IMG/VR virus record: IMGVR_UViG_3300046697_000138
Location: 1 to 37,437 of that record
DNA: 37,437 bases
From: a virus
Direction: 5' to 3' (one strand)
Part shown: positions 1-37,437 of the stretch, one piece after another
How positions within the stretch are numbered: position 1 is the stretch's first letter
Layout: each line of letters opens with the position of its first letter
Position numbers and translations under genes: made by a program
The notes under the pieces: generated by a model
What the model was told of the DNA's origin: nothing
Databases searched by the model: none
Seen by the model: only the letters and a program-made list of their open reading frames with translations

Positions 1-160
1 CAAGTGCTGCGCACCGCCGAGCAACGGCATCATACTTTTCTTCCCATTCGCGGCAATCCTTCAGTCTCCCCCGCCATTCACGAATATATAATACCAGTGC
101 AATAAGTGCCACTGCCCACACTATGGTTAGTGTAATGAGTAAAGCGTGTAAGTGTATCAT
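1..160 (-). CDS. Small membrane-anchored protein, 3' end beyond window
   Basis: Reading the minus strand from the ATG at 160 gives MIHLHALLITLTIVWAVALI and onward for 53 codons to the window edge. Residues 3-25 form one hydrophobic helix, followed by a charged stretch (REWRGRLKDCREWEEKYD) that looks helical and cytoplasmic or periplasmic. The ATG overlaps the stop of the gene before it as ATGA, so the two are probably translationally coupled. An N-terminal anchor followed by a charged helix is also the layout of inner-membrane spanins (Rz-like), but no lysis neighbours are visible and the C-terminus is missing, so this is only a possibility. Confidence 0.5.
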   Translation of the reverse strand, partial: MIHLHALLITLTIVWAVALIALVLYIREWRGRLKDCREWEEKYDAVARRCAAL

Positions 161-384
161 ACAACTTCCCCTTTCGCTTTTTTTGATATCTCCTGCAAAT
201 TCGCCGATTTCAACCATTTTTTCCAAGCGGATAAAATCTCTTTTTTTGCAGTTTTAATGTTTGCACCTTGGAATAATGCATCATCCCCAATAACGCGATA
301 CTTTGCATCGCTATAAAGCGATGCAACAATTTTACCCCCCTGCATGAGCCAATATTGATTCCCTACTTTTTTCCACCTATTCAT
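157..384 (-). CDS. Small basic hypothetical protein (75 aa)
   Basis: A 75-residue Lys-rich protein with a GGGGAAG ribosome binding site upstream of the ATG. The N-terminal half (WKKVGNQYWLMQGGKIVASL) has the pattern of a short beta-hairpin; the C-terminal half is a basic amphipathic helix (KTAKKEILSAWKKWLKSANL). It is followed without a gap by the membrane protein gene (ATGA overlap). I do not recognise a family. The size, charge and position at the distal end of the leftward gene run fit a phage accessory protein of unknown role. Confidence 0.6.
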   Translation of the reverse strand: MNRWKKVGNQYWLMQGGKIVASLYSDAKYRVIGDDALFQGANIKTAKKEILSAWKKWLKSANLQEISKKAKGEVV

Positions 385-421
385 TTCATCACTTCCCCTT
401 TCGTTAAATGTTTTGTTCGCC

Positions 422-892
422 TTAATGGGAAATTGTCCGCAATGCCCTGCCGAATTGTTTGCGGTCCACTTTTTCCAGCGCGGCTCGATTCTTTACGTGT
501 TTTGTTCTCTGAAGCGCTTGGTATTCGCTTTTGTATTTGCTTAATCTTTTCTCCGAACACTTCGGGCAATATTTGCGCGGAACGCCGCCGTGGTGCCGGA
601 CCGTTTGGATAAGCGGACCGTGGCATTCAGCGCATTCAGTCGGCACGGGCTTTATTATTTTTACCTTTTTTGCCCTGTTAATATAGCGATATGGATTTTT
701 ATGCTCCCTGGGATACGGATTGATCTTTGTTGTCAAAGGCTTTGCGCAGTTGAAAAACTTTACCGCTTCCGCCTTAGTGATAATATTGGCATTTAGTTCT
801 TTCCGGCGCCGCTCAAAATACGATCTCGCTTCATCGAGGAGGCGGGCATCCATATCGGGGCTGTCAAGCCCATCACGGGATAGGAAGCTCAT
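422..892 (-). CDS. Zinc-ribbon protein (156 aa)
   Basis: The start chosen is the ATG at 892, which overlaps the stop of the upstream methylase fragment as TAATG; a longer reading to 1063 would run through that gene. The protein has a charged helical N-terminus (LLDEARSYFERRRKELNA), a central basic region, then two Cys pairs (CAEC and, 20 residues later, CPKC) followed by a basic helix, the arrangement of a treble-clef or zinc ribbon like those of small phage HNH-related or DNA-binding proteins. No catalytic HNH pattern is clear. It probably binds nucleic acid, but this is inferred from Cys spacing and charge alone. Confidence 0.6.
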   Translation of the reverse strand: MSFLSRDGLDSPDMDARLLDEARSYFERRRKELNANIITKAEAVKFFNCAKPLTTKINPYPREHKNPYRYINRAKKVKIIKPVPTECAECHGPLIQTVRHHGGVPRKYCPKCSEKRLSKYKSEYQALQRTKHVKNRAALEKVDRKQFGRALRTISH

Positions 893-1437
893 TATAGCGG
901 CTCCCCGTCTTCCCGCAGGCCGATGTGGGGTCTTTGCCCCTTTGCATGCACTCCGTTGCCCGTGTCGACGATGTGAGGTATTGCATTCGGGGACGTCAGG
1001 CCGCTTCCAATCCAGCAGCTCGACGCCCAAATCCAGTACCCGGCGAGTTTGCAATCGCACCACATATCGTCTTTGCAGAGATTTTCAAGGAGCATCGTTT
1101 CGTTTGCAATTAACACTTTACGGCGTGCGATCAAATCCGCGTGGTTCACTGGCCAGTCGCACCAATACGCGGTTTCCTCCGGGTGATATTGGATTGCCCG
1201 CCAGACATTGGCTATAAATCCGTCTTTATCGCAAATCGTTTCGGTCATTGACGACGGGTCATAATCGGGGCGAAGGAGCAGAACCGCGCCGCTGCCAAAG
1301 AAAGGCTCCACATAGTTCGCGGGCTGCCCCAAGGCTTTCCAGATAATATCGGCCACGGTTGATTTTCCTCCGAAGTACGGGAACGGAGCTTTGAGCGAAG
1401 CCCCGTCCCCTTGTCCTCCATGATGTGAAGTTTTCAC
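892..1437 (-). CDS. N-terminal half of a D12-class adenine DNA methyltransferase
   Basis: Starts at a GTG behind GGGGAG. Residues 20-26 (PYFGGKS) and 43-53 (VEPFFGSGAVL) are the motif X and motif I SAM-binding signatures of D12-class N6-adenine methyltransferases, followed by the family's DGFIANVWRAI and WPVNHADL stretches and the GYWIWASSCWIGSGL block of phage versions. Phage homologues are normally longer and carry a C-terminal DPPY catalytic motif. Here the frame stops at 892 after 181 residues with no DPPY, and the next frame does not continue the fold. So it is truncated and should be inactive alone, unless it works with the DPPY protein encoded just upstream. The start signals look intact, so the fragment may still be translated. 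Confidence 0.75.
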   Translation of the reverse strand: MKTSHHGGQGDGASLKAPFPYFGGKSTVADIIWKALGQPANYVEPFFGSGAVLLLRPDYDPSSMTETICDKDGFIANVWRAIQYHPEETAYWCDWPVNHADLIARRKVLIANETMLLENLCKDDMWCDCKLAGYWIWASSCWIGSGLTSPNAIPHIVDTGNGVHAKGQRPHIGLREDGEPL

Positions 1438-1458
1438 AATTCTATTTTCTCCCCAATC

Positions 1459-1995
1459 TTAAAAATCTCCCATTGTCTCCTGTATATTAATGTATTTGTC
1501 GGCCACACAAATTGTATCATTGTGACAACCTCCATGACATACCAGTAGGATTTCAAGAATTTCGAACGGAAAGCCCATGCCTGTACTATTCCATCCGAAA
1601 GACAAAACAATCCCGCCGGGCGAAAGTATAGTTTTAATTGATTTTTTCCAGTTTGACCATGTTGCTGCGGAAGTGTCGTTTTGGGTGGCCTTTATGCCCA
1701 CCTTCTGGTAGCACTCCGATACTTGACGCGTAGAATATGGTGGGTCGAAAATTATCAGGTCCGCCAGTACCCCACGGTCTTTCAACTCATCCATAAAAAC
1801 ATTTGCCTCTTCGTGATAATCGGCGGTGGTATCGGGATTCAGGTCGTTTGTATAAGTACACCATTTTTTATTACGCGCAAATGGGTCAATAGATACCTTG
1901 GCATCATGCAAATACTTTTTTACGAACAATCCAATCGGCGGAATATTAAACGTGTCCGCTGACGGCATTGCCCATTCTCGATGAAATTCAATCAT
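1459..1995 (-). CDS. Phage DPPY-type DNA methyltransferase
   Basis: Starts at the ATG that overlaps the nuclease stop as TAATG (1995). The 178-aa protein opens with MIEFHREWAMPSADTF, has a DPFARN block (residues 37-42) and TNDLNP, then DPPYS at 84-88, the amino-methyltransferase catalytic motif, followed by RQVSECY. The later SPGGIVLSFGWNS and LLVCHGGCHNDTICVADK segments match a compact phage methyltransferase family that I recognise from memory. It probably methylates exocyclic amino groups (N6-adenine or N4-cytosine) in phage DNA to protect against host restriction. Target sequence cannot be read from the protein. Confidence 0.75.
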   Translation of the reverse strand: MIEFHREWAMPSADTFNIPPIGLFVKKYLHDAKVSIDPFARNKKWCTYTNDLNPDTTADYHEEANVFMDELKDRGVLADLIIFDPPYSTRQVSECYQKVGIKATQNDTSAATWSNWKKSIKTILSPGGIVLSFGWNSTGMGFPFEILEILLVCHGGCHNDTICVADKYINIQETMGDF

Positions 1996-2297
1996 TATTT
2001 TCTCCCTGTTGCCCGCATTGCGGCATCGAACCCAACACCCATTATTATAAGCGCGTCGAAAGCGTTGTTGATCCGGTATACCCGGCCCTTCCATGCATTT
2101 CTCCACGCTATTTGAGACGGCAGTAATTTTTTCTTCGCGTCTCGCTTGATTTCAAAAAGGTAATTAACACCCTGCCACCCCACTTCCAAGTCGGGACATC
2201 CTCCGCCGACACTGGTAAGCGACTGCACGGAAGCGCCGAACGCGAGCAGTGTTTTTACTATTGAGACCTGATTGCCGTCGGTGCGCCCGTGATTCAC
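1995..2297 (-). CDS. VRR-NUC domain nuclease
   Basis: A compact 100-aa PD-(D/E)XK nuclease. The signature is GGGCPDL (residues 31-37, catalytic D36) followed by the beta-strand FEIKRD with E49 and K51, then the LPSQIAWRNAWKGRVYRINNAFDALIIMG tail seen in phage VRR-NUC proteins. These stand-alone domains are related to Holliday-junction and flap nucleases and are usually placed among phage recombination genes, as here. It probably resolves branched replication or recombination intermediates. The gene overlaps its neighbours at both ends (ATGA upstream, TAATG downstream), indicating coupled translation. Confidence 0.8.
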   Translation of the reverse strand: MNHGRTDGNQVSIVKTLLAFGASVQSLTSVGGGCPDLEVGWQGVNYLFEIKRDAKKKLLPSQIAWRNAWKGRVYRINNAFDALIIMGVGFDAAMRATGRK

Positions 2298-2716
2298 AGA
2301 TTTTCCTTTCTCACAAATTTCGGCTTCAATTTCCCGCAGATCGGGCAGGTCACCATTACAATTCTTCCTATTTTTTCAAACGTTATGTTTTCGGGGTTGT
2401 CCAACGTTGCTTTATAAATAATTTTTCCGAGGAAGCCCATCTTCATTTGTGCAATAGGTAAATCCTTTCGGTGCATGCCTCCATCCTGCAAAATGTAGAA
2501 CGGGCCGGTTATTTCCTCCTCCTCTTTGGCAGGCTCCGGCGGTTTTTCGGCAGCGGGGACGAGCGTTGCCGCCTTTTTGAGGTTTTCGATGAAAAACTCA
2601 ACAATATCACCTTTCGCAATTTCAAGCCCCACCAACCGGTAGTTGCAATGGTCTTCAATAAACGCAATCGTTCCCCTGATGTCAACTACCATACCAACTT
2701 TCACTTTATCGATCAT
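2294..2716 (-). CDS. Hypothetical protein with C-terminal Cys pair (140 aa)
   Basis: Residues 1-50 look like a small beta-barrel (VGMVVDIRGTIAFIEDHCNYRLVGLEIAKGDIVEFFIENL), followed by a Pro/Glu-rich linker, a second beta-rich segment and a final CPICGKLKPKF half zinc-ribbon with only two cysteines. The stop overlaps the start of the VRR-NUC gene (ATGA). No family is recognised. The fold pattern and neighbours suggest a nucleic-acid-associated protein, which is inference only. Confidence 0.6.
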   Translation of the reverse strand: MIDKVKVGMVVDIRGTIAFIEDHCNYRLVGLEIAKGDIVEFFIENLKKAATLVPAAEKPPEPAKEEEEITGPFYILQDGGMHRKDLPIAQMKMGFLGKIIYKATLDNPENITFEKIGRIVMVTCPICGKLKPKFVRKENL

Positions 2717-2755
2717 TGTTACTCTCCTTTTACATTGAGGTTCAGGTTTTATGTT

Positions 2756-3097
2756 TCATTTGGGCTGCTTGTCCAATACCTCAATGGTTTCAGTGCATGC
2801 CTCGTCCAGTTTTCCGGCATGATACCCCGTTTCATATCCCGCCGTGTAGCCGTCATTAGCCGCGCTTATCGCGGCTTTGACTTTCTCCTCCGTTGCCACC
2901 GCTTCAGGCTGTCCGTCGGTGGGGTGTACCACCGTAATCGGCTTTTCCTGCCGCGATAAAAAAATCCCCTCGTAGATAGCGTCGGCAAGGGCTGATACCG
3001 CGTCCTCGGTTGCCAATTGGCACTTTTCTACTGCGGCGATCGCCGCCCGGACCTGGGCGGAGTTCAGGACCAAAATTTTATCTGCGGGATTCATCAT
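2756..3097 (-). CDS. Hypothetical helical protein (113 aa)
   Basis: Begins at one of two adjacent ATG codons behind AAAGGAAA. The N-terminal half is an Ala-rich predicted helix pair (SAQVRAAIAAVEKCQLATEDAVSALADAIYEGI), followed by a beta-like segment and a C-terminal helix. There is no recognisable domain. It is the first gene after a strong intrinsic terminator, so its expression may be reduced relative to the recombination genes above it. Confidence 0.6.
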   Translation of the reverse strand: MMNPADKILVLNSAQVRAAIAAVEKCQLATEDAVSALADAIYEGIFLSRQEKPITVVHPTDGQPEAVATEEKVKAAISAANDGYTAGYETGYHAGKLDEACTETIEVLDKQPK

Positions 3098-3109
3098 TTT
3101 CCTTTCGGT

Positions 3110-3144
3110 AAAAAGGGAAGGGGCTGTAGTAGTTGCCCCTCCCC
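3110..3144 (-). terminator. Rho-independent terminator
   Basis: On the minus strand this reads as a 10-bp stem (GGGGAGGGGC pairing with GCCCCTTCCC, one G-T wobble) around a 10-nt loop, followed by TTTTT. It lies just after the ssDNA-binding protein gene and before the next leftward gene, so it should partly end the recombination transcript there. Confidence 0.75.
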
Positions 3145-3156
3145 GGTAAAAAAAGA

Positions 3157-3612
3157 TTAAAACGGAAGTGACTCCTCATTTGCATCACCTGACTTTGCTT
3201 GAGATACCGATCCGCTGCCGATAGGCTTTGCAGGTCGCAGGCAATAATCGACTATTTTATTCTTCGCTGCATATTGCCCATTTGCGGGTTCGATTCCAAC
3301 CTTTGCCCGCCCCGTGCGCCCCTTGAAATCGGAACCGAACAATCTGCCAGATTCATAATTGGCAAGCAAGCCGCAGGAGTCGCAGGCATGGCGCAGTTTG
3401 TACTCCGTTTTTTCTCCGGCCTGGACGTAATCAAAAATCCGGCATATAATTTTTTCTCCCTGCCAAATGCCCAGGGACAGTTTGATCATGTCATTGCCGG
3501 TGTTTTGGCTTACCGTGTCGGTTGCCTCCAAAATCTCAAAATCGTATTCCCCCTCTGCAATTGTTGGAAAGGGCTTTTTGATGTCGCTTTCATTTACTGG
3601 CTGAAATTCCAT
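3157..3612 (-). CDS. DUF669-like / single-strand DNA-binding protein
   Basis: A 151-aa protein with the layout of phage DUF669/SSB-like proteins: an N-terminal IAEGEYDFEILEATDTVSQNTGNDMIKLSLGI strand pattern (an OB-fold-like start), a helix with HACDSCGLL, a GRTGRAKVGIEP strand, and a disordered tail ending EESLPF, which resembles the acidic partner-binding tip of SSB proteins. The ribosome site AAGGAAAAT overlaps the end of the Sak4-like gene, so the two are coupled. Together with that ATPase and the VRR-NUC nuclease it forms a phage recombination module. It should coat ssDNA and help strand annealing or exchange. Confidence 0.7.
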   Translation of the reverse strand: MEFQPVNESDIKKPFPTIAEGEYDFEILEATDTVSQNTGNDMIKLSLGIWQGEKIICRIFDYVQAGEKTEYKLRHACDSCGLLANYESGRLFGSDFKGRTGRAKVGIEPANGQYAAKNKIVDYCLRPAKPIGSGSVSQAKSGDANEESLPF

Positions 3613-3614
3613 GA

Positions 3615-4523
3615 TTATTTTCCTTCCTTATCGGCTGTTCCGGTCATTTTGCCGGAGAGCCATTTGAGGGTTTTCGCCGCATGGTCGTTAGAAATTTCAC
3701 TCCATGAAGACGCCGCAGCGCGGGTAAGAATTTTTTCGATCTCATCGTCGGTGATTTTCAATACGCCGACAAGCCGCTCAATTTCCTTGACATCTGATTC
3801 GCTGGCAAGGATAATTTGCGTTGCTTCGCTCTCGATGTAATCCTTGCCGTATCTGATTGCGAAGTCGGCATAGTCGAGCGGGAAGGTATCGCTTTCGGGG
3901 AAGCCGATAAGTCGCGACTTGTGCACGGCTGCTGTCGGCGGATCTACCATTCCGCGCCGGAATACCCGCAAACATAAATCTAACTCGTAAACAAGTTTGT
4001 CCCACACGTCGGGGATTTTGCGAACCTCTTCCCGCTGTCCCGTTGTGGGATTCAGCCCCCATTCCGGCGCTTCGTGGGCAATAAACCAGACGTTCATATC
4101 CAGTTTAGATACCCAGTTCACAAGCCGCCGCATTTGCGCAATGGCCGGTTTTTTAGAAGCACCGAAGGCGTCCTTTGCGCCGAGCCTTTCCGCTTCGTTA
4201 GCAATGGCAATCTGATATAATTTGGTAATACTGTCTATTATCACCGTTTTGTATGGGTGCTTCTCGGTTGCCAGTGCTCGGATTTGGTCGATTACCACAT
4301 CAAAATCAAGCGACCCCTCATCCGGTCCGAGGTAAAGGCCACCTGCATTTTTCAGGCGGTCCTGATAGTGTCGCAGGGTTGCGCCTGACTCTGTGTCAAT
4401 CAGGTACGGAGCCGGAAACGATGTGGCGAACCATGTTTTGCCAACGCCGGACGCGCCGAAAATTACACCCTTTGTTTTCCCCGGCTGCACTTCTCCGGGT
4501 AGTTTCCCTTTAATTTTACTCAT
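3615..4523 (-). CDS. Sak4-type RecA-fold ATPase (recombinase)
   Basis: The start at 4523 follows GAGAGGCGG and gives MSKIKGKLPG, better than the longer non-ATG reading. Residues 23-30 (GASGVGKT) are a Walker A motif, LIDTESG follows at 41-47, and TVIIDSITKL (93-102) is a Walker B. This is the pattern of AAA_24/Sak4 single-strand annealing ATPases, shortened RecA relatives used by phages for homologous recombination. At about 302 aa it is of the usual size with an additional helical C-terminus. It is followed directly by the DUF669-like ssDNA-binding gene, the usual partner. Confidence 0.85.
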   Translation of the reverse strand: MSKIKGKLPGEVQPGKTKGVIFGASGVGKTWFATSFPAPYLIDTESGATLRHYQDRLKNAGGLYLGPDEGSLDFDVVIDQIRALATEKHPYKTVIIDSITKLYQIAIANEAERLGAKDAFGASKKPAIAQMRRLVNWVSKLDMNVWFIAHEAPEWGLNPTTGQREEVRKIPDVWDKLVYELDLCLRVFRRGMVDPPTAAVHKSRLIGFPESDTFPLDYADFAIRYGKDYIESEATQIILASESDVKEIERLVGVLKITDDEIEKILTRAAASSWSEISNDHAAKTLKWLSGKMTGTADKEGK

Positions 4524-4537
4524 AATCCCGCCTCTCT

Positions 4538-4741
4538 TTATTCCGTTTGTTGACAGTTTGCAGCACACTTGCCGCTATTCAGCGGAGCGCCGCACTCTGG
4601 GCAATCGGGTGATATTATCTCATCGCAATTAGGACAACCGGGCAATCCACACACAAAACCGTCATCCCCGCAGTGAGCGCGTTCCTGTTCTCTTGCCATT
4701 TCGTTAGCTTCGTTCAGCATATCATCAGGATCGGTTGCCAT
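4538..4741 (-). CDS. Small multi-cysteine zinc-binding protein (67 aa)
   Basis: A 67-aa protein with an acidic helical start (DDMLNEANEMAREQERAH) followed by eight cysteines arranged as C...CGLPGCPNC...CPECGAPL...CAANC, enough for two zinc sites. It lies 14 bp before the Sak4-like gene start. No named family is recognised; a nucleic-acid or protein-binding zinc ribbon is likely. Confidence 0.65.
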   Translation of the reverse strand: MATDPDDMLNEANEMAREQERAHCGDDGFVCGLPGCPNCDEIISPDCPECGAPLNSGKCAANCQQTE

Positions 4742-4752
4742 TTTGATTTCCC

Positions 4753-4893
4753 CTATTCAGTCTCCTCCGGGACGTCGCTATCGTCCCCTGTGTCGTGGGT
4801 TTCCGGATCGTCCTCCGGCACTACGCTCTCCCACCAGAGCGCCGCCGTTGCGTATGCCCGCTTGCTGCACGAGCTGAAGAGTCCGTCCATCAT
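4753..4893 (-). CDS. Small acidic protein (46 aa)
   Basis: Reads MMDGLFSSCSKRAYATAALW then a strongly acidic tail (PEDDPETHDTGDDSDVPEETE). It has an AAGGAAG ribosome site six bases before the first ATG, and that ATG overlaps the stop of the ribbon-helix-helix gene as ATGA. The overlap, spacing and ribosome site are the basis for calling it. The acidic tail resembles DNA-mimic or SSB-tail-like segments, but function is unknown. Confidence 0.55.
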   Translation of the reverse strand: MMDGLFSSCSKRAYATAALWWESVVPEDDPETHDTGDDSDVPEETE

Positions 4894-5039
4894 TTCGCTT
4901 CCTTCGGTATTTTAGGGAGATAGGCTTTAAGTGCCCGCTCAACCAGCGCGCCAAGGTTTCCCGCGCAGGCGGCGTTGTACTTGTCCAATCGCTCCCGGAG
5001 TGCGGAATCAATCCGCACGTGAAGATGCGCCTTTTTCAT
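4890..5039 (-). CDS. Ribbon-helix-helix DNA-binding protein (49 aa)
   Basis: The frame reads MKKAHLHVRIDSALRERLDK followed by YNAACAGNLGALVERALKAY and a short tail. This is the CopG/Arc ribbon-helix-helix pattern: a basic beta strand (AHLHVRID), helix 1 (SALRERLDKYNA), a turn and helix 2 (LGALVERALKAYL). Such dimers bind operator DNA through the paired strands and usually act as small repressors. It has a strong AAAGGAG site, and the gap to the repeat-protein stop is only three bases. It is a candidate regulator of the leftward operon; the palindromes in the control region would be test targets. Confidence 0.75.
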   Translation of the reverse strand: MKKAHLHVRIDSALRERLDKYNAACAGNLGALVERALKAYLPKIPKEAK

Positions 5040-5042
5040 GGT

Positions 5043-6254
5043 TCAATTCTCCTTTGCGTTTCCGTAGAACCGGCAATCCCCGCCCGCCTGAGCGGAGACG
5101 GTGCCGGTTGACGAGTCGAAGAACCGGCAATCCCCGCCCGCCTTAGCGGAGACGGTGCCGGTTGAAGATCCGTAGAACCGGCACTCCCCGCCCGCCTGAG
5201 CGGAGACGGTGCCGGTTGAAGAGTCGAAGAACCAGCACTCCCCGCCCGCCTGAGCGGAGACGGTGCCGGTTGACGATCCGTAGAACCGGCACTCCCCGCC
5301 CGCCTGAGCGGAGACGGTGCCGGTTGAAGAGTCGGAGAACCGGCACTCCCCGCCCGCCTGAGCGGAGACGGTGCCGGTTGACGAGTAGGAGAACCGGCAC
5401 AACGCGCCCGCCTGAGCGGAGACGGTGCCGGTTGAAGATCCGTAGAACCGGCACTCCCCGCCCGCCTGAGCGGAGACGGTGCCGGTTGACGAGTCGAAGA
5501 ACCAGCACAACCCGCCCGCCTGAGCGGAGACGGTGCCGGTTGAAGAGTCGGAGAACCGGCACAACCCGCCCGCCTGAGCGGAGACGGTGCCGGTTGACGA
5601 TCCGAAGAACCAGCACAACCCGCCCGCCTGAGCGGAGACGGTGCCGGTTGAAGAGTCGAAGAACCGGCACTCCCCGCCCGCCTGAGCGGAGACGGTGCCG
5701 GTTGAAGAGTCGAAGAACCGGCACTCCCCGCCCGCCTGAGCGGAGACGGTGCCGGTTGAAGAGTCGAAGAACCGGCACAACCCGCCCGCCTGAGCGGAGA
5801 CGGTGCCGATTGAAGAGTCGGAGAACCAGCACAACCCGCCCGCCTGAGCGGAGACGGTGCCGGTTGAAGAGTCGAAGAACCGGCACTCCCCGCCCGCCAT
5901 ATTCTTAATTGTTAAATGACCACCAAAAACGACGCGGGATATATTTCCGCCGTCGATTTCGTAGTCACCCTCTGTTATGATATGCAGAGCCGCCCATTTT
6001 GGCAGCTCTGCTCGGCAGGCGGATTCCGCCGATGCAGAAGCGTACCAGTCAGGAACAATCTCTTGATCAGTTTTAAAAACCCAGTGTTCAAGCGGTAACG
6101 AATAGACGTCGTTGGGTGGGGATATTTCCGCCCGGACAAATTTAACGCCCGAATCGTCAAGCCCGTTTTCGAGGATAATTTCCTCATGGCTATCGGATTT
6201 TTCCGACCAGAAGACTGCCGACTGGGTGATTATAAAACTCGCCGCATTGCACAT
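5043..6254 (-). CDS. Repeat protein with 15.5 copies of an 18-aa unit
   Basis: Residues 1-118 form a non-repeated head (MCNAASFIITQ..., with FVRAEISPPNDVYSLPLEHWVFKTDQEIVPDWY) that I associate with phage and bacterial proteins carrying variable repeat tails. Residues 120-398 are 18-aa units of the type AGGECRFFDSSTGTVSAQ; SSTGTVSAQ is nearly fixed while unit positions 4 (E/L/D), 6 (R/W), 8 (F/S/Y) and 9 (D/G/Y) vary. Periodic small, aromatic and beta-prone residues suggest a beta-solenoid. No signal peptide is seen, so it is probably cytoplasmic. The function is unknown. Uniform repeats suggest ongoing homogenisation or copy-number change. Confidence 0.8.
   Translation of the reverse strand: MCNAASFIITQSAVFWSEKSDSHEEIILENGLDDSGVKFVRAEISPPNDVYSLPLEHWVFKTDQEIVPDWYASASAESACRAELPKWAALHIITEGDYEIDGGNISRVVFGGHLTIKNMAGGECRFFDSSTGTVSAQAGGLCWFSDSSIGTVSAQAGGLCRFFDSSTGTVSAQAGGECRFFDSSTGTVSAQAGGECRFFDSSTGTVSAQAGGLCWFFGSSTGTVSAQAGGLCRFSDSSTGTVSAQAGGLCWFFDSSTGTVSAQAGGECRFYGSSTGTVSAQAGALCRFSYSSTGTVSAQAGGECRFSDSSTGTVSAQAGGECRFYGSSTGTVSAQAGGECWFFDSSTGTVSAQAGGECRFYGSSTGTVSAKAGGDCRFFDSSTGTVSAQAGGDCRFYGNAKEN
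5061..5897 (-). repeat. 54-bp tandem repeat array, 15.5 units
   Basis: The coding repeat of the preceding protein seen as DNA: 837 bp equals 15.5 units of 54 bp. The GACGGTGCCGGTTGA-type core on the plus strand is almost invariant, while a few codons differ between units. Because 54 is divisible by three and no unit holds a stop, other frames also stay open, including long antisense ones that are not genes. Confidence 0.95.
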
Positions 6255-6257
6255 GGT

Positions 6258-6380
6258 TCAATTCTCCTTTCCCTTCTTAATATATTTCATGGTTGTACCA
6301 ATTGCAACAATTTTTAACATAAAATTGATGCAATATTTTTGCGCTTTGATATAGTTATGAATCTGCGCTTTCCGGTTCAT
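6258..6380 (-). CDS. Small basic protein (40 aa)
   Basis: Reads MNRKAQIHNYIKAQKYCINF then MLKIVAIGTTMKYIKKGKEN. Its ATG overlaps the stop of the upstream gene as ATGA and its stop lies three bases before the repeat-protein ATG, filling a gap exactly. Its last codons double as the AAAGGAG ribosome site of the repeat gene. Lys-rich with one hydrophobic patch. No family is recognised; it may serve mainly for translational coupling. Confidence 0.5.
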   Translation of the reverse strand: MNRKAQIHNYIKAQKYCINFMLKIVAIGTTMKYIKKGKEN

Positions 6381-6814
6381 TCCCAGCCCCGCGTATCGTT
6401 AGTGTTTTCCGGTTCTTCAGGTTTTATAGGAATTTTTTCATATTCTTTCGCCTCTTCGAATCTACCGGAATCGCATAATCGAAAGTGCCGGCTGTAATCG
6501 CTTTCGACCAGCATGCACTGCGTGTGTAAATCTGGTTCGGTGATTTGCACTTCCCGAAACCAGTTGTTTCGGATAAAATCAACCATTTCCGAAATTCGCC
6601 CAAATGGTATCGTATCAAAACTATACCCGAAATGACGATTAATCATAATCAGTGCCCGGCCGCCGGCATCGTCCATGCCATGCCTGACTCCCTCGCCAAT
6701 GATAGCGCGTAGGCCGGTTCGGAACTCGTCCACGTCGGCTTGATTTTCCTTTGAAACAAAATTATTATCGCCTTTAAAATCCCTCAACAACGCTTTGGAA
6801 TCAATAAAGCTCAT
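6377..6814 (-). CDS. Hypothetical protein (145 aa)
   Basis: A 145-aa soluble protein with a mixed alpha/beta pattern, charged N-terminus (KALLRDFKGDNNFVSKENQADVDEF), a central GGRALIMINRHFGYSF strand-like segment and a Glu/Pro-rich tail (KIPIKPEEPENTNDTRGWE). Its start overlaps the replisome-organiser stop by four bases (ATGA), so it is co-translated with that gene and may help replication. No family is recognised. Confidence 0.6.
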   Translation of the reverse strand: MSFIDSKALLRDFKGDNNFVSKENQADVDEFRTGLRAIIGEGVRHGMDDAGGRALIMINRHFGYSFDTIPFGRISEMVDFIRNNWFREVQITEPDLHTQCMLVESDYSRHFRLCDSGRFEEAKEYEKIPIKPEEPENTNDTRGWE

Positions 6815-7713
6815 ATTTTTATACCGGCCCTTTCGAGCAATATTTTCATGGATTCTGGTTCGTGATTTGTCGAGCGCTGTTCCCCGGCGCGTGAATGATT
6901 AATTTCCATTTCGCGGCGCTTTTCAATCACACCAGCAATCCGCTCTTTCTCTTTTTGTTCCTGCCGTACCCTTGCCGCCTCTTCAGGGGTTTGCCTGGCC
7001 TCCCAGGTGCGAATACTTGCCTGCCAGTTTTTCATGGCCGCCTTGGCCGTCCCGACTCGCCAGCCATTTGTTTCGTAATGGTCGAAAAAGCTCTGAGGAT
7101 TGATTAAGTTCCGGCGCGCTTTGCAATAATCTTGCACCCATTCCAGGAGGGGGGGAATAATTTTCGCTTGTGATATAGGGGCGGTCCCCGCCTTTTCCTC
7201 CGGTTCCGATCCGGTTCCGGTGGGCGCACTGCAGGGACCGCCTTTTTCAATGGGGTTAAAATCCTTTTCAGACTCTAAGGCATCCGCGCTATGTGTAGGT
7301 GTTATTATTTCTTTCTTACCTTCTTTAACTTCTTGTATGTTGTTAGTTGCTTGTTGGTTGCCTGTTAGTTGTTTGTTAGTTAGCTTGTTGATTACACTTT
7401 CTACTATTTGGTATTTATCGTAATTACATATAGTTATGATACTAAATTTGTTTGTTGATCTGCGTGTTATTTCTTTTGTAGTGATTAACTTACGGAGACA
7501 AGTACGTAGAGATTGCACGGAAATACCAGTATTTTCAGAAAGACTTTCAAGACCTGTAATCAGTTCTCCGCGATTAATGTCGATTCCGTGATATTTTAAA
7601 GGGTGATATTGAGCTAAAAGAAGTAGTCTGATAAAAAGGGCGGTGGTAAGCGGATCGTTTGCCCACTCCCAGTCGAGCATTTTTCGGTGTAGTTTGATGT
7701 AGCCTTCGGCCAT
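6811..7713 (-). CDS. Replisome organiser-like replication initiation protein
   Basis: From M at 7713 the protein begins MAEGYIKLHRKMLDWEWAND, the signature start of the phage replisome-organiser N-terminal domain. A winged-helix region follows (RGELITGLESLSENTGISVQSLRTCLRKLITTKEITRRSTNKFSIITICNYDKYQ, about residues 50-105), then a linker and a C-terminal domain (WVQDYCKARRNLINPQSFFDHYETNGW) like DnaD/GP-O proteins that recruit the host helicase. The frame stays open upstream; an ATG at 7848 overlaps a short upstream frame as ATGA and would add 45 residues, and a TTG at 7878 is also possible. I chose 7713 because family members start within a few residues of GYIKLHR, though its ribosome site is weak. 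Confidence 0.75.
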   Translation of the reverse strand: MAEGYIKLHRKMLDWEWANDPLTTALFIRLLLLAQYHPLKYHGIDINRGELITGLESLSENTGISVQSLRTCLRKLITTKEITRRSTNKFSIITICNYDKYQIVESVINKLTNKQLTGNQQATNNIQEVKEGKKEIITPTHSADALESEKDFNPIEKGGPCSAPTGTGSEPEEKAGTAPISQAKIIPPLLEWVQDYCKARRNLINPQSFFDHYETNGWRVGTAKAAMKNWQASIRTWEARQTPEEAARVRQEQKEKERIAGVIEKRREMEINHSRAGEQRSTNHEPESMKILLERAGIKI

Positions 7714-7873
7714 TCGGAGAGTCCAGAATAGCGCCAGTGCGCCGGGCGAGTCTTGTGAAAACTCCCGGCGCGACCGAACGTAGTCCGGCCTTTTACTGGC
7801 TGTTAGATATTGGTGTTTTTTGAGATCACAAGACTCATAGGTAATCATAAATATAATTCCGGGAAAAAGTGAA

Positions 7874-7895
7874 TGCAACCTTTTTTTTTCATCGT
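7874..7895 (-). repeat. 22-bp A-rich repeat, copy A
   Basis: On the minus strand: ACGATG, nine A, then GGTTGCA. It matches 8167-8188 with one substitution. Here it sits just upstream of the replisome-organiser frame; its ATG opens a 15-codon frame ending in ATGA at the alternative start 7848. Confidence 0.7.
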
Positions 7896-7904
7896 TCTAA
7901 TCCG

Positions 7905-8342
7905 TTACAAGTGCCTGCGGATTATCTCGTCGATTTCGATCGATATTTCCCGTAGTTTGCGACTCAGGGCATAACAGCCATCTCTCCCCAACTGAGTGCT
8001 TACCCCGATGAGGTGATCACGTGCTTGCCGCAGGTTTTTGCCTGCAAGAGTAATCGTCGCGGATGGATCGGTATTGTATGGTTCTCTTTTATTACCCCTT
8101 TCGGTTCGTCGGTTTTCGGTTGATAATTGCTCTGTCCGTTGCATAATTTTCTCCTTTAGGTTAGGGTGCAACCTTTTTTTTCCATCGTTTGCTTCGTATC
8201 GTTCCTTCAATTCCCGGAACTCCGCGCAAGCCGGTTGATCGTAACTTCCTTGACACGTCGCAACAAGCGGACACCTTATGCATAACCTTATGCATATTTC
8301 CCGGTATGCCATTTGCGGGCGCTCGTTTACTGGGTTGGTCAT
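7905..8342 (-). CDS. Cys-rich helical hypothetical protein (145 aa)
   Basis: Starts behind AAAGGGGAA. The N-terminal 45 residues hold a cysteine cluster (CIRLCIRCPLVATCQ...PACAEF) that could bind zinc or an iron-sulphur cluster, joined by a long charged helix to a C-terminal helical domain (NLRQARDHLIGVSTQLGRDGCYALSRKLREISIEIDEIIRRHL). A strong AAAGGAG site lies inside the frame before MQRTEQ (about 8143), so a shorter C-terminal product of about 79 aa may also be made, or two genes have fused. No family is recognised. Confidence 0.6.
   Translation of the reverse strand: MTNPVNERPQMAYREICIRLCIRCPLVATCQGSYDQPACAEFRELKERYEANDGKKRLHPNLKEKIMQRTEQLSTENRRTERGNKREPYNTDPSATITLAGKNLRQARDHLIGVSTQLGRDGCYALSRKLREISIEIDEIIRRHL
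8167..8188 (-). repeat. 22-bp A-rich repeat, copy B
   Basis: On the minus strand: ACGATGG, eight A, then GGTTGCA; one substitution from copy A at 7874-7895. Here it is in frame inside the preceding gene, coding DGKKRLH, just before the internal AAAGGAG site. Confidence 0.7.
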
Positions 8343-8388
8343 GATTTATTCCCCTTTCGGTTGATAATTATTTTCCCTGTTTAAAATC

Positions 8389-8424
8389 GGCGGGGAGTGC
8401 CCGGATTAACCGCTGCTCCCCGCC
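8389..8424 (-). terminator. Intergenic hairpin, possible terminator
   Basis: A perfect 9-bp stem (GGCGGGGAG / CTCCCCGCC) with an 18-nt loop in the gap between two leftward genes. On the minus strand it is followed by GATTTTAA, a weak T-tract, so partial termination or mRNA-end protection is plausible. On the plus strand it is followed by TTT only. Confidence 0.5.
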
Positions 8425-8448
8425 TTTCGCCCCAGCCTACCGCCAGGG

Positions 8449-8694
8449 TTATTTTGGTTGATAGTGGCTCCGGCCGTCGCAGAAAAAACATGGATGTTCT
8501 GCCGGGTGCAGTGGCCGAGAGTTGCATGTGTCGCACTGTGGGTCAGGGGGGGGACCTACTTTTTCCCTCGTCGCATCCTCGATAAATCGCGCGCGGGACT
8601 TGCTGCCCCGGATTGCGTCTGCTTCGGCGATTACCGCCGGGTGCATGTGGATCAATATCGCGCGCCGGCGCTGGTCAACGGGTAATTTTTTCAT
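8449..8694 (-). CDS. Ribbon-helix-helix protein with C-terminal zinc motif (81 aa)
   Basis: The ATG at 8694 follows AAAGGAAGC and overlaps the previous stop as ATGA; longer readings run through the upstream gene. MKKLPVDQRRRAILIHMHPA then VIAEADAIRGSKSRARFIEDAT is a CopG/Arc-type strand-helix-turn-helix. The tail carries CDTC and CFFC separated by 13 residues, a likely zinc site. This would be a second small DNA-binding regulator in the leftward operon, besides the 49-aa one at 4890-5039. Confidence 0.7.
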   Translation of the reverse strand: MKKLPVDQRRRAILIHMHPAVIAEADAIRGSKSRARFIEDATREKVGPPPDPQCDTCNSRPLHPAEHPCFFCDGRSHYQPK

Positions 8695-8852
8695 GATTTT
8701 GCTTCCTTTTCTGGTGGTTTGATTGTTGCATTTTCCCGCCAAGTGGTGGGATATTTCTGGTAGATAATCCGGTATTTCAGCGCGTTCCGGATACGTTCCT
8801 GCTCGATGCGTTCGAGTTGGTTGACGATAGGACATTGCAGGCAATTTCCCAT
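8691..8852 (-). CDS. Small protein with CxxC motif (53 aa)
   Basis: Reads MGNCLQCPIVNQLERIEQER and a basic helical remainder ending PPEKEAKS. It has a good CTGGAGG ribosome site, and its stop overlaps the next gene's ATG (ATGA). The CLQC pair followed by a helix resembles half a zinc-binding site. No family is recognised. Confidence 0.6.
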   Translation of the reverse strand: MGNCLQCPIVNQLERIEQERIRNALKYRIIYQKYPTTWRENATIKPPEKEAKS

Positions 8853-8871
8853 TTACGCCTCCAGTTAATTG

Positions 8872-9465
8872 TTAAATCAATGTAACCCCGTACTCAATAA
8901 TAGCCCGATACATAAGGTCTCCCGCTACTGCCCCTGCTGCCCCTGCTACCCTTTCGGCGGTCCCTGCTGCCATTGCGGCTGCCCCTGCTACCCTTTCGGC
9001 GGTCCCTGCTGCCCTTGCGGCTGCCACTTCTGCCCCTTCGGCTGCCCCTGCGGCTGCTGCGGCTGCCCCTTCGGCGTCCCATGCGTCGTTCCCTGCTGCC
9101 CTTGCGGCGTCCCATGCGTCGTTCCCTGCTGCCCTTGCGGCGTCTCGATCTGCCTCGGAGTGTGTCACCAGGTAATTTTCTGCGGCCTCAATAGCCAAAT
9201 GTGGCCGGTTGTCTTCAGGGTAGGCCGTCTCGAAAATGTGCAGCACCTGCCTCGCGGCAAAAATCGCGTATCTCCGGCAGTCGTCCTCGTTTAGCAAGTT
9301 TGACAGCAGCCAATTGGCGTAAGGCAAAGTGGTGCTCGGATCGGGGTCGGCGAGCAGCGCCGATACGCACCCCTCCACGGTATTCGGCTGCCCGTGTGAT
9401 AAGTACCATGCCAGCCCGCTTTCGCAGGCTGATTTCTCTATGAGTAGTTCCAAGTTCAAGTGCAT
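8872..9465 (-). CDS. Imm-5-like alanine-rich protein (197 aa)
   Basis: The centre (CRRYAIFAARQVLHIFETAYPEDNRPHLAIEAAENYL, about residues 63-99) matches the conserved part of the Imm-5-like family as I remember it: an aromatic-rich helix, then P-x-D-x-RP and AIEAA. The rest is a string of Ala-rich helical repeats (AARAAGNDAWDAARAAGNDAWDA, GTAERVAGAA) built from near-identical 20-40 bp DNA segments. Immunity proteins of this group are predicted to neutralise toxins; in a phage it could act as an anti-toxin or counter-defence factor, which is inference. It has a clear GAAGGGAAA ribosome site. The antisense Cys-rich frame over the repeats is a shadow. Confidence 0.6.
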   Translation of the reverse strand: MHLNLELLIEKSACESGLAWYLSHGQPNTVEGCVSALLADPDPSTTLPYANWLLSNLLNEDDCRRYAIFAARQVLHIFETAYPEDNRPHLAIEAAENYLVTHSEADRDAARAAGNDAWDAARAAGNDAWDAEGAAAAAAGAAEGAEVAAARAAGTAERVAGAAAMAAGTAERVAGAAGAVAGDLMYRAIIEYGVTLI

Positions 9466-9487
9466 ACGTTTCCCTTCGGTTAATTGT

Positions 9488-10270
9488 TTATATTAATTCC
9501 TTTAATGATTTTGCGGCATAAAGCCCGTTGCCGTTTAATTGCCGTTGCCAAGCGCCATTGGTTGGACACCAGCGGAAGCCATGGTGTTTAAGTATAGTAC
9601 GTATTTCCGGCGAAGGCTTGCCGGGGAAAAAGAACATCACGCGGTTTAATGCCGCGTCTTCCCGGTAGGTATATTTGGCGGTTTGCTCCTCTTTTTCTTC
9701 CCTTGTGTTAATTAAGGAAAGCTCCGCAATGCGTTTTTCCATGCGGCGAATATTTGCGCTGTTATTTGTAAGCGCAAAGCCAGCAAATCCCAGGCCGCCA
9801 AAGCAGTCTGGTTCTACGATTTTCGCCGCGTGCGCTTCGTCTAAAAGTCCAGCGGCAACTATTGCGGCGATTCGTGCGGGGTTATCTTTATTCGCACGGA
9901 TCAATTTGTTAACGGAAATCATAACCGCCTGATTTTTCTTCGCCTTTTCTATTTTTTCCCGCAGTTTTGCAACTGCCGAAGGGTCATCCGAAGAAATCCC
10001 CGCGTAATCCATGCTTTGCGCGCGGCCTTCGTAGTAATCGGCTGTTTTTGCAAGCTTTGCCGATTTTTCATATTTCGAGCTTATCCTTGCCCGATAGTTC
10101 CGGTCGCGACCCTCGCTATGGTGGCCGATAAGAATCGGTTGCCCGAAGGGAATCACGCTTGCCATTTTGTGCGCAGTGTTAAATGCGCTTTCCGATCCCT
10201 CCCGGTTTTTTGCGGCGAGCGTTTCAAACCGTTCCCGCCGTGCCGCTTGTTTTAATTCGTAGGCGTTCAT
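9488..10270 (-). CDS. DUF3560 domain protein (260 aa)
   Basis: The block IPFGQPILIGHHSEGRDRNYRARISSKYEKSAKLAKTADYYEGRA (about residues 40-84) is the DUF3560 signature found in phage and plasmid proteins. The C-terminus (NRVMFFFPGKPSPEIRTILKHHGFRWCPTNGAWQRQL) is the short module common at the end of such proteins. The middle is helical and Ala/Lys-rich. The biochemical role of DUF3560 is not established; the conserved His pair suggests metal binding or catalysis. It has a strong AAGGAG site. Confidence 0.75.
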   Translation of the reverse strand: MNAYELKQAARRERFETLAAKNREGSESAFNTAHKMASVIPFGQPILIGHHSEGRDRNYRARISSKYEKSAKLAKTADYYEGRAQSMDYAGISSDDPSAVAKLREKIEKAKKNQAVMISVNKLIRANKDNPARIAAIVAAGLLDEAHAAKIVEPDCFGGLGFAGFALTNNSANIRRMEKRIAELSLINTREEKEEQTAKYTYREDAALNRVMFFFPGKPSPEIRTILKHHGFRWCPTNGAWQRQLNGNGLYAAKSLKELI

Positions 10271-10311
10271 AACATCTCCTTCTGTTGATTGTCGGTGGTA
10301 TATAGATTATA

Positions 10312-10509
10312 CTACGCTCTATCGAATCCATAATCCTCTAAGAAATTTTTCATGTCATCGACCAGCGCTTGGCGATTCGGATAATAATCTCCGGTCGCTC
10401 GCCCCTCGACCAAAAACCTCCAGCAACCGGGGTCGACCTGGTAATACTCTACCTGGGGGAGCCTGGTTTTATACCGTTTTGTAATTCCCAATGTAATTTT
10501 CCACGACAT
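10312..10509 (-). CDS. Small hypothetical protein (65 aa)
   Basis: The start at 10509 (MSWKITLGITKRYKTRLPQV) is chosen because AAGGAG lies directly before it; an in-frame ATG at 10539 lies within the duplicated leader and would add ten residues. It is a compact alpha/beta protein with RFLVEGRATGDYYPNRQALVDDMKNFLEDYGF. Family unknown. It is expressed from the same leader type as the AAA+ gene, so it may share that regulation. Confidence 0.55.
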   Translation of the reverse strand: MSWKITLGITKRYKTRLPQVEYYQVDPGCWRFLVEGRATGDYYPNRQALVDDMKNFLEDYGFDRA

Positions 10510-10520
10510 TTTTTCTCCTT

Positions 10521-10607
10521 GTTGTTTGTGTTGGTTCATAAAAAGAATGCCTTAATTGGGGCGTCCTTTATGGTTTTATTTCTTAATTGGGGCGTCCTTT
10601 AATCGTA
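10521..10607 (-). repeat. 87-bp duplicated leader, copy 1
   Basis: Matches 12479-12565 at 84 of 87 positions. Inside are two copies of a 20-bp element (10551-10570 and 10582-10601, exact, 31 bp apart) that reads TAAAGGACGCCCCAATTAAG on the minus strand. It lies just upstream of the 65-aa gene, between that gene and the VWA-like gene, so it looks like a promoter/operator or 5' leader. Confidence 0.85.
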
Positions 10608-10612
10608 GTTTT

Positions 10613-11404
10613 TCATCTTTCCGGGTGTGTGTGTTCGTTATCATTAAGCCAATTGGTTGCTGCGTATTCCCCTAAACATTTCCCTTTTTTAATGTGATAC
10701 GCTTCGGGGGGAAGATCGTCTATGTTTTCCGCAGATCCGTGTCCTTCCCTTACATTTTCTCCACAATAGCAAATCGCAGGAATTAAATAAAACCTGAAGA
10801 AAAGGGGAGATGTTGCAAAGGCAATAAGCGAAAGATTTAAAGGCTCATTTGCGGCCTTTATTGTAATGGATATTTCGCACGTATCGGTCTTATTAAATTT
10901 TTTCGAGCAAGTGTATACGATGATTTCGGTTCGGTGTCCTTGATTCTCAAGCGCATCGCACAATTTCACCGCGGCATAAGTTTTATAAAGCATATCCCTT
11001 GCATTTTTGTCCGCCGATTCGCCGAGATTAATATAAATTTGCTTTATTCCTCTTGCATTAATGCCGGTTTTTTTAATACGTTTGATAAAACAGAATTCAT
11101 TGCCTTCAATAAATCTTTCCATATCCATATCGTCTCCGTCGTCGGAAAAGATCGGCACCTTTTTAGCATTGTTGACTAGTTGCCTAAATGCCGGTAGATT
11201 CTGCGCTTGTGCTACAATCGCATCATCCCCGTATTTATGCTCTTCAATATATTCTGCTGTCGCGCCTGCGAAGCGTTTAAATGTCTCGTCATGGGTGATT
11301 TCCATATCAAGGTCAAATCTGTCTTTGTCCTTTAATCCTTTACGACTATACCACAAGGTATAAAAGTCATGAATTGAGTCAAAATTAAGTTTTATGGTTT
11401 TCAT
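10613..11404 (-). CDS. VWA-like partner of the AAA+ ATPase
   Basis: A 263-aa protein beginning at an ATG that overlaps the AAA+ stop (ATGA). Residues 120-166 (IKQIYINLGESADKNARDMLYKTYAAVKLCDALENQGHRTEIIVYT) have the strand-helix-strand layout of a von Willebrand A domain, with the metal-site position degenerate (NLGES instead of DxSxS). A later LNLSLIAFATSPLFFRFYLIPAI continues the fold. MoxR-family AAA+ proteins are typically encoded next to a VWA partner, with which they act as a chaperone-like or remodelling pair (RavA-ViaA, CbbQ-CbbO). By analogy this is the adaptor. The fold call rests on pattern and context. Confidence 0.6.
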   Translation of the reverse strand: MKTIKLNFDSIHDFYTLWYSRKGLKDKDRFDLDMEITHDETFKRFAGATAEYIEEHKYGDDAIVAQAQNLPAFRQLVNNAKKVPIFSDDGDDMDMERFIEGNEFCFIKRIKKTGINARGIKQIYINLGESADKNARDMLYKTYAAVKLCDALENQGHRTEIIVYTCSKKFNKTDTCEISITIKAANEPLNLSLIAFATSPLFFRFYLIPAICYCGENVREGHGSAENIDDLPPEAYHIKKGKCLGEYAATNWLNDNEHTHPER

Positions 11405-12462
11405 GAGAGAAGTTCCTTTTCTTCAGCTGTCCAGTCCTGGGTAATTGCCGCTTTCCAATTGCCGCCATAAGCGTGGATTTTTGCCGCTGCGATTATGGCG
11501 CGTGTGGACGCAATCCGCCTTAAGTTGTGCGCCTGAATTGTTTCTCGCATTTTCCAAACATAGCGGCAAATTTCTTTATTGTAGTTGCAGCCCTCGTATT
11601 TTGTCGAATAATCTACCTGAATACGTCCTCCGCAAAAACGATCCAGCGTTGCAGCGTCCAGTTGGTTATTACCAATGTATAGCCGATCCGCTCCGGTTCC
11701 CAGCGTGTTTGAAGTTGCGATAATGATGCATTTTCTTTCAATTGCGCCGTGGGAAGTTTGCACAATTTTATTAGCAAGTAGGCTATTCGCGACCGCGGCT
11801 ACTGAAGGGTCGAGCATCGTGATTTCATCAAGGACAATTATTCCTGCCAGTCCGATTGCTGCGGAAACTGGTGACGGTTCAACTGTAGGAATTACGCGGC
11901 CCGTAAAATCACGGGCAGAAGTTCCGGCGCTGCACGAAAGAATTGTTATGGGTAGATTGCATATTTTCGCGGTTTCCATACATGACCAGGTTTTTCCGCA
12001 TCCCGCTGGCCCTGAAAGCCAAATATTTTCAATCCCGCATTTAATCAATTTAACGATTGCCGATACAGTTTCGTCATCGTGATTTTCTGCCGCTCCGTTG
12101 GCTGCTGTTGCTGCCTCGCGCGGTGTTTCTGGAGCTGGCAGGTCTTCCGGGGTTGCCGGTTCCGGCTGCGCTGGTTCCGGCTGCGCTGGTCTCTCTGTTC
12201 TCTCTGGTTTCCGTCCGCCGGTCCACTTTTTTTTCAGCCAGGCCTTATGCAAGCTGTCGCCGGTCCAGTCCGGGAAAAACTGCCGGACAAGTTTTATTAT
12301 TGTTGTTTTATCCTCTTCGGATTGTGATTTGCTCCAGTTGAAAAGCACGCTTATTAAGGGGCTGGCTTCCTGTACTGTTGGCGGGGGAATCTGTTCAGGC
12401 TCCCAAAATTTCAAGCCCGTGAAACGATATAAAATGCTCATCTGATTCGGTGTCGCCTGCAT
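11401..12462 (-). CDS. MoxR/AAA_5-like AAA+ ATPase
   Basis: A 353-aa protein. Residues 1-80 are a helical N-domain, 85-125 a Pro/Glu/Ala linker, then the AAA+ core: Walker A GPAGCGKT (151-158), a SAGTSARDFTGRV loop, Walker B IIVLDEI (208-214), sensor 1 IIATSN (247-252) and the DAATLDRFCGGRIQVDY segment typical of AAA_5/CbbQ proteins. ATP hydrolysis probably remodels a protein target together with the VWA-like protein translated from the overlapping next gene. GGGAG precedes the ATG, and the 87-bp duplicated leader lies directly upstream, suggesting co-regulation with 10312-10509. Confidence 0.8.
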   Translation of the reverse strand: MQATPNQMSILYRFTGLKFWEPEQIPPPTVQEASPLISVLFNWSKSQSEEDKTTIIKLVRQFFPDWTGDSLHKAWLKKKWTGGRKPERTERPAQPEPAQPEPATPEDLPAPETPREAATAANGAAENHDDETVSAIVKLIKCGIENIWLSGPAGCGKTWSCMETAKICNLPITILSCSAGTSARDFTGRVIPTVEPSPVSAAIGLAGIIVLDEITMLDPSVAAVANSLLANKIVQTSHGAIERKCIIIATSNTLGTGADRLYIGNNQLDAATLDRFCGGRIQVDYSTKYEGCNYNKEICRYVWKMRETIQAHNLRRIASTRAIIAAAKIHAYGGNWKAAITQDWTAEEKELLS

Positions 12463-12478
12463 GATCTTTTTACTCCCT

Positions 12479-12565
12479 GTTGTTTGTGTTGGTTCATAAA
12501 AAGAATGCTTAAGTTGGGGCGTCCTTTATGGTTTTATTTCTTAATTGGGGCGTCCTTTAATCGTA
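12479..12565 (-). repeat. 87-bp duplicated leader, copy 2
   Basis: The second copy of the element at 10521-10607, three substitutions apart. It also holds the 20-bp motif twice, the promoter-proximal one slightly degenerate. It sits immediately before the ribosome site of the AAA+ gene. Confidence 0.85.
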
Positions 12566-12616
12566 ATAGTTATAACGGGCGCAAGCGTTGTTAGTTACTG
12601 CTTTGGCTCTCTTCAT
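12557..12616 (-). CDS. Possible 19-aa peptide
   Basis: Reads MKRAKAVTNNACARYNYYD. Its ATG overlaps the stop of the degraded secreted-protein frame (ATGA) and is preceded by the recurrent CAACAGGGAGATGGATC leader used by two other genes nearby. The start resembles that of the 62-aa protein at 13923-14111 (MTRARAIRRA), so it may be a truncated relative. Coding is uncertain. Confidence 0.3.
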   Translation of the reverse strand: MKRAKAVTNNACARYNYYD

Positions 12617-13072
12617 GATCCATCTCCCTGTTGTTGATTGTTGTTGAGGTATTCGCTGCCGAGCCGCTTGACCTCCTGGCCCTTGAGATTGAATATCCCG
12701 AGGCTGATGTGAAAGCTCTCCGGGAGCGCCATCTCGATTTTTACCTGGTTGCCGATAATAACCTCGTCAAACTGAGGAATAAGAAGCGGATCGGTTTTTA
12801 TGTTTCTTGGGTCTTTTACTCCGGTGAGCGGGGTTACGACCGGCGGCCCGCGCCTGGACAAACAGCGACGCCGCGTTAACCGAGGTTAAACGGATCAGGA
12901 CCGGGAAATTCTTCTGGGTGGTCGAAATATTCGCCCCGGTTGCCGAAGTATTGAGGATAATGCTGGTACTATATTTCCATGTCGTCAGCGTGTCCTGGGC
13001 ATTCAGTGAAAAAGTGATGCCGAGCATCGCCGCCATTCCGGCTAATGCCGGACCTATTTTTTTGTAATGCAT
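12613..13072 (-). pseudogene. Frameshifted, internally deleted secreted protein (DUF2341-like)
   Basis: From the ATG at 13070-13072, behind AAAGGAGGAGT, a signal peptide (MHYKKIGPALAGMAAMLGIT then FSLNAQ) leads into TLTTWKYSTSIILNTSATG and NFPVLIRLTSVNA, the start of DUF2341-type domains of exported proteins. The frame then turns into unlikely basic sequence and stops at 12767. A second frame, overlapping from 12861, ends with NQVKIEMALPESFHISLGIF then NLKGQEVKRL, like the C-terminal sorting or beta-sandwich tails of large secreted proteins. So two ends of a long host-like protein are joined with the middle lost and a frameshift. It is probably a decayed cargo gene of host origin; I associate this style with Fibrobacterota-like bacteria. 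Confidence 0.55.
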
Positions 13073-13202
13073 ACTCCTCCTTTATTAGTGTTGGTTGCCG
13101 TTTGCAGGTGAAAAATTACCGTTGTTTTGACCTGTTAATGAAGCACTTTCGATAGTTCCACCTCCCCAAGTCAAAAAAAAGGCTAGTGCTCATTGGTGAT
13201 GT

Positions 13203-13268
13203 TTGGTCTCTTCAGTCCCGGCGCTACCGGGAGACCGGGCGCGAGCCCGGTTTCGACCTGTGTTTACG
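13203..13268 (-). repeat. Double-hairpin element, copy 1
   Basis: A 66-bp unit, one mismatch from copy 2. It forms two adjacent perfect stems: ACCGGGC/GCCCGGT with a 4-nt loop (13234-13251) and TCCCGG/CCGGGA with a 5-nt loop (13216-13232). It covers the stop codon region of the 64-aa gene upstream on this strand and continues downstream. There is no T-tract, so it is more likely an mRNA-stabilising or REP-like element than a terminator. Confidence 0.75.
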
Positions 13269-13458
13269 GTCGCCTCGGATTCAAATTATTATCACCTCGT
13301 GCGGCATCCCATGCCGCGCCCGCGGAATTGAAATCGCCGATTAAATCGCAGTCGGCGATGTCCCAATCGTCGGGCAATCCAGCAATATCGCCCGAGGTTA
13401 GAACATCGCGATAACTGTCGCGATTCCACGATTTTGGACTCAAATAATACGTTTTCAT
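13264..13458 (-). CDS. Small acidic protein, tandem paralogue 1 (64 aa)
   Basis: Reads MKTYYLSPKSWNRDSYRDVL then LTSGDIAGLPDDWD and GDFNSAGAAWDAAR. It is clearly homologous to the gene at 13559-13765, sharing YYLSPKSWN, RDVLT, LP-DW and GDFNSAGAAWDAAR; the last block is nearly identical at DNA level too, showing recent duplication. It has the recurrent CAGGGAGATGG leader. Function is unknown. Confidence 0.7.
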   Translation of the reverse strand: MKTYYLSPKSWNRDSYRDVLTSGDIAGLPDDWDIADCDLIGDFNSAGAAWDAARGDNNLNPRRP

Positions 13459-13484
13459 GATCCATCTCCCTGTTATTGGTGGTG

Positions 13485-13550
13485 TTGGTCTCTTCAGTCC
13501 CGGCGCTACCGGGAGACCGGGCGCGAGCCCGGTTTCGACCTCTGTTTACG
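13485..13550 (-). repeat. Double-hairpin element, copy 2
   Basis: 65 of 66 positions identical to copy 1 with both stems intact. It lies 9 bp past the stop of the second tandem paralogue and upstream of the first, so it was probably duplicated together with the gene. A further near-perfect hairpin (CGGCCGGA/TCCGGTCG, one G-T pair) encloses that gene's stop codon. Confidence 0.75.
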
Positions 13551-13558
13551 ACCGGAGA

Positions 13559-13765
13559 TTATTCCGGCCGTAAAGGATTCAAATTATCGGGATCAATTTC
13601 TCGTGCGGCATCCCATGCCGCGCCCGCGGAATTGAAATCGCCGAGTGGGATGCAGTCGGCGGCGCTCGCCTCCCAATCCTCTGGGAGATCCTCAATTTCC
13701 TCGGCGGTTAAAACATCCCGCCAGCTACTGCTATTCCATGATTTTGGACTCAAATAATATTTCAT
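13559..13765 (-). CDS. Small acidic protein, tandem paralogue 2 (68 aa)
   Basis: The start at 13765 (MKYYLSPKSWNSSSWRDVLT) is chosen over a longer reading by homology with its tandem copy and by the CAGGGAGATGATC leader before it. It differs mainly in the middle (AEEIEDLPEDWEASAADCIPL). The pair shares gene, leader and the double-hairpin element, so the whole cassette of about 280 bp is duplicated. Function is unknown. Confidence 0.7.
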   Translation of the reverse strand: MKYYLSPKSWNSSSWRDVLTAEEIEDLPEDWEASAADCIPLGDFNSAGAAWDAAREIDPDNLNPLRPE

Positions 13766-13794
13766 GATCATCTCCCTGTTGTTGATTGTTGTTG

Positions 13795-13913
13795 ATTGTA
13801 TGAATCCCACGAATGTCGATCAAGAAAGAACATTCCACCAATCACTGACGCCGATATCTTTGCACCAAATTCCACTGCCGCCCCGGTTTCACCGGGAGAC
13901 CGGACTCGCGCCC
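13795..13913 (-). mobile_element. Transposase fragment (IS1182/IS5-like), degraded
   Basis: The minus-strand frame through this gap reads GETGAAVEFGAKISASVIGG then MFFLDRHSWDSYN, which resembles the conserved GK-G-x-x-VEFGAK...LDRLSWDAYNE segment of IS1182-type DDE transposases as I remember it. Only about 40 codons remain, with no start or catalytic residues. Upstream the same frame runs into the third double-hairpin copy. It marks a past insertion or recombination junction. Confidence 0.45.
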
Positions 13914-13924
13914 GGTTTCGACCT
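13881..13924 (-). repeat. Double-hairpin element, diverged copy 3
   Basis: Shares the order of two stems with copies 1 and 2 but with sequence changes: CCCGGT/ACCGGG with a TTC loop (13882-13896) and ACCGG/CCGGT with a longer loop (13899-13916). The stems remain although loops differ. It abuts the stop codon of the 62-aa gene. Confidence 0.55.
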
Positions 13925-14111
13925 ATACGGCGGGGCATCCTATTCCGTGCCCCGCGACGTACTCCGCAACTTTTTTCGCATCAACATTGTGATGGTGATG
14001 ACCATTACAACACTCAAAATCCACCCCCGCCGTTCCGACGGCGGCGTGGAAATCTCTGTCGTACGCGTTTAGCATCCTGACAGCCCTTCTTATTGCTCTT
14101 GCTCTCGTCAT
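13923..14111 (-). CDS. Small basic His/Cys-rich protein (62 aa)
   Basis: The first gene of the leftward run, behind AAAGGGGAGGG. It begins MTRARAIRRAVRMLNAYDRD, a basic helix, then FECCNGHHHHNVDAKKVAEYV with a two-Cys/four-His cluster likely to bind metal. Being promoter-proximal, it is probably made first and abundantly. No family is recognised. Confidence 0.6.
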   Translation of the reverse strand: MTRARAIRRAVRMLNAYDRDFHAAVGTAGVDFECCNGHHHHNVDAKKVAEYVAGHGIGCPAV

Positions 14112-14178
14112 GATAATCCCTCCCCTTTGATTGTTTTGGGGCTGCCCCTGCGGCTGCCCTGATAGATTACATATATAC

Positions 14179-14194
14179 GCAATAGGCGTGCCAA
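14179..14194 (-). promoter_or_regulatory. Sigma-54 (RpoN)-type promoter
   Basis: The minus strand reads TTGGCACGCCTATTGC, matching the -24/-12 consensus TGGCACG-N4-TTGC with GG and GC exactly ten bases apart. The start site would be near 14167, about 55 bp before the first leftward ATG. No other site of this quality was noticed in the window. It would place the leftward genes under sigma-54 and an enhancer-binding activator, presumably of the host. Confidence 0.7.
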
Positions 14195-14278
14195 TCCATA
14201 CATATTAATACGATGCCCTAATTTCGCAGATTTAGCCAATTATTCGGCATGCCTTTTGCTATCGGCAGCCATCTATAA

Positions 14279-14325
14279 CCAAAACGTTAAAAAGTCACGT
14301 CAAAAGTACACCAAAACGTTAAAAA
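14279..14325 (-). promoter_or_regulatory. Two spaced repeats, candidate activator (UAS) sites
   Basis: CCAAAACGTTAAAAA occurs exactly at 14279-14293 and 14311-14325, start-to-start 32 bp (about three helical turns), each centred on AACGTT. They lie about 110-160 bp upstream of the predicted sigma-54 start, the usual distance for enhancer-binding-protein sites. Confidence 0.55.
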
Positions 14326-14434
14326 CACTTGCTATCGTGATATGCGCGGATGGACAGTATAATAAATCGCCGTTTTATCTGCAATTAAATCGCCTGTCCA
14401 ACATAATTCCTCATCTGATAATGGATTGCGCCAC

Positions 14435-14443
14435 TTATCCACG
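14435..14443 (+). promoter_or_regulatory. DnaA-box-like site in candidate origin region
   Basis: TTATCCACG differs by one base from the DnaA consensus TTATCCACA. It is the only near match seen in the control region; TTATCAACT near 14754 is weaker. With nearby repeats and the AT-rich stretch around 14760-14930 it supports, but does not prove, a replication origin. Confidence 0.35.
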
Positions 14444-14457
14444 CAAAATATCCAAAT

Positions 14458-14492
14458 TACAGTACTGATTAAATACCTACAGTACTACTGTA
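14458..14492. promoter_or_regulatory. Candidate operator: palindrome plus half site
   Basis: TACAGTACTACTGTA (14478-14492) is a perfect 7-1-7 palindrome, and an extra TACAGTA half site begins exactly 20 bp (two helical turns) before it at 14458. Such helically phased half sites are typical of dimeric repressors; the two ribbon-helix-helix proteins encoded here are candidate binders. Confidence 0.5.
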
Positions 14493-14642
14493 ATACCTGT
14501 TCTACGGTATTCCCACCGCCATTTATTCCCCCGCGGCCATGGTCCACCCGCCAATACTATCGCATATACTATATAGATCGTCTGTCGCCAGCTCGCGGAT
14601 CGATCGGGAATAGTACGACTCTTGTCTAATCAAGTGGATGCC

Positions 14643-14690
14643 GTACGTAATAGCGTACGCATCATTACGTACGTAATAGCGTACGCATCA
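14643..14690. repeat. Tandem 22-bp repeats with internal palindrome
   Basis: Two exact 22-bp copies (14643-14664 and 14669-14690, period 26 bp), each holding GTACGTAATAGCGTAC, an inverted repeat of GTACG around TAATAG. Between them lies a further TACGTACGTA palindrome. The dense set of CGTAC half sites suggests iterons or an operator array in the divergent control region. Confidence 0.7.
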
Positions 14691-14708
14691 CTGGTCAATG
14701 AGAGTAGA

Positions 14709-14727
14709 GGAGGGGGACCCTCCTTTT
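14709..14727 (+). terminator. Short plus-strand terminator-like hairpin
   Basis: GGAGGG and CCCTCC form a 6-bp stem around GGA, followed by TTTT. The T-tract is short and no plus-strand gene is seen upstream, so it may block stray rightward transcription or be incidental. Confidence 0.4.
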
Positions 14728-15089
14728 CATTTCAATACGCTTTTTGTGTCCTGTTATCAACTGCACTATGTCTATATATCGTCGAGTCAATCACACAATA
14801 ACCAATGTTTGTAATGCTTTTGGTTGATTCTGTATTGATTGTAGATAGTTTACATAATGGTTATTTAACGACATTCTTTATAATGACATTCTTTATATAA
14901 AATATTAATCAGTACAATCAGTTGATTATGACCGGCGCCAGGGGGGATAGGCGGGAATCGTGGGGGGGGAGTGGGTAAAGATGCTTATATATGCCATTCG
15001 TAGGCGTTGAATTAATGGGTTTTATAGGCTGATTAAGATTATTTGTATGGGGATAATGGCGGTAATTAGATTTGATAGGTAGATAAGCG
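14728..15089. other. Gene-free AT-rich stretch with 13-bp tandem repeat
   Basis: No open frame here has a plausible ribosome site. The first 200 bp are AT-rich and contain GACATTCTTTATA twice (14870-14882 and 14885-14897, 15 bp apart), the kind of short direct repeat found in duplex-unwinding elements. The rest turns G-rich on the plus strand. Function is unproven; origin or regulatory DNA is likely. Confidence 0.45.
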
Positions 15090-15361
15090 AACCGGAGCTT
15101 AGAATGGCCGGTGGGTGTTCCGAACTGAGCGATTGAGTTCAGGCCGATTAGGTAGGTGTAGAGTGGTGACTGGTGAAGCCTTCCGTGGCAAGGGCGACGG
15201 AGAAGTGAGGGGTTACTGGTCTTCGGGAGAGGGTTACTGAGTCTGCATCATCCGTTCACGGCGTTGTGGTGCGGGGTTAGTAATCCAGGGATCTTTCTCT
15301 CGGTATTTTAAGGAAGTGGCTCTGTAATTTGGCGGGGTCGGTTATCCTTAAAATCTTAAGG
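15090..15361 (+). ncRNA. Candidate structured RNA or long leader
   Basis: This gene-free, purine-rich plus-strand stretch has several nested complementarities: ACCGG/CCGGT (15090-15111), GAACT/AGTTC (15122-15140), a nested set in which GGTTACT (15232) pairs with AGTAATCC (15279, one bulge), GCATCA (15245) with TGGTGC (15267, one wobble) and CCG/CGG around a TTCA loop (15252-15261), then CCTTAA/TTAAGG around AATC (15346-15361). It matches no RNA class I recognise. It ends 72 bp before the zinc-ribbon gene, so it could be that gene's leader or a separate RNA. Confidence 0.35.
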
Positions 15362-15433
15362 GGGAGGGGGGTTCTGTTGGTTAAAAGTGGGGTTACGTCA
15401 AAGGCATGACAGTTCTAAAAGGTGAGGAGTGTT

Positions 15434-15607
15434 ATGAAGTGTCCTGTTTGTAGGAAGCACCGTTTGAGGCATCGTGAAAATCCTTTGGACTGGTTCGATC
15501 CTAAGGCCGCTGACCCAACCAAGCGGGTGAAGCAGACAATTAAGATGGAGTGCCCGAAGTGCGGATTTCTGACGTTTGAAATACTTCGGTCTGAGGATAA
15601 AAAATAA
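15434..15607 (+). CDS. Zinc-ribbon protein (57 aa)
   Basis: The first rightward gene. The start at 15434 (MKCPVCRKHRLRHRENPLDW) follows GTGAGGAG; a GTG four codons earlier overlaps that site and is less likely. CPVC near the N-terminus and CPKCGF near the C-terminus make a classical zinc ribbon with a basic face. Its position directly before the packaging and virion operon suggests a regulator of late transcription or a DNA-binding accessory; this is inferred from context only. Confidence 0.65.
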   Translation: MKCPVCRKHRLRHRENPLDWFDPKAADPTKRVKQTIKMECPKCGFLTFEILRSEDKK

Positions 15608-15610
15608 TAC

Positions 15611-15639
15611 TTGCATTTCATTATGGCGTGATATATAAT
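15611..15639 (+). promoter_or_regulatory. Sigma-70-type promoter for the virion operon
   Basis: TTGCAT (15611-15616), a 17-bp spacer, and a consensus -10 TATAAT (15634-15639). The -35 matches TTGACA at only three positions. It would start transcription near 15646, giving a leader of about 100 nt before the terminase ATG. Confidence 0.5.
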
Positions 15640-15748
15640 CATGTTGTGTAGTAAGAAAATTGAATAGCGGTTAAACAGAAAATTGCAATACCCATCTGCG
15701 GGCAAGGCGGATGGTTCCTGAGTTCAACGTCGTGAGGACGTCGAGTCG

Positions 15749-17341
15749 ATGGAAGCAACGCTTCAAAAGCGTAAGCCGGGGCGGCCTTTCGGGGCCGTTA
15801 CCGGTGGGAATTTACCTGCCGAGACTCAATTCTCCAAGTCACAGTTTACCCGTAGCGGCGATGCCGTCCAGTTTCAAATTCCCATAATTCCGTCGATGTT
15901 GTGGCTCGGTGAGGCCGCCAGGTATAAGGTTGGCTGGGGCGGTCGCGCCTCCGGCAAAACCATGAATGCCATAAATGAGCTGATTATCCGAGCGATGTCG
16001 AAAGATACTCGGATACTCTGCGCCAGGCAGGTCATGGAGACGATCAAGGATAGTACCTATGCCGTAATCGTAGATCAGATCGCGGTGCTTGGCCTTTCCC
16101 CGTATTTTGATATTACGGGTGCGGAAATTCGCTGCAAAATAAATAAGAGTTATTTCATCTTCAAGGGTCTGACGGCGGCGAAGAAAGATAAGACGGCGCT
16201 CAAGGCATGGCAGGGAATTGATATTTGTTTCCTGGACGAAGCCGAAGACCTGATTGAAGATTATTGGAATATCCTGTGGCCGACAATCAGGAAGAATGGT
16301 TCGGAGATATGGATATTTTTTAATACCGGTACCGAAGACGATTTTGTTTATAAATACTTCGTCGTGAATACCCCTACCAATGTAAAATGCCTTGTAAAAC
16401 GACTTTTTTACTACAATAACCCCTGCCTGAGTGAAACCATTCTACAGTCGATTGAAAGTTGTAGAATCGACGAACCGGAAGTCTATAAACATTATTGGCT
16501 CGGTGATCCGGCCGCAACGGGTTCGGTGGTCTATCCGACGTTCAAAAGAGAAGCACATATCCATGGGTATTCGTACTCGGACATGGAATACATATTTGAA
16601 AATGGCATGCTTTTTTGTGCCATCGACCCGCATAAGGTTTATTATCCGGCAGTGCTATGGGGCGCTAAGGTCCAGACCGGGAATAATGAATTCGATTATA
16701 TCATCTATAACGAATTCCCACTTGGCCGGACCATGTTTAATAAGTTGTATCACGAATACCGGCACACAAGCCCATGCACCTATAATCTCCGGCAACTAAG
16801 CGATGTATTTAAAATCCTTGATTGCACCGTCCAGACCATTAATGGAGATTTCAAGCGGAAAGCGGATAAGATTATTCGCGGCGTCGATCCCTATTATGCT
16901 ACCGGACCAGGCGGTAAGGACTGGTCGGCGAATACCAGGGGAATCACCATTGAATGGGCGCAACCAGAAAACGGCGGTCTGTTCTGGAACATGCCCGAAC
17001 GCGAAGACGTGAAAGACGGCATGGACAAAATAAAGCAACTCATGCTTTATAATCCAAACAATCCAATAGATTCAATTAATTCACCGCATTTATATATTAT
17101 GCCGCACTGCCTGAATGCCATCGATACCCTGCAATTTCATCGGTACGATTTTGAGAATTTGCGGCAAGACGAAAAGAGAAAGTGTTTCTCCGATACACTT
17201 AGAATATTGATAGCCCTCATGGCAAAAACGCCATTTATGTCCCCGGTCATCGAGAGAGAGAAGAAAAAAGAACAGTTAAAACCGTTAATGGGAAATATGG
17301 GACATCTGTTTTTTTCAACACGGCGGAAACAGCCAAAATGA
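15749..17341 (+). CDS. terL: Terminase large subunit
   Basis: The 530-aa DNA-packaging motor. The ATPase domain shows Walker A GGRASGKT (64-71), Walker B ICFLDEAED (159-167) and the coupling motif FFNTGTEDD (190-198), followed by FYYNNPCLS and the HYWLGDPAATGSVVYP linker. The nuclease domain begins LFCAIDPHK with acidic D293, as in Terminase_3-type large subunits. It cuts concatemeric DNA and pumps it into proheads through the portal. The leader hairpin ACGTC-GTGAG-GACGT just before the ATG places the GAGG ribosome sequence in or next to the loop. Its small-subunit candidate is about 19 kb downstream. Confidence 0.92.
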   Translation: MEATLQKRKPGRPFGAVTGGNLPAETQFSKSQFTRSGDAVQFQIPIIPSMLWLGEAARYKVGWGGRASGKTMNAINELIIRAMSKDTRILCARQVMETIKDSTYAVIVDQIAVLGLSPYFDITGAEIRCKINKSYFIFKGLTAAKKDKTALKAWQGIDICFLDEAEDLIEDYWNILWPTIRKNGSEIWIFFNTGTEDDFVYKYFVVNTPTNVKCLVKRLFYYNNPCLSETILQSIESCRIDEPEVYKHYWLGDPAATGSVVYPTFKREAHIHGYSYSDMEYIFENGMLFCAIDPHKVYYPAVLWGAKVQTGNNEFDYIIYNEFPLGRTMFNKLYHEYRHTSPCTYNLRQLSDVFKILDCTVQTINGDFKRKADKIIRGVDPYYATGPGGKDWSANTRGITIEWAQPENGGLFWNMPEREDVKDGMDKIKQLMLYNPNNPIDSINSPHLYIMPHCLNAIDTLQFHRYDFENLRQDEKRKCFSDTLRILIALMAKTPFMSPVIEREKKKEQLKPLMGNMGHLFFSTRRKQPK

Positions 17342-17655
17342 ACAATACGATCTGGAAAAATGGGCAACTCAATGCTCACAATGTGGGGAAAGGCGTTTTT
17401 GTAAGCCCGGACATGACACGGATGCGTATTTCTCATCTCCAGACAAATACCATCTACCGGGAAAAGATCGAAAAAGCCCAAAGAATGGCCGGATATATCG
17501 ATAAGGGGCTTATCATTGCACACGGGCTGCGGAATACCGGGGCATCGAATGACGCACTCAATAACCTTTTCAGGCAAAACAATAAAGCAGCTGAAATCAT
17601 CAACGGCAAAAGGAATGGGAACAATGAAAAATCTCTTATCGTTTCTGCTGATTAA
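17338..17655 (+). CDS. Hypothetical protein (105 aa)
   Basis: Starts in the ATGA overlap with the terminase stop. It is polar, Asn/Lys-rich, with a short helix (YREKIEKAQRMAGYIDKGLIIAHGL) and a second (NDALNNLFRQNNKAAEIING). No transmembrane segment or known domain is seen. It overlaps the start of the next gene by 32 bp. Location between terminase and portal suggests a head-assembly accessory. Confidence 0.6.
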   Translation: MNNTIWKNGQLNAHNVGKGVFVSPDMTRMRISHLQTNTIYREKIEKAQRMAGYIDKGLIIAHGLRNTGASNDALNNLFRQNNKAAEIINGKRNGNNEKSLIVSAD

Positions 17656-18184
17656 CCTGTTAACGACCGGCGCATTTGCACTCGATCTCAACTATAACGG
17701 TTGGAATGACTCCGCCCTCGTTCTCTGTACCGGAACCAACTCGGTTATTACCAAAGCCTTTCCGCTGTCTTCCTGGGCTAATCTCGCCGTTGTTTTGAAA
17801 GCTCGTGACACCGCCCGCATGGGTGGATTGGATAGTATAGACGCATTATGGGGTTGGCAGGTAGGCCAGCAAACGGGGTGGAGCGATACGACATGGGATG
17901 TCCCGGTAAGATTTGATTCGATCAACGTGACGGGGGGAATAAATTTTTATAACTCTAAATCCGCAACTACAAATCTCGCCTATGGTATCCAGGAAGCGCA
18001 ATACACCGACACCGCCCAAAGCGGAAGTACGCACTGGTTTAAACAGGTGCGGGACGTGTCGCCGGGTTGGGGCGTCTACTGGCGCTTATGGGTGAAGGGC
18101 CTTAGTAAAAATTCGGTAACTCATGGAGTAATGTATTGGTTTACAGTGATGGAACGCGATCACTCAAGCGTTCGGAATAAGTAA
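17624..18184 (+). CDS. Secreted protein with signal peptide, near portal (186 aa)
   Basis: The ATG at 17624 opens a textbook signal peptide (MKNLLSFLLINLLTTGAFAL, cleavage probably after AFA). The longer reading starting at 17516 would bury it, so this start is preferred. The mature part is beta-rich with many Trp and Thr (GWNDSALVLCTGTNSVITKAFPL, WGWQVGQQTGWSDTTWDVPVRF, WRLWVKGLS). No named family is recognised. A Sec signal is unexpected for a gene between terminase and portal. It may be an envelope-acting protein carried as cargo, or a virion protein that passes through the periplasm. Confidence 0.65.
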   Translation: MKNLLSFLLINLLTTGAFALDLNYNGWNDSALVLCTGTNSVITKAFPLSSWANLAVVLKARDTARMGGLDSIDALWGWQVGQQTGWSDTTWDVPVRFDSINVTGGINFYNSKSATTNLAYGIQEAQYTDTAQSGSTHWFKQVRDVSPGWGVYWRLWVKGLSKNSVTHGVMYWFTVMERDHSSVRNK

Positions 18185-18185
18185 A

Positions 18186-20060
18186 ATGCTGAATCAAGCC
18201 GACGTTTTAAATAATCTGCAAACTATAACCCGGTACTGCAAATCGCGGTTTACCACGTATTACGAAAGCGATTGCTTCAAGGGCCTGAAGTCGCGTATTG
18301 ACGCAATAGACGACGCAATTGACTTGCGCTTCAAGCAGAACGAGGCGTTTATAGCGGAAATCGCTCCGCCCGTTGTACGTAAGGACTATTTGCAGACATC
18401 GGCTTTCCTGAACAAGTATTTCGAAAACGATCCGATAGTTACCGTCGATCCGATAGGCGAGACGCCCAAGGAAAACGCCGATATGATGCAGACTCTCTTG
18501 AACTGCAACTTCATCAGTACCCGGTTCAGGGAAGAATGTGTAAATATCTGTTTTGACAATAATGCCCGATATGGTACAATGGTTGGTTTTACGCAGTTCA
18601 GTACCAATTATCGCGGCGTGGGAATGAAAACGGAATATAGCGACGAAGCCGGGGCGCCGTCTCCTTATCCGCGCAATCCCACCGTGGGGAAATGCGCGGC
18701 CATAAACTATCCAATACATCCGCTCAATTATTTCCAGTCGCAACACGCAAACACGATAGGAAAAAATACCTTTCGCGGGTTTATCGATGAATGGTACGTG
18801 TTTGAACTGATTTTACTGATTAAAAACGAGCATTATTTGCAGGAACAACTCCTGGAGGCCATTGAGAAATGTAAAAAGGGGACAAGACAGGAACATTGGT
18901 ACGGCGGAAGGGTTGATAAAGACGTAAAAGCGGATTATGGAAGATCGACGATCCACCCGCTGCGCATTTATACACTCCTTAATTTTGAGGGTAACGAAGG
19001 AGACCCGACTATTTACTATGTGGAGCTTATCGACGACAAGGTGATTCGATGCGAACCCAACTCCCTTGACGAAAACCTCGTCCCCTTGAATACCGGTTAT
19101 TATTTCATGCGTCCTGATACATGGTGGGGGAATTCATCGACCGATACGAAGATACAATTCCAGAATCTCAATAACTGGTTATTCAATTCCGCCGTTGAAT
19201 CCTTTATGAAACAGGAAGACCGCATGATATTAACAAGACGAGGGTCGGGTCTTGATGTAGCGGATATTAATAATAGACACCAGAACAGCGGAATTGTCTT
19301 CTATGAGGGGAACGAAGACCCGTCGAAACTCATGTTCCCCGTGCAGTTCAATAATCCCGCCCGTCCCGATCTTGATTGGTTAAATCGTGAACTAAAACAG
19401 ATGATCCAGGACGACAGCCCTGTTGTTAATATGATGAATAAATATAACGAGGGTGGATTGAATAATAATACCCTTGGCGCTGCACAGATGGTTGCCAATA
19501 TCGGGGAGACAATGTTCGTTCTTCCCATGAAGAATACCGGGTACTTTATCGAACGCATGGCCGAAACCTGCGCCGTCATGCTTACACAGTTCCTGGGTGA
19601 CAGGATTCTTATTCGAGAACAGCCGACGCAAAACCCGATAGAAATAGCCAAACGGCAAATTATCGGGGAATTCGTTTTCAAGGCTAAATCTACCCTGCTG
19701 GTAAACGAAAAAACCGAGCGCGTCAATACGTCGAATATCATCAACCAGGTTTTAAATTGGGGCGCGGTACAGAACCCGCAAATACAAGCCATCGTTCAAA
19801 GCGTCAACATTCCGGCTATGATCGAAGATTGGATCAGGGCATGGGTAGGTTGGAATAAGGACACAACACGGTATTTCGATAGGAATAAGGCTATAGAGTT
19901 GATTGCGAATCCGCCTCCCCCCCCACAAATTACTGGTGCTCCAGGCAGCCCTCCTCCTCCAGGTGGTCTCCCGGCTCAAAACCCGCATGGCTCACCACCT
20001 CCTCCGGCTAAGCCGGGAGCACCAGTTTCACCAGGACCAACTACGGGGGGACCACAATGA
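18186..20060 (+). CDS. Portal protein
   Basis: The 624-aa protein follows terminase in the usual position and has the portal layout of short-tailed phages: an N-terminal helical wing (DDAIDLRFKQNEAFI), a long alpha/beta clip and stem, and the conserved late region LKQMIQDDSPVVNMMNKYNEGGLNNNTLGAAQMVANIGETMFVLPMKNTGYFIERMAETCAVML, corresponding to the crown-side helices. The last 60 residues are a Pro/Gly-rich tail (PPPPPQITGAPGSPPPPGG), unusual in portals and resembling the tails of the small proteins that follow. It forms the dodecameric ring through which DNA is packaged. Confidence 0.8.
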   Translation: MLNQADVLNNLQTITRYCKSRFTTYYESDCFKGLKSRIDAIDDAIDLRFKQNEAFIAEIAPPVVRKDYLQTSAFLNKYFENDPIVTVDPIGETPKENADMMQTLLNCNFISTRFREECVNICFDNNARYGTMVGFTQFSTNYRGVGMKTEYSDEAGAPSPYPRNPTVGKCAAINYPIHPLNYFQSQHANTIGKNTFRGFIDEWYVFELILLIKNEHYLQEQLLEAIEKCKKGTRQEHWYGGRVDKDVKADYGRSTIHPLRIYTLLNFEGNEGDPTIYYVELIDDKVIRCEPNSLDENLVPLNTGYYFMRPDTWWGNSSTDTKIQFQNLNNWLFNSAVESFMKQEDRMILTRRGSGLDVADINNRHQNSGIVFYEGNEDPSKLMFPVQFNNPARPDLDWLNRELKQMIQDDSPVVNMMNKYNEGGLNNNTLGAAQMVANIGETMFVLPMKNTGYFIERMAETCAVMLTQFLGDRILIREQPTQNPIEIAKRQIIGEFVFKAKSTLLVNEKTERVNTSNIINQVLNWGAVQNPQIQAIVQSVNIPAMIEDWIRAWVGWNKDTTRYFDRNKAIELIANPPPPPQITGAPGSPPPPGGLPAQNPHGSPPPPAKPGAPVSPGPTTGGPQ

Positions 20061-20443
20061 AGAAGATATGGCGCCGTATCACGCTATGGTTCGCTAAACG
20101 AACCGAAATTGTAACTATTCAACGACAACTTATTGAGGGGCTTCAAAAGCAACTCAAGGAAGTCCGGGATGACGCAAAAAAATACCCGAATTACTCAATA
20201 GTCAATTATCCGACAAAAAACGATCAGGCAGCTTCAGACAATTTTTTTGTTGAATTAGGACAAAACAGGTATTGGCAGTATTTCATGTATTACAATGAAA
20301 ATTCAATACTTCTGGACTTTCGTAAGGGCGGAAAACACGAGGAATTTTATCGCGGTCAGCTTGATATGATTCGAAAGATGCAGTTAGCAATTTATGATGC
20401 AACGGTAGCAACCGAAAAGAGACGCAATGCAGCCAAAATATAA
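20057..20443 (+). CDS. Hypothetical protein (128 aa)
   Basis: Starts in the ATGA overlap with the portal stop. It has a basic N-terminal helix (MKKIWRRITLWFAKRTEIVT) and a coiled-coil-like segment (IQRQLIEGLQKQLKEVRDDAKKY), then a mixed region with FFVELGQNRYWQYFMYYNENSILLDF. The final helix is basic. Unknown family; membrane-peripheral or portal-associated roles are possible from the amphipathic start. Confidence 0.6.
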   Translation: MKKIWRRITLWFAKRTEIVTIQRQLIEGLQKQLKEVRDDAKKYPNYSIVNYPTKNDQAASDNFFVELGQNRYWQYFMYYNENSILLDFRKGGKHEEFYRGQLDMIRKMQLAIYDATVATEKRRNAAKI

Positions 20444-20753
20444 GTATTTCGAGTTGAAAAACGCAAAGGCGCTCCCGACGGATGTGAATATACCGATAAT
20501 CCGCCTGCTATCGGGTTCATGGCCAGTAACGGAAGTGACAAAGGTAATAAATGAACATGAAAAAAGACGCAATTTCGGTGGTATAGATGTCATAGATAAG
20601 AAAACGGGTAAGCGAATAATACTAAGCGTACAGAGCGGAATCATTGATGGGTGTGATCTCGTCGAAACCATCGATACCGGACGTTTTTTTATTCATGATC
20701 GGATACATATAAAAAACGAAAATGTGGATTTTAAAAAGGAACGGAAAACGTGA
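20427..20753 (+). CDS. Hypothetical protein (108 aa)
   Basis: Overlaps the preceding gene by 17 bp in another frame. It is a compact beta-rich protein (YFELKNAKALPTDVNIPIIRLLSGSWPVTEVTKVI, then GIDVIDKKTGKRIILSVQSGII). The strand-turn pattern suggests a small beta-barrel. No family is recognised; it may be a small structural component. Confidence 0.6.
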   Translation: MQPKYKYFELKNAKALPTDVNIPIIRLLSGSWPVTEVTKVINEHEKRRNFGGIDVIDKKTGKRIILSVQSGIIDGCDLVETIDTGRFFIHDRIHIKNENVDFKKERKT

Positions 20754-21016
20754 ACAATAACAATAACCAGGCGCAGTTTCAAAGTTCCGATATTTCGATG
20801 AATTCACCATCGAATCAGCTTGCCGCCGCTGCCGCAACAACCATAAAACAGCCACCCGGAACCGGTAAGGCAAAAGACGTAACAAAACAGGCTCCGACTA
20901 TAAACATGCAGGCTCCCCAAACAACGGCAACGAGCCTTTATGGTGGCAATGACGCATTAAGCGCCTTTATGAACCCAATGACACCTCAACAAGCCGGCGG
21001 AATCCGGGGGATTTAA
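20750..21016 (+). CDS. Disordered small protein with FMNP motif (88 aa)
   Basis: Starts at a GTG overlapping the previous stop (GTGA). It is rich in Asn, Gln, Ala and Thr and predicted disordered, ending NDALSAFMNPMTPQQAGG. It shares the (F/L)MNP peptide with three proteins encoded nearby. It is probably a flexible accessory of head assembly. Confidence 0.6.
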   Translation: MNNNNNQAQFQSSDISMNSPSNQLAAAAATTIKQPPGTGKAKDVTKQAPTINMQAPQTTATSLYGGNDALSAFMNPMTPQQAGGIRGI

Positions 21017-21021
21017 AAAAT

Positions 21022-21546
21022 ATGCTCGGAAACAATGCAAGACACGGCATAAGCCTGAATCCGAAAAATCAGAATTTGCCATTCGAAGATTTTATGAATC
21101 CAATGCGCAATCGTCCAGGTATGTCTCCCAACGGTCTTCCCGTTCCACAACGGGCTCCGCAAGTGCCGCCGCCAATCGTTCAGACGCCGCCGCCGGCACC
21201 GAGCGCCCCGACGTCTGGGCCACAACCGGCTTCGCAAGTGCCGCCGCCAATCGTTCAGACGCCGCCGCCGGCACCGAGCGCCCCGACGTCTGGGCCACAA
21301 CCGGCTTCGCAAGTGCCGCCGCCAATCGTTCAGACGCCTGGGCCTGCGCCCAACGCTCAAACACCGCCTCCAATGGCGGCAGACGTGACACAAGACGCCT
21401 CGGCAAATCCAGCTTCATCGGCAGGCCAGACTGTGCTGGACCAGTCAGCAGAGGATCAGCAAAACCAGAATAAAAACGCAGCAATATCGGCTTTAATGAA
21501 TCCCGGAAAATCCATGCCGGGCAACAATATTCCAACAATGCCATAA
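21022..21546 (+). CDS. Pro-rich disordered protein with repeats (174 aa)
   Basis: The N-terminus contains NLPFEDFMNPMRNRPGM. The centre holds a 26-aa repeat based on SQVPPPIVQTPPPAPSAPTS, twice nearly identical and once partial. The C-terminus contains NAAISALMNPGKSMPG, so the MNP motif occurs at both ends. It is clearly disordered. It may bridge two binding partners through its terminal motifs, for instance portal and capsid or scaffold; this is inference from layout. Confidence 0.65.
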   Translation: MLGNNARHGISLNPKNQNLPFEDFMNPMRNRPGMSPNGLPVPQRAPQVPPPIVQTPPPAPSAPTSGPQPASQVPPPIVQTPPPAPSAPTSGPQPASQVPPPIVQTPGPAPNAQTPPPMAADVTQDASANPASSAGQTVLDQSAEDQQNQNKNAAISALMNPGKSMPGNNIPTMP

Positions 21547-21555
21547 GGAGAAATA

Positions 21556-21972
21556 ATGCCACTGCAGGGAACGGACTTAAACGAACCAGGTGAAGGTGAT
21601 CTTGGTGGTGGTAGTGGAGACATGCTGGCAAAAATCCAGGATTACATGAAAGCCTTTATCAGTTCCGGCGGCGATCCGGACGAATTGCAACATATCGTTT
21701 CCGCCATAGTAAAAACCCCCGACACAGGGGACGAAAGCGATGCAGGTGCCCAGGGAGTTCCACAAGACGGTGGCGCTCCTCCCGATCTTCCTCCAGGTGG
21801 CCCTCCAATGCCGGGTGCAGGCGCTCCAGGTATGCCTCCGCCACCTCCGGGTATGCCCCCGGGTGCAGGTGCTCCAGGTATGCCTCCGCCGCCTCCGGGT
21901 ATGCCCCCGGGTGCAGGTGGTAATGCAAATCTCGCGGCGTTCTTGGCTGGACCGATGAAAGGAAAAAGGTAA
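21556..21972 (+). CDS. Pro/Gly-rich disordered protein (138 aa)
   Basis: After an AAGGAG site it begins MPLQGTDLNEPGEGDLGGGS, has one helical segment (MLAKIQDYMKAFISSGGDPDELQHIVSAIVKT) and then a Pro/Gly tail with the repeat APGMPPPPPGMPPGAG twice, closing with NLAAFLAGPMKGKR, a loose version of the shared motif. It belongs to the same cluster of disordered proteins between portal and scaffold. Confidence 0.6.
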   Translation: MPLQGTDLNEPGEGDLGGGSGDMLAKIQDYMKAFISSGGDPDELQHIVSAIVKTPDTGDESDAGAQGVPQDGGAPPDLPPGGPPMPGAGAPGMPPPPPGMPPGAGAPGMPPPPPGMPPGAGGNANLAAFLAGPMKGKR

Positions 21973-21975
21973 GTA

Positions 21976-22224
21976 GTGAAGAAAGAGAAAAAAAAGATTC
22001 CGGTAAAACCATCGGAGTTCTTACCAATGAAGTCTCCTACAACTTCAGTTGGGAATGGACAAGGCCCAAATTATAACCCCGAGAATCTGCAACTTTCTGA
22101 ATTTATGAATCCGCTGGTTGCATTGAAGCGCCAAATTCGTGAAAATAAGCTGCGGATAGGTAGTCCGGACAAAGAAGCGCAGATGATGGCGCAATTAAAC
22201 CAACAGGGTAATCAGGGTGTGTAA
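21976..22224 (+). CDS. Small Lys-rich protein with FMNP motif (82 aa)
   Basis: A GTG start three bases after the previous stop. A basic start (KKEKKKIPVKPSEFLPMKS) is followed by ENLQLSEFMNPLVALKRQIR, a clear FMNP copy followed by a helix. It is the last of the small disordered proteins before the scaffold-like gene. Confidence 0.6.
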   Translation: MKKEKKKIPVKPSEFLPMKSPTTSVGNGQGPNYNPENLQLSEFMNPLVALKRQIRENKLRIGSPDKEAQMMAQLNQQGNQGV

Positions 22225-22254
22225 AATGATAAACAAACTCCAAAGGAGAAAACC

Positions 22255-23472
22255 ATGAGTGAAGAAAACAATGCATCAGAAGTAACAACTGAAGGCGGCG
22301 AGGGTGGTGATTCCGGCGTTTCCCCTGGTTCTTCGGGTGGTGATTCCGGCGTTTCACAAGCGTCTATGGCCGGAGATTTTTTCATGGATAACGGTTCCGG
22401 GGCGTGGGTCGACCATGCCGGTAATCCAATTCGTGATAAGGATGGCCGGGAATTCAACCGTTCACATGACAAAAAAACCGTCGAAGCATATTTGAGCGGA
22501 TTAGCCGCACCATCAGTGAAACCGCAAACAACCCCTACGGGAAAACAAAGTCCGACGGCGATCAATGGCCTTTTCGGACAGGATGGAAAGGCCGATCTGA
22601 CGGCACTGACACGGGCGCTTGAAAAAGTGAACATGTTCAGACGCCCAGCGGTCGATTTCGGTAATGCACCGCCTACCCAGGCGTCCCCCGTAGTATCAAA
22701 AGACCCGATTCGGGCGATACATGACCAGGTAGGAACTTTTTATGCTGACCTTTTTAAAACACGGCTTCAGCCCATCGTTGATCTGTGGACGGCGTTTTAT
22801 CCAACGATCAAGGGGCAGCCCGCCGATGTGCAACAGCAGCATAAGAGGATTTTCGATACCGCCTACGATAAGCAAAAGGCTATTATAGACCGCATGGCGC
22901 AAGACAAGGATATGATGTTGCGTGACGAACACTTGCGAAGCGCTTCTACTCGTGTCGATCCAAAGGAGATTGAAACAAAATCGGCTCAATCCCTTGCCAC
23001 CGTAGGCTCGTCGATTTTCGGTCAATCTAACCCGAACAAGAATATCGAGCTGACGAATAACTTGATATTCGGGAAAGTCGATCCTGCCACAAAAAAGCTC
23101 GTACAGCAAGGGTTCGGAATCGATATTGTAGAGCACCTTTTCCACGCTGCGGCAATGGGTATCGATGGGAAAGCGCTGTCTTTCAAAAGCAATCAGGATT
23201 ATTTGCAGTCTTTGCAGAAGTGGTGGGTCAATTTCTCAAGTGACCCGGCAAGGCTTTCGATTGTGGCCCGCGCGGCCTATGATCGACTCAATGCGATGAG
23301 CGAAACGCAGAAAAGAGACTTCTATCGCGCTGCATGGGATAAGGAAACCAGGGCGCGGGGAGTCCAAAACCAACAACGACCGCCGCAAAGTGCGGGGAAT
23401 GCGGGAATGGGGACGGACTCTGCAACAAAGCAGATTTCGGAATTCCTCGGCCCGGCAACGAAGCACTTTTAA
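22255..23472 (+). CDS. Scaffold-like capsid assembly protein (405 aa)
   Basis: It immediately precedes the major capsid gene. The N-terminal 100 residues are acidic and disordered with a repeated GGDSGVS; the centre and C-terminus are helical and charged (VGTFYADLFKTRLQPIVDLWTAFYP, QHKRIFDTAYDKQKAIIDRMAQDKDMMLRD, SIVARAAYDRLNAMSETQKRDFYRAAWDKE). This composition, length and position are those of scaffolding proteins that direct prohead assembly and leave before DNA enters. No sequence family is certain. A strong AAAGGAG precedes the ATG. Confidence 0.6.
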   Translation: MSEENNASEVTTEGGEGGDSGVSPGSSGGDSGVSQASMAGDFFMDNGSGAWVDHAGNPIRDKDGREFNRSHDKKTVEAYLSGLAAPSVKPQTTPTGKQSPTAINGLFGQDGKADLTALTRALEKVNMFRRPAVDFGNAPPTQASPVVSKDPIRAIHDQVGTFYADLFKTRLQPIVDLWTAFYPTIKGQPADVQQQHKRIFDTAYDKQKAIIDRMAQDKDMMLRDEHLRSASTRVDPKEIETKSAQSLATVGSSIFGQSNPNKNIELTNNLIFGKVDPATKKLVQQGFGIDIVEHLFHAAAMGIDGKALSFKSNQDYLQSLQKWWVNFSSDPARLSIVARAAYDRLNAMSETQKRDFYRAAWDKETRARGVQNQQRPPQSAGNAGMGTDSATKQISEFLGPATKHF

Positions 23473-23498
23473 GCGTTCGATAACAAACGAGGGCAATT

Positions 23499-24692
23499 AT
23501 GACAGTCAGTCAGACAATGGTAACTACTCCCGTCGTAACCGCAACCGGTACTCTGAAGCGTACCGTATCGGATAAAATACGACGGCTGTATCCGGCGGTA
23601 ACGCCGATGCTTCGGTTGGTGAAAACCGCCGAAGTGGATGATATGGGTGAAACCTCTTACAGTGAGGGGCTGATCTCGAAAACTTCCAGCGATACCATGA
23701 AATTCGAATGGTTCACCTACGTACCGATAGACCTTTTCTATACGGCAACGGGCGGATCAGCGTCAACGGTGACGATGGCCGATACCACGTCCTTCCGTAC
23801 CAGAGATATTATCACGAATTTGACCAACATGGATGTCGCGGTCGTGAACACCATTACCAGCGGCACCGCGCTCGCCGTGACGGCGGTCGGATCGTGGACA
23901 GTTACCGCAGGTGATATTATCGCCATGAGTTGCCGGACGATGGAAGAGGGCACTTCGGATATTACGCCCCTGACCAAAGAGCCGGACAACAATTACAACT
24001 ACCTCTTCCCGTTCCGGTATGCAATCAGCATCGCCGACACGGCAATCAATTCCCCGCATTATACCGAGCAGCCGATGGTTCGTTACATGAAGGACAATAT
24101 GCAGTTCGTCATGGCGAATATCGAGAATGCGTTCCTGTTCGGACAGCGGGCATCGTCGGGTGATACCACCAGCGTATCAATCGGCGGAACGGCGTTCAAT
24201 ATGTTCACCACACGCGGACTTCTCAATTACGCGACATCTCCCATCGACGGTTCCGGCATGACCTTCGATAAGTGGAGCACGTTCGTATTCGAGAATCTGC
24301 CGAAGACGCAGAATCCGCAGAACATGCTGGTCATGCTCTGCGGCAGGCATATCATGGGAACGCTCCAGTCGTGGGCGAACTCGAAGTTGATTTATATGGA
24401 AAGCGGTGAACCGGATGAATTCGGCGTGCGGCCCAAGAAGTTCATGTGCGGCGCCTACACGATTCTCCCGCTCATGCACAACAGTTTCGATCAGGGTCCG
24501 CTGGCAAGTTCGCCGGTGATCTTCGACCCGGACGACCTTGTTTATCGGTATAAGACCGATATGGACATTACAACCAAAACCAACCTTCAGCTTCCGGCAA
24601 CGTGGGGCGAAACACGGGCGGTCCAGGGAGTCATCGGTCTTCAGTGCTGGTCGGGCGGCGCAAATGTGCGCCAGATTATCAACTGGCAGTAA
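23499..24692 (+). CDS. Major capsid protein, SU10-like (DUF5309) HK97 fold
   Basis: 397 aa starting MTVSQTMVTTPVVTATGTLK. The RTVSDKIRRLYPAVTPMLRLVKTAEVDD region is the N-terminal signature of SU10/DUF5309-type major capsid proteins. The body is rich in Thr, Ser, Gly and Asp without Cys clusters, with strand-rich A-domain segments (PQNMLVMLCGRHIMGTL) near the C-terminus and the late TWGETRAVQGVIGLQCW. It builds the icosahedral shell. The intrinsic terminator 13 bp after its stop is typical for the most highly expressed virion gene. Confidence 0.85.
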   Translation: MTVSQTMVTTPVVTATGTLKRTVSDKIRRLYPAVTPMLRLVKTAEVDDMGETSYSEGLISKTSSDTMKFEWFTYVPIDLFYTATGGSASTVTMADTTSFRTRDIITNLTNMDVAVVNTITSGTALAVTAVGSWTVTAGDIIAMSCRTMEEGTSDITPLTKEPDNNYNYLFPFRYAISIADTAINSPHYTEQPMVRYMKDNMQFVMANIENAFLFGQRASSGDTTSVSIGGTAFNMFTTRGLLNYATSPIDGSGMTFDKWSTFVFENLPKTQNPQNMLVMLCGRHIMGTLQSWANSKLIYMESGEPDEFGVRPKKFMCGAYTILPLMHNSFDQGPLASSPVIFDPDDLVYRYKTDMDITTKTNLQLPATWGETRAVQGVIGLQCWSGGANVRQIINWQ

Positions 24693-24704
24693 TCGAACCT
24701 TAAC

Positions 24705-24728
24705 GGGGGCTTTATGCCCCCTTTATTT
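24705..24728 (+). terminator. Intrinsic terminator after the major capsid gene
   Basis: GGGGGC and GCCCCC form a perfect 6-bp stem around TTTAT, followed by TTTATTT. It probably acts as a leaky terminator that raises capsid mRNA relative to downstream genes. Confidence 0.8.
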
Positions 24729-24744
24729 CAACGAAAGGCTTTGT

Positions 24745-25290
24745 ATGAAAAAGTATTCAGGGGTTTTTGCAATCATCATTCTGGCGGCATTTGCCATTAT
24801 GACAAACATCATCAGCACACCCAAGGCCGCCAATCCGTCTTACACGGCTTCGGCGAATTCGAGTAATGTGATTGTCCAGGGGAACAGCGTTATTTCGAAA
24901 GATACGCTCTATACCATCCGAGGTACTTCTGATAGCGCCTTCATTTTGAAGGGCTATACGCCGAAACCCGGTTGTGAATGGATATGGGCTCACCCGACAT
25001 GGACTGAAGCCGGGGTTAGTACCGGAAATAAGTTTATCTATTACATCCAGGCAAAAAACGCAGCCGGGAATGTGATAGGTTCAATGAACGTGGATACGCA
25101 AAACATAACGGGAGGCGGCCTTGTGGTTCAAAGCGTCCCCGCCCAGCAGATCGTTATTCCCTTTGGAACTGCGATTGTCGGTTCGCAATATGACTTTTAC
25201 GTTAAAATTGCCGCCGACAGCCTGACTATTAGGACTTCGACGTTGTATCAGCGCCAGCTGATATCCAACATGCGAAGCAGCACATTTTAA
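24745..25290 (+). CDS. Secreted beta-rich protein after capsid gene (181 aa)
   Basis: The start at 24745 follows GAAAGGCT and gives MKKYSGVFAIIILAAFAIMT, a strong signal peptide or N-terminal anchor (hydrophobic residues 7-23, possible cleavage near PKAA). The rest is beta-rich with Ser/Thr/Val (NVIVQGNSVISKDTLYTIRG, GGGLVVQSVPAQQIVIPFGT) like an immunoglobulin-type or decoration domain. The place right after the capsid gene is where decoration proteins normally sit, but those have no signal peptide. A longer frame starting at 24538 overlaps the capsid gene and is rejected. Confidence 0.65.
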   Translation: MKKYSGVFAIIILAAFAIMTNIISTPKAANPSYTASANSSNVIVQGNSVISKDTLYTIRGTSDSAFILKGYTPKPGCEWIWAHPTWTEAGVSTGNKFIYYIQAKNAAGNVIGSMNVDTQNITGGGLVVQSVPAQQIVIPFGTAIVGSQYDFYVKIAADSLTIRTSTLYQRQLISNMRSSTF

Positions 25291-25295
25291 CAATT

Positions 25296-25318
25296 GGTGG
25301 GAGCTTAAAACTCCCACC
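25296..25318 (+). terminator. Hairpin after the secreted protein gene
   Basis: A perfect 8-bp stem GGTGGGAG/CTCCCACC with loop CTTAAAA, 6 bp past the stop. No T-tract follows (GTTAAACC), so it may protect the upstream mRNA end or terminate weakly. Confidence 0.55.
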
Positions 25319-25350
25319 GTTAAACCAACCTTAAAAAAGGAAAACATAAA

Positions 25351-25944
25351 ATGAACGAATTGAACGAGAAAGAAAAAGTTCTCGGTACGCAAATCGCCGG
25401 TAATGTTTTTGCCCAGAGAGGGAAAACCAACTTTGAGTCAAACAATCCGGTCGAGGGTATCAAGGTTGAATCCGTGACAACGGACACAATCTTTTACTGC
25501 ACTCGTGGATGCCCGGCGTTTATGATCCCGGATTATGAACGGGACGCATTCGATAAGATCGTGAGAGATGAAAAGGGCACTCCCAAAAAACTTTTCATCA
25601 CCGATAATGACGGCAACAATCGGAAAGTCGTCGAAATCTCGCATCATTTTGAGCGGGTTCCGTATCGTGATCAGAAGACCGGCAAAACCGATGCCATGAA
25701 GTTTATCGGCAGGTATATCGTACATGCCGACGATGAGCGGCGCGATGATATTCTCGCAAAAATAAGGCAAATGAGTAAGAATCCCTCTTCGGGTATCGTC
25801 AGTGAAGGGGCGTTCAAGGAAAGCGAAAACGCCTCCGCTTACAAAATGGAAAAGCAGATTGCGACGCTGGAAAGCGAAAATACGCGGATCGCAACCGAAA
25901 ATAAAGCACTCTCTGAAAAGTTGAAATCAATGGGTGCGAAGTAA
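25351..25944 (+). CDS. Hypothetical virion-region protein with C-terminal coiled coil (197 aa)
   Basis: Begins behind AAGGAAAAC. Residues 30-125 form a beta-rich domain with two cysteines (FYCTRGCPAFMIPDYERDAFDKI) and a conserved-looking SHHFERVPYRDQ. The last 50 residues are a heptad-like coiled coil (KMEKQIATLESENTRIATENKALSEKLKS). It sits between capsid and head-tail adaptor genes, where head completion or decoration proteins are common. No family is recognised. Confidence 0.6.
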   Translation: MNELNEKEKVLGTQIAGNVFAQRGKTNFESNNPVEGIKVESVTTDTIFYCTRGCPAFMIPDYERDAFDKIVRDEKGTPKKLFITDNDGNNRKVVEISHHFERVPYRDQKTGKTDAMKFIGRYIVHADDERRDDILAKIRQMSKNPSSGIVSEGAFKESENASAYKMEKQIATLESENTRIATENKALSEKLKSMGAK

Positions 25945-25956
25945 GAAAGGCGTTGC

Positions 25957-26685
25957 ATGGCAGAGCCTATTAGTAATAATCGGGCACGATTAGCGGATTG
26001 GTTGAATGTTTCTCCCACCGGCGGCAACGTGCCCGACATGGGCCTCGATCTCCTGAACCGGGCGAATCGCTTCCTGGAAGGTAAGCGCAGGTGGGACATG
26101 CTGCGCAAAACCTTACTTATGACACTTGATTCTAACCGAAGCTTCGCCCTTCCGTCAAACTGTGAGGTCATCGAGGAAGTATTCGTTGATAATGTCATTG
26201 TCGGGAAACCGCAGATTTATTTCTACGAAGACTGCTCCGATGTGGCGTTCAGGTATACGAAAGAGTACACCTTTGACCAGGCAACGGGGAACAGTTTTTA
26301 CACGATTACCTTTCCCACGGTTTCCCCGCTTCTCAGCGCTCCCAAGGTACGGTATAAAATATCTCTCCCGGATTTTACCGGAGAAGGCGATGAGTTCGCT
26401 ATCTGGCCGCCAAATTTGCTATTGAGGGCGGCGCAAAAAATTCATGCCGAAGAAAAGGGCGTTACCGGCGATAATGTGCAGTTCATCTTTACGTCTTTTC
26501 AGGAAATGTTCCGAGACTTCGAAATGAAGGCGCAATACAATAACCAAATGGCGGATTTAACGCCGCATAATAAATTCGGCATGCCCATTCATATTTCGGG
26601 AATGACAATGAGCGGCGGCACACAGCAGGGCGGAACACATTCGCCTTATACTCCAGCCCAACAAGCCGGATTTCACGGATATTGA
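25957..26685 (+). CDS. Head-tail adaptor-like protein (242 aa)
   Basis: The N-terminal helices (RARLADWLN, LDLLNRANRFLEGKRRWDML) followed by a strand-rich centre (SFALPSNCEVIEEVFVDN, KVRYKISLPDF) and late helices (NLLLRAAQKIHAEEKG) give the pattern of podovirus adaptor proteins (P22 gp4, T7 gp11 types) that dock under the portal. The position before the nozzle-like gene supports it. The last 40 residues are Gly/His-rich and probably disordered. The call is by architecture and place. Confidence 0.6.
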   Translation: MAEPISNNRARLADWLNVSPTGGNVPDMGLDLLNRANRFLEGKRRWDMLRKTLLMTLDSNRSFALPSNCEVIEEVFVDNVIVGKPQIYFYEDCSDVAFRYTKEYTFDQATGNSFYTITFPTVSPLLSAPKVRYKISLPDFTGEGDEFAIWPPNLLLRAAQKIHAEEKGVTGDNVQFIFTSFQEMFRDFEMKAQYNNQMADLTPHNKFGMPIHISGMTMSGGTQQGGTHSPYTPAQQAGFHGY

Positions 26686-26688
26686 TCG

Positions 26689-28863
26689 ATGCCATATAAC
26701 GAACGTAAATACGTATTCATAGACGCTTCCGACATGACCGGGGGCCTTGCCAACGCCTATCCCCCGCACTCAATAGCTGATAAACAGGTTGCGGATATAT
26801 TGAATGCGCTAATCGAGGAGAAAGGCTTCACGCGGTCGAGCGGGTATAAGGGCTATCAACCAACGCCGATATTTACCGGCACTCCTTCATCGACCATTAC
26901 CGGGCTTTTCCATTGGATAGTGCCTAATGGGAAAGAGATTTTTATCGTTGTCGCTAACCGTGGCAAAGTCTATCAGGCGACGTTTGATAACGATGCCGGA
27001 ACGGTATCCTTGAGCGCCCCGCTTTATGACCTTGATGATGACAGCCAGTGCACGGCAACAAACGCCTTCGGTAAGCTCTGGATATGTTGCGGAACAAAAT
27101 CGGTGAAGCTCGAATATTATGCCAACGTACCGGTATTAGACGATCCGGTTAATCCCGTGATCCTGGACCAGAATTTCAACTTGACCGAAAACGAACAGGA
27201 ATATATCAAAGCCTATCAGGTGGGAATTAACAGGCCAACTCAGGGTTGGGTCATGACGGCGGTAGATCAACTTTTTGGGAATATACCGGTTCTGGACTCC
27301 GTAACCGCGCCAATGATTCTCGATACGCCTTCGGCACAGCTCCCTTTTGTTGGAACACTACCGGCAGGTACTTATCAAATCATGGTGAGTTATGCCAGGC
27401 GCGTTGGCGGCTCCATCGTGCTTTATTCCGAGCCTACGGATTTAGGCAGTGTCGATGTGGCGGCCGGGCAGGTTATAAAAATTGAAGCGACGGCGAGCAC
27501 GGACCCGCAAGTAACGGAAATAGTAGTATGGGTTTGTGAACCCAACGGAGCAACGTACTACTTTTATGGCAGTGCACCGAATACGACGGACACCATTACC
27601 ATAATCGGGTCTTCAGGGAAAAACGTTTTCCTGCTTATGAGTATTGAAGCGGCTCCAAACCAATTGCCGCCAGCGCTATCGGGATGGCTGTCATTTGATG
27701 GCCGAATATTCGCATGGCAAAAGGGCAATAATAATTTATACTACTCCATGCAGGCGCAAAACGTGTTTGACCTCGAACGCTGGAGTACGGCCTTTTATAT
27801 TCCAACAATCCCCTTTTCCATTCTTTCGCTGCATGTGTGCGCAAATAATCTGTACGTCAATACCGTGGCGGGCCTGTACGTGATAACGGACGGTGATGTC
27901 ACGGCAAAGCCGGTAGCGGTGACAGCGACGACAACCGTAAATTCAAGGCAAATATATTTTCAGTTCCCCGATACGATCTGCGAGTATACCGGGTTGCTAA
28001 TTGGGCTTACAAATGATGGCTTCAGGATATTCGATGGCACCAGGTTCACCAACGATTTAAGTCGGGACATAAAGCCGCTGATTTCGACAGTTATGCAGAT
28101 GGCGATGAATAACGGTCTTTCCTGCCAGCCAGCGGGCACTGTCTACCGTCGCGATATGAAGCGCACGGAGTACCAGCTTTCATATTGCGATGGCACCGCT
28201 CAAACGCAGAATATGCGGTTAGCCGTTAATCTCGATGCCCTTTTAAAGAGTTTGGGGACGAATCTTAATGCTGGTTTCACCATGACCAGCGCGGGCGTGG
28301 CATGGGAATTGAACCAGGGCGGTTTTTATCGCTCGGTGATTGCCGACGATAACACACTTATTCTTGCGCAGAATCGCAATGCGGGACGAGAGACGCCGGA
28401 AGCGACGATTGTAAGCGAAAACGGAGTCGCAGATCAATATTGTTTCACGTGGAACGGCGACTTTGCCGGAGAAGTTCGGCCTAAAGAATGTCGGGTAAAC
28501 ACCAAGGCTTTCACAAGCGGACTTTGGGGTCTGGACTTTTATCAGCGCGTGTATATTCTGGCAACGGCAAATATAGGATTTGATGTGAATATGGTTTTGT
28601 TGGACAACGGTGCGGCGGAGATGAAAAAGGTGCAGATCATAGGCAAACGCAATGTTCCCGTGCTGGATTCCAGCGATATGCCGATGATTCTGGATCAGAT
28701 CGTATTACCCGATACGACGCCGAGAAGTTATTGTATAAAGATGCCCGCAAATGCGAAATCGAACCAGATGCAGTTGGTTTTCAGCCAGACGGCAAATGAC
28801 CCGTTTTTTGAGGTCTATAACATAGAGATTTACGGTCAACATGAAGTCAACCTATTCACGTAA
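26689..28863 (+). CDS. Tail nozzle-like protein (724 aa)
   Basis: A large beta-rich protein. The start (FTRSSGYKGYQPTPIF, GLFHWIVPNGKEIFIVVANRGKVYQATF, AFGKLWICCGTKSVKL) has the repeated blade pattern of the beta-propeller nozzle of short-tailed phages (P22 gp10, T7 gp12 types), which closes the tail and anchors fibres. It contains three copies of a VPVLD-x4-PxILD motif (about residues 147, 202 and 659), one just inside the variable insert, suggesting repeated edge strands. The C-terminus (SYCIKMPANAKSNQMQLVFS...YNIEIYGQ) is a typical closing strand. Confidence 0.65.
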   Translation: MPYNERKYVFIDASDMTGGLANAYPPHSIADKQVADILNALIEEKGFTRSSGYKGYQPTPIFTGTPSSTITGLFHWIVPNGKEIFIVVANRGKVYQATFDNDAGTVSLSAPLYDLDDDSQCTATNAFGKLWICCGTKSVKLEYYANVPVLDDPVNPVILDQNFNLTENEQEYIKAYQVGINRPTQGWVMTAVDQLFGNIPVLDSVTAPMILDTPSAQLPFVGTLPAGTYQIMVSYARRVGGSIVLYSEPTDLGSVDVAAGQVIKIEATASTDPQVTEIVVWVCEPNGATYYFYGSAPNTTDTITIIGSSGKNVFLLMSIEAAPNQLPPALSGWLSFDGRIFAWQKGNNNLYYSMQAQNVFDLERWSTAFYIPTIPFSILSLHVCANNLYVNTVAGLYVITDGDVTAKPVAVTATTTVNSRQIYFQFPDTICEYTGLLIGLTNDGFRIFDGTRFTNDLSRDIKPLISTVMQMAMNNGLSCQPAGTVYRRDMKRTEYQLSYCDGTAQTQNMRLAVNLDALLKSLGTNLNAGFTMTSAGVAWELNQGGFYRSVIADDNTLILAQNRNAGRETPEATIVSENGVADQYCFTWNGDFAGEVRPKECRVNTKAFTSGLWGLDFYQRVYILATANIGFDVNMVLLDNGAAEMKKVQIIGKRNVPVLDSSDMPMILDQIVLPDTTPRSYCIKMPANAKSNQMQLVFSQTANDPFFEVYNIEIYGQHEVNLFT

Positions 28864-28873
28864 GGAGTACGGT

Positions 28874-29425
28874 ATGAAAAAGGTATTGGGTGCGGCGCTG
28901 TTTCTGGCATTGTCGGCGGTTCTGTTCGCTTCCTCGGCCCAGGTGGGCAAGTTCACCTATTCATGGACACCGACGGCGGGCGATACCGTGACGGCGGCGA
29001 AGATGAAGGAAAATTATGACACCATTAAGGCAGGGGTGGACAGAGCGATCGATACGCTGAATCAAAAGGCACGCGGATTTGCGGTGGATTCACAATGGGT
29101 AACAACTATCTACGGCTCATTGGGCGGTACCGGGAACATTCAAACCGATGGGTATAAGTTGAGTTACAACGTCATGAATGGAATCTGCTTTATGCACCTT
29201 GACATTGTAAATAACATGAATTCGCATTGGTATCAGCTAATTTTGCCAGATTATTTTACAGGGGTTTATACGGGGGGAAGTGTGGTGGTCGCAAATACAG
29301 CGAATGATTTTGTTGGATGGTTTTTTGTAAATGGTACCACCATGCAAATACACACGGAGGGAGATACTATTCCAATAAATGGAATTGAAAATCAGGTAAT
29401 TACCTTTTCAATGAAACATTTGTAA
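28874..29425 (+). CDS. Signal-peptide protein, fibre-like C-terminus (183 aa)
   Basis: AAGGAG precedes the ATG at 28874, opening MKKVLGAALFLALSAVLFAS, a clear signal peptide with cleavage likely after SSA or ASS. The mature start (QVGKFTYSWTPTAGDTVTAAKMKENYDTIKAGVDRAI) resembles the helical collar sequence (GDTLTAAQLN-type) found near fibre-like and exported proteins. The C-terminal half (LSYNVMNGICFMHLDIV...WYQLILPDYFTG) looks like a beta-sandwich receptor-binding tip. So this is a fibre-like protein with an export signal. The start at 28841 overlaps the nozzle gene and lacks a ribosome site. Confidence 0.65.
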   Translation: MKKVLGAALFLALSAVLFASSAQVGKFTYSWTPTAGDTVTAAKMKENYDTIKAGVDRAIDTLNQKARGFAVDSQWVTTIYGSLGGTGNIQTDGYKLSYNVMNGICFMHLDIVNNMNSHWYQLILPDYFTGVYTGGSVVVANTANDFVGWFFVNGTTMQIHTEGDTIPINGIENQVITFSMKHL

Positions 29426-29724
29426 TGTCGCAACGCATTGTCCGCCTCAATCCGAGTAACACCGCTGTTGCCGGGACGTTTCCCGAAGATGCGGATCATG
29501 TTTTCTTTCTCTGCGATACCAGTAGCGCGGATTTCGCAGTCGTGCTACCGGATTGCCGGGCGGGTAATCAGCACCAGTTCATTTTCAAGAATACGGGGTC
29601 CGGCAAGGTGACGGTGAATGCGACTCCTGGGCAATGGCTGGACGCGACGACCTCGCATGTTTTGAATCAGTTCGAGTCCGTGACATTTTTCAGTGATTTG
29701 AAAAGTCATTGGCACATGATGTAA
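29425..29724 (+). CDS. Small fibre-type beta-domain protein (99 aa)
   Basis: Starts in the TAATG overlap with the previous gene. The sequence AVVLPDCRAGNQHQFIFKNTGSGKVTVNATPG then FESVTFFSDLKSHWHMM is a beta-sandwich unit common at the C-termini of phage tail fibres and spikes (LPD...IKN.GSG.V.V...S...W). As a free-standing gene it may form a fibre tip or chaperone-like cap working with the preceding protein. Confidence 0.6.
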   Translation: MSQRIVRLNPSNTAVAGTFPEDADHVFFLCDTSSADFAVVLPDCRAGNQHQFIFKNTGSGKVTVNATPGQWLDATTSHVLNQFESVTFFSDLKSHWHMM

Positions 29725-29756
29725 TGAATGCGACTCTTTAAGAGGATAGAAAATAA

Positions 29757-32285
29757 ATGGGAACGATAATAGGGGGGTCTTCTGGGCCGTCGAGCAGTAC
29801 TAATGCTGCTGGCAATGGCGCGAACGTAACCGGCACTCCGACTACACAGTCCGGACAGCAGCCGTATCTAACCGACGCTTCCTCCGAGCAAGTCATCCCC
29901 CTGACCGCTGCAAGCGACCCTAACTCCGCACCCACGCCTACTCCGACTCCGACTCCTACCCTTGGTAGTGGTGGTGGTGGTGAACTCGGTAACACTGATC
30001 AGATGGTTGGTCCCGGTGGAGGAACTGAAACGCCCGCGCCGACTTCAGGAAGCGACCCTAACTCCGCGCCCACGCCTACTCCGACTCCGACTCCTACCCT
30101 TGGTAGTGGTGGTGGTGAACTCGGTAACACTGATCAGATGGTTGGTCCCGGTGGAGGAATTGAAACGCCCGTACAACCTCCAGCGAATCCCAATAACGGC
30201 GATCAATATACGGATTCCGATGGCAATGTATGGTGGTATAATGCCATCGACGGCGCGTGGGAGAGTACGCCGCCCGCGCCCACGCCTACCCTTGGTAGTG
30301 GTGGTGGTGAACTCGGTAACACTGATCAGATGGTTGGTCCCGGTGGAGGAACTGAAACGCCCGTACAACCTCCAGCGAATCCCAATAACCCCGTACAACC
30401 TCCAGCGAATCCCAATAACGGCGATCAATATACGGATTCCGATGGCAATGTATGGTGGTATAATGCCGCTGACGGCGCGTGGGAGGGTGTGCCGCCCGCG
30501 CCTACTTCGACTCCGACTCCTACTCCGACTCCTACTCCGACTCCTACTCCGACTCCTACTCCGACTCCTACTCCGACTCCTACTCCGACTCCTACTCCTC
30601 CCTATCCAGTCGAATCGGGAAGCGGTTCACCCCCTGTTACATGGAATGATGGCGCTCCTCCTGCCACAAACACAACGCCAACGGATCAGGCCGGATATGA
30701 TGCGGTATTGGCTGAAGCACAGCGGCGCGCATTGTCGCAAACACCGAATCCCATTGACGCTTCCCTCGAATCGGCGGCGCAAAGCCTTCTTGCAAATCCA
30801 AATGGCGGCTTGGATTATAATACGTGGGAACAAAATCAACTCGAACAACTTGACAATACCAATGCTCAGGCAATGGAAGCGGCGCGGGGGAAACTCGGAA
30901 ATACCTCGCAGAGCGGGGAACTGCAAAACGCCTATTTGCAAAACCTCTTAACTGAATCACAGGGCCGGGCAAACACATCGGCAACTTTGGACGTAACGGC
31001 TGCGGATGAACAGACTAAAAACCTCATCGCCGCGATTGCTTCCGGCAAAGACGTAAGTTCACAGATTACCGCTAACCAGGCTCAGGCGATAGCCAATATG
31101 GTGAGCGTGACCGGGGCTGGTAATAATGCCGAAAACATCGCCGCTGCGCAAAATCTGCAAAGTATGTCCGAGGCTTGGCAGGGAAACCAGACACTTACCC
31201 AGGACCAGTTCAATCAGGGTATGCAGATTATGTCGGAGTCGTGGCAGACCGGGGAGCGGTTGTCTCAGGATGATTATAATACGTATATCACCAACATCCA
31301 AGCTCAACTTGCAATTGCAAAGGCTAATAATGATGCCGCAAATACGACGGCGCTTACGAAACTACAGGCAGACCTTACGCTCGAACGAGATGCGCAGCAG
31401 CAAGGATACGCGGTGGCATTGCAGAATAACGCCGCAAACATAGCCTCGGCGTTGTCTTCGCAAAACTATGATCAGGCAATGAGTCTACAGCAATCGCAGC
31501 AGGATTTCAGTGCGTTGGAGCATGACAAGGACCTGGAGATGCAGGCGGCGGCGCAAAAAATTCAAGAAGAAGGCGTTGATATGTCGGCAATCAACGCAGC
31601 CTTTGCTGCGGGTACTATTGACGGTGATACTTACCGGTCGATGGTGCAGGCGGCTATGGATGGCTTGAACAAGACGTTGCCAGCCGATCAGCAAATAACA
31701 GTTACCGCACCCGACGCCGATGCCGTGACACAGCAGCAGACACAGCAATATAACGATTTAGAACAGCAGTATGGCCTTTCGCACCCTGACCTGAAGGGAA
31801 CGGACTTGGACAAGGCATTTGCCACCTATTATAATCAGCTGATGTATAAGGAAGGGGCAACCGGTACCGGTTCGGTAATAAAAACGGCAACAGATGATAA
31901 TATTTCTGCTCCTGATATCTTTGGCGGAACTATTCAGGATGGATCGACGCAAGCCGGAATGACGTTTGCCGATAACGGCAGTGGTATGGAGCTTACCCAA
32001 GGCGGAAACCAGGCACTTGCAGCCGGGACGAAGTTTGCGCTTTTGTCTGATGCAAGCGTAATGAATGCTCCATCGGCCTCAATCCCCGCAGGAGTCTATA
32101 CATCGCTTGGGTCACTAAGTGGGATTGATGGTATTGGTGGAAGTGCGTTATATGTGCAAGGTGCAGATGGAACTATTTACTGTGCGTCAAATCCAAAGGT
32201 TCGAGCCCTTGCAATAAATGTAAATGGTACAATATACATATCAAGTGATGGCTATACTTACAAGGTAGCGACAGCAACGACGTAA
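29757..32285 (+). CDS. Large repeat-rich internal virion protein (842 aa)
   Basis: Residues 1-290 are low-complexity: an LGSGGGELGNTDQMVGPGGG block three times, PPANPNNGDQYTDSDGNVWW-type segments twice (a short beta module with two Trp) and a Pro-Thr run of about 30 residues. Residues 290-700 are helical, rich in Ala, Gln and Asn (LESAAQSLLANPNGGLDYNTWEQNQLEQL, QSMSEAWQGNQTLTQDQFNQGMQIMSESWQ), as in ejection proteins carried inside podovirus heads. The C-terminus is beta-rich. It probably enters the cell envelope with the DNA. The low-complexity N-terminus could vary in length between relatives. Confidence 0.6.
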   Translation: MGTIIGGSSGPSSSTNAAGNGANVTGTPTTQSGQQPYLTDASSEQVIPLTAASDPNSAPTPTPTPTPTLGSGGGGELGNTDQMVGPGGGTETPAPTSGSDPNSAPTPTPTPTPTLGSGGGELGNTDQMVGPGGGIETPVQPPANPNNGDQYTDSDGNVWWYNAIDGAWESTPPAPTPTLGSGGGELGNTDQMVGPGGGTETPVQPPANPNNPVQPPANPNNGDQYTDSDGNVWWYNAADGAWEGVPPAPTSTPTPTPTPTPTPTPTPTPTPTPTPTPTPTPPYPVESGSGSPPVTWNDGAPPATNTTPTDQAGYDAVLAEAQRRALSQTPNPIDASLESAAQSLLANPNGGLDYNTWEQNQLEQLDNTNAQAMEAARGKLGNTSQSGELQNAYLQNLLTESQGRANTSATLDVTAADEQTKNLIAAIASGKDVSSQITANQAQAIANMVSVTGAGNNAENIAAAQNLQSMSEAWQGNQTLTQDQFNQGMQIMSESWQTGERLSQDDYNTYITNIQAQLAIAKANNDAANTTALTKLQADLTLERDAQQQGYAVALQNNAANIASALSSQNYDQAMSLQQSQQDFSALEHDKDLEMQAAAQKIQEEGVDMSAINAAFAAGTIDGDTYRSMVQAAMDGLNKTLPADQQITVTAPDADAVTQQQTQQYNDLEQQYGLSHPDLKGTDLDKAFATYYNQLMYKEGATGTGSVIKTATDDNISAPDIFGGTIQDGSTQAGMTFADNGSGMELTQGGNQALAAGTKFALLSDASVMNAPSASIPAGVYTSLGSLSGIDGIGGSALYVQGADGTIYCASNPKVRALAINVNGTIYISSDGYTYKVATATT
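30499..30600 (+). repeat. 12-bp simple tandem repeat coding Pro-Thr
   Basis: CCGACTCCTACT repeated about eight times, in frame, encoding (PT)n within the internal virion protein. The period and uniformity make it a likely site of length variation through slippage. Confidence 0.9.
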
Positions 32286-32297
32286 GGAGATAAAATT

Positions 32298-32714
32298 ATG
32301 GGTTATGGTACTGCGGCTGGTGCACAAGATTATATACCAGGCTATCAGCCTACTTCCTCAGGCGAAGGAGACAGCGTGCTCGGCGGCACCGGCACGGCTT
32401 TAAGCTTCAATCCCGTGACTGCAATTGGTACCGCAATCACAGGGGGAATTAGCGCCTACGAAGCATATCAGGAGCAGCAGGAAAAACAGCGAGAATTTGA
32501 TCAGCAAATGGCGATGCAGCAGGAGGGGCTGACGCAAAATTACAGCCTGGGTTTAGCAAATGAACAAAATAATAGTCGCCAGATTGGCATGCAGGGAATA
32601 CAGATGATGATTGCCAACCGCAACCAGGCACTCAAAGAAGCACAGGCACGGGGAGCGCGCGACGACTTCCTGAATTCTAATAGCGGTACGGGCGGCGCTG
32701 ATTCGGCTTTTTAA
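32298..32714 (+). CDS. Small internal virion protein (138 aa)
   Basis: Starts behind AAGGAG. A Gly-rich hydrophobic stretch (FNPVTAIGTAITGGISAYEA) precedes a long Gln-rich amphipathic helix (YQEQQEKQREFDQQMAMQQEG then QQIGMQGIQMMIANRNQALKEAQA). This is the layout of small podovirus ejection proteins such as T7 gp14 (membrane-active segment plus coiled coil). Position between two large internal proteins supports that role. Confidence 0.55.
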   Translation: MGYGTAAGAQDYIPGYQPTSSGEGDSVLGGTGTALSFNPVTAIGTAITGGISAYEAYQEQQEKQREFDQQMAMQQEGLTQNYSLGLANEQNNSRQIGMQGIQMMIANRNQALKEAQARGARDDFLNSNSGTGGADSAF

Positions 32715-32735
32715 GGAACGATAGGGGAAATAATA

Positions 32736-34715
32736 ATGAACGGTACATGGGCAGGCATATTATCCGGTCTTGGCGCGGGGTTTACCTCTGTCGGCACCTC
32801 AATGGATGAACAAAAGAAGTTTGAGGCTCAACAAGAAGCGCAGGAGGCTGAACAAGCAGCGAAGGAGGCGGAGGGGAAGCGGCAACAAGAAACTATCGAC
32901 ATGTTGAAGGCAAAGAATGATGCCGACACCCAATACCAGTTGATGAAGAATACAATTTTACAAAAAGATATTCAGGAAAATGCGCCCTCGACGGCGGGGA
33001 ATGAACCGACTTCGTCTCCCGTCGATGCCGGGGCGGTATCCGCTGCTGCAACCGGAAGTCCGGCGCACACTGCTAATGTTGCCGCGATAAACCAGGATAT
33101 TCACAATAAATTGGCTGCGGCGGCGGCCCCCCAAGCTCCCGGAGCAGCGCAAGGAGCACCACCAGTAACTCCCGCGGCAACTCCAAACATTCAGGGTCCC
33201 AGTATTGATGCTAATGGTCCCGTTCTCGCCACCCCCCCCGACATTAATCCAAATTCAAGCGTAACGAATCCACTACCTCCACAAACAACGATAGACGCAA
33301 GCGTAACGAATCCACTACCTCCACAAACAACGATAGACGCAAGCGTAACGAATCCACTACCTCCACAAACAACGATAGACGCGTTAGACGCTCTCAGGTA
33401 CGGTAATGATTTAAGCGGGAATTCCATGCCTGCGGACGCTTCTGCGGCAGGATCGACACCCCCCCCTTCCCTTGGCACCCCTTCGGGCTTGCCCATGCCT
33501 GCAGCGTCCCCCGGAACGGTAAAAACAGCCATTCCGGGATCAGTGGCAGCTCCAAGCGCGCCCCTTGTCTCTCCAACCGCTTCCGCTTCTGGTGGTATAG
33601 ATTACCAGACACAAATCTCTAATCTACAAAATCAGGCGGACGCGCTGACGACTAAGGGTGAACAGGAATCAAGATTGCGTTCTGATGCCGGTCTTACTCC
33701 TACCCCGTCTGCATTTACCGCACAGAAAATCAAACAGGTTAATCGGCAAATTGAAGTCATTCAGGGAAAGCAGACGATCGACAATGCGAAAGCGGCGGCG
33801 GCGAATTTCCCGGATAAGGGTCCGGGTGGTCTTGATCTTACGCCATATAAAAAAATGGTGAACACCACCAATCCGGCCGCTGCGGAAAAGGGGTTAGAAG
33901 CATTACAGCAAGCATCACGCATTGATTTTGAGAGTTATCAAAACAGGCTAATTATGGAACAGCGAAATAACAGTATGTTCGTTCGCCCCACGGGCGCCGA
34001 CATAGAAAGCGCTGCTCAAATGGTTGCTAATCGGCAAATAACACCGCAAGAAGTACCGAACATGTACAGGGCTCCGGGTGACGGAATAAAGATTTTGGGG
34101 CGAGCGCAAGAAATAATGGATGCTGAAAACGGTGGTCCAGGCACTAATCCTGATGCAACGGTTGCAAATCTTGCAATAGGGGCTAAAAATGCCAATGCTA
34201 TTGGTTTGGTTCGGCAGGCAACTCTGGCAACGACGGCGCTTAGCGGGGTAAGTATTCTGCGTAGACTTTCCGGCGCATGGCAGCGTAACGATTTGCCAAT
34301 GGTAAATAATATTGCAAAGGCAGCTGGTTATCAAACAGGAAATACGCTACAGGCGGTTATTAAAACCGTAACCAAAGCTGTTGGCGATGAGGCGGGAAGT
34401 GTTCTCGGTATTGGTACGGCCTCAGACTTCAAAACACAGCTTGGCATCGACCTTCTGAATATGGAAACCGGTCCCCAAGCATATGATCAACAACTTGATG
34501 CGGTTCAAGGTCTTCTGGAACGAAAACGCAGCGCCATGACCAATACTATGGGTGGGTTCGGTGGCATGTACCAAAAGAGCGCAACCGGACTTACCCCCGC
34601 CGCTGCAGGAGGCGGTTCAGGGGCACCGACCCCTGCCGTAGGAACGGTCATGAAGGGATACCGGTTCAACGGTGGCGATGCTTCTAATCAATCAAATTGG
34701 ACGGCGGTGCAATAA
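32736..34715 (+). CDS. Internal virion (ejection-type) protein (659 aa)
   Basis: The N-terminus is a Gly-rich segment (WAGILSGLGAGFTSVGTSMD) then a long charged coiled coil (KKFEAQQEAQEAEQAAKEAEGKRQQETIDMLKAKND). A disordered Pro/Ala region follows with SVTNPLPPQTTIDA repeated three times exactly at DNA level (42-bp units, about 33260-33385). The remainder is helical with some Gly. These features match large ejection proteins of short-tailed phages. It ends in the TAATG overlap with the next gene. Confidence 0.6.
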   Translation: MNGTWAGILSGLGAGFTSVGTSMDEQKKFEAQQEAQEAEQAAKEAEGKRQQETIDMLKAKNDADTQYQLMKNTILQKDIQENAPSTAGNEPTSSPVDAGAVSAAATGSPAHTANVAAINQDIHNKLAAAAAPQAPGAAQGAPPVTPAATPNIQGPSIDANGPVLATPPDINPNSSVTNPLPPQTTIDASVTNPLPPQTTIDASVTNPLPPQTTIDALDALRYGNDLSGNSMPADASAAGSTPPPSLGTPSGLPMPAASPGTVKTAIPGSVAAPSAPLVSPTASASGGIDYQTQISNLQNQADALTTKGEQESRLRSDAGLTPTPSAFTAQKIKQVNRQIEVIQGKQTIDNAKAAAANFPDKGPGGLDLTPYKKMVNTTNPAAAEKGLEALQQASRIDFESYQNRLIMEQRNNSMFVRPTGADIESAAQMVANRQITPQEVPNMYRAPGDGIKILGRAQEIMDAENGGPGTNPDATVANLAIGAKNANAIGLVRQATLATTALSGVSILRRLSGAWQRNDLPMVNNIAKAAGYQTGNTLQAVIKTVTKAVGDEAGSVLGIGTASDFKTQLGIDLLNMETGPQAYDQQLDAVQGLLERKRSAMTNTMGGFGGMYQKSATGLTPAAAGGGSGAPTPAVGTVMKGYRFNGGDASNQSNWTAVQ

Positions 34716-36679
34716 TGGGCGGCCCATGGGATGATTTTGCACCAGCACCAGCACCAGCCACAGCCGCTCCAGCTCCAGCTTCCGGCCCCTGGGATGATTT
34801 TGCAGCCGCTCCAGCTCCAGCTACCGCGCCTTCATACGGCGATAATCTGCTTGAATTTGGGAACACCGATGCGCCGCGCATACTAAATGCTCCGGGCAAC
34901 GACATGGATAGAGCGGCGGAAAGCATGCACAGAGCATGGGACGCCGGTGATTATCCCAGCGTACTATCGCGCGGTATCGGCGGTGCGGTGAACACTCTTG
35001 CCGATGTCGCAATGATTCCAGTCAAGGAAGGGGTAAGTATTGCAGATAGACTTTCCAACGGCTTCCTTGACAAAAATATTGTGAATCCCGCGCTCGGCGC
35101 TCTCGGTTCAGGATACCAGGCTGTCCGCAAGGTATTTACCGGCGATGATCCCTATAAAAACGACAATTTCGATGCCGATGTCTCGATGTTAGCGCCTGCC
35201 ATTCCCGCCGTCGCTGGTGAAGTAGCTTCGGGGCTTGGCGACCAACTTTCAAGCGCGGCGAAGAACGCCTTCCTGAAATCGTGGAAACTCAAAAGCTCGG
35301 CGACAAGTAAAGCCGGTCCAGATGTTCTTCAGGGTCAAGAAAACCTTGCAAATACATGGGATGAAAATAACATACCAGGGAATCCCGCCGCCGCGTATAA
35401 ATCCACACAAAGTCTTGTTGACGACAAGATGGCTCAGGTGCAGCAAGTCCGCGATGACTATACCGCGCAGAATCCCGATGTGACCGTTGACCTTGGAAAC
35501 GAAGTCGATAATTTGCAAAATAATTTTACTCCTCAGAAGGTTGATGTTCTTTCGGAATATACGCCTGAAGAGGTTGGAACTGCTGTAAATAAGGTTAAAC
35601 GGGTTCTTGCAAATCATGGATTCGGTACTTTCGATGAAAATACCGGTGATTTTCAGGGGTCTTCCGTTCAGCCTGCAGATATTGGTAAAGCCGTCGCGGC
35701 CCTTAACATATTAAAGCCGTTTGCACAGGGAACATTTGATGAACCTACAACGCTCAAAATGGCAGCGGCGCGGGCGATGTATTACCAGCTTCTTTCGACG
35801 GGGGGGGATATAATCCCCGAAGTTAATCCTATCAATCATGACATTTCAAAGCTGATAAATCTTCACGAGGCCGCCGGAGACGCCGCCGCCCGCATGAACA
35901 ATCATAATTTTATCAACTTAGGCGATATGGCAATTGGTACGGCGGCGGCTTTGGCTCATGGCAACATACCCGCCGCCGTGGCAATTCCATTTCTTGGATT
36001 ACGCAAGGGTTTGGCGCGAGGCAGGGGTGCGGGACTTCTTCAGAAACTTGGCAGTGCAGCACAATGGAGCGGCGACAAACTTTCCGGCATGTACGACAAA
36101 CTTGATGCCGACGAGCCTTTACCGCCCGTGGGAAGCGACGTTTCCTATGGAAACACAAATCCGCCTGAAACATTTTGGAATAAGGGGCCGGAGAATCCCG
36201 ACGCAGACGACCCATCATTAGATCTTCAGCCTCCCGAAACTCCCGTTCCTCCTGATATGACGCTCGGCAGTCATGGTGTCGGCGAGCCATCCGTCAACGA
36301 CCTTGATGAAGCGCAGGGCGATATAGAACCGGCAGTGCAGCCGTCTAACTTGCTGACCGAAGATGAATACGGCATGAAGCAAGCGGAAGATGATGGTTAT
36401 AAATTTAATAATAGTGCGGCGGCCCTGGAATATGCCGGACAACAAGCACGCCTTAATGAAAAGATGCTTATATTGGGCCGAACGGGCGAGGTTCCTCCAG
36501 TCGGAAAAATGACTCCGCAACAATTGGATGGGTTTAACAGTTTGGTTACCAGTATGGAAACGCAGCCGCAAGAGTTCGCCAAATATGAAAAGTACGGCCT
36601 TACTGGTGTCCATCCTGACGAAGTCCGGATGTGGCTCAACGAAAGCGATACATATAAAGATTTGGGGAAATTAAAATAA
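34715..36679 (+). CDS. Large internal virion protein with GPWDDF repeats (654 aa)
   Basis: Starts at the ATG overlapping the previous stop (TAATG): MGGPWDDFAPAPAPATAAPA, with a second GPWDDFAAAP copy, a motif I have seen at the ends of other phage virion proteins. The middle is helical with an Ala/Gly-rich stretch that could insert in a membrane (FINLGDMAIGTAAALAHGNIPAAVAIPFLGL). The C-terminus is acidic, Pro-rich and then helical. Likely the largest ejection-type protein, co-translated with the one before it. Confidence 0.6.
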   Translation: MGGPWDDFAPAPAPATAAPAPASGPWDDFAAAPAPATAPSYGDNLLEFGNTDAPRILNAPGNDMDRAAESMHRAWDAGDYPSVLSRGIGGAVNTLADVAMIPVKEGVSIADRLSNGFLDKNIVNPALGALGSGYQAVRKVFTGDDPYKNDNFDADVSMLAPAIPAVAGEVASGLGDQLSSAAKNAFLKSWKLKSSATSKAGPDVLQGQENLANTWDENNIPGNPAAAYKSTQSLVDDKMAQVQQVRDDYTAQNPDVTVDLGNEVDNLQNNFTPQKVDVLSEYTPEEVGTAVNKVKRVLANHGFGTFDENTGDFQGSSVQPADIGKAVAALNILKPFAQGTFDEPTTLKMAAARAMYYQLLSTGGDIIPEVNPINHDISKLINLHEAAGDAAARMNNHNFINLGDMAIGTAAALAHGNIPAAVAIPFLGLRKGLARGRGAGLLQKLGSAAQWSGDKLSGMYDKLDADEPLPPVGSDVSYGNTNPPETFWNKGPENPDADDPSLDLQPPETPVPPDMTLGSHGVGEPSVNDLDEAQGDIEPAVQPSNLLTEDEYGMKQAEDDGYKFNNSAAALEYAGQQARLNEKMLILGRTGEVPPVGKMTPQQLDGFNSLVTSMETQPQEFAKYEKYGLTGVHPDEVRMWLNESDTYKDLGKLK

Positions 36680-37308
36680 TGAAGGATAAGCATGGTCGCC
36701 TGACGAGCACTTTTAAAATAAAGCACAGAGCCTATAATCGTGCTATAGCCGATGCATTGGTCGATGCTATCGCCGAAAGCGATCACGGAAGCGTAGACAT
36801 TATTTTAAAAGAAGACGCGGCATTTTCAAAACTGGACATTACGGCATTGACAATACGTCGGTGGGCCGATGAACACGTGGACTTCAAGAGGGATATTCAG
36901 CGGGCGCGGCAGGTGATGCTTGAGCGTCGGCTTTATGCACACGATAAGGCAACGGAAGAATTCATAGATAAAATAGCGAAGGGCGACCCGAAAACCGCCA
37001 TTGCCTTATCGTCGATGTATCGGATAAAAAGCGATTTCCTGAAGTGGTCGGCTTCGCGCATTCACCCGGAACAATTTGGGGATCGATTGAACGTGAATAC
37101 CAATAATCGGCTTCCGACAAATGTATTTATACAGCCGATGGTAATTACCAGCCAGAAACAAGCGGAAGCGATTGGCAATGTTAATCAGAAAGCGCTTTCT
37201 CAGCAGCCGAAAATAACCGATGGCGTATTGCAAGATAAGCGGGAAACATATAAAATCAATAAGGTAATTAAGAATATAAAAAAAGATAAACGGGTAATAC
37301 AACAATAA
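36679..37308 (+). CDS. terS: Terminase small subunit-like protein
   Basis: Starts in a TAATG overlap. Residues 45-70 (DAAFSKLDITALTIRRWADEHVDFK) look like a helix-turn-helix, followed by the helical block RDIQRARQVMLERRLYAHDK, a second helical region (PKTAIALSSMYRIKSDFLKWSASRIHPEQFGDRL, to residue 137) that matches the oligomerisation and late motif (W-x-x-S-R-x-x-P-x-x-FGDRL) of small terminases, and a basic disordered tail. The small terminase binds the packaging site and loads the large subunit. It is unusual to find it after the internal virion genes, so far from terL; the alternative is a virion-associated DNA-binding protein. Confidence 0.6.
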   Translation: MKDKHGRLTSTFKIKHRAYNRAIADALVDAIAESDHGSVDIILKEDAAFSKLDITALTIRRWADEHVDFKRDIQRARQVMLERRLYAHDKATEEFIDKIAKGDPKTAIALSSMYRIKSDFLKWSASRIHPEQFGDRLNVNTNNRLPTNVFIQPMVITSQKQAEAIGNVNQKALSQQPKITDGVLQDKRETYKINKVIKNIKKDKRVIQQ

Positions 37309-37323
37309 AATGAAAGGATTTAT

Positions 37324-37437
37324 ATGTCTTACCGGGCTGTCGATGTAAAACAATTGGTTGAAGCCCAGGGCAATGAAGGGTATGCTGAAGCAATGGCAGC
37401 AATGAAATATACCGACGACTCGGTAGCCGCACTAGCC
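37324..37437 (+). CDS. Start of a gene cut by the window end
   Basis: After AAAGGA the frame begins MSYRAVDVKQLVEAQGNEGY and is open to the window end (38 codons). The helix-turn-helix-like N-terminus (VDVKQLVEAQGNEGYAEAMAAMKYTDDSVAAL) is too short for a family call. It follows the small-terminase-like gene in the same direction. Confidence 0.5.
   Translation, partial: MSYRAVDVKQLVEAQGNEGYAEAMAAMKYTDDSVAALA

Follow-up and report, generated by a model that had tools for sequence, protein, structure and literature searches.

The DNA analysed here, a 37.4-kb virus record of an uncultured phage taken at its full length and called the window below, contains two modules. One, for replication and recombination, runs leftward from about 14111 to 422; the other, which is structural, runs rightward and has a large terminase at 15749 and an SU10-type portal and capsid. 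A gap separates the two modules, and it is within this gap that the putative sigma-54-type promoter lies. The features of this region and of the leftward module are as follows:

14178..14194, minus strand: sigma-54-type -24/-12 promoter element (predicted), TTGGCACGCCTATTGCG; 12 of 13 consensus positions, the best site in the window
14244..14260, plus strand: second, divergent sigma-54-like site, TCGGCATGCCTTTTGCT; 11 of 13 positions, the next best in the window, and possibly due to chance
14278..14293: exact 16-bp repeat ACCAAAACGTTAAAAA, copy 1, near -119; possible activator site
14310..14325: 16-bp repeat ACCAAAACGTTAAAAA, copy 2, near -151; possible activator site
13923..14111, minus strand: first leftward gene (ORF with a ribosome site), 62 aa, of no known family
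13559..13768, minus strand: second leftward gene; starting at an internal ATG, it encodes about 70 aa
13264..13458, minus strand: third leftward gene, 64 aa (ORF and paralogue comparison)
11401..12462, minus strand: AAA_5 ATPase (Pfam PF07728, E 1.6e-16)
3615..11404, minus strand: remaining core replication and recombination genes (DUF7192, primase-like, DnaD-like helicase loader, Sak4-like)

Elsewhere in the window, a 403-aa protein (5043-6254, minus strand) is built on 54-bp (18-aa) units, about 92% alike, repeated in a long array. Ahead of the rightward module, the plus strand of 14930-15420 is G-rich, without recognised genes and without an Rfam match, and the GC skew reaches 0.27 in 15001-16000.

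The bacterial sigma-54 (RpoN) promoter consensus is TGGCAC-N5-TTGC (e.g. PMC12316311). In the phage element, GG falls at 14192/14191 and GC at 14180/14179, giving the exact GG-N10-GC spacing, and the sole miss against YTGGCACGN4TTGCW is the last W. Transcription from this element is predicted to start at about 14167, 56 bp ahead of the ATG at 14111, which is preceded by a good ribosome site, AAGGGGAGGGATTATCATG. The preliminary description of this DNA, which had reported a near-consensus minus-strand element about 55 bp before the first leftward gene, was thus accurate on both counts.

Sites of this quality are rare. When one mismatch to YTGGCACGN4TTGC was allowed, the window contained a single match, with zero mismatches, against 0.45 expected in shuffles. 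In Markov simulations, a score of at least 12 of 13 arose with P = 0.14 over the whole window, P = 0.004 in the 1.6 kb of gap before the terminase and, in 14112-15421, P = 0.0003 on this strand or 0.0013 on either strand; the preliminary description had sought anything unusual, so these values should be read with some latitude for the number of motifs that might have drawn attention. The whole-window figure favours a chance resemblance, with another, unrecognised promoter driving the leftward module. The values within the gap (0.0003-0.004) argue against this, as do eight unrelated phage genomes (360 kb), in which we found no 12/13 sites but only 11/13 ones.

The early promoters of most phages are of the sigma-70 type, and a sigma-70-like pair, TTGGCA-17-TGTAAT, overlaps the element on the same strand, matching at 10 of 12 hexamer positions and being the best such pair in 14100-14420. 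The element might then be an ordinary sigma-70 promoter with a -35 that merely resembles a -24 element. However, the -10 has G rather than the nearly essential A at its second position, which places it outside the pattern TTGACA-(16-18)-TATAAT with A at that position. Furthermore, the corresponding sites in related phages (see below) are followed by no matching -10, whereas their TTGC is kept. We therefore regard a sigma-70 promoter as unlikely.

Capsid searches yielded four related records, with about 60-64% capsid identity, and a search with the AAA_5 ATPase yielded a fifth. Capsid and portal alignments added one extra fragment, which starts inside the portal gene and does not include the gap. 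Searching with the terminase, the primase or the portal singly gave no close relatives. The gap upstream of the terminase is sequenced in only two relatives (capsid 60-64% identical), and each has a 12/13 site in it, on the minus strand as in the phage:

L105 1377-1393, minus strand: 12/13 site, TTGGCAGGATTATTGCT
L132 9425-9441, minus strand: 12/13 site, TTGGCATGTTCTTTGCT

The second of these is the only match of 11 or more in that 42-kb relative. The sequences flanking the sites in the phage and its relatives gave no useful alignment, and that the motif is kept where the surrounding DNA cannot be aligned speaks for a function. Taken together, the presence of comparable sites in this gap in both distant relatives suggests that the promoter is real. 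The placement of these sites relative to genes is poor, which would be more in keeping with chance: the gap site of G169 and the end of a 78-aa rightward ORF overlap, and that of G170 is separated from the first leftward gene by 1.3 kb and two rightward ORFs. As neither site is directly before leftward genes, the sites may drive different genes, or some may be fortuitous. Indeed, G169 has another 12/13 site inside a gene, showing that chance sites do occur. Weighing this against recurrence in both relatives and the rarity of the motif in the gap and in other phages, we consider a purely accidental match in the phage improbable. The preliminary description had named loss of GG/GC and repeats from close relatives as evidence against its reading. 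Half of this is seen: GG and GC are found in both testable relatives, and the upstream 16-bp repeats are missing.

What, then, is the host? The leftward module contains, at 12613-13072 on the minus strand, the remnant of a Fibrobacterota secreted-protein gene, consisting of an N-terminal piece and then a C-terminal piece in another frame. The remnant has 66% protein identity, and 76% DNA identity over 192 bp, to genes of the Fibrobacterota metagenome-assembled genome (MAG) bog_1184, and all 14 loci found to match it are from Fibrobacterota, so the phage probably infects a member of this phylum. A search of 168 Fibrobacterota genomes for prophage relatives gave no capsid match and only distant terminase and primase-like matches.

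RpoN was present in all six Fibrobacterota genomes examined for it, and matches to the activator-domain family numbered 12-27 per genome, a count that includes weak matches and perhaps other AAA proteins. The sigma-54 consensus occurs in 145 of the 168 genomes, and 88 times in 59 soil-type genomes against 22 for the reversed pattern. In bog_1184 itself, near-consensus sites lie 42-45 bp ahead of thioredoxin and flagellin genes (L028, L044; gene names read from the translations), and both have G after TTGC, as does the phage site. One-mismatch sites in bog_1184 show no genome-wide enrichment (45 versus 47 for the reversed pattern), so the comparison with the host rests on the phylum-wide exact sites and a few well-placed examples. 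Given its rarity by chance, the use of such promoters in the phylum to which the host probably belongs and the same-strand sites in relatives, we conclude that the element at 14178-14194 is probably a functional sigma-54 promoter ahead of the leftward module, as the preliminary description had proposed.

Such a promoter would need an activator. No sigma-54 activation domain was detected in the phage proteins run against Pfam, a set that took in part of the small ORFs, and the phage AAA_5 ATPase matched only AAA_5 and AAA; a phage-encoded activator was accordingly dropped as a candidate. If the promoter is real, its activator is therefore probably the host's.

The 16-bp repeats are a possible place for an activator to bind. 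The preliminary description had noted two exact repeats three turns apart and taken them for enhancer sites. The first part is borne out: the two copies are identical over 16 bp and 32 bp apart, about three turns, and both their position at about -119/-151 and their phasing are as activator sites show. The second part fared less well, and an activator-binding function, which we infer from placement, is possible but not likely. The only dyad in the repeat is of 6 bp (AACGTT), whereas the host thioredoxin promoter region has clear TGTTGCA/TGCAACA dyads. There is no further exact copy in the window, and none was found in the relatives. In the 168 Fibrobacterota genomes the repeat pair had 2 matches, with no enrichment over the reversed control, and the idea that it is a common host activator site was abandoned. 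Since the repeats are less activator-like than the thioredoxin dyads, and unenriched in host-phylum genomes, they could equally be repressor or replication sites. The presence of several repeat families within the gap, including the palindrome TACAGTACTACTGTA, fits such a role, and we think it probable, whatever the promoter. The other direct repeats and palindromes of the gap, at 14458-14497 and 14642-14690, comprise this palindrome and two copies of CGTACGTAATAGCGTACGCATCA and are possible operators.

The transcript predicted from 14167 would also contain sequences resembling hammerhead ribozymes, which sit between its first small genes:

13484-13540 and 13201-13258, minus strand: two intact-looking type II hammerhead copies (Rfam match)
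about 13870-13923, minus strand: third hammerhead copy, with the CUGANGA part lost

The two intact-looking copies score 28-29 bits against the Rfam type II family, below its curated cut-off of 37, with E values of 0.0016 and 0.0025 when 1 kb was searched and of 0.056 and 0.091 over the whole window. In both, the fold is the three-way junction expected of a hammerhead: a 4-bp stem II, then GAA, stem III, C, stem I and CUGAAGA. The seventh position of the hammerhead core may vary. The second and third leftward genes, which are 67% identical paralogues, are each followed by a hammerhead copy and so constitute a duplicated gene-plus-ribozyme unit. No hammerheads were found in the relatives, and a hammerhead DNA pattern gave no match among viral contigs. 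Their location between small genes resembles tandem arrangements described in PMC3088659.

The results presented above are consistent with a model, which we favour, whereby a host-type sigma-54 promoter serves the leftward replication module of the phage. Host RNA polymerase with RpoN would wait as a closed complex on 14178-14194. An ATP-driven host activator, bound upstream and possibly at the 16-bp repeats, would reach this complex via DNA looping and remodel it, and only then would the complex open. Transcription would proceed leftward from near 14167 through the three small genes and then the replication and recombination genes. In this scheme the use of RpoN, the identity of the host, the activator, the start site and the timing are all features that we infer. 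More tentatively still, a lineage of Fibrobacterota phages may have placed its replication module under the control of host RpoN and an activator of the host, with replication awaiting a physiological signal from the host, and sigma-54 sites arranged back to back may govern the two arms of the genome. The nitrogen, stress or envelope signals named in the preliminary description would be speculative candidates. If this is correct, a factor that depends on an activated host regulator to begin transcription would gate phage replication, and infection would be tied directly to the state of the host, in a phylum for which few genetic tools exist.

In the open-licence literature, a weak guide to absence, we found no phage with an operon of its own shown to be sigma-54-driven. 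A related case is the phage shock (psp) operon of E. coli, which depends on sigma-54 and PspF according to work cited in PMC3844500. On that account psp likewise ties sigma-54 to phage infection, but there it is host genes that answer infection, whereas here RpoN would control genes of the phage itself. Compared with bacterial sigma-54 promoters in general, the phage site is alike in its -24/-12 element, its spacing, its distance from the gene and the upstream repeats at enhancer distance, and differs in lying in a phage, as the putative driver of phage replication genes. The thioredoxin and flagellin promoters of bog_1184 likewise have near-consensus sites; unlike the phage site they belong to host genes, and the dyads upstream of the thioredoxin promoter differ from the phage repeats.
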